Assembly (NCBI GenBank): GCA_949948775.1
Contig: CATLHC010000003.1
Span: 1 to 64,000, forward strand
DNA length: 64,000 bases
Source of the DNA: an uncultured Oscillospiraceae bacterium
GTDB lineage: Bacteria; Bacillota; Clostridia; Oscillospirales; Oscillospiraceae
Direction: 5' to 3'
Below, in pieces: positions 1 to 64,000 of the stretch. The translations under genes were made by a program, and so were the position numbers. The notes under the pieces are model-generated. The model saw only the letters and a program-made list of their open reading frames with translations, was not told where the DNA came from and ran no database searches. Within the stretch, counting starts at the first letter, position 1; every line of letters starts with the position of its first letter.

Positions 1-1
1 C

Positions 2-391
2 ATTACCCTGGCGCTGTACCCGGCGGCGTATATCACCCGGCTCACCCGGTCGTCCATGCTGGACGTGCTGGGTCAGGACTATATCCGCACCGCCCGAGCC
101 AAGGGCGTGTCCGGCTGGCGGGTCATCTTCGGCCACGCGCTGAAGAATTCGCTCATCCCGGTCATCACCTATGTGGGTCCCATGCTGGCCTATATCGTCA
201 CCGGTTCTCTGGTGGTGGAGCAGATCTTTGCCGTGCCCGGCATCGGCCGCTATTTCGTCAGCAGCATCACCGGGCGGGATTATCCCCTCATCATGGGCAC
301 CACCATTGTGTTGGCCGTGCTCATCGTGGTGATGAACCTGGTGAGCGATATCCTCTATAAAGTGGTCGATCCCAGGATCACGCTGGAATAA
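2..391 (+). CDS. Peptide ABC transporter permease (DppB/OppB type), 5' truncated by window edge
   Basis: Frame open from base 2; GxDYIRTARAKG permease signature; start outside window. Confidence 0.9.
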   Translation: MTLALYPAAYITRLTRSSMLDVLGQDYIRTARAKGVSGWRVIFGHALKNSLIPVITYVGPMLAYIVTGSLVVEQIFAVPGIGRYFVSSITGRDYPLIMGTTIVLAVLIVVMNLVSDILYKVVDPRITLE

Positions 392-405
392 GGGGGAAGA
401 TCGAG

Positions 406-1464
406 ATGAAAAAGCCATTCAGCCTCCACGTAGATGTGGACGCCTTCCTGCCCGCCTCGGAGGAGGAGAAAGCGTATATGGTGCAGATGCGCCCGTCGTC
501 CACCTTCTTCAAGGACGGCGTGAAGCGCCTGCTGAAAAATAAGGTGGCCACGGTCAGCCTGCTGGCCATTCTCTTGATCACCCTGGCCTCCATCCTCCTG
601 CCCTTCTTCTGGCCCTATTCCTATGAGCAGCAGCTGGGTGTGGTCCCCGGCAAGCCGGTGGACTCCTCCTACAACAACCTGGCCCCCTTTGCCTACGGCA
701 AGACGGAGCAGGAGAGGATCGACGCAGGGGAAAAGGTGTTTCCCCACGTGTTCGGCACCGACTCGGCAGGCCGAGACTACTTCATCCGGGTGGTGTACGG
801 CACCCGAATCTCCCTGGCGGTGGGCTTCTTCGCCAGCATCATCGTGCTGGTCATCGGAATTTTGGTGGGTTCAGTGGCAGGCTACTGCGGCGGGAAGGTA
901 GACTTGATTATCATGCGCGTCGTGGACATCATCTACTCCCTGCCCGATATGTTGATGGTCATCCTGCTGGCCACCGTGCTGAAGGCGGCTCTGCCGGATA
1001 ATATCCTGGATGGGACGATTTTTGAAAAGATCGGCACCAACATCCTCAGCCTGTTCATCGTGTTTGCGCTGCTCTATTGGGTGTCCATGTCCCGGCTGAT
1101 CCGGGGCCAGATCCTCTCCCTGCGGGAGCAGGAGTATGTGCTGGCCGCCCAGGCCGCCGGGGCCAAGGGCAGCTGGGTGATTTCCAAGCACCTCATCCCC
1201 AACTGTATCAGCGTGGTCATCATCTCCACGGCGCTCCAGATCCCCAACGCCATCTTCACAGAGAGCTACCTGTCCTTTCTGGGCCTGGGCGTCAACGCCC
1301 CCATGCCGTCGCTGGGCTCCCTGGCCTCCGAGGCGCTCAACGGCATCACGTCCTACGCCTACCGGCTGGTGATCCCGGCCATTGTGATCTCGGTGATCGT
1401 GCTGTCCCTAAACCTCTTGGGCGACGGCCTGCGGGACGCCTTCGACCCCAAACTGAACGCTTAA
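406..1464 (+). CDS. Peptide ABC transporter permease (DppC/OppC type)
   Basis: TM protein, EQEYVLAAQAAGAKG loop, C-terminal GDGLRDAFDPKL. Confidence 0.93.
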   Translation: MKKPFSLHVDVDAFLPASEEEKAYMVQMRPSSTFFKDGVKRLLKNKVATVSLLAILLITLASILLPFFWPYSYEQQLGVVPGKPVDSSYNNLAPFAYGKTEQERIDAGEKVFPHVFGTDSAGRDYFIRVVYGTRISLAVGFFASIIVLVIGILVGSVAGYCGGKVDLIIMRVVDIIYSLPDMLMVILLATVLKAALPDNILDGTIFEKIGTNILSLFIVFALLYWVSMSRLIRGQILSLREQEYVLAAQAAGAKGSWVISKHLIPNCISVVIISTALQIPNAIFTESYLSFLGLGVNAPMPSLGSLASEALNGITSYAYRLVIPAIVISVIVLSLNLLGDGLRDAFDPKLNA

Positions 1465-1482
1465 GGAAAGGAGCGTGCGACT

Positions 1483-2496
1483 ATGTCTCTGTTGGAAGTT
1501 AAGGACCTGCACACCTCCTTCTTTACCGACGCGGGCGAGGTGAAGGCGGTCAACGGCGTATCCTTTTTCCTGGACCGGGGGAAGGTGCTGGGCATCGTGG
1601 GCGAGTCCGGCTCGGGCAAGTCCGTCACCGCCTACTCCATCATGCAGATTCTGGCGGGCACCGGCAAAATCGTGTCCGGTTCCATCAAGCTGGACGGGCA
1701 GGAGCTGGTGGGCGCCGGGGAAAAGGTGATGAAGACCGTCCGAGGCAACAGAATCTCCATCATCTTCCAGGACCCCATGACCTCCCTCAACCCCACCTAC
1801 ACCATCGGCAAGCAGCTGATGGAGGCCATCCTGCTCCACACCAACCGGAACAAAAAGGAGGCCTGGGACCGAGCGGTGGAGATGCTCCGCCTGGTGAACG
1901 TCAACGAGCCGGAGAAGCGGATGAAGCAGTATCCCTTCGAGTTCTCCGGCGGCATGCGCCAGCGGGTGATGATCGCCATGGCCCTGGCCTGCGAGCCGGA
2001 CATTCTCATCGCCGACGAGCCCACCACCGCCCTGGACGTGACCATCCAGGCCCAGATTCTGGAGCTGATGGGCACACTGCAAAAGGAGCTGGGCATGGCC
2101 ATCATCATGATCACCCACGATCTGGGCGTGGTGGCCCAGATGTGCGACGAGGTCATCGTCATGTACGCCGGTTCCATCTGCGAGCAGGGCACCGCCGACG
2201 AGATCTTCTACAACCCCTGCCACGAGTACACCAAGGGCCTGATGCGCTCCATCCCCACCGCCAACACGGCGGGGAAGAAGCTCCAGCCCATCACCGGCAC
2301 CCCCATCGACCTGCTGAACATGCCGGAGGGCTGCCCCTTCGCCCCCCGGTGCGACGCGGCCATGAAGATCTGTATCAAGCAGCGCTGTGAGAATATGCAG
2401 CTCAACGACGACCACCGCGCCGCCTGCTGGATGAACGTGAAGCGGGGCGTGGAGGACGGCTCCATCACGCTGGAAGGGGGGGCGGACCATGAGTGA
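1483..2496 (+). CDS. Peptide ABC transporter ATPase (OppD/DppD type)
   Basis: GESGSGKS Walker A, FSGGMRQRVMIAMAL signature, C-terminal CPFAPRC motif. Confidence 0.94.
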   Translation: MSLLEVKDLHTSFFTDAGEVKAVNGVSFFLDRGKVLGIVGESGSGKSVTAYSIMQILAGTGKIVSGSIKLDGQELVGAGEKVMKTVRGNRISIIFQDPMTSLNPTYTIGKQLMEAILLHTNRNKKEAWDRAVEMLRLVNVNEPEKRMKQYPFEFSGGMRQRVMIAMALACEPDILIADEPTTALDVTIQAQILELMGTLQKELGMAIIMITHDLGVVAQMCDEVIVMYAGSICEQGTADEIFYNPCHEYTKGLMRSIPTANTAGKKLQPITGTPIDLLNMPEGCPFAPRCDAAMKICIKQRCENMQLNDDHRAACWMNVKRGVEDGSITLEGGADHE

Positions 2497-3475
2497 GCAG
2501 GGAAACCGGCCCTTGATTGAGGTCAAGAACCTGAAGGAGTACTTCAACATCAACATGGGGATGTTCCGAACCAAGCCGCTGAAGGCGGTGGACGACGTGT
2601 CCTTCTCCATCAACAAGGGGGAGACCCTGGGCCTGGTGGGGGAGTCGGGCTGCGGCAAGACCACCGTGGGCCGAACCATCCTCCACCTCTACAAGCCCAC
2701 CGGCGGGGAGGTCTGGTACGACGGGAAAAAGCTGGAGACCCGCGCGGACATCCAGGAGTTCCGTAAGAAGGCCACCATGGTGTTTCAGGATCCCTACTCC
2801 TCCCTAAATCCCCGCATGACGGTGTCCGACATCATCGGTGAGCCGCTGGACATCCACAATCTGTACTCCACCAAGCAGGAGCGGATGGACCGCATCCTGG
2901 AGCTGATGGGCCATGTGGGCCTGAACAGCGAGCACGCCTCCCGCTACGCCCACGAGTTCTCCGGCGGCCAGCGACAGCGCATCGGCATCGCCCGCTCACT
3001 GGCGGTGAACCCGGACTTCATCGTGTGCGACGAGCCGGTGTCCGCCCTGGACGTGTCCATTCAGGCCCAGGTCATCAATATGTTCGACGAGCTTCAGGAT
3101 AAGCTGGGGCTGACCTATCTATTCATCGCCCACGACCTGCTGGTGGTGCGCCACATCAGCGACCGCATCGCCGTGATGTACCTGGGCAAGATGGTGGAGC
3201 TGGCGGACGCGGCGGAGATCTATGACCGGCCGCTGCACCCCTACTCCAAGTCCCTGCTGTCCGCCGTGCCGGTGCCCGACCCCAAGGCGGCCCGGGCCAA
3301 TCAGCGCATCGTCCTCACCGGCGACATCCCCAGCCCCCTCAACGCCCCCTCCGGCTGTCCTTTCCGCACCCGCTGCCGGTATGCCACCGAACAGTGCGCC
3401 GCGGAGATACCTGAATTCAAGGAGGTGGAGAAAGGCCACTTTGTGGCCTGCCACCGGACGGCTGAGGTGAATTGA
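2489..3475 (+). CDS. Peptide ABC transporter ATPase (OppF/DppF type)
   Basis: GESGCGKTT, FSGGQRQRIGIARSL, overlaps upstream ORF. Confidence 0.94.
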   Translation: MSEQGNRPLIEVKNLKEYFNINMGMFRTKPLKAVDDVSFSINKGETLGLVGESGCGKTTVGRTILHLYKPTGGEVWYDGKKLETRADIQEFRKKATMVFQDPYSSLNPRMTVSDIIGEPLDIHNLYSTKQERMDRILELMGHVGLNSEHASRYAHEFSGGQRQRIGIARSLAVNPDFIVCDEPVSALDVSIQAQVINMFDELQDKLGLTYLFIAHDLLVVRHISDRIAVMYLGKMVELADAAEIYDRPLHPYSKSLLSAVPVPDPKAARANQRIVLTGDIPSPLNAPSGCPFRTRCRYATEQCAAEIPEFKEVEKGHFVACHRTAEVN

Positions 3476-3566
3476 TCTGTTTCATCATACGCGGCGGGGG
3501 AACACCCCCGGCAGGCGCGTATTTTGAAAAATAGCCCTAAAATGAAATAAGGAAGGAAGAAAGTAA

Positions 3567-5429
3567 ATGAAAAAGTTTCTGTCTCTGCTCCTGGCCTCCG
3601 CCATGGTGCTGAGCCTGGCCGCCTGTAGCAGCGGTCAGACCAACGAGAGCGCGGCACCCGGTGAGAGCGGCGCGCCCGCCGGCAGCTCCATCGCCGTGTG
3701 CATCGCCTCCGAGCCCGACACCATCGACCCCGCCCTGAACTCCGCCGTGGACGGCGCCACCCTGGTGTCCCACCTGTTCTCCGGCCTGGCCAAGTGGGCC
3801 CAGGACGACAGCGGCAAGCTGATCATCGTGCCTGACGCCGCCACCGAGCTGCCCGAGGGCGTGGTCAATGCCGACGGCACCGTCACCTACACCTACACCC
3901 TGAAGGACAAAGTGACCTGGTCCGATGGCAAGCCTGTCACCGCCGGGGACTTCGTGTTTGCCTGGAACCGCGCCGCTGGCACGGAGCTGGCCGCCGACTA
4001 TGGCTATATGTTCGAGGTGGTGGACGGCTACGCCGACATTTGGGAGATGGTGAAGGACGAGCAGGGCAACGATACGGATGAGTATGCCAATCCCGACGCC
4101 ACCCTGAACGTCAAGGCTGTGGACGATAAGACCCTGGAGGTCACCCTGGCCAACGCCGTGGCCTACTGGGACGAGCTGCTGGCCTTCCCCACCTACTTCC
4201 CCGTGCGTGAGGACGTGGTGTCCAACGAGGCCTGGGCCACCGAGCCCTCCACCTACGTGTCCAACGGCGCCTACACCATGACCGGCTGGGACCACAACAG
4301 CGTCATCACCCTGGAGAAGAATAAGCACTTCCATGACGCCGATGAGATTCTCATGGACAAGATCGAGTTCTACCTGTCCGACGACTCCAACAACATGCTC
4401 ACCAACTTCCAGAACGGCAGCTGGTTGCTCATCGACGACGTGCCCACCAACGAGATCGCCAACCTGAAGGCCAACGACCCTGATCAGTTTGTGGTGGCCG
4501 GCCAGATCGGCACCTACTACGCATGCTGGAACGTGAACGAGGAGCTCCTGCCCGCCTCCAGCACCCTCACCGGCGTGGAGGCCGAGAAGGCCAGGGCCGA
4601 GATCCGCAAGGCCCTAGCCCTGCTGCTGGACCGCAACTACCTGGTGGAGAACGTCACCCAGGCCGGCCAGCTGCCCGCCTCCTCCTTTGTGGCCATGGGC
4701 ATGACCGAGCCCGACGGCACGCAGTTCTACCAGAACACCGGCGTCAGCGATGACTTCGACGGCTACTATGACGTGAGTAAGGATGCCCTGGAGTCCAACT
4801 TTGCCTCCGCCGTGGAGACCCTGAAGAAATACTACACCTATGACGAGGCCAGCGGCAAGTTTACCGACTTCCCCAGCATCTCCTACCTGTATAACACCAA
4901 CGACTCCCATAAGGCCATCGGCGAATACCTGCAGGCGGCGTTCGCGGCCGTGGGCATCAACATGGGCCTGGAGAACCAGGAGTGGAACACCTTCCTGAAC
5001 ACCCGTAAGAACGGCGATTACGCCATGGCCCGCAACGGCTGGCTGGCCGACTACAACGACCCCATCTGCTTCCTGGATATGTGGACCTCCGGCTCCGGCA
5101 ACAACGACATCCAGTACGGCAAGGGCGCCCACAAGGACCTGGCCATGTACAACCTGGACCTGACCGGCCTGGGCTATGACGACATCAAGGTGGAGAACGG
5201 CACCTGGGCCCAGACCTACGACGTGCTCATTTCCACCATCAAGAGCTGCACCGACAACGAGAAGCGCTATCAGCTGATGCACATGGCTGAGGACATGCTC
5301 ATGGACACCGGCTGCATCGTCCCCCTGTATTTCTACACCGACATCTATATGCTCAACAAGAACGTGGACGGCTTCTTCTCCAATCCCCTGGGCTACAAGT
5401 ACTTCATGTACTGCACCGTCAACGGCTGA
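3567..5429 (+). CDS. Oligopeptide ABC transporter substrate-binding lipoprotein (OppA type)
   Basis: Lipobox LAACSSG, SBP family 5 sequence. Confidence 0.93.
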   Translation: MKKFLSLLLASAMVLSLAACSSGQTNESAAPGESGAPAGSSIAVCIASEPDTIDPALNSAVDGATLVSHLFSGLAKWAQDDSGKLIIVPDAATELPEGVVNADGTVTYTYTLKDKVTWSDGKPVTAGDFVFAWNRAAGTELAADYGYMFEVVDGYADIWEMVKDEQGNDTDEYANPDATLNVKAVDDKTLEVTLANAVAYWDELLAFPTYFPVREDVVSNEAWATEPSTYVSNGAYTMTGWDHNSVITLEKNKHFHDADEILMDKIEFYLSDDSNNMLTNFQNGSWLLIDDVPTNEIANLKANDPDQFVVAGQIGTYYACWNVNEELLPASSTLTGVEAEKARAEIRKALALLLDRNYLVENVTQAGQLPASSFVAMGMTEPDGTQFYQNTGVSDDFDGYYDVSKDALESNFASAVETLKKYYTYDEASGKFTDFPSISYLYNTNDSHKAIGEYLQAAFAAVGINMGLENQEWNTFLNTRKNGDYAMARNGWLADYNDPICFLDMWTSGSGNNDIQYGKGAHKDLAMYNLDLTGLGYDDIKVENGTWAQTYDVLISTIKSCTDNEKRYQLMHMAEDMLMDTGCIVPLYFYTDIYMLNKNVDGFFSNPLGYKYFMYCTVNG

Positions 5430-5457
5430 GAGGCGGTCTGAACACAAGACGAACGGA

Positions 5458-5491
5458 GCGCGCGGCGGGCATCCCGCCGCGCGCCTTTTTT
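5458..5491 (+). terminator. Rho-independent terminator after first opp operon
   Basis: gcgcgcggcgggcatcccgccgcgcgc followed by tttttt. Confidence 0.9.
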
Positions 5492-5611
5492 GGGGGCTGT
5501 AGATAGCGCCCATTAAATTGGAGAGAACCGGATTGGATTTATGCAAAATGCCGATTGCAATTCCGCCGCCGCTTTGATACCATAAAAATCTAAAGTGTGA
5601 CAAAATATAAA

Positions 5612-5887
5612 AAACGCGATGACGGGAAGAGTAGGCCCGCGCCCCGCTTTTCAGAGAGCCCCCACGGTGAGAACGGGCAGGCGGAACGAGCTGAACATGG
5701 TCCCTGAGGGTCGCGGGTGAGCCCCGGCGGGTGAGCCTGCGGCGGGTCCGCCCGTTACAGCGGCAGCCGGTGGGCGATGTTTTGCGCCCGGCCGGAAGAG
5801 GCGGGCGCTTCGCGCCCGTGAAACAAGGTGGTACCGCGTGGATGCACGCCCTTGCGCAGCTTGCGCTGTGCGAGGGCGTTTTTTGCG
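5612..5887 (+). promoter_or_regulatory. T-box leader (tRNA-sensing attenuator)
   Basis: GATGACGGGAAGAGTA, AGAGAGCC...GGTGAGAACGGG, GAACATGGTCCCTGAG, T-box AGGTGGTACCGCG at about 5826, intrinsic terminator cgcccttgcgcagcttgcgctgtgcgagggcgtttttt. Confidence 0.93.
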
Positions 5888-5939
5888 CGCTCCATATACT
5901 ATCGGTCCCCGGCCCGCGCCGGGACGAGAAAAGAGGTCC

Positions 5940-7613
5940 ATGGAAATGAAAAAGAAAGCCCATTTGTTCCGTTCCCTGACGGCGGCCTTGGCCCTGAGCC
6001 TGATTCTGGTGGGCTGCGGCGGCAACCCCGGCCCTGCCGCCGACGGCTCCGCCGCCCCCGGTGCCTCCGCCGAGCCCGGCCAGTCCGCCGCCGTCGGAGC
6101 CGAAGGCCCCAAGGTGTTCCGCTTCGGCCAGGCCCCCTATGGCGACACCCTAGACATGCAGATCAGCACCGGCAGCCTGTCCGCCTCCATCGCCGACGAG
6201 ATCACCGAGAGCCTGCTGCGCTTTGACGACGACAACAACGAGGAGCCGGTGCTCATCACCGACTTCCCCACCGTCAGCGAGGACGGCACCGTGTATTCCT
6301 TCGAGCTGAAGCAGGGGGTGAAATTCACCAACGGCACCGAGCTCACCGCCAAGGACGTGAAATTCACCTTTGAGCGGATGTTCACCCCCGCCACCGGCGC
6401 CAAGAGCTTCAGCTACTTCAGCATGATCGTGGGCGCCAAAGATATGCTGGACGGCAAGGCCACTGAGCTGGCCGGAATCGAGATCCAGGACGACTACCAC
6501 TTCACCATCACCCTGGAGTACCCCTTCGCCCCCTTCGTGAAGAACCTGGGCACCAGCTACGCCGACATCTTCCCCATGGACGCCTGCACCGAGGCAGGGG
6601 CCGACTGGGGCATTGACGACAACCTCATCGGCACCGGCCCCTATAAGTTCCAGTCCAACGACCCCAACACCGAGGCGGTGCTGGTGAAGAACGAGGACTA
6701 CCACGGCGGCGAGGTGAAGCTGGACGAGATCCACGTGATCTACTACAGCGACACCACCACCAAGCTGCTGGCCTATGAGAACGGCGACATCGACGCCTGC
6801 GACCTGATCTCCACCCAGCTGGGCCAGTATAAGGACACCTACGGCGACCAGATCACCGCCTACCACCCCCTGGGCACCTGCTTCCTCAGCCTGAACCTGG
6901 ACGTGGACGCCCTGAAGGACGTGAAGGTGCGCCAGGCCATCTCCCTGGCCATCAACCGGGAGGAGCTGGTGCAGTACACCCTGGATGGCGCGGGCATCCC
7001 CGCCACCACCTATCTGAACCCCGCCATCCCCGGCCACGACGACTCCCTCCCCGTCTATGAGTACAACGTGGACAAGGCCAAACAGCTGCTGGCCGAGGCG
7101 GGCTACCCCGACGGGCTGACCATCGACGGCGGCAAGGTCCGCCAGCAGGAGGAGACCCTGGCCACCGCCATCCAGGGCTATCTGGCCGAGGCGGGCATCA
7201 ACTACGTCTTTGATGTGGTGGACGCCGCTACCTGGTCCAGCGAGCGCTCCAGCGGCAAGCTGGCCACCACCTTCATCACCTGGAACGCTCTGTACGCCGA
7301 CGCCGATTTCCAGGTCTACAACTACTTCTACAGCGCCAACAGCGGCCGCCAGAGCGTGAACTACAGCAACCCCGCCTTCGACAAGCTGATGGACGACGCC
7401 CGCTCCGACACCGATGAGGCCCACCGGGCCGAGCTGTATCAGCAGGCGGACCAGATCCTCTCCCACGAGGACATGGCCTGCATCCCCCTGTACTATCCCC
7501 AGTCTCAGTTCTTGGCCAAGCCCTACGTCAAGGATATGAAGGTGGGCAACCTGATCTACCACCTGTGGAACATCGACATCGACCTGGACGCCCAGGCGGC
7601 CTTCAACGGCTGA
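5940..7613 (+). CDS. Peptide ABC transporter substrate-binding lipoprotein
   Basis: MEMKKKAHLF...LILVGCGG lipobox; start reassigned from listed 5838 because that ORF runs through the T-box terminator. Confidence 0.9.
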   Translation: MEMKKKAHLFRSLTAALALSLILVGCGGNPGPAADGSAAPGASAEPGQSAAVGAEGPKVFRFGQAPYGDTLDMQISTGSLSASIADEITESLLRFDDDNNEEPVLITDFPTVSEDGTVYSFELKQGVKFTNGTELTAKDVKFTFERMFTPATGAKSFSYFSMIVGAKDMLDGKATELAGIEIQDDYHFTITLEYPFAPFVKNLGTSYADIFPMDACTEAGADWGIDDNLIGTGPYKFQSNDPNTEAVLVKNEDYHGGEVKLDEIHVIYYSDTTTKLLAYENGDIDACDLISTQLGQYKDTYGDQITAYHPLGTCFLSLNLDVDALKDVKVRQAISLAINREELVQYTLDGAGIPATTYLNPAIPGHDDSLPVYEYNVDKAKQLLAEAGYPDGLTIDGGKVRQQEETLATAIQGYLAEAGINYVFDVVDAATWSSERSSGKLATTFITWNALYADADFQVYNYFYSANSGRQSVNYSNPAFDKLMDDARSDTDEAHRAELYQQADQILSHEDMACIPLYYPQSQFLAKPYVKDMKVGNLIYHLWNIDIDLDAQAAFNG

Positions 7614-7705
7614 CAAGGGCACCCCACAGACACGGCGGCCTGAGAGACTTCTCAGGCCGCCGCGGAAATAGACGCAAACACAGCGAGAAAGGGAGCGGTG
7701 CTTCC

Positions 7706-8638
7706 ATGAGACGATACCTGGTCAAACGGGTGCTGCTGGCGCTGGGGATTTTGTTCTCCATCTCCCTCATCACCTTTTTTATCTTGAACATCATGCCCGG
7801 CGACGCGGTGGCCCTCATGCTGGGCGACACCGCCGACCCCAACACCATCGAGACCGTCCGCCACAACCTGGGCATGGACCGGCCCATGTGGGAGCAGTAT
7901 GTCGACTGGATCGTCGGCGTGTTCACCGGCGATCTAGGCACCAGCTACTTCCAGCGCAAGGCGGTGTCCGACCTGCTGCTCACCGCTTTCGGCTATACCG
8001 CAAGGTTGGCGGCGGTGTCCTACGTCATCGCCCTGGCGGTGGGGCTGGTGGCGGGCATCGTGTCCGCCCTGAACCGGGGCACCATCCTGGACCGGGGTCT
8101 CATGACCCTCACTGTGGTGGGGATCAGCGCCCCCAGCTTCTGGGTGGCCATCATCCTCCAGATTTTCATCGGCCTGCGGTTCAAAGCCATCCCCATCAGC
8201 GGGTTGGACACCCCCATCTCCTACCTGCTGCCCTGCATCTCCCTGGGTCTGCGGTACGCCGCCTCCATCGCCCGCATCACCCGCACCAGCATGCTGGAGG
8301 TCATGGGCCAGGACTTCATCCGCACCGCCCGGGCCAAGGGGCTGTCCCCTTGGCGCACGGTGATGGTGCATATGTTCCGCAACGCCCTGGTGCCCATCAT
8401 CACCGTCATCGGCGCCGACATTGGCACCCTGTTCGCCGGGAGCATGCTCACCGAGTCGGTGTTCAACATCCAGGGCGTGGGCAAGCTGCTGGTGGACAAC
8501 ATCACCAAGCGGGATATCCCGGTGGTCCAGGGCTGCGTCATCTGTGTGGCCATCATCTGCGTGGTGGTTTACCTGGCGGTGGACCTGCTGTACGCCGTGG
8601 TGGACCCCAACATCCGTCTGGGAGGTGAGGAAGCGTGA
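7706..8638 (+). CDS. Peptide ABC transporter permease (OppB type)
   Basis: MRRYLVKRVLLALGIL start in listed ORF 7565..8638; GQDFIRTARAKG. Confidence 0.92.
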   Translation: MRRYLVKRVLLALGILFSISLITFFILNIMPGDAVALMLGDTADPNTIETVRHNLGMDRPMWEQYVDWIVGVFTGDLGTSYFQRKAVSDLLLTAFGYTARLAAVSYVIALAVGLVAGIVSALNRGTILDRGLMTLTVVGISAPSFWVAIILQIFIGLRFKAIPISGLDTPISYLLPCISLGLRYAASIARITRTSMLEVMGQDFIRTARAKGLSPWRTVMVHMFRNALVPIITVIGADIGTLFAGSMLTESVFNIQGVGKLLVDNITKRDIPVVQGCVICVAIICVVVYLAVDLLYAVVDPNIRLGGEEA

Positions 8639-9513
8639 AACGAAAGAGAGAGCCCTCCCCCGTGCTCACCTACCGGGGCTATTACCGGGAGAGCTGGGAG
8701 CTGCTGAAGCGGGACCCGCTGGCCATGGTCAGCTTGGTCATCGTGATCTTCCTGGTGATCATCGCCGTGTTCGCGCCCCTCATCGCCCCCTATGATCCGG
8801 ACAAGCAGGTGCTGAGCCAGAAGCTCATGGACCCCTGTCTGGAGCACTGGTTCGGCTGTGATAAGCATGGCCGGGATATCCTGTCCCGGTGCATCTACGG
8901 CTGCCGGGTGAGCTTGAGCGTGGGCCTGGTGAGCCAGATCATCGCCACCGTCATCGGCTACTTTATGGGTGTGTGCGCCGGCTACTTCGGCGGTAAGGCG
9001 GACGCCGTCATCTCCTTTCTCATCCAGGTGTTTTCCAGCCTGCCCGACCTGCTGCTGGCCATGGCCCTCATGTTCGCCCTGGGCAGCGGCCTGGTGAACC
9101 TGTATATCTCGCTGGGGGTGCTGGCCTGGGCCCGCACCGCCCGGCTCATCCGGGGCACCGTGCTCCAATTGAAGGAAAAGGAATACGTCAAGTCCTGCAA
9201 GGTGGACGGGGGGAGCGACCTGCGCGTCATCCTGCGCCACCTGCTGCCCAACTGCATCCCCACCCTCATCATCACCGTCACCATGGGCATCCCCTCCGCC
9301 ATTCTGTCCGAGGCCAGCCTCAGCTTTTTGGGCCTGGGCGTGCGCAGCCCCATGGCCAGCTGGGGGTCCATGATCGCGGAATCCCAGGAGTTTTTCCGCT
9401 CCAAGGCGTTTTACAGCCTGTTCCCCGGCCTGTGCATCATCGTGGCCGTCATCGCCTTCAACACCCTGGGGGACGGCCTGCGGGACGCCCTGGACCCCAA
9501 ATTGAGAAAGTGA
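8635..9513 (+). CDS. Peptide ABC transporter permease (OppC type)
   Basis: TM protein, GDGLRDALDPKL terminus. Confidence 0.92.
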   Translation: MKRKREPSPVLTYRGYYRESWELLKRDPLAMVSLVIVIFLVIIAVFAPLIAPYDPDKQVLSQKLMDPCLEHWFGCDKHGRDILSRCIYGCRVSLSVGLVSQIIATVIGYFMGVCAGYFGGKADAVISFLIQVFSSLPDLLLAMALMFALGSGLVNLYISLGVLAWARTARLIRGTVLQLKEKEYVKSCKVDGGSDLRVILRHLLPNCIPTLIITVTMGIPSAILSEASLSFLGLGVRSPMASWGSMIAESQEFFRSKAFYSLFPGLCIIVAVIAFNTLGDGLRDALDPKLRK

Positions 9514-9522
9514 GGGAGAGAG

Positions 9523-10509
9523 ATGGCTGAGACTGTGTTGGAGGTCAAGGACCTCTCCATCACCTTTTTCACCAAGCAGGGGGCGCTGCCCACGGTGGAC
9601 GGCGTGTCCTTCACCCTGGACCGGGGGGAGACCCTGGGCATCGTGGGGGAGTCGGGCTGCGGCAAGAGCATGACCGTCAACGGCATCCTCCAGATGGTGC
9701 CCGCCCCCGGCAGGGTCACCGGCGGCAGCGTGAAGCTGGCCGGGGAGGAGCTGGTGGGCATGAGGGAGAAGGAGCTTTGCAAAAAGCGGGGCCAGGACGT
9801 GGCCATCATCTTCCAGGAGCCCATGACCAGCCTGAACCCCCTCATGACCTGTGGGCGGCAGATCTCCGAGACCATCCAGGCCCACAAAAAGGTGAGCCGG
9901 AGGGAGGCGGACCAGCGCGCCCTGGAACTCATCGAGCTGGTGGGCATCCCCATGCCGGAGAAGATCTTCCACTCCATTCCGGGGCAGCTGTCCGGCGGGA
10001 TGCGCCAGCGCATCGTCATCGCCATGGCCCTGTGCAACAACCCCGGCGTGCTCATCTGCGACGAGCCCACCACCGCCCTGGACGTGACGGTCCAGGCCCA
10101 GATTCTGGGCCTCATCAACGAGCTGAAGGAGAAGTTCGGCACCGCCGTCATCTTCATCACCCACGACCTGGGGGTCATCCGCCAGATGGCGGACAAGGTG
10201 CTGGTGATGTATGTGGGCCAGGCGGTGGAGCAGGTGGACGCCAAGGAGCTGTTCGACAATCCCCTCCACCCCTATACCCAGGGGCTGATGCGCTGCATCC
10301 CCGGCATGGACGGTGGGGACGGCGATCTGCATGTCATCGACGGTTCGGTGCCCATGCTGTACGATCTGCCAAAGGGCTGCCTGTTCGCTCCCCGGTGCCC
10401 CTACGCCGACGACCGGTGCCGCGGGGAGCGCCCTGGCTTTTACGGCGCGGGAGGCCACCGGGTGCGCTGCTTCCGCTGTGAGTCCATGGGAGAGGAGGGG
10501 AGCCGATGA
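9523..10509 (+). CDS. Peptide ABC transporter ATPase (OppD type)
   Basis: GESGCGKS, LSGGMRQRIVIAMAL. Confidence 0.93.
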   Translation: MAETVLEVKDLSITFFTKQGALPTVDGVSFTLDRGETLGIVGESGCGKSMTVNGILQMVPAPGRVTGGSVKLAGEELVGMREKELCKKRGQDVAIIFQEPMTSLNPLMTCGRQISETIQAHKKVSRREADQRALELIELVGIPMPEKIFHSIPGQLSGGMRQRIVIAMALCNNPGVLICDEPTTALDVTVQAQILGLINELKEKFGTAVIFITHDLGVIRQMADKVLVMYVGQAVEQVDAKELFDNPLHPYTQGLMRCIPGMDGGDGDLHVIDGSVPMLYDLPKGCLFAPRCPYADDRCRGERPGFYGAGGHRVRCFRCESMGEEGSR

Positions 10510-11495
10510 GCCGGCCTGTTTTGAAGGTGGAGCACCTGAAAAAGTATTATCCCATCCGCAAAGGGGCCTTTTCCAAGGAGAAAACGGTGGTCAAAGCCTG
10601 CGACGACGTGAGCTTCGAGCTGTACACAGGGGAGACCCTGGGCATTGTGGGCGAGTCGGGCTGCGGCAAGACCACCACCATCCAGTCGGTGATCCGGCTC
10701 ATCGAGCCCACCGACGGCACCATCCTGCTCAATGGGGAGGATTTCCGGGCCATGCGGGGAGAGGAGCTGAAGCAGGCCCGGCAGAAGCTGAAGCTCATCT
10801 TCCAGGACCCCTACTCCAGCCTGAACCCCCGGATGACGGTGAAGGAGATCATCTCCGAACCCTTGGAGATCGCCGGGGTGTGCCCGGACAGGGCCGAGCG
10901 GGACCGCCGGGTGTTGGAGACCATGGAGCAGGTGGGGCTGGACCCCTCCTACGTCAACCGCTACCCCCACGAGTTCTCCGGCGGCCAGCGCCAGCGCATC
11001 GGCATCGCCCGGGCCATCGTCCTGCGGCCCGACGTGGTCATCTGCGACGAGCCGGTGTCCGCCCTGGATGTGTCCATCCAGGCCAAGATCATCAACCTGC
11101 TGCGTCAGTTTCAGCGGGAGCTGGACCTGGCCTATATCTTCATCAGCCACGACTTGGGCGTGGTGCGCCACATCGCCCACCGGGTGCTGGTGATGTACCT
11201 GGGCCGGGTGGTGGAGGAGGGGGAGAGCAAGGAGCTGTTTGCCCGTCCCCTGCACCCCTACACCCAGGCCCTGCTGGCCAGCGTGCCCCGGATGGACGCC
11301 GAGGGGAAGCCCGCCCCCGCTCTCCAGGGGGACGTGCCCAGCCCGGCGGACCCGCCTTCGGGCTGCCTGTTCCACACCCGCTGCCCCTATGCCCAGGAGA
11401 TGTGCGCCGCGCATGCCCCGGAGCTGCGAGAGGTGTCGGCGGGCCACAAATGTGCCTGCCACTTCGCGGGCGGGCTGCCCTCAAAGGGCGAATAG
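10506..11495 (+). CDS. Peptide ABC transporter ATPase (OppF type)
   Basis: GESGCGKTTT, FSGGQRQRIGIARAI. Confidence 0.93.
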   Translation: MSRPVLKVEHLKKYYPIRKGAFSKEKTVVKACDDVSFELYTGETLGIVGESGCGKTTTIQSVIRLIEPTDGTILLNGEDFRAMRGEELKQARQKLKLIFQDPYSSLNPRMTVKEIISEPLEIAGVCPDRAERDRRVLETMEQVGLDPSYVNRYPHEFSGGQRQRIGIARAIVLRPDVVICDEPVSALDVSIQAKIINLLRQFQRELDLAYIFISHDLGVVRHIAHRVLVMYLGRVVEEGESKELFARPLHPYTQALLASVPRMDAEGKPAPALQGDVPSPADPPSGCLFHTRCPYAQEMCAAHAPELREVSAGHKCACHFAGGLPSKGE

Positions 11496-11507
11496 GAGGT
11501 AATTGTC

Positions 11508-12584
11508 ATGAAATTTGACCGCGCTCAGCTGGAGCGGGACTTCCGGGCCATGATCGGCCCACTGTGCGAGGCGGTGGCCCCCACCGGCTTTGAGGACGAG
11601 GCGGAGGCACTGGTGCGCACCCTGCTGGCGGACACCGGCCTGAGCTTCGAGACGGATAACCTGCACAACCTCATCGTTCACCGCCCCGGCAGGGGGCCCA
11701 AGGTGGCGGTGGTGGCCCACCTGGACGAGATCGGTCTCATCGTCCGCCACATCGACGACCGGGGCTTTTTGTGGATCGAGACCCTGGCCGGGGTTCAGCC
11801 CCAGCAGCTGTTCGGCAAGCATGTGGTCGTCAAGACGGAGACGGGCCATGTGGACGGCCTGGTCAACCACATCCACCCCGGGCGGCCCGCCCCCTGCAAC
11901 CACATGCCCCAGACCCTGGGCGACTTCTTTGTGGACGTGGGCGCCTCCAGCCGGGCCGAGGCGGAGGAGCTGGGCGTCGAGGTGGGCAATCCTATCTCCA
12001 TCCAGTACCCCACCCTGTTTTTGGGCAAGGGGGGCAAAATGGTGGCGGGCAAGGCCCTGGACGACCGGGCCTGCGTGTATCAGCTCATCGAGCTGACCCG
12101 CCTGCTGGCGGACGATCCCGAGGGTCCCGACTTCTACGCCGTCTTCTCCACCCAGGAGGAGACCGGGGGCCGAGGGGCCATCGTGGCGGCGGACAACCTG
12201 CGGCCCGACATGGTCATCGCCCTGGATATGTCTTTGTCCACCGACCTGCCCGCCTTCCCTGACCGGGGCTTCATCAACCGCTTGGGGGACGGCGCGTCCA
12301 TCAAAGTGCTGGACCGCTCCAAGGGCGCGGCCTGCGGCCTCATCGCCGACCGGGACATGGTCCGGGGGATGAAAGCGGTGGCCCGGGAGCGGAACATTCC
12401 CTATCAGATCGAGGCGTACACCGCCGGGGCCACCGACGCCAGCGTCATGCAGACCCGGGGCGGCGGCATCCGCTGTGGCGGCATCCAGATCCCCATGCGG
12501 TACGTCCACAGCTATGAGGCGGCGGCGGTGTCCGACATTTTGGACAGCCTGGAGCTGCTGTACTTCTACGTGCGGGGGCTTTAA
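11508..12584 (+). CDS. M42 family metallopeptidase (glutamyl/deblocking aminopeptidase type)
   Basis: VAPTGFE, AHLDEIGLIV, KALDDRACVYQ, FSTQEETGGRGA, AGATDAS motifs. Confidence 0.9.
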   Translation: MKFDRAQLERDFRAMIGPLCEAVAPTGFEDEAEALVRTLLADTGLSFETDNLHNLIVHRPGRGPKVAVVAHLDEIGLIVRHIDDRGFLWIETLAGVQPQQLFGKHVVVKTETGHVDGLVNHIHPGRPAPCNHMPQTLGDFFVDVGASSRAEAEELGVEVGNPISIQYPTLFLGKGGKMVAGKALDDRACVYQLIELTRLLADDPEGPDFYAVFSTQEETGGRGAIVAADNLRPDMVIALDMSLSTDLPAFPDRGFINRLGDGASIKVLDRSKGAACGLIADRDMVRGMKAVARERNIPYQIEAYTAGATDASVMQTRGGGIRCGGIQIPMRYVHSYEAAAVSDILDSLELLYFYVRGL

Positions 12585-12697
12585 TCCTCCGACCGCCTGA
12601 CAAGACCCGTCCGCACAGAATGTGCGGGCGGGTCTTGTCAGGCTTGACGATAGGACAGGGCTAATTTTGCCTGATGAAAATTTTTGCAGATTAGCCA

Positions 12698-12726
12698 TTG
12701 ACAGGGGAGAAGAGGCGCGGTATAAT
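12698..12726 (+). promoter_or_regulatory. Sigma-A-type promoter of cysK
   Basis: TTGACA (12698-12703), 17-bp spacer, TATAAT (12721-12726). Confidence 0.85.
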
Positions 12727-12848
12727 CCGTACAAACCTATTAAATGAGTTGGTTTATATGAAGGCGAAAAGCGGATACTTTCGAGATCGGCCTTGTGTCA
12801 TCAAGGGCCTGACGTGGATCGTGATATTTGATTGAGGAGGACGTCATC

Positions 12849-13781
12849 ATGAGCAGAATTTACACTTCCGCCGACCAGTTGATCGGCCGCACCCCTCTGC
12901 TGGAGCTGACCCACATGGAAAAGGCGGAAGGCCTCCAGGCCCGCGTCCTGGCCAAGCTGGAGTATTTCAACCCCGCGGGCAGTGTGAAGGACCGCGTGGC
13001 CAAGGCCATGATCGACGAGGCTGAGACCAGGGGCGCGCTGAAGCCTGGCTCGGTGATCATCGAGCCCACTTCCGGCAACACTGGCATCGGCCTGGCCTCT
13101 GTGGCCGCCGCCCGGGGCTATCGCGTCATCATCGTCATGCCCGAGACCATGAGCGTGGAGCGCCGCCAGCTGATGAAAGCCTACGGCGCGGAGTTGGTGC
13201 TCAGTGAGGGGGTCCGCGGTATGACCGGGGCCATCGCCAAGGCCGACGAGCTGGCCTGTGAGATTCCCAACAGCTTCATCCCCGGCCAGTTTGTCAACCC
13301 GGCCAACCCCGCCGCCCACAGGGCAACCACCGGCCCGGAGATATGGGAGGACACCGACGGCCGGGTGGACATTTTCGTGGCCGGTGTGGGCACCGGCGGC
13401 ACCATCACCGGCGTGGGCGAGTACCTGAAGGAGCACAACCCAAACGTCAGGGTGGTGGCGGTGGAACCCGCCTCCTCCCCGGTGCTGAGCTGCGGGACCG
13501 CCGGTTCCCATAAGATTCAGGGCATCGGCGCGGGCTTTGTACCCGAGGTGCTGAACACCAGCCTGTATGACGAGGTCATCGCCGTGGAAGACGAGGACGC
13601 TTTCGCCGCCGTCAGGCAGATGGGCCGGGCCGAGGGCGTGCTGGTGGGCATCTCCTCCGGCGCGGCGGTGTGGGCCGCCGTCCAGCTGGCCAAGCGGTCG
13701 GAGAACAAGGGCAAGACCATCGTGGCCCTGCTGCCCGACACCGGCGACCGCTACCTGTCCACCCCGCTGTTCGCGGACTAA
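12849..13781 (+). CDS. cysK: Cysteine synthase A
   Basis: [25 protein letters not shown] after GAGGAGG, internal to listed ORF 12828. Confidence 0.93.
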
Positions 13782-13805
13782 AACGAAAGAGGCGTTTTGC
13801 CGTGT

Positions 13806-13843
13806 GAAAAGCCCCCTCCCAACTGGGAGGGGGCGCTTTTTTA
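13806..13843. terminator. Terminator between convergent cysK and blaR1-like gene
   Basis: aagccccctcccaactgggagggggcgctttttt. Confidence 0.85.
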
Positions 13844-13846
13844 CGC

Positions 13847-16435
13847 TCAATGGACGGTGGAGATGTAGGTGTAGGTGTCGTCGCTCTGGACAAAGCGGAA
13901 GCCTGTGGTCTCGAAGCCGCTGCCGGTGAAGCGCAGCGTCCAGACGGCGATCTGGTCGGTGGTGAAGGGGTTGACGGGCATTGCCAGATCGAAGGTGCCG
14001 TCGTCGTTGAAGTAGTAGTTCATGGAGTATTCGTAGGTCTCGGCGGTGAAGCCGTACTGCTGGACGTTCTCCCACTCGGCCTGGCCGAATCGGATCTCTG
14101 CGCTGTCCCACAGGTAGGATATGGTGGCGGTGTGTTTGTCCTCGTCCAAAGTTACGGTGCAGTTTTGGTTGAAGTCGTTCATCAGCGGCTCCCAGTCGTG
14201 GACGTAGGCGGCCACGGGGTCGGCGTCCAGATTGTAGGCCGTCAGCTGGTATTCCTGGTCCGTTCCGCCCTGGAACAGGTGGGTGATGACGGCGAAGGCG
14301 CCGTCGTAGGTGCCCTTTCCGTTGCCGCTGCCCCATAGCCGCATCAGCTGGGGTGCCCTGCCGTCGTGGGTCTGAGGTCCACCGTAGTAGCAGGCCCGGT
14401 AGGGAAATACCTGAGTAAGCTCGCCGTCGATTTGGAACATGGTTTCTGCGCCGCGGTCCCGGGTGAACATCCACAGGGGCTGATTGGGCAGCTGGCCCAC
14501 CAGATACCACTGTTCAGGGTCCTCGGGGACGTCCTCATGGGAGGTGACCAGGGTGTAGTCCAGGCCGTCGATGTAGCTGGGCATGGCGGGGTCCGGAGCG
14601 GTCTGCGAGTCCAGGGTAAAGGACTCCACGCCGTCGGTGGACAGCACCTGCTCCATGGCATAGGTCCGGATGGCGTCGAAGGCGTTGTGGAAGGGTTCCG
14701 CGTCGTCCGGCGAGTAATAGCGAACATCGGTGGCATATAGAATGGCGTAATAGGTGCCGCCGCTCCGGGCGAAGACCTCAGAACCGCCGGTGTTCCGGTA
14801 TTCGTCAAGCTCCGCCTGGGACATCTCATTCACCCGCAGCAGGAAGCCCAGCCCGCTGTTGTCCTTGTTCGTCCAGTCCCGGTTCATCCAGTAGGTGACC
14901 AGGGTGGGGGAATCGCTGTGGCCGGGGCCGGTGACCACATCGGCCTGTAATTCCAGTGGGACGTTGTTCAGCCGCGCCCGCAAGGTGCCCTGGCTGGCGT
15001 AGGGCTCCACGCCCTCAGTGGCCAGCACCTGCTCCATGGCGTAGGCCCGGACAGCCTCGAAGGCGTCCATGTACCCGGTCTCGCTCATGGGAGCGCGAGC
15101 GCTGGTGGCTCTGAAGATGACATAGTAGAAGTTATCGTCCTTTGCGAAACAATTCACACCTCCGGTGACTTCAAGATCGGGATAGTACCGCTCAAACTGC
15201 TCCTGGTTCCACTGGTAGACCGTCATCAGCCAGCCCATCCCAATACCGTCGTAGTCGGCCCAGTCACGGTTCATCCAGTATTGCGCCAGAGCCGTAAAGT
15301 CTTTGTTTAGGGTTTCCGTGGGTTCGCTGCCTGAGAGGGCCGCCACATCCGCCTGCAGGTCCTCCGGCACAGCCAGCAGCCGTTCTTGCAGGTTATCCAG
15401 GGTGGCTGCCTCCGAAGACTCCGGCGCACCGGTGAAGGTGCACCCCACGGCGGCGCCCAGCACCAGGACCAGCGCCAGCACCACGGCGAGGGCGGTCTTG
15501 GGCCTGCGGGCGATGAGGCGCACCCGCTGGCGCACCCGGCGCTTTCCTCCGGTCATGGTGGTGGCGGTCTGCATGAGGGAGCAGCGCCCCGCCGCGATCA
15601 TGTCCACCAGGGTCCGGCCGTAGGGGAGGCGCTCCTCTTCCCCCAGGCGGCGGATGGCCCCCGCGTCGCAGGCCAGCTCACAGTCCTGCCTTGAGAGCGC
15701 CGCTGCCCACCACACCAGGGGGTTAAACCAGTACAGGCAGAGACACAGGCACCGCACCAGCGCCCACCAGTGGTCCCGGTGGCGGTAGTGGGTGGTCTCA
15801 TGGGCCAGGACGTGGCGCATACGGTTCTCGTCCCCCGCCGCGACGGGCGTGACATAGACGGCGGGCCGCAGGGTCCCACACAGGCAGGGGGAGGGCAGAG
15901 CGTCCGATACGAACACGGGCAGGCCGCAGGACTGCTCAATTGTGATCAGCTCCGCGCTCCCCAGCCTGCGGCGCAGGCGGGCGTTCACCAGCAGGAACCA
16001 GGCCGCCATCACCAACCCGCCGCCCAGCCACACGGGGCGGGCGTATTTCGCGGCCAGCTCCGCCAGTGTGGGGCCCTGCGCCAACGCGCGGGCCTGCGTG
16101 TCGATGTCCATCAGGTCGCGGGGGGTGAGGTCGGCGGTGTCCACGCCCTGTTTGCGGTACTCCTCAATGACCTGGGCATGGGCCTCGTCGTAGGACTGAA
16201 CCGGGACGGCGGTCCGGCCAATGACCTCCACCACCCGGGTGGGCTCCTGGACCCGCTCCAGCAGGGCCAGGGCGCTGTAGGCGCTGGGGGTCAGCTCCAC
16301 GGGAAGGAGCAGCCGCAGGGCGACGATCAGCCACAGCGCATACTGCAGCCGAGGGTCGATTCTGCCCCGGAGCAGGGGCCGCAGGGCGGCCAGCAGCAGG
16401 ATGAGGATGGACGATGTGATCAAAATCGACTTCAT
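13847..16435 (-). CDS. BlaR1/MecR1-like M56 antirepressor with C-terminal duplicated extracellular region
   Basis: M56 HETTH motif (VLAHETTHYRH), TM segments, partner BlaI-like gene. Confidence 0.85.
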   Translation of the reverse strand: MKSILITSSILILLLAALRPLLRGRIDPRLQYALWLIVALRLLLPVELTPSAYSALALLERVQEPTRVVEVIGRTAVPVQSYDEAHAQVIEEYRKQGVDTADLTPRDLMDIDTQARALAQGPTLAELAAKYARPVWLGGGLVMAAWFLLVNARLRRRLGSAELITIEQSCGLPVFVSDALPSPCLCGTLRPAVYVTPVAAGDENRMRHVLAHETTHYRHRDHWWALVRCLCLCLYWFNPLVWWAAALSRQDCELACDAGAIRRLGEEERLPYGRTLVDMIAAGRCSLMQTATTMTGGKRRVRQRVRLIARRPKTALAVVLALVLVLGAAVGCTFTGAPESSEAATLDNLQERLLAVPEDLQADVAALSGSEPTETLNKDFTALAQYWMNRDWADYDGIGMGWLMTVYQWNQEQFERYYPDLEVTGGVNCFAKDDNFYYVIFRATSARAPMSETGYMDAFEAVRAYAMEQVLATEGVEPYASQGTLRARLNNVPLELQADVVTGPGHSDSPTLVTYWMNRDWTNKDNSGLGFLLRVNEMSQAELDEYRNTGGSEVFARSGGTYYAILYATDVRYYSPDDAEPFHNAFDAIRTYAMEQVLSTDGVESFTLDSQTAPDPAMPSYIDGLDYTLVTSHEDVPEDPEQWYLVGQLPNQPLWMFTRDRGAETMFQIDGELTQVFPYRACYYGGPQTHDGRAPQLMRLWGSGNGKGTYDGAFAVITHLFQGGTDQEYQLTAYNLDADPVAAYVHDWEPLMNDFNQNCTVTLDEDKHTATISYLWDSAEIRFGQAEWENVQQYGFTAETYEYSMNYYFNDDGTFDLAMPVNPFTTDQIAVWTLRFTGSGFETTGFRFVQSDDTYTYISTVH

Positions 16436-16818
16436 TTTGACTCCTCCTCCGCCTGTTCCAGAATGGCGTATAGCTCGTCGATGTCCGCCTTTGTCAGAGA
16501 GTTTCGGTCCGCCAGAGAGCTGATCAACAGCCCCACGCTGCCCTGAAAGGCCCGCTCCAGCAGGGAATCAGTCTCCGCCGCCGCCGCGTCCTTCCGGGCA
16601 AGCGCCGCCCGGAACACCTTGGTCCGGCCCGACTGTTCGTGGTCGATGAGACCTTTTTCTTCCATCCGGCGTACCATGGTAGTGACGGTGCTTTTGGCCC
16701 AGCCCGCGCTGTCCCGCAGCGCCCGCACCAGCTCCATCAGGGTCTTGGGCCCCGTCCACAGGCACTCCATCACCCGCCATTCGCTGGGGGAGAGGGCGTC
16801 GCGCATTCTTTCTTCCAT
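16432..16818 (-). CDS. BlaI/MecI/CopY family transcriptional repressor
   Basis: LSPSEWRVMECLW...KSTVTTMVRRMEEKGL winged helix; 4-nt overlap with blaR1-like gene. Confidence 0.92.
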   Translation of the reverse strand: MEERMRDALSPSEWRVMECLWTGPKTLMELVRALRDSAGWAKSTVTTMVRRMEEKGLIDHEQSGRTKVFRAALARKDAAAAETDSLLERAFQGSVGLLISSLADRNSLTKADIDELYAILEQAEEESK

Positions 16819-17028
16819 CAGTCTGCACCCTTTCTGTTAAGTTGGTTTACTTCTGTAAGCCTACTTTAACACATTGGACTACGTCTGTCAACCATAAGTT
16901 TCAGCCGATGGTCCTGGACGCGGGGGAGGGCCTGTGCTATAATGATATCAAATACGCCCAATACTGGGGTTTGTGACGAGTATTGAGTAAATGTGAAAAA
17001 TGTGTGTGCGCGTAAAGGAGAAGTTAAA

Positions 17029-18384
17029 ATGGAAGGTCGATTTGAATGGCGGGAGGAGTACAGCATTGGAGTAGACGTGATCGACAAGGAGCATCAGCGG
17101 CTGTTTCAGATTATCAACAAGCTTTTTGCCTTCCGCGAGGAGGAAAAGGATAACCAGTGGGTGTGCCAGGAGGGCATCAAGTATTTTAAGGGCCATGCCG
17201 TCAAGCATTTCGCGGATGAGGAGGACTATATGGAGTCCATCGGCTATCCGGAGTTGGAACGGCATCGGTCCATCCACCGAAGCTTTCGGGAGAACACGCT
17301 TCCGGCGCTGGAGGAGGAGATGGAGCGGACGAGCTATTCGGCGGACGCGCTGAACCACTTCCTGGGGGTATGTGCCGGGTGGCTCATCGGCCACACCTTG
17401 ACGGAGGACCAGGCCATCCGGGATGGGGGGAAGAGCACCTGGGAGGATATGCTGCCCGAGGAGGAGCAGGACGCCATAAAAAAGGTGATCGTCCAGCTGG
17501 TGTTTGACATGTTCCGCCTGGAATCCCAGCTCATCAGCGATTCCTACGGCGGAGAGCGGTTCGGCGACGGCGTCTACTACCGGCTGGTGTACGGCGCGGG
17601 GGAGGAGAAGAAGAGGCAGGAGGTGCTGATGGTCTTTGAGGAGAAACTGCTGGTGAATACGGTGGGGAAGGCTTTGGGCCTCCAGTCCAACAAGCTGGAT
17701 TCCATGCTCGTCAACGCCGCCCGCTACACCGCCCGGCAGTTCGTAGGCCGGGTGATGGAGCATCTGCCCGCCTCCGGCGGCTGTGAGCTGAAGGAGGAAA
17801 ATTTGCTGTCCTATGAGCAGTTCCAGCGGGTGTACAAGCGCCAGAAGCCTCAGGTGAGCCTGCTGTTCAACACCGGCGGGGCGGGATATTTTGCCTACTG
17901 CGTCATTGCCCCTCATCTGTTGGAGAAGGGGGTGGGCGTCCCCCTTGAGATCGACAACGCCATGGACGAGGTGGAGAGATACCTGAGCCGGCGGAAGGAG
18001 CAGGTGGCGGATGCCAGACAGAAAATTCTGGTGGTGGACGACTCCATGACCATTCGCCGGGCTATGAAGGGGCTTTTGGAGGACAGATATCAGGTGCAGT
18101 TGGCTGAGTCAGGGGTAGCGGCCATCCGGGCCATCAGCCTGAACCGACCGGATCTGGTGTTGCTGGACTACGAGATGCCGGTGTGCGACGGCAAGCAGAC
18201 TTTGGAGATGCTCCGTTCCGAGCCCTCCTTCGCGGACATCCCGGTGTTTTTCCTCACGGGACGCAGCGACCCGGAGGTGGTGCGCAAGCTGCTGTCGCTG
18301 AAGCCGGCGGGCTATCTGCTGAAGGATTTGAAGCAGGGGGATATGAAAAAGAAGATCGAGGATTTTTTCGCCAAAGGAAAGTGA
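17029..18384 (+). CDS. Bacteriohemerythrin-like N-terminus, middle domain of unknown type, C-terminal response regulator receiver
   Basis: WREEYSIGVDVIDKEHQRLF, HAVKHFADEEDYM; C-term ILVVDDSMTIRR...LVLLDYEMPVCDG; RBS aaaggaga before 17029. Confidence 0.85.
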   Translation: MEGRFEWREEYSIGVDVIDKEHQRLFQIINKLFAFREEEKDNQWVCQEGIKYFKGHAVKHFADEEDYMESIGYPELERHRSIHRSFRENTLPALEEEMERTSYSADALNHFLGVCAGWLIGHTLTEDQAIRDGGKSTWEDMLPEEEQDAIKKVIVQLVFDMFRLESQLISDSYGGERFGDGVYYRLVYGAGEEKKRQEVLMVFEEKLLVNTVGKALGLQSNKLDSMLVNAARYTARQFVGRVMEHLPASGGCELKEENLLSYEQFQRVYKRQKPQVSLLFNTGGAGYFAYCVIAPHLLEKGVGVPLEIDNAMDEVERYLSRRKEQVADARQKILVVDDSMTIRRAMKGLLEDRYQVQLAESGVAAIRAISLNRPDLVLLDYEMPVCDGKQTLEMLRSEPSFADIPVFFLTGRSDPEVVRKLLSLKPAGYLLKDLKQGDMKKKIEDFFAKGK

Positions 18385-18388
18385 CAAA

Positions 18389-18430
18389 CAGAACGGGAGG
18401 ACCGCAAAGCGGCCCTCCCGTTCTGTTTGT
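18389..18430. terminator. Bidirectional terminator
   Basis: cagaacgggaggaccgcaaagcggccctcccgttctgttt. Confidence 0.88.
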
Positions 18431-18432
18431 CG

Positions 18433-19065
18433 TTATGGGCGGTCTGGGGCGGTTTCGGCTGCGTCCACTCCCAGCTGCCGCAGCTGCCGGCGCAGCAGCT
18501 CAGGGTCGCCGTGATAGACAATGCCGTTCAGCCCACAGAGAATGGCCGCCTCCACATTGTGAGGGACGTCATCGATGAATACGCATTCCTGCCCTTCCAA
18601 GGCAAATTCGGCCAGGAACTGCCGATAGATCCTCGGTTCCGGCTTGACCATATGGTGGTCGGCGGAGATAAACTCCCCGTCGAAAAAGCGCAGAGCGGGG
18701 ATGTTCTTTCGGAAGCTGTGGTACCGGGTGCAGGTATTGGACAGCAGATAGATGCCGTAACCCTTGCCCTTCAGCTCATCCACCAGGTCGTAGATCCCGT
18801 CCAAGGGCGGAATATCCTGATGCCAATGGTCCAGAATATCCTGAACCGCCTGGTGCAGCCGCTGGGGCAGGCGGGCGCACACCGCCGCCACCGTCTCTTC
18901 GTCGGTGATGGCGCCCCGGTCCATCTGAATCCACTCCACGGAGCGGAACAGCTCCCGGCGGATCAGCTCGTAGTCCGCCGGGTCAGGGACAAAGCGGGCG
19001 GTATAGCGCGCCGCGTCGAAATTAATGAGTACGCCGCCCATGTCGAATACGATATTTTTGATCAT
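18433..19065 (-). CDS. HAD family hydrolase
   Basis: IKNIVFDMGGVLINFD, ECVFIDDVPHNVEAA. Confidence 0.88.
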   Translation of the reverse strand: MIKNIVFDMGGVLINFDAARYTARFVPDPADYELIRRELFRSVEWIQMDRGAITDEETVAAVCARLPQRLHQAVQDILDHWHQDIPPLDGIYDLVDELKGKGYGIYLLSNTCTRYHSFRKNIPALRFFDGEFISADHHMVKPEPRIYRQFLAEFALEGQECVFIDDVPHNVEAAILCGLNGIVYHGDPELLRRQLRQLGVDAAETAPDRP

Positions 19066-20759
19066 ACGATGGAGACCTTTCCTTTACTGGCTTTAAATAC
19101 CACGATGAGCAGCACGCCGCTGGTGACGGTCAAAATAGAGGCCAGGGCGGCCGCCGTGCCCACCGAGTTGCGCACGATGTTGGTATAGCTGGCGACGGTC
19201 ATGGTGGCTGTCTTTCCGGTGTACAGCATGATGGAGGTGGACAGTTCGTTGATGCAGGTGACCCAGCTGATGATGGCGCCGGACAGCACCCCGGGCAGCA
19301 TCAGCCGGGCGGTGACCTTGATGAAGGTTTTCATGGGGGACACCCCCAGGTTGATGGACGCCTCCTCCACGCTGGGGTCCATCTGCATGAGGAAGGCGCT
19401 GCCAGAGCGGACGGTGTAGGGCAGTTTGCGGATGATCATGGCGATGATGATGATGGAGGCGGTGCCGGTGAGCTTGATGACGGTGCCGTCGGCGGTCCTG
19501 CCCAGGTTGTTGAAGGCCACGATATAGCACAGGCCCAGCACTGAGCCGGGGATGACGTAGGGGGCCATCATGAGCATGTCCAGCGCGCCGCCGGTCCTGC
19601 CGCGGCGGCGGACGATGACATAGGACATGAGGATACCCAAAATGAGGATAAAGACGATGGCCGTGGTGGAGAACACGAAGGAGTTGCGGATGTTGGTGGC
19701 CAGGCTGCGGCCCAGCTCCAGGTAATGCTCCAGGGTAAAGCCTTCCGAGAACACGAAGTTGGAGTAATTGGTCTTGACGAAGGAGCAGAAAATGACAATG
19801 ACCTGGGGCAGAAAGGAGATCAGGCTGACAAGGGCCACCGGCAGAGTCACCCAAAACCGCTTCATGCCATGATATTCGATGATCTCGGGCGGGCGCAGGG
19901 CGGACATGGTATAGTTCTTCCGGCCCACCCACCACTTCTGCAGAAACAGGATGAGGAGGGAGATGACCACAATGATCATGGAGATGGCGCTGGCCAGATT
20001 GGCGTTGCCGCCCGTTTCACTGAGGTACTCGTTGTAAATGAGGGTGGGCAGGGTGCGAAAGTCGCCCCCCGCCAGAATACCGGGGGTGCCGAAATCGGCC
20101 AGGGCGGTCATAAACACCATCAGCGCTCCGGCGGCGATGGAGGGCATGACCACAGGGATGGTGACGGTGAACAGGCGGCGCAGCTTGCCCGAGCCCAGGT
20201 TCTCCGCGCACTCCTCCACCGAGCGGTCAATGGAGCCCATGGCCCCGGACACATAGAGGTAGACATAGGGAAACAGCTTCAGGGTGAACACCGCGCAGAT
20301 GCCTCCCATGCCGTAGATGCTGGGCATCTGAAAGCCCAGCAGGTCGGTGAGCCACTGGGTGACCACGCCGGCGTTGCCGAACAGAATAATCCAGCTGTAA
20401 GCGCCCAAAAAGGGCGGGCACATCAGAGAGAGGATGATGATGACATGCCAGAAGGTCTTGGCCGCGATGTTGAACCGGGTCATGAGGTAGGCCATGGGCA
20501 CCCCGATCAGGATGCTGGTGACGGTGGGCACCAGGCTGACCTTCAAGCTGTTGCCCAGGGCCTGGTAGTAGTACTTTTTGGTAAAAAACCGCTCGAAATT
20601 GTACAGGGTAAAGCCGTCCGCCTTGTCGGAGAAGAAGCTGTTGACGATCAAGGTGTAAAAGGGATACACCAGGAACAGCAGAAAGACCGCGAAAATCAGC
20701 AGCTTGACCCAAAACCAAAAGTCCTTATAAAAGGGCTGGCTGTTTTTGCCGCTCAGCAT
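19062..20759 (-). CDS. Fe3+-type ABC transporter permease (fused two-unit, FbpB-like)
   Basis: Two permease units; adjacent ATPase and SBP. Confidence 0.88.
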   Translation of the reverse strand: MLSGKNSQPFYKDFWFWVKLLIFAVFLLFLVYPFYTLIVNSFFSDKADGFTLYNFERFFTKKYYYQALGNSLKVSLVPTVTSILIGVPMAYLMTRFNIAAKTFWHVIIILSLMCPPFLGAYSWIILFGNAGVVTQWLTDLLGFQMPSIYGMGGICAVFTLKLFPYVYLYVSGAMGSIDRSVEECAENLGSGKLRRLFTVTIPVVMPSIAAGALMVFMTALADFGTPGILAGGDFRTLPTLIYNEYLSETGGNANLASAISMIIVVISLLILFLQKWWVGRKNYTMSALRPPEIIEYHGMKRFWVTLPVALVSLISFLPQVIVIFCSFVKTNYSNFVFSEGFTLEHYLELGRSLATNIRNSFVFSTTAIVFILILGILMSYVIVRRRGRTGGALDMLMMAPYVIPGSVLGLCYIVAFNNLGRTADGTVIKLTGTASIIIIAMIIRKLPYTVRSGSAFLMQMDPSVEEASINLGVSPMKTFIKVTARLMLPGVLSGAIISWVTCINELSTSIMLYTGKTATMTVASYTNIVRNSVGTAAALASILTVTSGVLLIVVFKASKGKVSIV

Positions 20760-21829
20760 GAGAGCACCTCCTCGGTGTCCTTCCGATAGAGGCTGACCCG
20801 CCTGGGATCAAAGCTGATATGTACCTCCTCGCCGTCGTTTTTCGCGCTGTCCACATCCTTGGTGTACTCGTTCAGCTCCAAAATCTGCCCGGTGGACAGC
20901 TCCACCTCGTACTGGATGAAGTCCCCCAGGAAGACGGACATGTTCACCTTGCCGGGGATTCCCTGCTCGGTGAAGAAGAGCTGCTCCGGTCGGGCGGACA
21001 GAATGACGTCGCCGCTGTAGGGGGCGCGCAGGGGCATTTGGAAGCTGTATCCGTCGTGGAGCTTGACGGTGGCCGCGCTGGGGTCCCTGCCGTCCACGGC
21101 GCAGTCGATGAAGTTGGACACGCCGATGAAGTTGGCCACGAAGGGGTTGGCGGGCTTGCGGTAGATCTCCTCCGGCTTGCCGATCTGCATGATGTTGCCC
21201 TGATTCATCACGGCGATGCGGTCGGAGATGGCCAGGGCCTCCTCCTGGTCGTGGGTGACGTAGACGGTGGTGATGCCCAGGCGGCGCTGGAGCTTCTTGA
21301 TGGTGGTGCGCATCTGCACCCGGAGCTTGGCGTCCAGGTTGGACAAAGGCTCGTCCATCAGCAAAACCCCCGGCTCAATGACGAAGGCCCGGGCCAGGGC
21401 CACCCGCTGCTGCTGGCCGCCCGACAGCTCGTTGGGCTGGCGGGCCTTGAGCTGGTCGATCTGCACCATTTTCAGCGCCTCGTCCACTCGGGGGCCGATC
21501 TCTGTTTTGGGCACCTTTCTGGCCTTTAACCCATAGGCCACGTTGTCCGCCACATTCAGGTGCGGGAAGATGGCGTAATTCTGGAACACCATACCGATGT
21601 CCCGCTTGTGGGCGGGCAGGCTGTTGATGACCTGCTCGTCAAAGCAGATCTCACCCCCGTCCACGGTATTGAAGCCGGCGATCATCCGCAGCAGGGTGGT
21701 CTTTCCGCACCCGGAGGGACCCAGAAGGGTGAAGAATTCCCCCTGCTCGATGTTTAGGCTGATGCCGTTGACGGCGGTGAAGTCACCGTACTTTTTGACG
21801 GCATTTTTGATGATGACGGCATGACTCAT
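20753..21829 (-). CDS. ABC transporter ATPase (FbpC/PotA-like)
   Basis: GPSGCGKTTLLRMIAGF, LSGGQQQRVALARAFV. Confidence 0.92.
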   Translation of the reverse strand: MSHAVIIKNAVKKYGDFTAVNGISLNIEQGEFFTLLGPSGCGKTTLLRMIAGFNTVDGGEICFDEQVINSLPAHKRDIGMVFQNYAIFPHLNVADNVAYGLKARKVPKTEIGPRVDEALKMVQIDQLKARQPNELSGGQQQRVALARAFVIEPGVLLMDEPLSNLDAKLRVQMRTTIKKLQRRLGITTVYVTHDQEEALAISDRIAVMNQGNIMQIGKPEEIYRKPANPFVANFIGVSNFIDCAVDGRDPSAATVKLHDGYSFQMPLRAPYSGDVILSARPEQLFFTEQGIPGKVNMSVFLGDFIQYEVELSTGQILELNEYTKDVDSAKNDGEEVHISFDPRRVSLYRKDTEEVLSC

Positions 21830-21854
21830 AGGTCAAGCTCCTCCTCTCTATCAT

Positions 21855-21892
21855 GCGAGGGCGCCCCGAGGTCAGTCGGGGCGCCCTCGTTC
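21855..21892 (-). terminator. Intercistronic hairpin between SBP and ATPase genes
   Basis: gcgagggcgccccgaggtcagtcggggcgccctcgt inverted repeat. Confidence 0.6.
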
Positions 21893-21922
21893 AAGCACGT
21901 TAAGGGTGATGTGACGGAGAGA

Positions 21923-23053
21923 TCAGCCCACCTGGACGTCCTTCCACTTTTCCACGATGTCGGCCTTGTTGGCGGCGGCATAGTCAAAGTTATAGGTCAT
22001 GATCTCGAACTCATTCAGGCCCATCAGCCCCTCGGGAGTGACGTCGCTGCGGATGGGACGGCGGCCGTAGTCCTTGTTTTGAGCGGTCTGGCACTCGGCG
22101 GACAGCACGTACTCCACGAACAGCTCAGCCAGCTCCTGGTTGGGGCAGTCCTTCACGATGGCCACGCCGTCGGGCACGGCGGAAGTGCCGTCGGTGGGAT
22201 AGACCATCTTCAGGTGGCCGGCGTCGCTGGTGTCATACTGGACGGCGGCCTTCTCCAAGGTGATGCCGATGGGGTACTCGCCGGAGTCCACGTTCTTGTG
22301 GGCGCCGGAGGAGCCCTGCTGGATGGCCAGGTTGGGAATCATGCTCTGTACCAGCTCCCAGCCGGCGGCGTAGTCGTCAGACTCCTCGCCATAGATCATC
22401 AGCATGGTGCACAGCTGGGTAAAGGCGGAGCCGGAGGAGGCGGGATCGGCAAAGGCGATTTTGCCCGCCCACTTGGGGTCGGCCAGGTCCTTCCAGGTCT
22501 GGGGGATGTCGGCCTCGTCCACCAGGTCGGTATTCACCAGGAACACCATGGGCAGGGGGGACTCGCCGATCCACAGGTAGTCGGGGTCGTACAGGCTGGA
22601 GTCCAGCAGGTCGATGCAGGAGGGCTTGTAGGGCTGGAAGTAGTCCTTATAGGCGGCCAGGGAGTCGGCGCCGCCGCCCCAGAGCACGTCGGCCATGGGG
22701 GCCTCAGCCTCAGCCTTGATGCGGTTGAGCAGGTTGCCGGTGCCGTCGGCCACCACCTCCACCTTTACGTTGGGATAGGCCTTCTCAAACATGGCCACAC
22801 CCGCGTTCAGGGGATCGCTGTCGTGGGGGGAGTAGACGGTCAGGGTGCCGGTGTAGTCCTCGGGGGCCTTTTCCCCGGAGGTGCCGCTGCCGTCGCTCTC
22901 AGCGGGCGCGGCAGATTCGGCGGGGGCGGTGCTGGGCTCCTGAGAGGGAGCGGTGCTCCCGCTGGGACTGCCGCTGCTGCAGGCCATCAGGCTCAGGGCC
23001 ATCACGCAGGCCAGAACCAGGGCGAGCCATTTCTTCATTCTTTTCATTATCAT
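21923..23053 (-). CDS. ABC transporter substrate-binding lipoprotein (Fe3+/AfuA type)
   Basis: Lipobox LMACSSG; YSPHDSDPLNAG; promoter TTGACA-17-TACACT upstream. Confidence 0.9.
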   Translation of the reverse strand: MIMKRMKKWLALVLACVMALSLMACSSGSPSGSTAPSQEPSTAPAESAAPAESDGSGTSGEKAPEDYTGTLTVYSPHDSDPLNAGVAMFEKAYPNVKVEVVADGTGNLLNRIKAEAEAPMADVLWGGGADSLAAYKDYFQPYKPSCIDLLDSSLYDPDYLWIGESPLPMVFLVNTDLVDEADIPQTWKDLADPKWAGKIAFADPASSGSAFTQLCTMLMIYGEESDDYAAGWELVQSMIPNLAIQQGSSGAHKNVDSGEYPIGITLEKAAVQYDTSDAGHLKMVYPTDGTSAVPDGVAIVKDCPNQELAELFVEYVLSAECQTAQNKDYGRRPIRSDVTPEGLMGLNEFEIMTYNFDYAAANKADIVEKWKDVQVG

Positions 23054-23299
23054 TCATTCCTCCATTTCCGGTTTATCAGCGGCCGGTATCGCCGCTTTTC
23101 ATAGTGTACGCCTGTTGCGGAAATTTGTCAAGAAAAACCTGGTCGTTTCCGACAAAGAACTAGGAGTGTAAATGGGGATAAATCATCGAAAGTGACAGAT
23201 AGCGTCGCGAAAATGTCCATTTTGCCGTGCTTTTCCCGGCCAAAGTATAAGCGGCCGGACCTGAACTGAGGTCCGCCGCTTACGCTGAAAGGGCTCGGC

Positions 23300-24082
23300 T
23301 CACGTCCCGCCGGGGCACTGGCGCCCGGTGTGATCGATGGAGTAATCCTGGCCGCAGGTCCCCGGCAGGATGAGCTGTGAGATGGGCACAAAAGTATAGC
23401 CCTGCTGCAAAAGGGCCTCGATGACGCCGGGCAGGGCCTCCGGGGTGTGGAGGGCGGCGTTGTGGAACAGCACGATGGACCCCGGCTGCACCTTGGAGGT
23501 CACCCGCTTGGTGATCTCGGCGGCGGATAGGTCCTTCCAATCGAGGCTGTCCACGTCCCATTGGATCGGCTCAATGCCCAGGGAGCGCACGGCGTTGATG
23601 ACGTGGTCGTCGTACTCCCCGTAGGGACAGCGGAACAGGGTGGGCCGCACCCCTGTTACACCCTCAATTTTGTCCCCGCAGGCGTTCAGGTCGGCGATGA
23701 TCTCCTCCGAGGACAGGCTGTTGAAGTGGGCGTGGGTGTTGGAGTGGCTCATCACCTCGTGGCCCGCGTCGGACAGGGCCTTGACCGACTCCGGATATTT
23801 GTCCACCCACTCCCCCACCACGAAGAAGGTGGCCTTGATGTTGTACTTGCCCAGGATGTCGATGAGCTGCTGGGTGTCCTCGTTGCCCCAGGCGGCGTCG
23901 AAGCTGATGGACAGCACCTTGTAGTCCTTCTGCACACAGTAGATGGGCAGCTGCCGGGTGGAGGCGGACGCCCCCACCACCGCCGGGTGGTTCACCACCC
24001 AGAACATCATCACGGCGGCCAGGGCGCAGGCCCCGGCGGCGATGAGCTTTCTGCGCAGGTAAATGATCTTGGTCCCATTCAT
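23300..24082 (-). CDS. Polysaccharide deacetylase family protein (sporulation PdaB-like)
   Basis: SISFDAAWGNEDT, HSNTHAHF, FRCPYGEYDD NodB motifs; RBS ggagggg before the 24082 start. Confidence 0.85.
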   Translation of the reverse strand: MNGTKIIYLRRKLIAAGACALAAVMMFWVVNHPAVVGASASTRQLPIYCVQKDYKVLSISFDAAWGNEDTQQLIDILGKYNIKATFFVVGEWVDKYPESVKALSDAGHEVMSHSNTHAHFNSLSSEEIIADLNACGDKIEGVTGVRPTLFRCPYGEYDDHVINAVRSLGIEPIQWDVDSLDWKDLSAAEITKRVTSKVQPGSIVLFHNAALHTPEALPGVIEALLQQGYTFVPISQLILPGTCGQDYSIDHTGRQCPGGT

Positions 24083-24200
24083 AGTTGACCCCTCCAATGC
24101 TGGATTTGTACCACTTTATGCGGAGGGGGGAGGTTTCATGTTTTAGATGCAGACAGGCTCCGCGCCATCGGCGCGGAGCCTGTGCTTTTTCAAATCGCCC

Positions 24201-24229
24201 TTGAAATTCTCGACCGAATACGCTACAAT
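24201..24229 (+). promoter_or_regulatory. Promoter of candidate ncRNA copy 1
   Basis: TTGAAA (24201-24206), 17-bp spacer, TACAAT (24224-24229). Confidence 0.65.
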
Positions 24230-24237
24230 AAAGCCGT

Positions 24238-24443
24238 GAGACACAGAAGCAAAAGGCAGGACGCGGGGAGCACCACCTCCCCACGCCCCTATGCAGGAGC
24301 CACACCTCCCACACAGCAGAATTACTGCGCCCAAAAGCCATTATAACGGTTCCCCTTGAATTTATCAAGGGGAACGTCTTGGCGCGTGTGCAGCTTCTTC
24401 CGGCGGTGTAGGGAAAACTCCCTGCGCCGCTTTTGTTGTCTCG
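24238..24443 (+). ncRNA. Candidate structured ncRNA, copy 1
   Basis: Promoter plus terminator cggcggtgtagggaaaactccctgcgccgctttt; five hairpins; 5' GAGACA..CAAAAG pairs with 3' CTTTTG..TGTCTC; resembles locus 44719-44487. Confidence 0.7.
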
Positions 24444-24524
24444 CTGGGAACGCGCCTGGGGCGGGGACCACCCGCCCCGGGGGCAAGTACCAACGAGAAT
24501 GATTTGATGGGAGGAAGCTAAAAC

Positions 24525-25316
24525 GTGAAAAAATGGAATAGGGTGCTTGCCATATTGCTGGCGGTGACGCTGGCACTGGGACTGACCGCCTGCAGCAGCG
24601 CGGAGACGGGCCGGTCAGAGCAGCTTTCCGACGGTGAGCAGGACAGCCAGGCTCAGCGGGAGAGCGAAACGGAAAAGTCCTTGTATGAACATGGGATGGA
24701 TCTGATCGCCCTGATGCGGCAGGCGGCGGACAGCCGGGAGATGCTGGCGATCATGCTGAGCGTTGACGATGTGAGCATCATGGATGATATGATGGCGAGT
24801 GAGCCGATTGCATCCATGGCCCGCATGGGCCGCCAGTCGGACCTGAAGTGCTTATACCAGATTAAACTGTCTGCAGAGGCGTATCGGGAGCTGGCCGAGT
24901 CGCACCTGGAGGGGTTTGGATTGGATCCGGACTGCATTCCAGCGAAGGTAATGGAGCGGCGGTTAGATGGCCTGTGCGGCTCGATGCTGCTCAGTATCAA
25001 TTACGCGCTGACAGCTGAGGCGCTGACGACGAAGTACGGCTATGGAACGATGTATACCATGGCGCTTTATAACTCGTTTCAGTATTCAAATGCCTTTGTC
25101 AGCAGTGAGCTGAGGGAGAGCATGGCATACCTCTATGTCTTTGAAGGCGTGGCGGTCATGGAGACCTTCACGAAAAATGAAGACAATGTGGTGACCGTTA
25201 CGGCGGCTCCGGTGTTTGTGGATGAGATCGTGAACGGCTCGCGCTCGCAGATCGAGCAGCTGCTGCAGGACAAGCTGAGCGGCATTACGGTGGAGGTAAA
25301 CGACGTCACGCCGTAG
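24525..25316 (+). CDS. Putative lipoprotein of unknown function
   Basis: Signal peptide/lipobox ALGLTACSSA. Confidence 0.6.
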   Translation: MKKWNRVLAILLAVTLALGLTACSSAETGRSEQLSDGEQDSQAQRESETEKSLYEHGMDLIALMRQAADSREMLAIMLSVDDVSIMDDMMASEPIASMARMGRQSDLKCLYQIKLSAEAYRELAESHLEGFGLDPDCIPAKVMERRLDGLCGSMLLSINYALTAEALTTKYGYGTMYTMALYNSFQYSNAFVSSELRESMAYLYVFEGVAVMETFTKNEDNVVTVTAAPVFVDEIVNGSRSQIEQLLQDKLSGITVEVNDVTP

Positions 25317-25392
25317 ATGCCGGGCCCTGGCAGAATGGAAGCACAAAAGTTCAAGCCGCCCTCGGTTTGTGCCGGGGGCGGCCTTTTCAAGT

Positions 25393-26325
25393 TTAAAACG
25401 TCAGCACTTCCTGCTGGGGCTTCTCCGCCGGGCTGACGGCGGTGACGTGGAGCACTGGGCCATCCTGGCCCTCGTAAGCCTTGTGGAGCTCCAGCCGGAT
25501 CACGCCGGACACGTCCGCCCAGGCGCGGTTCTCAAAGGCGGCGAAATCGTCCTCTGCGGCCACCAGGCCCAGGAAGGTGATGTCGTTCTCGCAGCAGGTC
25601 ATGGCGAACCGGCCCAAAACCGCGTTGTCCGGGTACTGGGGCAGGTGGCACACCACCGTCTTGGCCCGGATGGCCTTGCCCTCGTACCGCTCGGGGTGCT
25701 CCATCACGTCCACGTACCACACGCCGAAATCGTCGTCTGGGATGTCGATGACGTCCTGGTCCAGATCGAAGGGACACACGCTGTCGTCGGCGTAGTCCTC
25801 GCTGGAGCCGTCCGGATACTCCAGGTAGATGTTGGCCCGGCGGTTCACCAGCTTCAGGTTCCGCTGGCGCAGGGAGTCCGCCAGCGCCTCGCTGCAGCGG
25901 TTAAACACGATCATGTCCGCGTTGGTCAGCTTCTCCATCATCATCTGGCCCAGGTTTTTGGCGTAGGTGTCGAAGGTGGCCGACTCCACCATGGTCATGA
26001 CCTGGTACAGCACCCAGTTGTCGGGCAGGGCCTCCTGGTACAGTCTGGCCAGGGACCACATGCCGTTGAACTCGATGAGGATTTGGCGGGGGCGGTGCTT
26101 TTTCTCCAGCTGCTTCAAAAAGGCGGGGTTGAGGTCGGCCTCCTCCTCCACGTTCACCACCGTGACATTGCGCAGGGCCTTGGGATCGTACTCCTCCTCG
26201 CCCTCCTCGCAGCAGAGCAGCAGGGTGCGCTCCTTCCACGCGAAGCCGTCCTGGAGGATGCCGTTGATGAAGGTGGTCTTGCCCCCCTCCAGGAACCCGG
26301 CAAACAGGTAAACAGGGATATCCAT
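25393..26325 (-). CDS. CobW/G3E-family GTPase-like protein lacking the GCxCC motif
   Basis: VYLFAGFLEGGKTTFINGIL; no CxCC in expected region. Confidence 0.75.
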   Translation of the reverse strand: MDIPVYLFAGFLEGGKTTFINGILQDGFAWKERTLLLCCEEGEEEYDPKALRNVTVVNVEEEADLNPAFLKQLEKKHRPRQILIEFNGMWSLARLYQEALPDNWVLYQVMTMVESATFDTYAKNLGQMMMEKLTNADMIVFNRCSEALADSLRQRNLKLVNRRANIYLEYPDGSSEDYADDSVCPFDLDQDVIDIPDDDFGVWYVDVMEHPERYEGKAIRAKTVVCHLPQYPDNAVLGRFAMTCCENDITFLGLVAAEDDFAAFENRAWADVSGVIRLELHKAYEGQDGPVLHVTAVSPAEKPQQEVLTF

Positions 26326-26343
26326 GCCGCTTCCAGCCCCTTT

Positions 26344-27489
26344 TTACAGGCCGAACAGCGCGGCCAGCTTATCCTCTTTCAGCTCCGCCCCGATGACGCA
26401 CAGGCGGCCGGTATAGTCCGCCGGACCGGTGCGCACCTCGTGCTCCTCGGGCACGTAGTCGAAGTGGAGCCAGGTGCCGTCCCCGGTGGGGACGATGCCC
26501 TTGGCCCGCAGGATCGCGCCGCACTCGCCCAGGTCCAGCTCGGCCAGGATGCGCTCCAGCTCCTCCTTAGCGAAGGGTTTTACGCTTTCCCTGCCCCAGC
26601 TGGTGAACACCTCGTCGGCGTGGTGGTGGTCGTGGTCGTGACAGCCGCAGGAGCACTCCTCGCCGTGGTCATGGTCGTGGTGATGGTGGTGCTCATGCTC
26701 CTCGTCGTGGTCATGGTGATGGTGGTGATGCCCGTCCTCGTCATGGTCGTGGTGGCAGCACTCGTCATGGCCGTGATGGTGATGATGCCCGTGCTCCTCG
26801 TCCTCATCGTGGTCATGGTGGTGATGGGCGTGGGCGGCCTGCTCGGCCTCGTGCTCGGCGCGGATGCGCTGGAGCAGCTCCTCCTCCAAAGAGGTCTTCT
26901 CAATGGCGCTCAGGATGGTCTTGCCGTCCAGCTGGTCCCAGGGCGTGGTCAGGATCACCGCGGTGGGGTTCTTGCCGCGCAATAGCTCCACCGCCGCCTC
27001 CAGCTTCTCCTGGGTCATGTTCTGGGTGCGGGAGAGCAGGATGGTGCCCGCGCTCTCCACCTGGTTGTTGTAGAACTCGCCGAAGTTCTTCATATACATT
27101 TTCACCTTGGAGGCGTCCGCCACGGTGACAAAGCTGTTCAGCTTCAAGGACGGGTCGTCCTTGGCCGCGTTCTCCACCGCCGCCACCACGTCGGACAGCT
27201 TGCCCACGCCGGAGGGCTCGATGAGGATGCGGTCGGGGTGGAACTGCTCCTCCACCTCGTGGAGCGCCTTGCCGAAGTCGCCCACCAGGGAGCAGCAGAT
27301 GCAGCCGGAGGACATCTCGGAGATCTCAATGCCCGCGTCCTTCAAAAAGCCGCCGTCCACGCTGATCTCGCCGAACTCGTTCTCGATGAGCACCAGCTTT
27401 TCACCCTGGTAGGCTTCCGCCAGCAGCTTCTTGATGAGGGTGGTCTTGCCCGCCCCTAAAAATCCGGATACGATATCGATTTTTGCCAT
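26344..27489 (-). CDS. CobW/G3E-family metal chaperone GTPase with long His/Asp/Glu-rich segment
   Basis: GFLGAGKTTLI, SSGCICCSL, about 70 residues of HHHHDHDEDEE type. Confidence 0.88.
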   Translation of the reverse strand: MAKIDIVSGFLGAGKTTLIKKLLAEAYQGEKLVLIENEFGEISVDGGFLKDAGIEISEMSSGCICCSLVGDFGKALHEVEEQFHPDRILIEPSGVGKLSDVVAAVENAAKDDPSLKLNSFVTVADASKVKMYMKNFGEFYNNQVESAGTILLSRTQNMTQEKLEAAVELLRGKNPTAVILTTPWDQLDGKTILSAIEKTSLEEELLQRIRAEHEAEQAAHAHHHHDHDEDEEHGHHHHHGHDECCHHDHDEDGHHHHHHDHDEEHEHHHHHDHDHGEECSCGCHDHDHHHADEVFTSWGRESVKPFAKEELERILAELDLGECGAILRAKGIVPTGDGTWLHFDYVPEEHEVRTGPADYTGRLCVIGAELKEDKLAALFGL

Positions 27490-27562
27490 GGGGAAATCAT
27501 TTCCTTTACTTTGAATTTCCTACTATTTTACTGCGGTATGATGGGAAAGTCAAGGGCCTGAA

Positions 27563-27598
27563 AACACGAAAACCCTCTCATTTGAGAGGGTTTTCACA
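27563..27598 (-). terminator. Terminator of TVP38-family gene
   Basis: gaaaaccctctcatttgagagggttttc. Confidence 0.85.
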
Positions 27599-27614
27599 CA
27601 TCTGAACAGATATT

Positions 27615-28295
27615 TCATCGTTTCAGCCTCTGAATCACGGCGTCCTCCAGCCGGTCGCCGTACTTCATGGCCAGCAGGAACAGCGCCAGCCCGCCTACGC
27701 CCAGCAGGGCCATGCCCCACAGCGGGATGGACAGCGTGGCGCTGCCCACCATGCAGGCCACCAGCAGCCCCCAGGGCCGGGCCAGCACAACCAGAAGCAG
27801 GAAGCGCTTGAAGGAGATGTCCGTCAGCCCCGCCAGGATGCACAGCAGGTCGTCGGGAAAGAAGGGGAACAGGAAGGCCAGGGCCAAAAACACGTCCCGC
27901 TTGCGGCGGATGAGGTCCAGATATTTTTCCGATAGCTTTTCGCTGACGAACTGGGCGGCGAAGTCCTGCCCCAAGGCCCGGGCCAGGGCAAACACCAGAG
28001 CGGAGCCCAGAGACACCGCCCCCCAGGTCAGCAGGAAGGAGGGCCACAGCCCAAACAGGTACGCCCCCGCCGCGGCGGTGATGTTGCTGGGAATGGGGGC
28101 GATGACCACGGACACCAGCTGCACGCCGAAGTAGGCCAGGTGGGACCAGGGCGCGCAGCGGGCGATGTACTCGCCCATCCGCTCCGGGGAACCCGCGGCC
28201 TCAAAAAAGCCGGTGGCGTACAGCGCCCACATGCAGCCGCCCAAAATGGCGGCGGTCAGCGCCCAGAGGAAGATTTTTCCGGTTTTGCTCTCCAT
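27615..28295 (-). CDS. TVP38/TMEM64 family membrane protein
   Basis: Multi-TM, PSNITAAAGAYLFG, FPFFPDDLLCILAGL; start set at MESKTGK. Confidence 0.85.
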   Translation of the reverse strand: MESKTGKIFLWALTAAILGGCMWALYATGFFEAAGSPERMGEYIARCAPWSHLAYFGVQLVSVVIAPIPSNITAAAGAYLFGLWPSFLLTWGAVSLGSALVFALARALGQDFAAQFVSEKLSEKYLDLIRRKRDVFLALAFLFPFFPDDLLCILAGLTDISFKRFLLLVVLARPWGLLVACMVGSATLSIPLWGMALLGVGGLALFLLAMKYGDRLEDAVIQRLKR

Positions 28296-28423
28296 GGCGG
28301 TTCCTTCTTTCTGACGGCGGGGATGTGATCTGCTCCTATTATATCGAAATGGGAAAAAATCGCAACAAAGGTTTCTTTCAAAAATCATGAAGATTTTTTT
28401 AGGAGCAATCTAAAAAGCACAAA

Positions 28424-28455
28424 AACCCCCGGAGCACAGCTCCGGGGGTTTCCTC
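28424..28455 (-). terminator. Terminator of rpsF-ssb-rpsR operon
   Basis: aaaaacccccggagcacagctccgggggttt. Confidence 0.9.
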
Positions 28456-28462
28456 TGACATA

Positions 28463-28705
28463 TTAGTCGGTGACGTAGGGCAGCAGGGCCACATGACGGG
28501 CGCGCTTGATGGCGTCGGTCAGCTGGCGCTGGTGCATGGCGCAGGTGCCGGTGGTGCGGCGGGGCAGGATCTTGGACCGCTCGGACAGATAGCGCTTGAG
28601 CTTCTGGGCATCCTTGTAGTCGATCTGTTCCACCTTATCCACGCAGAACGCGCACACCTTGCGGCGCTTGCGGTTGCCGCGGGGCTTCGCATTATCCATA
28701 GCCAT
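28463..28705 (-). CDS. rpsR: 30S ribosomal protein S18
   Basis: KVCAFC...[35 protein letters not shown]. Confidence 0.97.
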
Positions 28706-28744
28706 ATTGGCAGACCTCCTTATGTTGAGATGGCCTTTCCTGTT

Positions 28745-29242
28745 TTAGAAAGGCAGGTCGCCGTCGTCGTCGGCCAGCTCCGCGAACTGGTCGCCGCCGG
28801 ACGGGACGCCGTAATCGGGGGGCGCGGAGGGGGCTTGACGGCCGCCGTAGCTGCCGCCTCCGCCATAGCTTCCGCCGCGGTCGCCATAGCTGTTGCTGTA
28901 GCTGCCGCCGTCGCCGTCCCGCTTGGAATCTCCGAAGTAGACGTTGTCGGCCACCACCTCGGCGGTGGTGCGGCGGTTGCCCTCCTTGTCGGTCCACTCC
29001 CGGATCTGGAGCCGCCCCTCCACCACGGCCATGCGGCCCTTGGAAAAGTAACGGCTGACGAACTCGCCGGTGGAGCGCCAGGCCACCACGTCGATCCAGT
29101 CGGTGGCGCGCTCGCCGGTGTTTTTGTCCTTGAAATCCCGGTCCACCGCCAGGCGGAAGCTGGCGACGGGGGTGCCGGTCTGGGTGTGGCGCAGCTCGGG
29201 ATCACGGGCCAGGCGGCCCATGATGACGATGTGATTGAGCAT
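28745..29242 (-). CDS. ssb: Single-stranded DNA-binding protein
   Basis: MLNHIVIMGRLARDPELR; acidic DDDGDLPF tail. Confidence 0.96.
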   Translation of the reverse strand: MLNHIVIMGRLARDPELRHTQTGTPVASFRLAVDRDFKDKNTGERATDWIDVVAWRSTGEFVSRYFSKGRMAVVEGRLQIREWTDKEGNRRTTAEVVADNVYFGDSKRDGDGGSYSNSYGDRGGSYGGGGSYGGRQAPSAPPDYGVPSGGDQFAELADDDGDLPF

Positions 29243-29255
29243 GTTGTTCTCCCTC

Positions 29256-29552
29256 TCAGGCGTTCTTCGCCACGATGATGGAACGCATGACGCTGACGTT
29301 GATGCGCATCAGACGGTCCAGCTCGGCGGGGAACGCGGGATCGGCGGAGAAGGTCATCAGGACGTAGTAGCCCTCCTCCAGATCGTTGATGGGGTAGGCC
29401 AGACGGCGCTTGCCCCACTCGTCCACCTCGGTCACGGTGCCGCGGCCCTCGGCCAGCTCCTTAAAGCGGGCCACCAGGGCGGCGGTCTCCTCCTCGCCCA
29501 GGGTGGGGTTGAGGACGTAGAGCACCTCGTAATTGCCGCTCACTTTTGCCAT
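29256..29552 (-). CDS. rpsF: 30S ribosomal protein S6
   Basis: YEVLYVLNPTL, WGKRRLAYPI. Confidence 0.96.
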   Translation of the reverse strand: MAKVSGNYEVLYVLNPTLGEEETAALVARFKELAEGRGTVTEVDEWGKRRLAYPINDLEEGYYVLMTFSADPAFPAELDRLMRINVSVMRSIIVAKNA

Positions 29553-29675
29553 TGTGTTTGCACCTCCTTATGGTCTTATGGCCTCCGGCCGCACCGGAGG
29601 CAAGGATGTTGTTGTCGTGCGCGCAATGGGCGCAGACTAAATTAGTATACACGAAAACCGGCCTTTGTCAAGGGG

Positions 29676-32036
29676 TCAGGGGGTGTTTTCCTCGGATTTT
29701 TCCGGGTTTTCCCGATTTTCGGCCTGGGCGGGCCTGCCCCAGAGGTAACGGAAGGCCAGCCGCTTCACCGGGCTGAGCTGGGCGCACAGCCGCGCCCGCT
29801 CCCGGTCCGCCAGGCCGCGCAGCTCGGCCAGCTCCTCTGGGGTGAGGGTGTGCTGGCTGAATTTGGCCTTTTGGGCCAGATCCACAGCCCGCTCGTCCAC
29901 CCGTCCTCCCCAGCGCTCCAGGCGGCGCAGGCAGCCGTAGGCGTACAGCGCGGCCTTATTGCGGTCGGGGGAGGACAGCCGTTTGGCTCGGAGCTTTTTG
30001 GGCAGCCGCTGCCCCAGCCAGAGCAGGACCAACGCGCCCGCGATGGCGGCCAGGGCCTTGAGGACGGCAGACAGCGCGGCCACGCCGGGGCTGTCCGCCG
30101 GGCCGTCAACCGCTGCGGAAGGCTCCGCGCTGGGCGCTGCGGAGGCGCCGGGCTCCGGGGTGGGGGTGGGCGCGGGGGATTCGCTCTCCTGCGCGCTGTC
30201 GGAGGGGGTGGGAGAGGGCGCGGCGTCCCCGTGGCCGTACCACTGGAAGGCGGCGGCGGGGGTGACCTCCACGGGATACCAGCCGAAGCCGCTTACCCAG
30301 ACCTCCACCCAGGCGTGGGCGGCGCGGTCGGGTACGTCGGCCTGCTGTCCGGGCAGGCAGTCCGCCGTAAAGCCGCTGACATACCGGGCGGGGACGCCCA
30401 CGGCGCGCAGCATCAGCGCGGCGGCGGAGGCGTAGTGCATGCAGTAGCCCCGATGGCTGTCGCGGAGGAAATACAGCACCGGATCCGTTCCCTCGGGGGC
30501 GGCGGGGACCTGGGGGTCGTATTGACACAGTGCGTCCAAGATGGCGGCTACCCGCCGGGCCGCCCCCACAGGGTCGGCTGCAGCTAGAAATTCATCGTCA
30601 TATTCTATGACGGCGTCCGCCCAGGCGACGGTCCCGCCGCCAATGGGTCTGGGGTAAAGCCCATTCTGAAGGCACAGCTCCTCCAGCGGCTCCCGCAGCT
30701 CGTCGGGCACGTCCAAATAGCGCTCCCGGAGCAGGCTGTAGTAGGCCCGCTCCGCCCGCAGGGCGCCGTTGGAGGGATAGCGCTCCCCAAAGGCCACGGT
30801 AAAGCTGCGCTGGCCCTGGAGGCGGGCGAAATAGGTGTCCTCCACCGGCAGCATCCCCAGCTCCACCCACTTCTGGTCGTCCGGGTAGTAGGGGACGTAG
30901 ACGCAGGACCCGGACGCCCCCGTGTTTTCCACCGTGGCGGTGTACCGCGCCCCCTGTACCCCCTGAAGGGCGGGGAAGAGCAGAGGGGAGGGAATGTTGT
31001 CCGGATCGGTGTTCATCAGGTCCAGGTAGTGGTTCTGGTAGGCTCCTTCGGGCAGAGCGGACCAGACGCCGTCCTCATAGACGGCCAGGGAGGTGCCCCG
31101 CAGGTACAGCCGCCCCTCATAATCTGTGTCTACCCGCAGCACCGTCCGCCCGGTGTAGTTCAGCGGACCGGCGTCGGCCAGGTCCGCCTCGTCCGCCGCG
31201 CCCACGTAGGTGGTGACGCCTGGGAAGGGGCCGTCCCACTGGGAGAAGAAGTCGGAAAAGCGGCTGGTGGCGTTGTACAGCCCCGCCTCCATGCGCAGGG
31301 TCCACCGGGGCCGGGAGTAGCCCTCTTGGGGAAAGGCCAGGCTGACAGCGGCCAGCACGACGAACACGCAGCCCAGCGCCGTCAGGGTCAGCTTGCCCCG
31401 GCCCGAGGGGGCGGCCCATTTACACAAATCGCACAGCAGCATGGCGCACCAGCAGGCGCACAGGGCCATAAAGGCGGGCCAGCCGGGGTACAGGTCGGCC
31501 AGCAGCCCGGGGAGCAGCGGGGGCAGGGTGAAAAGGACCACCACCCACCAGCGCTTGGCCCGGACCACGGCCCAGCCCAGGACCAGGGCCAGCAGTGCCA
31601 ACGCCAGGACGAGGAACAGCTGAATGGCGGAGGGCATGGCCGAAAGGGGGAGGTCGGGATCATATTCAAAGGTCCACCCCCAGGACACCCGCAGGGAGAA
31701 AATGGCGGTGATGATATGAATGGTGATTCCGGCGCCGTGGACCGCTGTCTCCCAATTCAGCGCCGCAGCCGCCCCGATGAGAAGGGCCAGCCCGCCCGCC
31801 GCCACCCAACGGAACCAGGGCAGCGACCAGGCGGCCAGGGACAGCAGGGCAAACAGCGCGGCCAGCAGAAAAAAGCTGGGCCACTGGGCGGCGCACGGGT
31901 CCAGAGGAGTGGCCCCCAGGCCGTGGTTGGTATATAGGGTCAGGAAGGAGCCGGTGAAGCCCACCAGAGCGCACAGCAGCAGCAGGCCGTCCCCCGCGAC
32001 GGTCAGGGGGGAGACGCGGATTTTGAATTCAGCCAC
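29676..32036 (-). CDS. Membrane protein with transglutaminase-like domain (TgpA-like)
   Basis: N-terminal TMs; GYCMHYASAAALMLRAVGVPARYVSGF; AHAWVEVW. Confidence 0.88.
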   Translation of the reverse strand: MAEFKIRVSPLTVAGDGLLLLCALVGFTGSFLTLYTNHGLGATPLDPCAAQWPSFFLLAALFALLSLAAWSLPWFRWVAAGGLALLIGAAAALNWETAVHGAGITIHIITAIFSLRVSWGWTFEYDPDLPLSAMPSAIQLFLVLALALLALVLGWAVVRAKRWWVVVLFTLPPLLPGLLADLYPGWPAFMALCACWCAMLLCDLCKWAAPSGRGKLTLTALGCVFVVLAAVSLAFPQEGYSRPRWTLRMEAGLYNATSRFSDFFSQWDGPFPGVTTYVGAADEADLADAGPLNYTGRTVLRVDTDYEGRLYLRGTSLAVYEDGVWSALPEGAYQNHYLDLMNTDPDNIPSPLLFPALQGVQGARYTATVENTGASGSCVYVPYYPDDQKWVELGMLPVEDTYFARLQGQRSFTVAFGERYPSNGALRAERAYYSLLRERYLDVPDELREPLEELCLQNGLYPRPIGGGTVAWADAVIEYDDEFLAAADPVGAARRVAAILDALCQYDPQVPAAPEGTDPVLYFLRDSHRGYCMHYASAAALMLRAVGVPARYVSGFTADCLPGQQADVPDRAAHAWVEVWVSGFGWYPVEVTPAAAFQWYGHGDAAPSPTPSDSAQESESPAPTPTPEPGASAAPSAEPSAAVDGPADSPGVAALSAVLKALAAIAGALVLLWLGQRLPKKLRAKRLSSPDRNKAALYAYGCLRRLERWGGRVDERAVDLAQKAKFSQHTLTPEELAELRGLADRERARLCAQLSPVKRLAFRYLWGRPAQAENRENPEKSEENTP

Positions 32037-33030
32037 GGCCGTCGCCTCCCTCCAAGGTGATGTGAAGGCGGAACACCGGGCCGCCGGGTCCGCGCAGCAG
32101 GTCCGGGAGGTCGTCCAGGGCGGGGCCCTTGACGGGGGCCGGGGTGCCCAGCAGGCTCAGCAGGCAGTCGGTGAGCTGCTTTTCGTCGGATATGGTGTGC
32201 AGCTGCGGCTGACCGTCCCTGTCCAGCCACAGCACGGCGTGAGCCCGCTGAACGCCCAGCAGGGCGCGGCTCATCCCCAGCAACCGGTCTAAAAGCCTGT
32301 CCAGCTCCTCCGGGGCGCCGAAGCGGTCCAGGGTGAGCAGAGGCAGGGGGATCAGTGTCTCCGCCCGCTCCCGGACGATGAGCTCGTCCCACTTGGAGGA
32401 CAGCTTCCAGTGTATCGCTCGCATGGGGTCGCCGGGGCGGTATTCCCGCAGGTCGTAGTCCTCCCCCGGCCCCGTCCGAGCGGCGCTGAGGGGGGAGGGA
32501 CGGGAGCCCTGGCCCTCGGGGATGGCGGGAAGCTCCGCATCCGCCGGGACGGGAAGACACAAAATCCGGGCGAATCGGGGCACGGCCACCGGCATACGGA
32601 ACAGCCCCAGGTAATCGTACACCTTGGCCCGGTCCGCCCGCAGCTCCAAAAGACCGCAGTGGGCGGTGGAGGCGGCCAGCTCCATCGGGCGGCGGCGGGC
32701 GATGCCCGACAGGACGAGCTGATGGGACTGCCGCTGGCCGGTGAGCAGGTTTTCCTCTGTGAGCCGGATATTAAGCCGGGACAGCGGCAGGCTGGTGGGG
32801 GACTCAATGGATATCAGCCACCGGGCGGGCTGACCCCGTTCCGAAGCGGCGGGGGCGGCGGACAGCTCCAGGGCGCACCCCAGCATCCCCGGCAGGGACA
32901 GGGCCAGGGACAGCAGGGGCAGGGCGATACACAGGCACAGCAGGAAGTGGGCCAGGTAGTTCTCGTTGGTGATTTGGAACAGCAGCACGCCCGACAGGGT
33001 GAGGGCGTAGATCAGGCGGCGGAAAGCCAT
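32029..33030 (-). CDS. DUF58 domain protein
   Basis: GEDYDLREYRPGDPMRAIHWKLSSK motif; start set at MAFRRLIY. Confidence 0.88.
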   Translation of the reverse strand: MAFRRLIYALTLSGVLLFQITNENYLAHFLLCLCIALPLLSLALSLPGMLGCALELSAAPAASERGQPARWLISIESPTSLPLSRLNIRLTEENLLTGQRQSHQLVLSGIARRRPMELAASTAHCGLLELRADRAKVYDYLGLFRMPVAVPRFARILCLPVPADAELPAIPEGQGSRPSPLSAARTGPGEDYDLREYRPGDPMRAIHWKLSSKWDELIVRERAETLIPLPLLTLDRFGAPEELDRLLDRLLGMSRALLGVQRAHAVLWLDRDGQPQLHTISDEKQLTDCLLSLLGTPAPVKGPALDDLPDLLRGPGGPVFRLHITLEGGDGRG

Positions 33031-33035
33031 GGCGC

Positions 33036-33983
33036 TTACCGGAGACGGGGGGCGCGGGTGGCGCCCAGCACCTCGGCGGCGATGGCCATGGCCCGCTGAG
33101 CACCTCCCGCCGCACCGGCTGGGAGAACCAGCCGGTGGGCGACGGCATCCACCCAGACATATTTTACGTCCTCGGGGATCACATAATCCCGTCCCCGCAG
33201 AAAGGCGGAGGCCCGGCACAGGCCGGCCAGGGAGATGGCCGCCCGGGGGCTGGCGCCCTGGGCCAGCTGGGGGTGGCTGCGGGTGGCCCGGACCAGGCGG
33301 AGGATGTAGTCGAGAATGGCGTCGTCCACGAACACACGATCCGCCAGGTCCCGCATGTGGGCCAGCTGCGCCCGGTCCACCACCTGGGCCACCGACTCCA
33401 TCACGCTGCCCCGCATTTTGCGCTGGAGCAGCTCCATCTCGTCCGCCGGGGCGGGGTAGCCCATGGTCAGGCGCAGGGCGAAGCGGTCCAGCTGGGAGTC
33501 GGGCAGCAGCTGGGTGCCGGAGGCCCCCGCCGGGTTCTGGGTGGCGATGACCAGGAAGGGCTCCGGAATGGGGTGGGCCGTGCCGTCCACCGTCACCCGG
33601 CCCTCCTCCATGGCCTCCAGCAGGGCGGACTGGGTGCGGCTGGTGGCCCGGTTGAGTTCATCGGCCAAAAACAGGTTGCACAGCAGCGCGCCGGGCTGAT
33701 ATTCCATCTGCCCGGTGGTTTTGTTGTAGAGGGAGAAGCCGGTTAGGTCCGAGGGCATCACGTCGGGGGTAAACTGCACCCGGTTGTAGGAAAGACCCAG
33801 GGCTTTGGAGAAGGCGATGGCCATGGTGGTTTTGCCCACGCCGGGGATGTCCTCCAGCAGAACGTGGCCCCGTGCCAGAATGGCCAGCAGGGTTTTGACC
33901 ACGGCCTCATCCTTGCCCACCACGGCCTTTTTCACTTCATTGACCACCTGGGCGGCCAGCTGATTTTCATGCATTGCTGTCAC
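33036..33983 (-). CDS. MoxR-family AAA ATPase
   Basis: LLEDIPGVGKTTMA, NRATSRTQSALLEAMEEG, FLVIATQNP. Confidence 0.93.
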   Translation of the reverse strand: MTAMHENQLAAQVVNEVKKAVVGKDEAVVKTLLAILARGHVLLEDIPGVGKTTMAIAFSKALGLSYNRVQFTPDVMPSDLTGFSLYNKTTGQMEYQPGALLCNLFLADELNRATSRTQSALLEAMEEGRVTVDGTAHPIPEPFLVIATQNPAGASGTQLLPDSQLDRFALRLTMGYPAPADEMELLQRKMRGSVMESVAQVVDRAQLAHMRDLADRVFVDDAILDYILRLVRATRSHPQLAQGASPRAAISLAGLCRASAFLRGRDYVIPEDVKYVWVDAVAHRLVLPAGAAGGAQRAMAIAAEVLGATRAPRLR

Positions 33984-34015
33984 TTCCTAGGGAAAAGTTA
34001 TCTGCTATTATATCA

Positions 34016-34052
34016 AAAACAGGGGGCTTGAACAACCCCCTGTTTTCTGTGC
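34016..34052 (-). terminator. Terminator of infC-rpmI-rplT
   Basis: aaaaacagggggcttgaacaaccccctgtttt. Confidence 0.9.
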
Positions 34053-34056
34053 TTAT

Positions 34057-34413
34057 TTATGCCAGCTTGGCCTTGGCCATGTCGGTGAGCTGGGTGAAGG
34101 CGGCCTTGTCATTGACGGCCAGCTCGGCCAGCATCTTGCGGTTGATCTCCACGCCGGCCAGCTTCAGGCCGTGCATAAAGGTGGAGTAGTTCATGCCGTT
34201 CATCTTGCACCCGGCGCTGATGCGGGCGATCCACAGCTGGCGGAAGTCACGCTTCTTCAGCCGGCGGCCCACGTAGGCGTACTGCAGGGACTTCATCACC
34301 TGCTCGTTGGCCATCTTGTAGTGCTTGCTCTTGGCGCCCCAGTAGCCCTTGGCCAGCTTGAGGATCTTATTCCTTCTCTTGCGCGTCATCATCGCGCCTT
34401 TGACTCGTGCCAT
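34057..34413 (-). CDS. rplT: 50S ribosomal protein L20
   Basis: [29 protein letters not shown]. Confidence 0.97.
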
Positions 34414-34460
34414 TGTTGTTCAGCCTCCTGTATTGAGTGAAATATGATATTGTCCCTTGA

Positions 34461-34664
34461 TTATTTATAGGGGACCATGCGCTTGATGGTGGCCGCGTTG
34501 GTCACGTCGGCGTAGCCGCCTTTGCGGAGGCTTCTCTTGAGCTTGCGGGTCTTGCCGTGGCCGTTGAGCAGGTGGCTCTTGTTGGCGTGGGCGCGCTTGA
34601 CCTTCCCGTTCTTGGTCAGATTGAAACGCTTCTTGGCGCCGCTGTGGGTTTTCACTTTAGGCAT
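34461..34664 (-). CDS. rpmI: 50S ribosomal protein L35
   Basis: [17 protein letters not shown]; start corrected from listed 34859. Confidence 0.97.
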
Positions 34665-34762
34665 GGCGGTTGTCTCCTTTTCGTAGTTGATGGTGTCACG
34701 CTTCGCGTGCGGCTGGACGCGCGTTCGCTTTCGATCCCTCGCGGCCGCCCGCTCCGCGCTCC

Positions 34763-35296
34763 TTACTTGTTGGTCTTCGCGCTCTTGGCGGACAGGAAAA
34801 TGCTCATGTGCCGGCCCTCCAGCTTGGGCTCCTTGTCCAGCACGGCCAGCTCGCCGCACTGCTCGGCGAAGTCCAGCAGCAGCTTCCTGCCGATGTCGGT
34901 GTGGGCCATCTCCCGGCCCCGGAAGCGGACGGTGACCTTCACCCGGTTGCCCTCCGCCAAAAACTTCTGGGCGTTGCGCAGCTTGGTGTTGAAGTCGCCG
35001 ATGTCGATGCCGGGGGACATCCGCACCTCCTTGATCTCCACCACGTGCTGGTTCTTTTTGGCCTCCTTTTCCCGTTTGGCCTGCTCAAAGCGGTACTTGC
35101 CGTAGTCCATGAGCTTGCACACAGGGGGGGTGGCGGTGGGAGAGATCTTGACCAGGTCCAGTCCGGCCTCGTCGGCGCGGACCTGAGCCTCCCGGGCGGA
35201 CATGACGCCCAGCTGGGCGCCGTCGGCGCCGATGAGCCGCACCTCCCGGTCGCGGATTTCCTCGTTGATCTGATGAGCCGTGTTAGCTATGGTCAC
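34763..35296 (-). CDS. infC: Translation initiation factor IF-3 (GTG start)
   Basis: [24 protein letters not shown]; ggaggtgcGTG. Confidence 0.96.
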
Positions 35297-35455
35297 GCAC
35301 CTCCGTCATAAGAAATAAAATGCGCGGATGCATAAAGGCACCCGCGTCCACAACGAAACCCGCACGCTCCCCGTGCGGAGTTCACCATGTTAACCCCTTC
35401 GCCCGCGGCGGGAGGTGAGGACGGCGGCGCCATTCCTGCTTCCTTTTGCCCAAGT

Positions 35456-35484
35456 ATCATACCAGATGAAAGCCGGTTTGTCAA
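35456..35484 (-). promoter_or_regulatory. Promoter of infC operon
   Basis: Minus strand TTGACA (35484-35479), 17-bp spacer, TATGAT (35461-35456). Confidence 0.8.
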
Positions 35485-35548
35485 CAGCTTTTTTTTCCCT
35501 GCTCCAATATGGTATCATGTAGAAAAACCGCGAAAGGGGGACCGGGCC

Positions 35549-38500
35549 ATGCTGACGCTGCTGTACGCCCGAGCGGGACAGGATATCCGTGGGGAGTTGC
35601 TGGAACGGATGGGGGCGTCCCCCGCCCGGCGGCGTCTGCTTGTCGTGCCCGAGCAGTACTCCCATGAGAGCGAGCGGGCCATGTGCGCCGCGCTGGGAGG
35701 CGGGGCGTCCATGGAGTGCGAGGTGCTGTCATTTACCCGGCTGGCCGGGCGGCTCACCGATGCGGCCGGGGGCGGGGCCGCGCCCATGCTGGACGCAGGC
35801 GGGCGGATGCTGCTGATGTACGCCGCTTTGCGGAAAGTGTCCGACGCGCTGACCACCTACCGTGGGCCCTCCCGGAAACCGGCGTTTCTCACGGGCCTGC
35901 TGGCCACGGTGGATGAATGCCGTTCCTACCGGGTGGAGCCGGAGTCCCTCATCCGCGCCGGAGAGGAGCTGGGGGACCGCCAGGGGGACAAGCTCCGGGA
36001 CCTGGGCCTCATCTACGCAGCTTACCAGGCGCTGGAAGCCGAGGGCGCCGCCGATCCCCGAGGGCGGCTGGACCGGCTGGCCCGTCAGCTGGAGGACACC
36101 CGCTGGGGGGCGGGGATGGCCTTCTACGCTTACGGCTTCACCGATTTCACCCCCCAGGAGGAGCAGGTGCTGTCCGCGCTGATGGCCCAGGGGGAGCTGA
36201 CGGTGGCCTTTGTGTGCGATCCTGGAGACGACCCGGCGGGCGTCTTCCAGCCCGCGTTCCGGGCTGCGCGGCGGCTGAGCCGGCTGGCCAAGGATAATGG
36301 CGTATTTCTCCGGGAGGAGACGCTGGACCGCCCCCTTCCCCGCCATCCCTCCCTGGCCTTTTTGGAGCAAAACCTGTTTGGCCCCATGCCGGAAGCGTCC
36401 TGGCAGGGGAACTGTGCCGTCACCCGTATCGCCGCCGCCACACCAAGGCAGGAGGCGGAGTGGTGCGCTGCCGAAATTCTGCGCCTGCTGCGGGAGGAAA
36501 ACTACCGCTGCCGGGACATCGCCGTGTGCGCCCGGAAGCTGGATGGGTACGGGGAGCTCATCGAGAGTACCTTCGCCCGGTACGGGGTGCCGGTGTTCCT
36601 GTCCGCCATGGAGGACGTGCTGGAAAAGCCGGTGCTGGCTCTGGTCACCTCCGCCCTGGCCGCCGCGGCGGAGGACTATCCCTATGAGGAGCTGTTCCGC
36701 TACCTGAAAACGGGCCTGACGGGCGTCACGGACGAGGAGCGGGACCTGCTGGAAAACTACGCCCTGACCTGGGATTTGAAGGGCTCTGCCTGGACCCGGC
36801 AGAAGCCCTGGGACATGCATCCCGAGGGCTACGGGCGGGAGTTTTCCGAGGAGGATACGGCGTTCGTAGCCCGGCTGGACGAGCTGCGCCGCCGGGTCAT
36901 CGCGCCGCTGGAGAGGCTGCGGAAGGGCAAGGACAAGACAGGGAAAGGCCGTGCCCTTGCCCTCTATCAGCTGCTGGACGACATCGATCTGCCCACCCGT
37001 CTGGCCCAGCGGGCGGACAGCCTGGAGCAGCGGGGCGACCGGAACACCGCTGCCCAGTACCGCCAGCTGTGGGACATCCTGGTGGGCGGGCTGGAGCAGT
37101 GCGCCCTCTTGCTGGAGGACACCGAGCTGGAGCTGGACGAGTTCTCCCGGTTGTTCTCCCTGGTGCTGAGCCAGTACGACGTGGGGGCCATCCCCGTGTC
37201 CCTGGACGCGGTGACGGTGGGTGACGCGCCCCGCATGGCCCACAAGGAGGTGAAGGCGCTGTTCCTGCTGGGGGCGGACAGCGATTCCATCCCCGACCGC
37301 GCCCTCTCCCCGGGGTTGTTTTCCGACCAGGACCGGGACGTTTTGGCCGCCATGGAGGTGGAGCTGGCTCCCCGGCAGGAGGACAAGCTGCGCCGGGAGA
37401 TGACCATCGCCTACGAGACCTGCACCCGTCCCTCTAAGCGCTTGTACGTCAGCTGTGCCGCTGGGTCGGGGGATAACCAGAAAACGCCCTGCTTCCTCTG
37501 GGAGCGGCTGGCGGCGCTGTTTCCGGACGCCCCCGTGGTGGACGGCGGGGACCCCATGGCCCGCTTGTCCGCGCCGGACGCGGCGCTGGAGCTGGCGGGC
37601 CGGGACCCGGCCGTGGCCGCCGCCCTGCGGCAGGTGCCGGGGCTGGCCCCGCGGGTGGACCGCATCCAAAGCGCCGCCGGCTGGCGGCGGGGGCGGCTGT
37701 CCCGGCTGGCGGTGGACGCGCTGTTCGGCCCGGTGGTGCCCATGTCGGCCACCCGGCTGGACTTGGTCAATTCCTGCCATTTCAGCCACTTCCTCCGCTT
37801 CGGCCTGGACGCAAAGCCCCGGCAGAGGGCGGCGTTCCGGCCCTCGGACTACGGCACCTTTGTCCACGACGTGCTGGAAAACACCCTGCGCGCGGCAAAG
37901 GACGCGGGGGTTTCGCTGGACGACGCGGATGAGGTGCGCCGCCTGTCCCGGCAGGCCGCCGACCGCTACGAGCGGGAGGTGCTGGCGGGGCTGGAGGACG
38001 AGCCCGCCCGGTTCCGCTATCTCTTTGCGCGGATGAAGGGAGCGGCGCTGACGGTGGTGCAGAGTGTGGCGGCGGAGCTGTCCGTCTCCGATTTTGCCCC
38101 CGCCGCCTTCGAGCTGGGCTTCGGGCCGGGGAAGGAGCTGCCCCCGGTGGAGGTGGAACAGGGGGTCCGCCTGCGCCTCACCGGCTTCGTGGACCGGGTG
38201 GATGAGTGGCTGCACAACGGGAAGCGCTATCTGCGGGTGGTGGACTACAAGACGGGCAAAAAGAGCTTCGACTTCGCTGACGTGGAGGACGGGCGGGGCC
38301 TTCAAATGCTGCTGTACCTCTTCGCCCTCAGCCGGGAGGGGGAGCGGGTGCTGGGCCCTGGGGAGATCGTCCCGGCGGGGGTGCTGTACGTCCCGGCCCG
38401 CACGCCGCTGGTGGACGGCGAGCGTGGGATGACCGACGAGGAGATTCAAAAATCCCGTGACAGGCTGCTGCGCCGCCAGGGGCTGGTGCTGGATGATCCC

Positions 38501-38848
38501 GAGGTGCTGTCCGCCATGGAGCACGGGGACAAGAGTTACCGCTTCCTGCCCGTCAGTACGGGCCGGGGCGGCACGGATTATCTGGTCACTCCGGACCAGA
38601 TGGAGGCGCTGGACGGGTACATCACCGCGTCCCTGCGCCGCGCCGCCGGGGAGCTGGCCCAGGGCAACATCGACGCCGACCCCTACTGGCACAACGCGGA
38701 CAAAAACCCCTGCCACTGGTGCGACTATCGGGCGGCGTGCCATTTTGAGGAGGGCTGCGGCGACCTGCGGCGGTTCCGGCGGGGGGTCAGCGCCAAGGAG
38801 TTCTGGCAGTGGATGAGGGAACGGGAGGAGGATGAGCATGGCCATTGA
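35549..38848 (+). CDS. addB: ATP-dependent helicase/nuclease subunit B
   Basis: Next to addA; LLVVPEQYSHESERAM; C-terminal CHWCDYRAAC cysteines; start at 35549 rather than listed 35387. Confidence 0.93.
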   Translation: MLTLLYARAGQDIRGELLERMGASPARRRLLVVPEQYSHESERAMCAALGGGASMECEVLSFTRLAGRLTDAAGGGAAPMLDAGGRMLLMYAALRKVSDALTTYRGPSRKPAFLTGLLATVDECRSYRVEPESLIRAGEELGDRQGDKLRDLGLIYAAYQALEAEGAADPRGRLDRLARQLEDTRWGAGMAFYAYGFTDFTPQEEQVLSALMAQGELTVAFVCDPGDDPAGVFQPAFRAARRLSRLAKDNGVFLREETLDRPLPRHPSLAFLEQNLFGPMPEASWQGNCAVTRIAAATPRQEAEWCAAEILRLLREENYRCRDIAVCARKLDGYGELIESTFARYGVPVFLSAMEDVLEKPVLALVTSALAAAAEDYPYEELFRYLKTGLTGVTDEERDLLENYALTWDLKGSAWTRQKPWDMHPEGYGREFSEEDTAFVARLDELRRRVIAPLERLRKGKDKTGKGRALALYQLLDDIDLPTRLAQRADSLEQRGDRNTAAQYRQLWDILVGGLEQCALLLEDTELELDEFSRLFSLVLSQYDVGAIPVSLDAVTVGDAPRMAHKEVKALFLLGADSDSIPDRALSPGLFSDQDRDVLAAMEVELAPRQEDKLRREMTIAYETCTRPSKRLYVSCAAGSGDNQKTPCFLWERLAALFPDAPVVDGGDPMARLSAPDAALELAGRDPAVAAALRQVPGLAPRVDRIQSAAGWRRGRLSRLAVDALFGPVVPMSATRLDLVNSCHFSHFLRFGLDAKPRQRAAFRPSDYGTFVHDVLENTLRAAKDAGVSLDDADEVRRLSRQAADRYEREVLAGLEDEPARFRYLFARMKGAALTVVQSVAAELSVSDFAPAAFELGFGPGKELPPVEVEQGVRLRLTGFVDRVDEWLHNGKRYLRVVDYKTGKKSFDFADVEDGRGLQMLLYLFALSREGERVLGPGEIVPAGVLYVPARTPLVDGERGMTDEEIQKSRDRLLRRQGLVLDDPEVLSAMEHGDKSYRFLPVSTGRGGTDYLVTPDQMEALDGYITASLRRAAGELAQGNIDADPYWHNADKNPCHWCDYRAACHFEEGCGDLRRFRRGVSAKEFWQWMREREEDEHGH

Positions 38849-41800
38849 GCTGACACGGGAACAGCTTGCCGCGGTGGAAAACCGGGGGGGCGACCTGCTG
38901 GTGTCCGCCGCCGCCGGGTCGGGCAAGACCCGTGTGCTGGTGGAGCGGCTGATGGGCTATGTGGAGCAGGGGGAGGACATCGACCGCTTTCTGGTCATCA
39001 CCTTCACCAAGGCCGCCGCCGCCGAGCTGCGCGACCGCATCGCTTCCGCCATCCACGCGTCCCTGGCCCGGAAGCCGGGGGACCGACACCTGCGGCGCAA
39101 CGCCACGCTGGTCTATCAAGCGCACATCTCTACCATAGACTCGTTCTGTCAGGACCTTCTGCGCCAATGGGGGCACCTGGCGGACCTGGACCCGGATTTC
39201 CGCGTGTGCGACGAGGCCGAGGAGGACGAGCTGCGCCGCCGTGCCCTGGAGGAGGTGCTGGAAGCCCGGTACGCGAATATTGCGGACGACGCTCCCTTCG
39301 CCGCCCTGGTGGACGCCCTGGCGGGGGAACGGGACGATCAGACTTTGGAGGACGTGATCCTGGACGTCCACAGCCGGGTCCAGGCCCAGACCGACCCGGT
39401 GGAATGGCTCAGGTCGCGCAGGCGGGATTTTGTTCTGCCCGAGGGCGTGGGCCCGGAGGACACCCCCTGGGGCCGGGTCCTGCTGGCGGACAGCCTTGAG
39501 CTGACCGGCTATTGGCTGGGAACTATGAAGTCTCTGCGGGATGAGATCTATTTTGACGAGCTGCTGAACAAAAACTACACCCCCACCCTGGGGGAGACCA
39601 TCGACGGGCTGGAAAAGCTGCGCGACGCGCTCAGCGAGGGCTGGGACGACGCGGCAGCCTGTTTCCCAATCCCCTTCCCCCGTCCGGGGATGAAACGGGG
39701 GGACTACGACGAGGGGCTGAAGGCCCGCCTGACCGCCCTGCGGGATGAGTGCAGGAAGCAGATGAAAAAGCTGGGGGAGCGGTTCGACGTGACGGCGGAC
39801 CAGGCCGTGGACGACCTGCGGGCCGTGGGCCCCGCCATGACGGCTCTGCTGGAGGTGACGGCGGAGTTTGACGGGGCGTTTGCCAAACTCAAGCAGCGCC
39901 GCCATCTCATCGACTTCGCCGACGGGGAGCATCTGGCGGTGCGGCTGCTGACAAACCCGGACGGGACGCCCTCCGGCCTGGCCCATGACGTGGGGAAGCA
40001 GTTTGTGGAGATCATGGTGGACGAGTATCAGGACACCAACGCCGTGCAGAACGCCATATTCGGGGCGCTGTCCGCCGGCGACAACCTGTTTATGGTGGGG
40101 GACGTGAAGCAGTCCATCTACCGCTTCCGGCTGGCGGAGCCGGGGATTTTTCTGGACAAGTACCAGCGCTTTGCTCCGGCGGAGGAGGCCGCGCCGGGAG
40201 AAGGGCGGAAGATTCTGCTGTCGGACAATTTCCGCTCCCGGCCCGAGGTGCTGGACGGGGCAAATTTCATCTTCCGAAACGTGATGACACGCACGGCCGG
40301 AGAGCTGGACTACACCGAGGCCGAGGCACTGCGGCCGGGGCGGGCGGACCTGCCTCCGGACGAGCGGTACCGGGTGGAGCTGAACTGCGTGGATCTGTCC
40401 ACCCTCACCGACGACGGGGAGGAGGAAAAGACGGACAAAGACCTGGTGGTTGCCCGTGCCGCCGCCAGACGCGTCCGGGCGCTGCTGGACAGCGGCCTGC
40501 CCATCGGGGAGCGCCCGGTCCGGGCGGAGGACATCGTCATCCTTCTGCGCTCACCGGGTCCCGTGCTGCGGTATTATGCCGCCGCCCTGGATGAACAGGG
40601 CATCCCCTGGTCCGCTGACGGAGGGCGGGAATTTTTCGGCACCACGGAAATCTCCGTAGCCGTCGCGCTGCTCCAGGTGCTGGACAATCCCCGGCAGGAT
40701 GTGGCGCTGCTGGCGGCGCTGCGCTCGCCGCTGTTCAATTTCACTCCGGACCGGCTGGCCCGCCTGCGGGCGGGGAGCCGGGGGACGGTGTATGACTGCC
40801 TGACCGCCGGGGCCGAGCGGGGGGAGGAGGACTGCGTGTCCTTCCTGACCCTTCTGTCCGAGCTGCGGGAGCTGGCGGCGGAGGAGAGCAGCCACCGCCT
40901 GCTGTGGTACATCTACGGCAGGCTGGACGTGCCCGCCGTGTTCGCCGCCATGCCCGACGGACAGCGCCGTCGGGCCAATCTGATGGCCCTGTACGACGAG
41001 GCGTGCCGGTTCGAGAGCGGCGGGCATCGGGGCTTGATGGCCTTCCTGCTCCACCTGAGCCGGATGGCGGAAAACGGCTTGACGGTGCCCGTGCCGGGCG
41101 GCGAGACCGGGGGCGTGCGCATTTTGTCCATCCACAAGTCCAAGGGGCTGGAGTTCCCGGTGGTGCTGGTATGCGGCCTGGACCGGCAGTTCAACGAGGC
41201 GGACGCCAAGTCTACCATCCTGTTCCACCCAGACCTGGGCCTGGGCCCCAAGCGCACCGACCGGGCGCGGGGGGTGCGCTACACCACTATCGCTAGGGAC
41301 GCGGTGGCATTGCGGCTGCGGCGGCAGCTCCGGGCGGAGGAGATGCGGCTTTTGTACGTGGCCATGACCCGCGCCGAGCACAAGCTGATCCTGTTCTCCG
41401 CCGTCAACGGCCGGGGCGGGAGTCTGGCCGGACTGGCGGGGCAGGCCCAGTGTCCGCCGCCCCCCCGTCAGATGGCCGAGGCCCGGTCCATGGCGGATTG
41501 GGTGCTCTCACCCGTGCTTTGCCGGAGGGACAGTACGCCGCTCTGGTCGGATCTGGACGTTCCCCGGCCTCAGCCGCCTGAAAATGAGGGGTATCCCTGG
41601 GACATCCGCCTGCTGTCCGGGGCGGATTACGAGCGGGACCAGGGACAGGGAGCCGCAGCAGGGGAGACGCCCGCCTCCGCCGTGCCCGAGGGTCTAGCGG
41701 AGTGGCTGAGCTGGCGCTATCCCCACACGGCGTCTGCGGCCATTGCCTCCAAGCTGACCGCCACCCAGCTCAAGGGCCGGGAAAAGGACGCGGAGGCGGC

Positions 41801-42392
41801 GGAAAACAGCGTGGAGCTGCGCCCCGCAGCGCCTCAGACCACGCTGCGCCGCCCGGTGTTTGAGGGACAGCGGCCCCTCACCCCCGCCCAGCGGGGCACC
41901 GCCCTGCATATGGTGATGCAGTACCTGAACTATGACCGCACCGGCAGCTTTGGGGAGATCGCCGACGAGGTCACCCGGCTGGTGGAGGGACGGTACATCA
42001 CTCCCCAGCAGGGGAACGCCGTCAACCCGGCGGACATCCTGGCCTTTTTTCGCTCCGAGCTGGGGCTGCGGCTGCGCCGCTCGGCGCGGGTGGAGCGGGA
42101 GTTCAAATTCTCCCTGCTGGCTCCCGCGGCGGACTACTACCCCGAGGCCGGGCCGGGGGAGGAGGTGCTCCTCCAGGGCGTGGTGGACTGCTGGTTTATC
42201 GAGGAGGACGGGGCCGCCACCGTGGTGGACTTCAAGACCGACCGGGTGAGCGAAAGCGCCGTGGACCACAGGGCGGAGGACTACCGCCCCCAGCTGGACG
42301 CCTACACCCGGGCCTTGTCCCAGGCGGCGGGGGTGGAGGTGGCCCGCCGTTACCTGTGGTTTTTCAGCGCAGGACGGGCGATAGAAGTATAG
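38832..42392 (+). CDS. addA: ATP-dependent helicase/nuclease subunit A
   Basis: UvrD-type: VSAAAGSGKTRVLVERL, VDEYQDTNAVQ, SIHKSKGLEFPVV, AMTRAEHKL; C-terminal nuclease VVDFKTD. Confidence 0.95.
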   Translation: MSMAIELTREQLAAVENRGGDLLVSAAAGSGKTRVLVERLMGYVEQGEDIDRFLVITFTKAAAAELRDRIASAIHASLARKPGDRHLRRNATLVYQAHISTIDSFCQDLLRQWGHLADLDPDFRVCDEAEEDELRRRALEEVLEARYANIADDAPFAALVDALAGERDDQTLEDVILDVHSRVQAQTDPVEWLRSRRRDFVLPEGVGPEDTPWGRVLLADSLELTGYWLGTMKSLRDEIYFDELLNKNYTPTLGETIDGLEKLRDALSEGWDDAAACFPIPFPRPGMKRGDYDEGLKARLTALRDECRKQMKKLGERFDVTADQAVDDLRAVGPAMTALLEVTAEFDGAFAKLKQRRHLIDFADGEHLAVRLLTNPDGTPSGLAHDVGKQFVEIMVDEYQDTNAVQNAIFGALSAGDNLFMVGDVKQSIYRFRLAEPGIFLDKYQRFAPAEEAAPGEGRKILLSDNFRSRPEVLDGANFIFRNVMTRTAGELDYTEAEALRPGRADLPPDERYRVELNCVDLSTLTDDGEEEKTDKDLVVARAAARRVRALLDSGLPIGERPVRAEDIVILLRSPGPVLRYYAAALDEQGIPWSADGGREFFGTTEISVAVALLQVLDNPRQDVALLAALRSPLFNFTPDRLARLRAGSRGTVYDCLTAGAERGEEDCVSFLTLLSELRELAAEESSHRLLWYIYGRLDVPAVFAAMPDGQRRRANLMALYDEACRFESGGHRGLMAFLLHLSRMAENGLTVPVPGGETGGVRILSIHKSKGLEFPVVLVCGLDRQFNEADAKSTILFHPDLGLGPKRTDRARGVRYTTIARDAVALRLRRQLRAEEMRLLYVAMTRAEHKLILFSAVNGRGGSLAGLAGQAQCPPPPRQMAEARSMADWVLSPVLCRRDSTPLWSDLDVPRPQPPENEGYPWDIRLLSGADYERDQGQGAAAGETPASAVPEGLAEWLSWRYPHTASAAIASKLTATQLKGREKDAEAAENSVELRPAAPQTTLRRPVFEGQRPLTPAQRGTALHMVMQYLNYDRTGSFGEIADEVTRLVEGRYITPQQGNAVNPADILAFFRSELGLRLRRSARVEREFKFSLLAPAADYYPEAGPGEEVLLQGVVDCWFIEEDGAATVVDFKTDRVSESAVDHRAEDYRPQLDAYTRALSQAAGVEVARRYLWFFSAGRAIEV

Positions 42393-42666
42393 GGGCCCCC
42401 GCAAAAGCGCCCCTCAGCTTTTGTGGGGGAGAGGAGGGGCAAGGGAGCGGGTGGAGCTTTCGCCGAAGGCGGAAGCGGAACAGAGCGGACTTTGCCCCGA
42501 CGACAGCGCGGGCCGGGCGGTGGAGCTGTAGCGGACGAGAAAAAGATTTGGGAAATCGAAAAAAGTCCTTGCATTTTGCCGCGAGACATGATAAGATACG
42601 GTTTGCGTTTACAAGGAGCCTTTGCGCTCCTGGACTTTTGGTATCGACAGAAAGAGGTGAATTCCC

Positions 42667-42867
42667 ATGAAGGAAGGCATCCATCCCAAGTATCAGCAGA
42701 CCACCATTACGTGCGCCTGCGGCAACGTGATTGAGACTGGCTCGACGAAGAAGGACATCAAGGTGGAAGTCTGCTCCAAGTGTCACCCCTTCTACACCGG
42801 CAAGCAGAAGATGGTGGATACCGGCGGACGTGTCAGCCGCTTCAACAAGAAGTTCGGTCTGGGCTAA
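42667..42867 (+). CDS. rpmE: 50S ribosomal protein L31 (zinc-type, four Cys)
   Basis: [20 protein letters not shown]...[13 protein letters not shown]. Confidence 0.96.
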
Positions 42868-42882
42868 TGCCTGTCAGTTCAA

Positions 42883-42922
42883 AGACCCGTTGCAAGCAAT
42901 TGCGGCGGGTCTTTCTCTTTTT
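42883..42922 (+). terminator. Terminator of rpmE
   Basis: gacccgttgcaagcaattgcggcgggtctttctctttttt. Confidence 0.8.
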
Positions 42923-42968
42923 TCCGCCGGACGCATATACTAAGCTATCAATGAGGAGGTATCCCGCC

Positions 42969-43469
42969 ATGTTTCAAAAAGTTGATCCGAAAAGCCTGAA
43001 CCTTAACCCCTTCTCCATGCTGGACGACCGGTGGATGCTGGTCACCGCCGGAACGCCGGAGCGGTGCAACACCATGACTGCCTCCTGGGGCGCTCTGGGC
43101 GTTCTGTGGGGTGTGCCCATGGCCACCGCCTATGTGCGGCCCCAGCGGTACACCAACCAGTTCATGAAGGAGAGCGAGTATTTTACCCTGTCCTTCTTTT
43201 CGGAGGAGTACCGCCCTCAGCTGAACCTGTGCGGCTCCAAGAGCGGGCGGGACATCGACAAGGTAAAGGAGTGCGGCTTTACAGTTGCGGCCGGGGCGGG
43301 GAACGCGCCCTATTTTGAGCAGGCGGAGTTGGTGCTGGTGTGCCGCAAGCGTATGGAGATGCCCATGGACCCCACAGCCGTGCCGGAGGACGTGAAGGAG
43401 AAGTCCTACCACGACGATTTCCATGATATTTACTGGGGGGAGATTGTGGAGGTACTGAAAAAGGTGTGA
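42969..43469 (+). CDS. Flavin reductase-like (flavoredoxin) protein
   Basis: VTAGTPERCNTMTASWGALGVLWG; RBS gaggagg; start at 42969. Confidence 0.85.
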   Translation: MFQKVDPKSLNLNPFSMLDDRWMLVTAGTPERCNTMTASWGALGVLWGVPMATAYVRPQRYTNQFMKESEYFTLSFFSEEYRPQLNLCGSKSGRDIDKVKECGFTVAAGAGNAPYFEQAELVLVCRKRMEMPMDPTAVPEDVKEKSYHDDFHDIYWGEIVEVLKKV

Positions 43470-43489
43470 AATAGGCCGGTTTGGGGTAA

Positions 43490-43521
43490 AAAAGGGTCCC
43501 CGTGCTGCGGAGACCCCTTTC
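43490..43521. terminator. Terminator between convergent genes
   Basis: aaaaaagggtccccgtgctgcggagacccctttc. Confidence 0.75.
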
Positions 43522-43523
43522 GT

Positions 43524-44339
43524 TTACTCGACCTGTTCGATTGTCAGAGTGTAAGCGTCCATCCCAGGCAGGACGGACAAGATGGATTTCACCAGGGCTG
43601 CGGCTTCCTCGTCGGCTTTGGTGAGAAGCCCTTGGCCGATGGCTCGCTGTTCCATGATAAGCTTCTGCTCGGCAATAAACTCGTTATAATTATCAAATGT
43701 GACTTCGTTGAAAAGCCCGTTTTTTACCTCGACGACTGTGATGCTCTCTTGAGGGATGTTGTTGTCAGTGATCTGGCTGGGAGGCAGGGTGACGGTGATG
43801 GTTTGATTTTCATCATCTATGACAATATCAGCCTGACTTAAATCCACACCAGCTTTGATAGTCCCGTCGTAGGTTACAAGGATACTGTTCCCACTGAAGG
43901 GCCTTTCGATGCCCCATAGCCATGTTGCACTGCTTTCCCTTTTGTCTGCGTTGGTGTAGATGTATTCCTGTGTCACCAACTCTCGAATAGAGCCAAGCTG
44001 CTCCACCACGGTTTCACGGGTGATGATAGGAATCGTGGAGTGGGAATCGGCTTCCGGAGCCCTGTCTTTTAATGCTTCGATCAATTGATTTTGCCGCTCC
44101 AACTGTACTTCCTGCTGCTCAAGCTGTTCTTGCAGTTCCTTTTGGCTGTTATTAGAAAACCACAAAACCAACAACAGAATTACGAAAACAACTCCTACCA
44201 GTAAAATGACTGCTAATTTGCGGTGGTTCAAAACCCGTCTTATTGTTTTTGTAATTCCTTTTCTGCCATCTGTATCCTCGATAACTTCCCCCAAATCCTC
44301 ATCAAAGACATCTAAATCATACCTTTTGCGTGGTGCCAT
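43524..44339 (-). CDS. DUF4230 domain protein, N-terminal TM anchor
   Basis: MAPRKRYDLDVFDE...TM...VEQLGSIRELVTQEYIYT; listed start trimmed. Confidence 0.75.
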   Translation of the reverse strand: MAPRKRYDLDVFDEDLGEVIEDTDGRKGITKTIRRVLNHRKLAVILLVGVVFVILLLVLWFSNNSQKELQEQLEQQEVQLERQNQLIEALKDRAPEADSHSTIPIITRETVVEQLGSIRELVTQEYIYTNADKRESSATWLWGIERPFSGNSILVTYDGTIKAGVDLSQADIVIDDENQTITVTLPPSQITDNNIPQESITVVEVKNGLFNEVTFDNYNEFIAEQKLIMEQRAIGQGLLTKADEEAAALVKSILSVLPGMDAYTLTIEQVE

Positions 44340-44486
44340 GTTAAGACCTCCCTGTTGTGTTCTTTGTTCGGACAACGTCCCCCCTAATAGTGCATGAAAT
44401 TTTTGCGAGTGAGAAATTTGCATTCCACCGCCGCCCCAGGGGGCTTGCGCCCCCGAGGCAGAGCTTGCGCTCCCAAGGACTGCGGG

Positions 44487-44719
44487 GGAAAACAAAAACG
44501 CAGAGCAGGGCGAACCCTACACTGCGTAAGAAGCAAAGCTCTCATGCACACAACGGTGGGAAAACACAACAGCAAAACCCGCCCCTTGCGTGAAGGGCCG
44601 GAATGTCGTATAATACCCATGTGGTGTGGCCGATATTGGCCATTGTGTAGGTGGTGCTCTCACCTGCGCAGGCTTGCGGGTGTTGGCGCACCCGCAAGCT
44701 GCCGCATTTTTGTTTTTCC
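44487..44719 (-). ncRNA. Candidate structured ncRNA, copy 2
   Basis: Minus promoter TTGCAT-17-TATAAT (44754..44726); terminator ACGCAGTGTAGGGTTCGCCCTGCTCTGCGTTTTTGTTTT; 5' GGAAAAACAAAAATGC pairs with 3' GCGTTTTTGTTTTCC; aligns with locus 24238-24443. Confidence 0.75.
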
Positions 44720-44725
44720 AAGTCG

Positions 44726-44754
44726 ATTATAGCAGAAAGGCGTCGGCAATGCAA
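44726..44754 (-). promoter_or_regulatory. Promoter of candidate ncRNA copy 2
   Basis: TTGCAT, 17-bp spacer, TATAAT. Confidence 0.8.
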
Positions 44755-44827
44755 GGGAAAAACCTAAGACCCGCTCTGTTTTGACACCCCAGGTATAAAT
44801 TGAAGAAAACGAGGTATTTTACCCTAT

Positions 44828-46090
44828 ATGTTTGACAAAACCCAAGTAAAAGAGATCAACCGGGCCATTTTGGTGGGCCTCAGCGCCCCCTGCCTCACCC
44901 GGGAGGAGAACGCCAGGTCGGAGTCCCTGGAGGAGCTGGCCGCCCTGCTGGACACGGCGGGGGGCGAGTGCCTGGCCACGGTGCTGCAAAACAAATCCGC
45001 CCCCGACCCCCGCACCTTCGTGGGCGAGGGCAAGGCGGCGGAAATCCGCGAGCTGGTTCAGAGCCTGGGGGCGGATATCGTCATCTTCGACAACCCCCTG
45101 TCCCCTTCTCAGCAAAGGGTGCTCACCGAGGAGCTGGGGGTGACGGTCATGGACCGCTCCGCCCTCATCCTGGACATTTTTGCCAAGCGGGCCAGGACCA
45201 GCGAGGGGCGCTTGCAGGTGGCCCTGGCCCAGTACAAATACCTCCTGCCCCGGCTCACTGGCATGTGGAAGCACCTGGAGCGCCAGGAGGGCGCCATCGG
45301 CACCCGGGGACCCGGCGAGACCCAGATGGAGACGGACCGGCGGATCATCCACCGGAAAATCGACAAGCTGGAGGCGGACCTAAAGGACGTGCGCCGGGTC
45401 CGGGCCACCCAGCGGGAGCGGCGGGAGAAAAATGAGGTCCCGGTGGTGGCCATCGTGGGGTATACCAACGCGGGCAAGTCCACCCTGCTCAACGCCCTCA
45501 CCGGGTCGGATATCCCGGCCAACGACCGGCTGTTTGACACCCTGGACACCACCACCCGGATGCTGGAAATTTCAGATACCTGCACCGTGCTGATTTCCGA
45601 TACCGTGGGTTTCATCTCCAAGCTGCCCCACCAGCTGGTGGACGCCTTCAAGGCCACCCTGGAGGAGCTGACCTTCGCCGACCTGCTCCTCCACGTCATC
45701 GACGCCTCCGATCCCCACTGGCGGGAGCAGGCCGAGGTGGTGGACAGGCTTATCCAGGAGCTGGGGGCCGCCGAGACGCCCCGGCTGGAGGTGTTCAACA
45801 AGTGTGACAAGTTCGTGGGGGACATCCTGCCCCACGGGGCGGACATGGTGTCCATCTCCGCCAAGACCGGGGCGGGGATTGATACCCTGCTGTCCGCCAT
45901 CGAGAAGCGGCTGGACGCCGGGGTACGCCGGGTGGAGCTGCGCCTGCCCTACGACAAGGGCGGGGTTCTGGACCAGCTCTACCGGGAGGCCAAGGTGGAA
46001 CGGGTGGACTACGGCGAAACCATTGAGGTCACCGCCCTGTGCGCCCCCAAGACGCTGGGGCAGGTGGCGGACTATCTGTCGGACCGCTGA
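44828..46090 (+). CDS. hflX: GTPase HflX
   Basis: GPGETQMETDRR, GYTNAGKSTLLNALTGSD, DTVGFISKLPH. Confidence 0.95.
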   Translation: MFDKTQVKEINRAILVGLSAPCLTREENARSESLEELAALLDTAGGECLATVLQNKSAPDPRTFVGEGKAAEIRELVQSLGADIVIFDNPLSPSQQRVLTEELGVTVMDRSALILDIFAKRARTSEGRLQVALAQYKYLLPRLTGMWKHLERQEGAIGTRGPGETQMETDRRIIHRKIDKLEADLKDVRRVRATQRERREKNEVPVVAIVGYTNAGKSTLLNALTGSDIPANDRLFDTLDTTTRMLEISDTCTVLISDTVGFISKLPHQLVDAFKATLEELTFADLLLHVIDASDPHWREQAEVVDRLIQELGAAETPRLEVFNKCDKFVGDILPHGADMVSISAKTGAGIDTLLSAIEKRLDAGVRRVELRLPYDKGGVLDQLYREAKVERVDYGETIEVTALCAPKTLGQVADYLSDR

Positions 46091-46104
46091 GGGAGGGCGC
46101 GGGT

Positions 46105-46731
46105 ATGGTGAGAGAGCTTGACCCTGGAGGACCCGGACGCTGGGCGGCCTTCGCCCTTTGGAAGAACGCCCCCCAGCCCATGGTCACCCTGTTCAAGACC
46201 CTGGACGTGACCCGGCTGGTCAAGCTGAGCCGGAGGCGGGGCCTGAAATTCAACATGCTGCTGTGCTGGTGCGTGGGCAGGGCGGCAGCCCAGACGGAGG
46301 AATTTTTTACCCTCCCCGTGGGGGATACGCTGATGCGGTACGACCGCCTGGCTGTCAGCACGGTGGTGATCCTGGCAAACGGGGACGTCAGTACCTGCGA
46401 CATCCCGTTTTCCGACAGCTTGAAGCAGTTCGAGCGGGACTACCTGTCCCTGACCGGACGGGTCCAGGCCAGCGGCGAACCCTATGACCTGAGCGGGAGC
46501 CATATGGTGGTCGGCACCTCCGCCCTGGCGGGGTATGACATTGACGGGGCGGTGAACGTCTACGCCGGGATCTACAACAACCCCTTTTTGATCTGGGGAA
46601 AGTACCGTAAAAAACTGTGGCGGTTGAAGCTGCCCATCTCCTTCCAGTTCCACCACGCCCAGATGGACGGCGTCCCCGCCGCCCGATTCCTGGACTGCCT
46701 CCAGGGGGAGCTCAACGCCCTGGGGGCATGA
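46105..46731 (+). CDS. CatA-like O-acetyltransferase (chloramphenicol acetyltransferase fold)
   Basis: Active-site-like FHHAQMDGVPAARFL; start at 46105. Confidence 0.8.
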   Translation: MVRELDPGGPGRWAAFALWKNAPQPMVTLFKTLDVTRLVKLSRRRGLKFNMLLCWCVGRAAAQTEEFFTLPVGDTLMRYDRLAVSTVVILANGDVSTCDIPFSDSLKQFERDYLSLTGRVQASGEPYDLSGSHMVVGTSALAGYDIDGAVNVYAGIYNNPFLIWGKYRKKLWRLKLPISFQFHHAQMDGVPAARFLDCLQGELNALGA

Positions 46732-46744
46732 GTGGACAAAACAG

Positions 46745-46776
46745 AGGAAAGCCCAAAATCCGGGCTTTCCTTTTTT
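46745..46776 (+). terminator. Terminator
   Basis: aggaaagcccaaaatccgggctttccttttttgc. Confidence 0.88.
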
Positions 46777-46877
46777 GCTTTAGCGTGGTATACTAATTGG
46801 AACAGGGCTGTTCGCCGAAATGTTAAGATACAAAAAGTATAAATTACATAAAATATGACGATGAGGATAGAAGACAC

Positions 46878-47666
46878 ATGAAAATCGTGGTGAAAGTGGG
46901 CACCTCCACCCTGGCCCACCCCACCGGGCGGCTGAATATCCGCCGGGTGGAGGAGCTGGTGAAGGTGCTGTCCGATTTGAAAAACGGGGGACACCGGCTG
47001 GTGCTGGTGTCCTCGGGGGCCATCGGCATGGGGGTGGGCAAACTGAATTTGCCCGGCCGCCCGGCGGATATGCCCACCAAGCAGGCCGCCGCCGCCGTGG
47101 GCCAGTGCGAGCTGATGTACACCTATGACAAGCTGTTCGGGGAGTACAGCCACACCGTGGCTCAGCTGCTGCTGACGGCGGAGGATGTGAATTTCCCCCG
47201 GCGGCGGCAGAACTTTGAAAACGCCATCAACCGCCTGCTGGAGCTGGGCGTCCTGCCCGTTGTCAACGAGAACGACGCGGTGGCCACCGACGAGGTGGGC
47301 GTGTCCACCACCATTGGGGAGAACGACACCCTGTCCGCCATTGTGGCCCAGTGCGTGGGGGCGCAGCTGCTCATCCTGCTCAGCGACATCGACGGGCTGT
47401 ACACCGCCGACCCCCGCAGGGACGCCCATGCCGCCCTTATCCCCGAGGTGCGGGAGATCACCCCCGAGCTGCGGGCGTTGGCGGGCGCCCCCGGCTCCGC
47501 CCTGGGCAGCGGGGGGATGGCCACCAAGCTGAAGGCGGCGGAAATCGCCATGGCCTGCGGCTGCGACATGGTCATCGCCAACGGTCGGCACCCTGAGCTG
47601 CTGTATGACATCGCGGAGGGCCGGCACACCGGCACCCGCTTCATCGGAAGGAGAGAGGAAGCGTGA
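46878..47666 (+). CDS. proB: Glutamate 5-kinase
   Basis: [40 protein letters not shown]. Confidence 0.94.
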
Positions 47667-48919
47667 CCACGCTGGAAATCCTACGGCGGGCCAAGGGCGC
47701 GAAGGGCGCCATGGCCCTGGCCGGCCCTGACGTAAAAAACGGCGCGTTAGCCGCCATGGCCAACGCGCTGGAGGAAAACGCCGCCGCCATTCTGGAGGCC
47801 AACGCCCTGGATTTGGAGGCGGCAAAGGGCACCATCTCCGACGTAATGCTGGACCGTCTGGTCCTCAGCCCGGAGCGAATCCGCGGCATGGCCGACGGTG
47901 TGCGGGAGGTGGAGGCCCTGGCCGACCCGGTGGGCCTGGTGCTCCGCCGGGAGGTGCGGCCCAACGGGCTGGTCATCGAAAAGACCTCCGTGCCCATGGG
48001 GGTGGTGGCCATCATCTATGAGAGCCGCCCCAACGTCACCTCCGACGCGGCGGCGCTGGCGCTGAAGGCGGGGTCCGCCTGCGTCCTGCGCTGCGGCAAG
48101 GAGGCCCACCGCTCCGCCGCCGCCATCGTGGCGGCTCTGCGTCAGGGCCTTACCACCGCCGGACTGCCCCAGGACGCGCTGGGGCTGGTGGAGGACACCT
48201 CCCGGCAGTCCGCCAACGAGCTGATGACCGCCTCCGGGCTGGTGGACCTGCTGATCCCCCGGGGAGGCGCGGGGCTGATCCGGGCCTGTGTGGACAACGC
48301 CACGGTTCCCGTCATTGAGACGGGCACCGGCATCTGCCACGTCTATGTGGACAAGGACGCGGACCTGGACATGGCCCTGACCATCATAGAGAACGCCAAG
48401 TGCTCCCGGCCCAGCGTGTGCAACGCCGCCGAGGTCTGCCTGGTCCATGAGGCCGTGGCGGAAACCTTCCTGCCCCGGCTGAGGGAGCGGCTGGTGGACG
48501 CGCGCGCCGCCCGGGGCCTGCCCCCAGTGGAGCTGCGGCTGGATGAAAAAGCCGCGTCTATCATCCCCGGCACCCTCGCCGGGCCGGATGACTTCGACAC
48601 CGAATTTTTGGACTATATCCTGGGTGTCAAGGTGGTGGACGGCGCGGACTCCGCCGCCGCCCACATCGCCGCCCACTCCACCGGCCACTCGGAGGCCATT
48701 GTCACGACAAACAAGGACACCGCCCACCGGTTTACCACCCTGGTGGACTCCGCCGCCGTGTATTGGAACGCCTCCACCCGGTTTACCGATGGAGGCGTAT
48801 TCGGGCTGGGGTGCGAGATGGGCATTTCCACCCAGCGGCTCCATGCCCGGGGACCCATGGGGCTGGCGGAGCTGTGCACGTATAAGTATGTTGTGAGGGG
48901 GACGGGGCAGGTGAGATAG
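47663..48919 (+). CDS. proA: Glutamate-5-semialdehyde dehydrogenase
   Basis: [35 protein letters not shown]. Confidence 0.95.
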
Positions 48920-48930
48920 CCTCACCCGTT

Positions 48931-49461
48931 TCACACGGGGATGGTCAAAAAGGTGCGCACCGCCCCGCTCAGATCGGCAAACAGCGCCGCGTCCGGCGGG
49001 AAAAAGGTGAACCACACGATGAGCGCCCCCAGCAGGGCGGTGAGGATCACCGCCGCTTTGTCCGTCCCCGGCCACTCGCACAGCGGCCACAGGACCCTTG
49101 GCAGCAGAAAGCCCAGCGCCAGCAGAAGGAAGTACAGCGCCAAATCCACGATCAGACTCTCTCCCCGGAGGGCGATGTGGTAGAGATACCCCGTTCCCAG
49201 CATGGCGGCACAGGCCGCAAGGCCGCTGAGCAGCCAGGGGCTGCGGCCGGTTCCGCTCCCGCCCCGGCCCAGAAATAGAGATACGGCCAGCATAGGAAAG
49301 TAAATGAGCTTTACATGCTCCCAGATGCTCTCCCGCACCGGGGAGACGAGCGCCAGAACGGGGTTGGGGAACCATTGGAAGAGAAAGTGGAGCAGCACCC
49401 CTGCCGCCGCTGCCATCAGATAGGTGAAAATCAGCTTTTTGGTTGATTTTTCCATAGTCAC
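48931..49461 (-). CDS. Small multi-TM membrane protein of unknown function
   Basis: Hydrophobic TM segments; LVSPVRESIWEHVKL. Confidence 0.65.
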   Translation of the reverse strand: MTMEKSTKKLIFTYLMAAAAGVLLHFLFQWFPNPVLALVSPVRESIWEHVKLIYFPMLAVSLFLGRGGSGTGRSPWLLSGLAACAAMLGTGYLYHIALRGESLIVDLALYFLLLALGFLLPRVLWPLCEWPGTDKAAVILTALLGALIVWFTFFPPDAALFADLSGAVRTFLTIPV

Positions 49462-49832
49462 ACCTCGCTTTTCCCTACAAGGTATGATACGGACGGGGCA
49501 GACTATGTTAGAACCGGCCTCAATTTTTGTGCGTGTTTTGTCGAATTCTGTCCAAACTTATCCAGAAGCTCTGAAGGTTTCCAGCACAAAATGAGAAGAC
49601 CCTGGCCGGACGGCGATTGGCTGCGCGTTCCCTGTCAAACCCGCCTTACTTTCCCACGGTGAAAATCCGTCCCCGCCGCCATATTAACAGGGTGGGTGTT
49701 GGGGCGCCCGCAGAGCGTTTTTCTGCGGCAGCCCGGATACCCGCCAGTTTCAAAAAGGCGCGGTCAAGCGTATTCCTGCCCCGACAGGGGCGGGAATACC
49801 GGCCAAAGCCGCGCAAAAACAAAAGGCGGTGA

Positions 49833-50888
49833 ATGGATTTGAATGAAGAAGCCAGACCATTTATGGGGGCGGCGGTCCTGCGGTTTCTGGGGCTGCTGCT
49901 GGCGGCGGTGCTGACCGTGTGGTCCGCCGCGGCGCCGGCGTTTGCCGACGCGCCTGCGGTGATCCCCGTGGGGAAAGCTGTGGGCATTAAGCTCTTTTCC
50001 GACGGCGTGGTGGTGGTGGGCACCTCGGAGATTGCCACCGACGAGGGCAATGTGAACCCGGCCAAGGCCTGCGGGCTGAAGGAGGGGGACATCATCACCC
50101 ATATCAACTCCACTGAGGTGGACACCATTGAGGAGGTCTCCGCTCTGCTCCAAAAGCTGGAGGGAGAGGCCATGAGCATCCGAGCCATCCGGAACGATAA
50201 GCAGGTGCAGCTCACCGCCACGGCGGCGCTGTGTTCCGCCGACGGGGCCTATAAGCTGGGCGCTTGGATCCGGGACTCCATGGCCGGCATCGGCACGGTG
50301 ACCTTTTACTGCCCGGACACCGGGGCCTTCGGGGCGCTGGGCCACGGCATCAACGACGTGGATACCGCCCTGCTGATGCCCCTGGAGAGCGGCTCCATCC
50401 TGCCCGCCACCGTGGCGGGGGTGGAAAAGGGCAAAGCGGGCGACCCCGGTCAGCTCCAGGGGGTGTTTGACACCGACTCCACCCTGGGCTTGCTCCGTGC
50501 CAACACCAGCGGCGGCGTGTTCGGCGTGATGGCGGACAGCGGCTGGGTAGAGGGCGCGGCGGTGGAAGTTGCCCGGCGGGACGAGGTGCAGCCCGGGGAG
50601 GCCACCATTTTGTGCAATATCTCCGGCCAGCGGGTGGAGGAGTACGGCATCCAGATCTCCAAAGTGTTCGCGGAGAGCCAGGAGGACTGCCGGGACTACC
50701 TCATCAAAGTCACCGACCAGCGGCTGCTGGACGCCACCGGCGGCATTGTGCAGGGCATGAGCGGCAGCCCCATCCTGCAGAATGGGAAGATCGTGGGAGC
50801 CGTGACCCACGTTTTGGTGGACGACCCCACCAGCGGTTATGGGATCTACGTGGGGCGCATGCTCCAACAGTGCAATAACGAAGGGTAA
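49833..50888 (+). CDS. spoIVB: SpoIVB peptidase (S55, PDZ)
   Basis: PDZ segment; [33 protein letters not shown]; directly before spo0A. Confidence 0.93.
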
Positions 50889-50928
50889 TTTTCGGTTTTT
50901 TGATTCCAAAATCACCATGCGACTTTGT

Positions 50929-50947
50929 TTCGACAGCGGATGTCGAA
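50929..50947. promoter_or_regulatory. Pair of inverted Spo0A boxes upstream of spo0A
   Basis: TTCGACA (50929-50935) and TGTCGAA (50941-50947). Confidence 0.75.
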
Positions 50948-51076
50948 GAAAACTTTGGTAAAATGTGGAAAACCTTCTTGCCATCTGGGGGAATCTGTGG
51001 TATTTTAAGGATACACCAAATTTTGGTAAAACAGAGCGTGAAACCTCAGGTCATGGACCGGAAAGGAATAGGGAAG

Positions 51077-51832
51077 ATGAGCGACAAGAAGAAAATCGTA
51101 CTGGCGGACGCCTCGGAGGAATTTCGTCAAATGCTGGCTGAAATGGTCCAGGGGGAGGCCGATCTGACCGTGTGCGCCCAGACAGGCAGCGGCGAGGAGC
51201 TGCTGGACCTGGTGGCGGTCCACAAGCCGGACGTGGTCATTATGGATCTGATGCTGTCCGGGATGGACGGGCTGGAGGTGCTGGAGGAGCTGGGAGAAAA
51301 CCGGCCCCGTGTGCTGGTGCTGTCCTCCTTCAATAACCCCTCCATTGCCGAGCAGGTGTCCCAGCGGGGCGGGGATTACTGCATGCTCAAGCCCTGCCGG
51401 ATGCAGTCGGTGATCAGCCGGACCCGGGAGCTGGCCGGCGGCAAGACGGGCACCCAGATTCAGGAGGAGACCTCCTCCCGGGACCTGGAGCGCCAAGTGA
51501 CGGCCATCATCCACGAGATCGGCGTGCCCGCCCACATCAAGGGCTACCAGTATCTGCGGGAGGCCATCGGCCTGGCCGTGGACGACATGGAGATCATCAA
51601 CGCCGTGACCAAGGTATTGTATCCGGCGGTGGCCAAGAAATTCAACACCACCGCCAGCCGGGTGGAGCGGGCCATCCGCCACGCCATCGAGGTGGCCTGG
51701 GACCGGGGCGATTTGGAGACGCTGCAGAAGTATTTCGGCTATACTGTTTCCAACGCCAAGGGCAAACCCACCAACAGCGAATTTATCGCCATGATCGCCG
51801 ACCGCATCTCCCTGAACGGGTCCCCGGCGTAA
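51077..51832 (+). CDS. spo0A: Sporulation transcription factor Spo0A
   Basis: Receiver [21 protein letters not shown]-terminal [35 protein letters not shown]. Confidence 0.96.
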
Positions 51833-51848
51833 TAGGTTTTTCACAAAA

Positions 51849-51888
51849 AGGAGCGCCGCACCCAATTGCGGGTACGGCGCTCTCTTTG
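51849..51888. terminator. Bidirectional terminator between spo0A and ahcY
   Basis: aaaaaggagcgccgcacccaattgcgggtacggcgctctcttt. Confidence 0.85.
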
Positions 51889-51892
51889 TGTG

Positions 51893-53137
51893 TTACGCGT
51901 TGGCGCTGTTGAGGTACTCCTCCTGCTCGGGGGTGAGCTTGTCGATGGTCAGGCCCAGGGCGGCCAGCTTGGCCCAGCCGATCTGATCGTCGATCTCGGC
52001 GGGGATGTCGTAGAGCTTTCGGGTCAGCTCGTCCTTGTGCTTGACCAGCCACTCCGCCGCCAATGCCTGGACGGAGAAAGACATATCCATGATCTCCGCC
52101 GGGTGGCCGTTGCCTCCCGCCAGGTTGACCAGGCGGCCCTCGGCCAGCACGTTGAGCACCTTGCCGTCGGCCAGCTTGTAGCCGGTGATGCCCTCCCGCT
52201 GTTCCCACTTATCCACGGCGTTTTCATTCAGCCACTTCACGTCCACCTCGCAATCAAAGTGGCCCGCGTTGGACAGCAGGGCGTTGGGCTTCATCCGGGC
52301 GAAGTGCTCCGGGGTGATGACATCCTTACAGCCGGTGACGCTGACGAACACGTCCCCCAGGGGGGCGGCGTCGGCCATGGTCATCACCCGGAAGCCGTTC
52401 ATGGTGGCGTCCAGCGCCTTGAAGGGGTCGATCTCGGTGACGATGACGTTGGCGCCCATGCCCGCGGCCCGCAGGGCCACGCCGGAGCCGCACCAGCCGT
52501 ACCCGGCCACCACCACCGTCTTGCCCGCCACCACCAGGTTGGTCATGTGCATGATGGCGTCCCACACGGACTGGCCGGTGCCGTACTTGTTGTCGTAGTA
52601 GTGCTTGGCCTTGGCGTCGTTCACCGCCATCATGGGGCAGGGCAGGGTGCCCTCCCGATCCCTGGCCCGCAAGCGCAGGATTCCGGTGGTGGTCTCCTCA
52701 CAGCCGCCGATGAGGCAGTCGGCGTACTCTTTGCATTTGCCGCTGAGGAGGTTAATGAGGTCGCCGCCGTCGTCGATGACGATGTGGGGGTGGCATTTCA
52801 GGGTTTCGACCAGATGGGCCTCGTACTCCGCGGGGATGGAGCCGTGCCAGGCGAACACGTTGACGCCCCGGTCGGCCACGCCCGCGGCCACGTCGTCCTG
52901 GGTGGACAGGGGGTTGGAGCCGGTGAGGTAGACGTCTGCCCCGCCGGCCTTCAGCACTAGGGCCAGGTTGGCGGTCTTGGCCTCCAGGTGGACGGAGACG
53001 GCGGCGCGCAGGCCCTTGAAGGGCTGCTCCTTTACGAAGCGGGCCTCGATCTGGGACAGGGCGGGCATAAAGTTTCGCACCCAGTCGATCTTCCGGTGGC
53101 CGGAGGGGGCCAGGGCGGGGTCGCGGATGATGCTCAT
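51893..53137 (-). CDS. ahcY: Adenosylhomocysteinase
   Basis: GYGWCGSGVALRAAGMGANVIVTEIDPFKALDATMNGF; SNAGHFDCEVD. Confidence 0.93.
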   Translation of the reverse strand: MSIIRDPALAPSGHRKIDWVRNFMPALSQIEARFVKEQPFKGLRAAVSVHLEAKTANLALVLKAGGADVYLTGSNPLSTQDDVAAGVADRGVNVFAWHGSIPAEYEAHLVETLKCHPHIVIDDGGDLINLLSGKCKEYADCLIGGCEETTTGILRLRARDREGTLPCPMMAVNDAKAKHYYDNKYGTGQSVWDAIMHMTNLVVAGKTVVVAGYGWCGSGVALRAAGMGANVIVTEIDPFKALDATMNGFRVMTMADAAPLGDVFVSVTGCKDVITPEHFARMKPNALLSNAGHFDCEVDVKWLNENAVDKWEQREGITGYKLADGKVLNVLAEGRLVNLAGGNGHPAEIMDMSFSVQALAAEWLVKHKDELTRKLYDIPAEIDDQIGWAKLAALGLTIDKLTPEQEEYLNSANA

Positions 53138-53228
53138 AATGTATACTTCCTTTCGGATGCAAATTTTTTTGGTAGGCCCAGTATAACACAGGGCGGGGGC
53201 ATTTTCAAGCGGGCCGGTAACGCGGAAG

Positions 53229-53717
53229 CTATCGCTGCAAGCGCTTTCTCATAACAACTGCATTGCTCTTTTTATTTCCCCAATCCAGCGTCACAGTTTC
53301 GTTCTCCTCAAAGCCGTGTCTTTTCCAAAAAGGTACTAAATTATCTTGATAATCATTTACAACATCAATCCGAATGGACTCTTTGTTATCCTGCGTCATT
53401 TTCGTTTCAAAGAGCGAATATACCATGCTGCCGACGCCTTTTCCCTGCAAAGCGGCTGTTAACATAATCAATGAAAGATATACTTCCTGCCCTGGCTTGT
53501 AGTCTATTACCCCTTGTACCATTGAACTGTCTTGGTCCACAATGACGCATGAGCAAAAGCCTGCTTTTTGCATGGTCAATATTTCTTGCGAGACAAAGGC
53601 TTCATCAATAAAATCCATACCTAGATGGTGAAGCAAAAACTGGCGATTGGAATTATATATCTCTATGATGTCCTTGTGATCCTTTTCCTGTACAGCGCGT
53701 ATGATATATTTTGACAC
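53229..53717 (-). CDS. GNAT family N-acetyltransferase
   Basis: YIIRAVQEKDHKDIIEIY; ALQGKGVGSMVYS. Confidence 0.82.
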   Translation of the reverse strand: MSKYIIRAVQEKDHKDIIEIYNSNRQFLLHHLGMDFIDEAFVSQEILTMQKAGFCSCVIVDQDSSMVQGVIDYKPGQEVYLSLIMLTAALQGKGVGSMVYSLFETKMTQDNKESIRIDVVNDYQDNLVPFWKRHGFEENETVTLDWGNKKSNAVVMRKRLQR

Positions 53718-53775
53718 ATGTATCTTCTCCTAAAATTTCCGACTTGCTGCGCCGGTCTGATCGGGCCTCCGTTCC

Positions 53776-55206
53776 TCAGTGCTTTTCCGCCAGCAGATGC
53801 GCCCGCACATCCCACAGCTTCTGGGACAGGTCCACGTAATAGTTATGCGGGTACTCGAAGCGCTTCACCTCGTCCCACAGGCTGTCCACCTCCCGCTGGC
53901 AGTAGTCCCGGGACTGCTGGATGGTGGGGAGCTGGTACACCAGCTTGCCGCCCTGGAAGATGGGCACCAGCAGGGGCCGGGCGGTGAAGTCGGACACGGT
54001 CTTGCGCTTCCAGGTGGCCTCCGGGTCGAACAGCTCCAGGGGCTGGGAGAAGTCGGGCTGCTCGTCGTGGACGCAGATATAGTCGGCCATGGCCTTGCCG
54101 TTGCCGTTTTCAAACAGGCGGTACACCTTCTTGAAGTGGGGCAGGGTGACCTTGGCGGCGTTCTCGCTGATCTTGATTTTGGGGATGAGGGCGCCGTCCT
54201 CCCCCTCGATGGCGGCCAGCTTGTACACGCCCCCGAACACCGGCTCGCTTTTTGACGTGATGAGCCGCTCGCCCACGCCGAAGGCGTCGATCCGCGCGCC
54301 CTGGGTGAGCAGGTCCCGGATGATGTATTCGTCCAGGGAGTTGGAGGCCACGATCTTGATACCGGGCAGGCCCGCGTTGTCCAACATCTTCCGGGCCTGC
54401 TTGGACAGGTAGGTCAGATCGCCGGAGTCGATGCGGATGCCGCCGGAGGTGATGCCCAGTTCCTGGAAAACCCGGATGGCGTTGGGCACCCCGGAGTGGA
54501 GCACGTTGTAGGTGTCCACCAGCAGGGTGGCGGCCTGGGGATAGACTTGGCAGTAGGTCTTGAAGGCGGTGTACTCGTCGGGGAACATCTGCACCCAGGA
54601 ATGGGCCATGGTGCCGGTGGCGGGGGTGCCGTACAGCTCGTCCGCCATGGCGCAGGCGGTGCCTCCGGCCCCGGCGATATAGCTGGCCCGGGCGCCCAGC
54701 ACCGCGCCGTCCGCCCCCTGGGCCCGGCGGGAGCCAAATTCGGAGATGGGGCGGCCCTCAGCGGCCCGGACGATGCGGTTGGACTTGGTGGCGATGAGGG
54801 ATTGGTGGTTGAGCGCCAGCAAAATATAGGTCTCCACAAACTGGGCCTGGATGGCGGGGGCCCGGACGGTGAGGATGGGCTCCCGGGGGAAGATGGGGGT
54901 GCCTTCGGGGACGGCCCAGATGTCACCGGTGAAATGAAAATCCTTCAGATAGTCCAGGAATTCGGGGGAGAAGCAGCCCTTGCCCCGGAGGTACGCGATG
55001 TCTTCCTCGTCGAAGCGGAGGTCCTGGATATAGCGGATGACCTGCTCCAGCCCCGCCGCGATGGCAAAGCCGCCCCCGTCGGGGACGTTGCGGAAGAACA
55101 CGTCGAAGTAGCAGATCCGATCCTTCAGCCCGGTCTGAAAATAGCCGTTGCCCATGGTCAGCTCGTAGAAATCGGTGAGCATGGTGTAGTTGATGTCGTG
55201 GCGCAT
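53776..55206 (-). CDS. pncB: Nicotinate phosphoribosyltransferase
   Basis: LTDFYELTMGNGYF; EFGSRRAQG; GTMAHSWVQMF; IRIDSGDL. Confidence 0.93.
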   Translation of the reverse strand: MRHDINYTMLTDFYELTMGNGYFQTGLKDRICYFDVFFRNVPDGGGFAIAAGLEQVIRYIQDLRFDEEDIAYLRGKGCFSPEFLDYLKDFHFTGDIWAVPEGTPIFPREPILTVRAPAIQAQFVETYILLALNHQSLIATKSNRIVRAAEGRPISEFGSRRAQGADGAVLGARASYIAGAGGTACAMADELYGTPATGTMAHSWVQMFPDEYTAFKTYCQVYPQAATLLVDTYNVLHSGVPNAIRVFQELGITSGGIRIDSGDLTYLSKQARKMLDNAGLPGIKIVASNSLDEYIIRDLLTQGARIDAFGVGERLITSKSEPVFGGVYKLAAIEGEDGALIPKIKISENAAKVTLPHFKKVYRLFENGNGKAMADYICVHDEQPDFSQPLELFDPEATWKRKTVSDFTARPLLVPIFQGGKLVYQLPTIQQSRDYCQREVDSLWDEVKRFEYPHNYYVDLSQKLWDVRAHLLAEKH

Positions 55207-55540
55207 TTGGAGAATCCCTCCTTGTCATAAGTGACTCCTATTATATGCTGTCTTGACAGCAATTGCAAGCCCCCTTGGGCTTCCGGCGGCCTACTTTCTG
55301 CTTGTGCAGAAAGTGGGCAAAGACACACTTAGGGGGAAGCCCCTGTTTACAGGAGAGGTTGATACGTTCCGCTGCTGAATCGTTCCGGCGCGTGGGGCTT
55401 TGGACGCTGGTGCTTTCAGTTGTGCTGCCGCCGGTGTCTGGGCACTGGCTTGAGGCGGGCCTACTGGCCTGCGCCTCAGTGAGCGCGAAAGAGACCGCCC
55501 TGCATGAATGCGGGCGGCCTCTGGTTCTGTTGGTGTTGTT

Positions 55541-56824
55541 TTATTTGCGGAGCGCGATTTCGTGGCGCTTGGGTCCCGTCGAAACGATTTTGATGGGCAC
55601 GCCGATATGCTTTTCCAGGAACTCCACATAGTTTTTGGCGTTGGCGGGCAGCGCGTCGTAATCCGTAATGCCGCGCATATCGCATTTCCAGCCCGGAAGC
55701 GTCTCAAACACCGGCTTGGCCCGCATGAGCCTGGGGGTGGTGGGGAACGCGCCGGTGACCTCGCCGTCGATGTCGTAGCCCACGCACACCTTGATCTCAT
55801 CCAGGTAGCCCAACACGTCCAAACAGGTCAGCGCCGCCTGGGTGGCGCCCTGAACCATGCAGCCGTATTTGGTGGCCACCGCGTCGAACCAGCCCACCCG
55901 GCGGGGACGGCCCGTGGTCGCGCCGAACTCGCCCTTGTCGCCGCCCCGGCGGCGCAGCTCGTCGCCCTCCGGGCCCAGCAGCTCACTGACGAAGGGTTCG
56001 GTGCTGGAGCCCACGCTGGAGGAATACGCCTTGGTGACGCAAATCACGTCCTCAATGGCGGTGGGGGGCACCGGAGCGCCTACACAGCCGTAGCCCGCCA
56101 GCGTGTGGGAGGAGGTGGTCATGGGGAAGATGCCCAGGTCCGGGTCCTTCATGGAACCCAGCTGGCCCTCCAACAGCGCCGTTTTGCCCTGGGCCACGGC
56201 GTTGTGGAGGAAGCTCACCGCGTCGCCCACGTAAGGGCGGATCAGCTCCCGGTAGTTCAAAAGCTGGTCGTACAGCGCCTTCACGTCCAGGGCGGGCTTG
56301 TGGTACAGGTGCTCGAAGAGAATGTTTTTTACCTCGACGGCGCGGCTGAGCCGCTCCCACAACAGGTCCTCGTCGAACAGATCGCACACCTGGATGCCCG
56401 TCTTGGCGTACTTGTCGGAGTAGAAGGGCGCGATGCCGCTTTTGGTGGAGCCGAAGGCTTTGCCCCCCAAGCGCTCCTCCTCGTATCCGTCCTGAAGGAC
56501 GTGGTAGGGCATGAGCAGCTGGGCCCGCTCAGACACAATGAGGTTGGGGGCGGGGACGCCCCGGCCGATGATGTCCTTCAGCTCCGCCGCCAGCTTGGCC
56601 GGGTCCAGCGCCACGCCGTTGCCGATGACGTTGGTGATGTGGGGGTAGAAGATGCCCGACGGCAGGATGTGCAGGGCGAACCGCCCATAGTCGTTGATGA
56701 TGGTGTGACCCGCGTTGGCCCCGCCCTGGAAGCGGACCACCACGTCCGACGTCTCGGCCAGCAGGTCGGTGATCTTGCCCTTGCCCTCGTCGCCCCAGTT
56801 TGCCCCTACGATCGCTTTTACCAT
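55541..56824 (-). CDS. purA: Adenylosuccinate synthetase
   Basis: VGANWGDEGKGKITDLLAE; GGANAGHTI. Confidence 0.96.
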   Translation of the reverse strand: MVKAIVGANWGDEGKGKITDLLAETSDVVVRFQGGANAGHTIINDYGRFALHILPSGIFYPHITNVIGNGVALDPAKLAAELKDIIGRGVPAPNLIVSERAQLLMPYHVLQDGYEEERLGGKAFGSTKSGIAPFYSDKYAKTGIQVCDLFDEDLLWERLSRAVEVKNILFEHLYHKPALDVKALYDQLLNYRELIRPYVGDAVSFLHNAVAQGKTALLEGQLGSMKDPDLGIFPMTTSSHTLAGYGCVGAPVPPTAIEDVICVTKAYSSSVGSSTEPFVSELLGPEGDELRRRGGDKGEFGATTGRPRRVGWFDAVATKYGCMVQGATQAALTCLDVLGYLDEIKVCVGYDIDGEVTGAFPTTPRLMRAKPVFETLPGWKCDMRGITDYDALPANAKNYVEFLEKHIGVPIKIVSTGPKRHEIALRK

Positions 56825-57046
56825 AAAATATACCTCTGCGCCCCGGGAGTCGCAGCCGCTGGGTTGCGGTCTGCCTTATCCGGTGCGCATAGACCGGTTT
56901 TGCGGTCCAACATATTTATTATAGTCAAGTTTTCCCTGGACCGCAAGTCCTTTTCGCGCTTTTTCTGTTTTCCTCTTTACTTCCGTAAAGCGGCGTGCTA
57001 AAATGACTAGATATAAGGGCAAAAGTTTTTTACGGGAGGATGTGTC

Positions 57047-57331
57047 ATGCAAAAAGAGATGCCGGAGCAGGATTCACTGCTGTTTGAGGCTGTCCTGGCG
57101 CTGAAGGACCAGGAGGAGTGCCGCGCCTTTTTTCAGGACCTGTGCACGGTGGCCGAGCTGCGGGCCATGGCCCAGCGGCTGGAAGTGGCCCAGCTTTTGT
57201 CCCAGGGGCTGATTTATAACGACATCCTCCAGCGCACAGGGGCTTCCAGCGCCACCATCAGCCGGGTGAACCGGGCGCTGCAATACGGTGCGGACGGCTA
57301 TAAGGCCGTGCTGCCCCGGCTGAACAAATGA
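57047..57331 (+). CDS. YerC/YecD-type TrpR-related protein
   Basis: FFQDLCTVAELRAMAQRLEVAQLL...TGASSATISRVNRAL. Confidence 0.88.
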   Translation: MQKEMPEQDSLLFEAVLALKDQEECRAFFQDLCTVAELRAMAQRLEVAQLLSQGLIYNDILQRTGASSATISRVNRALQYGADGYKAVLPRLNK

Positions 57332-58071
57332 GGGACGCATATACGGTGCTGGCCCGGTGCTACGACCGGCTTACTGCGGATGTGGGCTATGAGAAGTGGG
57401 CAGACTATGTGGAGCGGCATTTCCGGAAGCTGAAGCGGCCCGTCCGTTCTGTGGTGGAGCTGGGCTGCGGCACCGGGAGCCTGACGAAGCTGCTGGCGCA
57501 GCGGGGGTATCAGATGACCGCCGTGGACCTGTCACCGGATATGCTGGCGGTGGCCGACCAGAAATGTGAGGGGCTGGGTGTGCTGTTTTTGTGCCAGGAT
57601 ATGTCCAGGCTGGCGCTTTTGGAGCCTGCGGACGCGGTGATTTCCTGCCTGGACAGTGTGAACTATGTCACCCGCCCTGCCGCTGTGAAGTGGACCTTCC
57701 AGCGGGTGTACAAGGCGCTGACCCCCGGCGGGCTGTTTCTCTTTGATGTCAAGACCCCGCTGGCGCTGGAGGGCGCGGACGGCCAGACCTATCTGGACGA
57801 GGACGACGATTTATTCTGCGTCTGGCGGGGGGAGTACAGCCCCAAGCGGCGAGTGTGCGGCTACGGCCTGGACCTGTTTGTTCGGGAGGAGAACGGCAGC
57901 TGGAGCCGTGGCGGTGAGTACCATGAGGAATACGCATTCACAATGGATGAGCTGGACAGTTTTCTGCGGGAGGCGGGTTTCCGAAACATCAGGCAACATG
58001 GCGACAAGACCATGTCCGCGCCCAAAGAGGGGGCGCAGCGGGTCTTTTTCGCCGCGAGAAAGGATTTGTAG
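57328..58071 (+). CDS. Class I SAM-dependent methyltransferase
   Basis: VVELGCGTGSLTKLLAQRGYQMTAVDLS. Confidence 0.88.
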   Translation: MRDAYTVLARCYDRLTADVGYEKWADYVERHFRKLKRPVRSVVELGCGTGSLTKLLAQRGYQMTAVDLSPDMLAVADQKCEGLGVLFLCQDMSRLALLEPADAVISCLDSVNYVTRPAAVKWTFQRVYKALTPGGLFLFDVKTPLALEGADGQTYLDEDDDLFCVWRGEYSPKRRVCGYGLDLFVREENGSWSRGGEYHEEYAFTMDELDSFLREAGFRNIRQHGDKTMSAPKEGAQRVFFAARKDL

Positions 58072-58075
58072 CGCA

Positions 58076-58960
58076 ATGGATCAGATTGTCCGCGTCATCG
58101 CGAAGGACGCTCCGGTGAAGGCGATGGCCATCGCTGCCCGGGATACGGTGGAGCGGGCCCGCGCCGTCCACGACTGCTGGCCGGTGGCCGCGGCGGCGCT
58201 GGGCCGGCTGCTTATGGCCGCGTCCATGATGGGCGCCGCCATGAAGGAGAAGGATGGGGCCGTCACCCTGCGGGTGAAGGGAAACGGGCCGCTGGGGAGC
58301 TTGACTGCCGTGTCCGACAGTGCGGGGAATGTGCGAGGCTACGTGCAGAACCCCGCAGTGGACGTGCCTCGGAAGGCCAAGGGTAAGCTGGACGTAGGCG
58401 CGGCTGTGGGTGCGGACGGCGATCTGACTGTCATCCGGGACCTGGGGCTGAAGGAACCCTACATCGGCTCGGTGCAGTTGGTAGGGGGCGAGATTGCGGA
58501 AGACGTGGCGGCCTATTTTGTGGAGAGCGAGCAGGTGCCCACCGCCTGCGCCCTAGGTGTGCTCATTGCGCCGGACCAGACTGTCCAGGCGGCAGGGGGT
58601 TATCTGATCCAGCTGCTGCCTGGGGCGGACGACTCTGTGGTATCCGCCGTGGAGCGGGGCGTGGCCAAACTGGGGGCGGTCAGCGCCCGGCTGGACGCGG
58701 GCATGGACCCGCTGGGCCTTCTGCGGGAGGTGCTGGGCGAGTTCGAGCTGGAGGTGCTGGAGACGGCCCCGGTGGAGTACCGCTGTTACTGCACCCGTGA
58801 GCGGGTGAGCCGGGCGCTTATCAGCCTGGGCGGGGAGGAGCTGACCACTCTGATTGAGGAGCAGGGAGGAGCGGAACTGACCTGCCAGTTCTGCGACAAG
58901 GTGTACCGGTTTTCTGCCGATGAGCTGAAGACGCTCCGGGACGAGTCTGCCGCCAAGTAA
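58076..58960 (+). CDS. hslO: Redox-regulated chaperone Hsp33
   Basis: MDQIVRVIAKDAPVKAMAI; CYCTRERV and CQFCDKVY; start inside listed ORF 57743..58960. Confidence 0.93.
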   Translation: MDQIVRVIAKDAPVKAMAIAARDTVERARAVHDCWPVAAAALGRLLMAASMMGAAMKEKDGAVTLRVKGNGPLGSLTAVSDSAGNVRGYVQNPAVDVPRKAKGKLDVGAAVGADGDLTVIRDLGLKEPYIGSVQLVGGEIAEDVAAYFVESEQVPTACALGVLIAPDQTVQAAGGYLIQLLPGADDSVVSAVERGVAKLGAVSARLDAGMDPLGLLREVLGEFELEVLETAPVEYRCYCTRERVSRALISLGGEELTTLIEEQGGAELTCQFCDKVYRFSADELKTLRDESAAK

Positions 58961-59046
58961 CGCCAACTTTTTTAATTTGACTCTTGACAGAGCCGGATTC
59001 GTTTGTTATAATGACTTTCGCCGTGTGACGAGCGGCGGAACGATGG

Positions 59047-59122
59047 GGGAGCATAGCTCAGCTGGGAGAGCACTTGCCTTACAAGCAAGGGGTCACAGGT
59101 TCGAGCCCTGTTGTTCCCACCA
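59047..59122 (+). tRNA. tRNA-Val (UAC)
   Basis: Cloverleaf GGGAGCA/TGTTCCC, anticodon loop CTTACAA, encoded CCA. Confidence 0.95.
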
Positions 59123-59138
59123 TAGCGCGTACAAATGT

Positions 59139-59215
<77 letters not shown>

Positions 59216-59223
59216 CATCTTAC

Positions 59224-59299
<76 letters not shown>

Positions 59300-59302
59300 T
59301 AC

Positions 59303-59378
59303 GCGAGTGTAGCTCATCTGGTAGAGCGCCACCTTGCCAAGGTGGAGGTAGCGAGTTCGAGCCTCGTCACTCGCTCCA
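59303..59378 (+). tRNA. tRNA-Gly (GCC)
   Basis: Cloverleaf GCGAGTG/CACTCGC, anticodon GCC, encoded CCA. Confidence 0.95.
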
Positions 59379-59434
59379 TAAAAATTTCAAAAAGGAGTGC
59401 TAAAGCACTTCTTTTTGAATATAATACAGTATCT

Positions 59435-59509
59435 GGCGCCATAGCCAAGTGGTAAGGCAAGGGTCTGCAAAATCCTGATGCCCCAGTTCAAATCTGGGTG
59501 GCGCCTCCA
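59435..59509 (+). tRNA. tRNA-Cys (GCA)
   Basis: Cloverleaf GGCGCCA/TGGCGCC, anticodon GCA, encoded CCA. Confidence 0.95.
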
Positions 59510-59513
59510 AAGC

Positions 59514-59548
59514 GAGAGGGCGGGCTGCGGCCCGCCCTCTGTTTTTCT
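59514..59548 (+). terminator. Terminator after tRNA-Cys
   Basis: agagggcgggctgcggcccgccctctgtttttctt. Confidence 0.9.
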
Positions 59549-59566
59549 TGACCATCAACTAAATAT

Positions 59567-59643
59567 CGGGGTGTGGCGAAGTTTGGTATCGCGCTTGGTT
59601 CGGGACCAAGAGGCCGCGGGTTCAAGTCCCGCCACTCCGACCA
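59567..59643 (+). tRNA. tRNA-Pro (CGG)
   Basis: Cloverleaf CGGGGTG/CACTCCG, anticodon loop TTCGGGA, encoded CCA. Confidence 0.93.
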
Positions 59644-59698
59644 TGCGGAGTGTCCTTATAGGATTTGAGTATCCTTAGAGGACACTCCGCATTTTGTT
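59644..59698 (+). terminator. Terminator after tRNA-Pro
   Basis: gcggagtgtcc...ggacactccgcattttgtt. Confidence 0.8.
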
Positions 59699-59709
59699 GC
59701 TCAAAAACT

Positions 59710-61491
59710 TTAGGTGGTAGGTTCCGGGGAGTAGCTGACGGCTACTCCCTTTCTCGTCCCCATCGTGATATCCGCTTCGGGGATATTCCGGCGGTTAGGG
59801 ACAGGGAAAGCGCCGATACAGTTATAGTAAATCGTGATGTGCTGGGTGGTAACGCCGTCTTTCTTCTCGGCATGGTATACGTCGATATGGTCGATCAGCT
59901 CTGCCACCATGAGCCGGGTAATTTCTGTAGCGTTTGTGTAGCGCCGGACCGTTTCAAGAAAGGTATCAACATCCATCTGCCTCCCCTCCGACTTTCTCAA
60001 TTCAAGCCGCAGGGCCTTGATCCTCTTGGCGTTCTCCCCCTGCTCCTGCTCATACCGCTGGGACATTTTCGCAAACCGGGCGTCGCTGATTTTTTGCTTC
60101 ACATTGTCCTCGTAAATTTTCTCAAACAGCACATCAAGCTCCTTATCCCGCTCCAGAAGCCCGCCAAGCTCGCGCTGCTTCCTCGCTAGGTCATTCTCCG
60201 TCACCTTGGCCGAGTGCCCCATCATGGCCTTTACAAACTCGTCCTCGTACTCGTTTGCGAAGCAGGCCAGGCGGTTGATTTCGTACAGCACCACCCGCTC
60301 CAAAAATTCCACCCGGATGTAATGGGTCTTGGAGCACTTGCGCAGACCTGAATTATGGTTTTGGCAACTGAAAAACTTGATGTCATGATTGCCCTGGTTG
60401 AAGTGAAAATTGAGGTTACCCCCGCACTCCGGGCATTTCAGCACGCCGGAAAACACGCTGGATTCCTGGGTAACGGTGGGCCGTTTGCGGCGCGTCCCCT
60501 TTTTCAAGTTTTGCACCTTCTCCCAGGTGGCCCGGTCAATGATGGCCTCATGGACATTTAGGAAAACCGCCCGGTTTTCCTCCGGCGTTTCAATGCGCTT
60601 CTTCACCTTGTACGACTTGGAATAGGATTTGAAGTTGATTACATCGCCGCAATATTCCTGTAGGGTAAGTATCTTCTTGATGGTGGTATGGCCCCATTTT
60701 GTGGGTTCTACGGTGCTTTTAGAGCCTCCCCGGTTCGTTCCCTTGCTCCGCCAGTAGTAGGTGGGATTGCAAATCCCGTCCCGCTCCAATGCGGCGGCGG
60801 TTTCCGCCAGCCCGTAGCCCTCCAGGGCCATTTGATAAATGCGGCGTACCACGGCGGCGGCCTGCGGGTCAATCACCCAATAGCGGGGATCGTCCGGGTT
60901 CTTGATGTAGCCGTAGGGCGGCGGGGATAGCGGCACACCAGAGTTTCCCTTCAACTTGTTCACGATTTTTCGCTTTTTGGAGATATCCCGCGCATAATAT
61001 TCGTTCATGATATTTTTGAAGGGCGCAAACTCGTTTTCTCCCTCGTCGCTGTCCACGCCATCAGAAACGGCCACCAGCCGCACGTCATGGGCCGGAAAAA
61101 ATTCCTCTGTCAGACGGCCAACCTCGATGTAATTCCGGCCCAGACGGGAAAGGTCTTTCACGAATACCGCCGATATGTAGCCGCGCTCAATAGCCTGGAG
61201 CATTTTCTGCAACCCGGGCCGCTTCATGGTCGTGCCTGTGATCCCGTCGTCCACGAAAAATTGGGTGTCCGAGTATCCCCGTTCTCCCGCCGCTTTTTGG
61301 AGAATTTTCTTCTGATTGCTGATGCTGTTGGATTCCGTGTCCAAATTGTCGTCACGGCTGAGACGGCAGTACAGCGCCGCCGTTCCGAGCTCGTGTTTCC
61401 TGCTTGACTGCTTCACTTTTTCCTCCTTTCCAGCCGTCAAACAAGAGGTTTTATCCATCTCTATTGTACGATTTCCCCTGTTTTTTGTCAA
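59710..61491 (-). CDS. Large serine recombinase (TnpX/TndX-like)
   Basis: AALYCRLSRDD, FVDDGITGTTMKRPGLQKML, VKDLSRLGRNYIEVG, recombinase zinc ribbon CPECGG. Confidence 0.93.
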   Translation of the reverse strand: MTKNRGNRTIEMDKTSCLTAGKEEKVKQSSRKHELGTAALYCRLSRDDNLDTESNSISNQKKILQKAAGERGYSDTQFFVDDGITGTTMKRPGLQKMLQAIERGYISAVFVKDLSRLGRNYIEVGRLTEEFFPAHDVRLVAVSDGVDSDEGENEFAPFKNIMNEYYARDISKKRKIVNKLKGNSGVPLSPPPYGYIKNPDDPRYWVIDPQAAAVVRRIYQMALEGYGLAETAAALERDGICNPTYYWRSKGTNRGGSKSTVEPTKWGHTTIKKILTLQEYCGDVINFKSYSKSYKVKKRIETPEENRAVFLNVHEAIIDRATWEKVQNLKKGTRRKRPTVTQESSVFSGVLKCPECGGNLNFHFNQGNHDIKFFSCQNHNSGLRKCSKTHYIRVEFLERVVLYEINRLACFANEYEDEFVKAMMGHSAKVTENDLARKQRELGGLLERDKELDVLFEKIYEDNVKQKISDARFAKMSQRYEQEQGENAKRIKALRLELRKSEGRQMDVDTFLETVRRYTNATEITRLMVAELIDHIDVYHAEKKDGVTTQHITIYYNCIGAFPVPNRRNIPEADITMGTRKGVAVSYSPEPTT

Positions 61492-61501
61492 ATTTCTTGC
61501 G

Positions 61502-61642
61502 TCAAGATTTCAGCTCGGCCAGCATGAGCTTTAGCAGAATATCGCCCATTGTCTCGCCGTTTTCCTTATAAACCGGCGTGACAATAAACTTGATTTTGCC
61601 CACCTGGTAGGTGTACTCCTCTTTTGAACCTTTTTCCGTCAC
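61502..61642 (-). CDS. TnpW-like transposon-encoded small protein, GTG start, 46 aa (not in ORF track)
   Basis: Translation VTEKGSKEEYTYQVGKIKFIVTPVYKENGETMGDILLKLMLAELKS*; RBS gaggaggg. Confidence 0.8.
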   Translation of the reverse strand: MTEKGSKEEYTYQVGKIKFIVTPVYKENGETMGDILLKLMLAELKS

Positions 61643-61663
61643 TTTTCCCTCCTCACCTTTGAA

Positions 61664-61689
61664 TTGTGTCTCACCATGAGATTTATTTC
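61664..61689. repeat. 26-bp direct repeat, copy A
   Basis: TTGTGTCTCACCATGAGATTTATTTC, exact match at 62836-62861. Confidence 0.95.
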
Positions 61690-62088
61690 GGCAAAATCCG
61701 CACCATCGGTTGGTGTGAATTCCATCACTTCACGATGCTGTTTCAAGGGCGGGCCAGACGGCGGCGGGCGGGCCGCTCCATAGGTTTTGTGCCTCCCTCC
61801 ATGCCCATGGCGGGGCGTCCTACGCTGTGACGCATAGCCGACGCAAGTATCAACCCCATATCCGTGTCCTGGCCCGCAGCTTTGCCCTGGCTGCTTTGCG
61901 GTGCCGGTGGTATTCGCTCGCCCCGGAAGGGGTCATGGCGCACCCGCCGCGTGGCTCGGCGGATATGGAACGTATCTGGCTGCCCTGTTCAGTTGTGCCG
62001 TTCTATAGCCTAACTCCCTCAAAAACGGAACAATGCTACTTTTTCGTGAAATTTTCTCAAAACTTCTCAAAAAGAAATGCTTTACGGC

Positions 62089-62132
62089 AAAAAGACCCTG
62101 CCCAGTTTTAGCCTGGGCAGAGTCTTTTCACA
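62089..62132 (-). terminator. Terminator of sigma factor/small ORF operon
   Basis: aaaaagaccctgcccagttttagcctgggcagagtctttt. Confidence 0.88.
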
Positions 62133-62370
62133 ACGAGAAATTGTCAGGTGGGCTTTTGAAGTGGAACGTAAAAATAGCGGATAATAGGGCACTTATGGCC
62201 TGATTCCATAAGTCAACGTCAATGATAACGTGATCGTGTCCATCGGCTCCTGTACGATAGGTTAAGCAGCGGAGTGTTATGTGGCGTTTGAAATGCTGGA
62301 CGATCCATTTGATTGCGTCTGCGTCGGATTCCTTGGCGGTGTTGATGGTGGCGAAGGGCACTCGTTTCAT
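62128..62370 (-). CDS. Small protein, HTH-like conjugative-transposon type
   Basis: 80 aa, overlaps the sigma factor gene end by 4 nt. Confidence 0.55.
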   Translation of the reverse strand: MKRVPFATINTAKESDADAIKWIVQHFKRHITLRCLTYRTGADGHDHVIIDVDLWNQAISALLSAIFTFHFKSPPDNFSL

Positions 62371-62801
62371 CCATCCTGCTCCAACAGATTCCGTAGCTTT
62401 CCCAGGGCGGCGTTTTTTCTCCGCTGGACGGTGGGACGGCTCAGCTTGACCCGCTGGGCCACTTCCCCGTCTGTCAGCTCGGCAAAGTAGGAGAGAAGGA
62501 CGATCTCCCGGTCTTTGGGCAAAAGATAGGAGAGGGCCCGCGCCAACCTTTCATCGGAAACCGCCACATCTACGCCCCGCACATGAAAAACGCGGCGTTC
62601 GTCCTCAGCCCGCTCCAGGTCACTGTCCTCCGCCCCTACATCATAGAGCGCGTTTTCCGGCAAATCTGAAAGCAGAACCTCCCGCTTCTCTCTTTGTGCC
62701 CGGCGCTGGCGCACCTTCAAAACAGCGTTGTTGATGGCCGCTTTGCAGTAGGCTTCAAAAGTGATCTCGTTGAAGTATTCGTATCGGCTTTTCTCGTCCA
62801 T
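62367..62801 (-). CDS. Sigma-70-family factor of conjugative transposon type
   Basis: YFNEITFEAYCKAAINNAVLK; LLPKDREIVLLSYFAELTDGEVAQRVKLSRPTVQRRK; start may be upstream at MVRHKRRN. Confidence 0.8.
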   Translation of the reverse strand: MDEKSRYEYFNEITFEAYCKAAINNAVLKVRQRRAQREKREVLLSDLPENALYDVGAEDSDLERAEDERRVFHVRGVDVAVSDERLARALSYLLPKDREIVLLSYFAELTDGEVAQRVKLSRPTVQRRKNAALGKLRNLLEQDG

Positions 62802-62835
62802 TCCCCGGCCCCCTTTATTCGCCCGGTTTCGTCTT

Positions 62836-62861
62836 TTGTGTCTCACCATGAGATTTATTTC
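62836..62861. repeat. 26-bp direct repeat, copy B
   Basis: TTGTGTCTCACCATGAGATTTATTTC. Confidence 0.95.
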
Positions 62862-62869
62862 TCGGATAG

Positions 62870-63727
62870 TCAACTACTGCGCGAAACCGAGCTTATTTCA
62901 ACAGGTTCCCTATCTTTTGTGAGGTCTGCTGCTGTCACATAAGGGTTATGATACCTTGTCCTCTTTTCGGGCAGCCCCAATCTTTTCGTTATGATATTAT
63001 CCAATTTGGCATATGCCTCTGGCGTCTTGAATTGGATTGCCTTCGTGGGGCAGTATGCCACACACGCATTGCAGCCCTCGCAGCGGTGATTCCAAACAGG
63101 CCGCTTCCCCGAAAATGTGATATTATTGCAGGGACAAACGTTGCGGCAGGTTTCACACCCAATGCAGGCGTCAGACACATAAAAGCCCTTGTCGTATTCA
63201 TGTTGAACATTTAAAAATGGCATCATCATTTTAGGGTATAACCAATTTGAAACTGGCGACATGGCAGGAGATTTTTTCAGTTTCCTCCGGGCAATTTCTT
63301 TCCCGATTCTCTTGGCCTTTCGATCCGCAAGGGGAACCATGAGCCAAACGGGAGGAAAGGGTTCATACGCCACACACTGGCTGGCCACGCAGCGCAAAGC
63401 TTTTCCATAATGCAATTCCAGTCCTTTTTTTCGTAATACCGTGTGAACTGTCTCAAAGCACCTTCCATGTATGGCAACGTAGGTTGCGACCATAAATATG
63501 TATGCCTGTGGGTTGATGGTGAGCCGGTCAACAAACGCTTTCACAGCTACCGGCACATCCCACTCGTAGACAGGGCAGATAAAGCCCACCATTTCCACGT
63601 TCTCAGCGGATACATCTTCGGGATCATTCCGCATTGAGATCAGTTCCGCTCCGCCCATTTCCGCCGCAATGATCCGGGCGGCCCTCAAGCTGTTTCCCGT
63701 ACCGCTAAAATAATAGATTATTTTCAT
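62870..63727 (-). CDS. EFR1-like flavodoxin/ferredoxin-domain protein
   Basis: IIYYFSGTGNSLRAARIIA; two 4Fe-4S motifs CIGCETCRNVCP and CEGCNACVAYCP. Confidence 0.85.
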   Translation of the reverse strand: MKIIYYFSGTGNSLRAARIIAAEMGGAELISMRNDPEDVSAENVEMVGFICPVYEWDVPVAVKAFVDRLTINPQAYIFMVATYVAIHGRCFETVHTVLRKKGLELHYGKALRCVASQCVAYEPFPPVWLMVPLADRKAKRIGKEIARRKLKKSPAMSPVSNWLYPKMMMPFLNVQHEYDKGFYVSDACIGCETCRNVCPCNNITFSGKRPVWNHRCEGCNACVAYCPTKAIQFKTPEAYAKLDNIITKRLGLPEKRTRYHNPYVTAADLTKDREPVEISSVSRSS

Positions 63728-63815
63728 AAAGCCCTCCGTATTTAATATGACACACTTGTAACCTCTTTTGTTTCATTATATAATAGCGATAGCGCCAAAG
63801 GCAATCGCAAAAGAT

Positions 63816-63830
63816 AATGTGTCACACATT
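63816..63830. promoter_or_regulatory. Palindromic operator candidate between EFR1-like and TetR genes
   Basis: AATGTGT-C-ACACATT; further half site TGACACAC at 63748-63755. Confidence 0.6.
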
Positions 63831-63856
63831 CATTGGATTTGTTACAGGGAGGCTAT

Positions 63857-64000
63857 ATGAACAGGACGAATGAAAGAATCGCGGAGCAGTCAAAGCAAAA
63901 AATGGCTGCCGCTCTGCTGGAAATCATGAAACAGTATGATTACAAGGAGATCACAATCACACAGATCACACAGGAGGCCCGGTTGTCGAGGAAAACCTTT
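63857..64000 (+). CDS. TetR-family regulator, 3' truncated by window edge (not in ORF track)
   Basis: MNRTNERIAEQSKQKMAAALLEIMKQYDYKEITITQITQEARLSRKTF. Confidence 0.8.
   Translation, partial: MNRTNERIAEQSKQKMAAALLEIMKQYDYKEITITQITQEARLSRKTF

Follow-up and report, generated by a model that had tools for sequence, protein, structure and literature searches.

Repeated leaders with convergent promoters and a terminator on each strand, probable antisense-controlled attenuators in an uncultured Oscillospiraceae bacterium and its relatives

Two homologous leaders in the window

The window, that is, the whole 64,000-nucleotide stretch analysed here (positions 1 to 64,000 of contig CATLHC010000003.1, assembly GCA_949948775.1, from an uncultured Oscillospiraceae bacterium), carries two copies of an element that lies directly ahead of a protein-coding gene. 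Copy A precedes a gene for a membrane-anchored DUF4230 protein and copy B, on the other strand, a gene for a predicted lipoprotein to which no Pfam family could be assigned. Their features are as follows.

Copy A
44726–44754, minus strand: sense promoter TTGCAT-17-TATAAT, predicted RNA start at about 44719
44487–44719, minus strand: sense leader RNA closed by P1, in which 5' GGAAAAACAAAAAUGC pairs with 3' GCGUUUUUGUUUUCC
44668–44717, plus strand: antisense terminator, consisting of hairpin P2 (GCAGGCUUGCGGGUG/CACCCGCAAGCUGC) and then CGCAUUUUUGUUUUU
44649–44665, minus strand: hairpin P3 (AGGUG/CACCU), the switch hairpin
44645–44651, minus strand: pre-emptor (antiterminator) strand CCUACAC, complementary to the terminator 5' arm and covarying with it
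44621–44717, plus strand: predicted antisense RNA of about 95 nt with three hairpins, deduced from its promoter and terminator
44586–44614, plus strand: antisense promoter TTGCGT (44586–44591)-17-TATAAT (44609–44614), predicted start at about 44621
44516–44522, minus strand: terminator 5' arm GUGUAGG, partner of the pre-emptor
44489–44527, minus strand: sense intrinsic terminator (hairpin 44527–44498, U-tract 44497–44489)
43524–44339, minus strand: gene for the membrane-anchored DUF4230 protein, starting 150 nt past the U-tract

Copy B
24201–24229, plus strand: sense promoter TTGAAA-17-TACAAT
24238–24443, plus strand: sense leader RNA with closing stem
24258–24289, minus strand: antisense terminator hairpin, then GCCTTTTGCT
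24307–24314, plus strand: pre-emptor strand UCCCACAC, with its partner GUGU-A-GGGA at 24406–24414
24340–24368, minus strand: antisense promoter TTGATA-17-TATAAT (11/12 consensus matches)
24402–24431, plus strand: sense terminator hairpin
24525–25316, plus strand: gene for the predicted lipoprotein (MKKWNRVLAILLAVTLALGLTAC...)

A sequence-only reading of copy A had proposed a structured non-coding RNA with paired ends and a second, homologous locus in the same window. The promoter, RNA start, hairpins, terminator and pairing ends that it described for 44487–44719 are all found in the sequence, the internal hairpins being P2, P3, GGCC/GGCC and GCCCTT/AAGGGGC, and the terminator hairpin (44527–44498, minus strand) being followed by TTTTTGTTTT. 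The -35 and -10 boxes of the sense promoter are kept at the same distance in homologs. The suggested homology of 24238–24443 was borne out: with a covariance model of 15 sequences, A and B among them, copies A (E=6e-28) and B (E=1e-15) were the sole matches in the whole genome, and the compensatory changes proposed between the two are real. Both folds are more stable than those of shuffled sequences (z=-6.7 for copy A and z=-7.9 for copy B, with 0 of 200 shuffles in either case). A further helix, UGCGG/CCGCA, in which the 5' region would pair with the segment behind hairpin P4, was left out of the model because it is broken or weakened in A, B and two homologs (L010, L029).

Rfam was searched at gathering and relaxed thresholds with the window copies and 20 diverse homologous loci, and no family, including the raiA, 6S and SRP RNAs that had been named as candidates, was reached at its gathering score, which places the element outside Rfam. 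The nearest sub-threshold match was symR (18 bits against a gathering score of 61, E 0.47), on the antisense strand at 44671–44700 (plus); GUGUUGGCGCAC is common to this match and the symR terminator hairpin. Our literature searches returned no description of the element; an unannotated motif in the supplementary tables of a metagenome survey (PMC8040213) may overlap it.

Distribution of the element

With copy A as a blastn query, relatives were found in 16 of 60 genomes, nearly all of the same genus. R1, a covariance model built on the first 134 nt, reached further. Counting the window's own genome throughout, R1 detected the element in 25 of 60 close relatives, in 36 of 199 sampled genomes of the order (21 of 110 genera, up to 11 copies per genome), in 11 of 292 genomes of the class, other orders included, and in 5 of 300 genomes of the phylum. 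A shorter model (R2), limited to the first 97 nt and without the antisense promoter, gave 56 of 397 genomes and 30 of 168 genera of the order. Outside the order the element is patchy in other orders and classes. Many host genomes are metagenome assemblies and the model E-values are rough; named hosts include Flavonifractor, Pseudoflavonifractor phocaeensis, Oscillibacter valericigenes, Evtepia gabavorous, Agathobaculum butyriciproducens, Dysosmobacter and Lawsonibacter.

There was no match to the element among 72,556 plasmid records, and one viral contig (IMGVR_UViG_3300027374_000319, L267) carries it, upstream of a RecD-like helicase gene and near serine recombinases. With zero plasmid matches and one weak phage record, a plasmid origin was discarded. 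Directly downstream of one further copy (L039) comes an OrfB/TnpB-type IS605 gene.

A convergent promoter and a terminator on each strand

Every full-length copy in the first set of homologs carries a sigma-70-type promoter on the opposite strand, inside the leader. Its -10 box (ATTATA in the sense orientation, TATAAT in the antisense one) is invariant in the first 15 homologs (15/15), usually with TTG 17 nt upstream. The linker ATTATACG, which the sequence-only reading had noted as shared by the two copies, is this -10 box, and it is invariant because it reads TATAAT on the other strand; the hairpin arm AAGGGGC overlaps the antisense -35 box. Scored against the consensus, the antisense promoter of copy A has 9 of 12 matches. 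Among 116 distinct elements, 109 reach at least 9 and 93 at least 10, with a spacing of 17 in 103, against 1.2% of shuffles scoring at least 10 in the first set. Since R1 contains the promoter region, the test was repeated on a second set of 45 further elements, 34 of which had been found with R2: 25 of the 45 scored at least 10 (shuffles, 1.1%), as did 19 of the 34 found only by R2, and the spacing was 17 in 38. Ten of the 45 scored below 9, so that some distant copies have a weak antisense promoter or none that is recognisable.

In copy A, the predicted antisense RNA is the complement of the sense leader's 5' half. To judge from its sequence, such a transcript would end at P2 and, behind it, the complement of the leader's A-rich 5' end (GCAUUUUUGUUUUU). 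Non-Watson-Crick pairs offer a test of the strand on which a hairpin acts. Read on the sense strand, P2 has 118 C.A pairs versus 27 G.U (equivalent to 118 G.U and 27 C.A on the antisense strand), whereas the homologous sense terminator hairpins have 167 G.U versus 12 C.A. The second set gave G.U:C.A ratios of 43:9 for P2, read as antisense, and of 60:8 for the sense terminator. From this asymmetry we conclude that selection keeps each hairpin as an RNA structure on one strand, P2 in the antisense RNA and the terminator in the sense RNA. The structured RNA of the earlier reading stands as a conserved structure, but probably not as a stand-alone RNA read from one strand, the homologs being bidirectional leaders with convergent promoters and two terminators. 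Together with the placement ahead of a gene and the antiterminator pairing described below, this anatomy fits an antisense-controlled attenuator and differs from that of raiA, 6S or SRP RNA.

The P2 loops of the 116 elements include reverse-complement pairs at similar frequency (CGCCAA 8 and TTGGCG 8, CGGCAA 6 and TTGCCG 4, CTGCAA 3 and TTGCAG 5), as if the loop had been inverted within the hairpin. The U-turn motif YUNR, taken as a sign of kissing loops, occurred in 47 of 116 P2 loops versus 28 expected, and in 34 P3 loops versus 45 expected; as the P3 loops fall below expectation, it was dropped as evidence. From P4 to the antisense -10 box there is a conserved segment, CACCGCA (44621–44627, minus strand, in copy A), which lies outside what an attenuator model explains and may contain the start site of the antisense RNA.

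Competing pairings in the sense leader

The strand after P3, CCUACAC in copy A, is the complement of GUGUAGG in the sense terminator's 5' arm, and across lineages the two covary. Matched versions of pre-emptor and arm include, beside CCUACAC/GUGUAGG, ACUCAACAC/GUGUUGAGU, CCAUACAC/GUGUAUGG, CCAUGCAC/GUGCAUGG, ACCUUACG/CGUAAGGU and ACCUCACAC/GUGUGAGGU, the B-type copies having UCCCACAC/GUGU-A-GGGA. When each pre-emptor was scored with its own arm versus arms swapped in from other elements, own partners were favoured at z=11.2 and 9.4 (two scorings, n=100) and at z=4.7 in the second set (n=40), while control regions in the same test ranged from z -1.2 to 0.7. A second exchange helix, between the other strand of P3 and the terminator 3' arm, gave z=5.8 and a modest z=2.4 in the second set. 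The antiterminator region had been chosen after inspection of A and L029, for which reason the first set is to be read as exploratory and the second as the check, and these permutation tests correct for relatedness only in part. Wobble counts told nothing about the antiterminator helix, since the scoring ran helices through free C.A steps at their ends.

Folding of nascent RNAs agrees with an exchange of partners. With transcription stopped in the terminator loop, 80 of 100 elements are predicted to pair the terminator arm with nt 57–86 (P>0.5), and in 81 of 100 the terminator prevails once it is present in full. Copy A departs from this, its full-length RNA being predicted to keep the antiterminator (P 0.98 versus 0.02 for the terminator), so that it may terminate only with help or kinetically. 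When nt 1–100 were blocked, mimicking antisense binding, the terminator formed in the predicted folds of both A and B.

The ends of the leader, which had been described as paired, also pair better with their own partners than with swapped ones (z=20 across 100 elements and z=12 across the 40 of the second set). Among the non-Watson-Crick pairs of this closing stem, P1, G.U outnumber C.A by 127 to 48, as expected if P1 forms, as this excess would have it, within the sense RNA. Our guess is that it protects the ends of the terminated RNA.

Genes downstream of the element

Among 100 elements with a clear terminator, 77 are followed by a gene on the same strand with a ribosome-binding site, its start lying 30–260 nt further on (median 95). 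A hydrophobic N-terminus is encoded by 62 of these 77 genes, versus 7 of 26 next genes. In 69 downstream proteins Pfam identified SLH (23), Cu_amine_oxidN1 (copper amine oxidase N-terminal; 16), BspA-type LRR (7), NPCBM (7) and transglutaminase-like (6) domains. The downstream gene usually encodes an exported protein, such as SLH, copper-amine-oxidase-N or BspA-repeat proteins and lipoproteins. In other orders the element is found ahead of Spo0E-like, DUF6809-like and SymE-family genes and serine recombinases. The SymE-family genes (PF08845, E 2.5e-12 to 2.5e-11) lie downstream of the element, not overlapped by it, in three loci (L276, L277, L282), and no SymE gene lies under copies A or B, which are followed by the DUF4230 and lipoprotein genes. 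Five loci of other orders (L276, L277, L281, L282, L283) have the element at the head of small operons that contain SymE-family genes and serine recombinases, that is, mobile elements.

Relation to known antisense systems

The closest parallel is the repC leader of plasmid pT181 and its 87-nt antisense RNA, RNAI (Novick et al. 1989), a countertranscript-driven attenuator in which a pre-emptor pairs with the terminator 5' arm unless the antisense RNA is bound (PMC5703833). Both systems have an antisense RNA opposite the leader, a terminator before the gene and pairing between pre-emptor and 5' arm; termination upon antisense binding would be a further likeness, with which the folding of the blocked leaders is consistent. 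Unlike pT181, which controls plasmid replication, the present element is multi-copy and chromosomal, precedes surface-protein genes and has the closing stem P1. Plasmid pIP501 likewise has a convergent promoter inside the repR leader, from which the 136-nt RNAIII induces attenuation (PMC4981023), but there the target is a plasmid rep gene and CopR is a partner. In Shigella, the 450-nt RnaG attenuates a surface-protein gene, icsA, through a kissing complex (PMC5394118); the kind of target is shared, although RnaG is a single locus on a virulence plasmid and not a repeated modular leader. SymR (RF01809) lies opposite the 5' region of symE and represses mainly translation (PMC1891008). The antisense position, the weak hairpin similarity and the SymE-family genes behind some homologs recall it, whereas its action on translation and the score of 18 bits against a 61-bit threshold set it apart.

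Of what characterises attenuators of the pT181/pIP501 type, we found the antisense promoter in the leader, the antisense terminator, the pairing of pre-emptor and 5' arm, and the intrinsic terminator that lies past the antisense target and before the start codon; control of a plasmid replication gene was not found. The element would appear to work like these attenuators, and is not filed as a member because its targets are surface-protein genes and it has no plasmid match.

Proposed mechanism and alternatives

We regard the element as probably the leader of the downstream gene and an antisense-controlled transcription attenuator. The sense promoter would start the mRNA, and P3 could open while the leader is being made. 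Once opened, its 3' strand (CCUACAC) would capture the terminator 5' arm (GUGUAGG), and its 5' strand (GCAGG) could pair with the terminator 3' arm (CCUGC); with both arms held by the strands of P3 no terminator would form and the surface-protein gene would be transcribed. The convergent promoter would produce an antisense RNA of about 95 nt, itself carrying GUGUAGG and covering P2 and P3. Settling on the nascent leader, this RNA would occupy the pre-emptor strand, so that the terminator folds and transcription stops, leaving an RNA of about 230 nt with its ends paired by P1. The promoters, terminators, competing covarying pairings, strand-specific selection of the terminators and gene context can be read from the sequences; the production of both RNAs, termination as a consequence of antisense binding and a signal that shifts the balance are what we infer.

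Four other readings were weighed. The leader could be a riboswitch-like attenuator in which a metabolite or an RNA-binding protein moves the switch and the antisense RNA is secondary; the conserved segments CACCGCA and GGCAG beyond the pairing model would fit this, as would the many different genes under one leader type, which resemble a regulon. We hold it to be unlikely, given that few features are as well conserved as the internal promoter and the second terminator and that no riboswitch class in Rfam was matched at threshold. Alternatively, the terminated sense RNA of about 230 nt might be a stand-alone structured small RNA that acts in trans, its level tuned by the antisense promoter. The strong fold and the specificity of P1, which behaves as a sense-RNA pairing, are in keeping with that, but the near-constant position before exported-protein genes, the covarying antiterminator and the retention of P2 as an antisense-strand hairpin make it quite unlikely.

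An arrangement akin to type I toxin-antitoxin systems, with the antisense RNA blocking translation or triggering decay as SymR does on SymE, would account for the SymE-family genes preceded by the element in other orders and for the weak symR-like antisense hairpin; it is nonetheless improbable, as roughly 200–300 nt, an intrinsic terminator among them, separate the end of the antisense region from the start codon, and the genes behind the window copies code for a DUF4230 protein and a lipoprotein and not for toxins. The multiple copies and inverted ends might even suggest a MITE-like mobile DNA element with P1 as its terminal inverted repeats, a reading to which we give hardly any credence: the conserved sense promoter lies outside the ends, the P1 mismatches favour G.U over C.A (127:48), pointing to RNA and not DNA, the copies in this genome are divergent, and the distance to the start codon is nearly constant.

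To our knowledge, attenuation under antisense control has been described for a few plasmid replication systems and for one surface gene, in Shigella. Here its logic would recur as a repeated, mostly chromosomal module, in up to 11 copies per genome, before S-layer-type and other exported proteins of common gut bacteria (Flavonifractor, Oscillibacter, Agathobaculum, Evtepia and relatives). Should antisense-controlled attenuation be confirmed, the element would offer a simple, testable mechanism by which a poorly understood order controls its surface proteins, and would supply RNA engineering with a natural library of sense/antisense pairs that are apparently matched. More speculatively, and as a possibility that we put forward with considerable doubt, it could be a large undescribed family of chromosomal sense/antisense switch leaders with copy-specific loops, by which gut Clostridia set surface proteins on or off independently in each single cell, an RNA-only control of surface variation that mobile elements use on SymE and recombinase genes.

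Tandem and shortened copies

In three genomes, leader and gene occur as tandem copies about 900–1,600 bases apart (L116 in G017, L080 in G018, L129 in G004), which suggests that the leader unit duplicates together with its gene. Shortened copies, in which the sense promoter and the first ~28–110 nt are left, were also seen (L016, L017, L019, L022, L025, L028 and L030, as well as L020). They precede small membrane-protein genes and have lost the antisense promoter and the sense terminator together, as if permanently derepressed.
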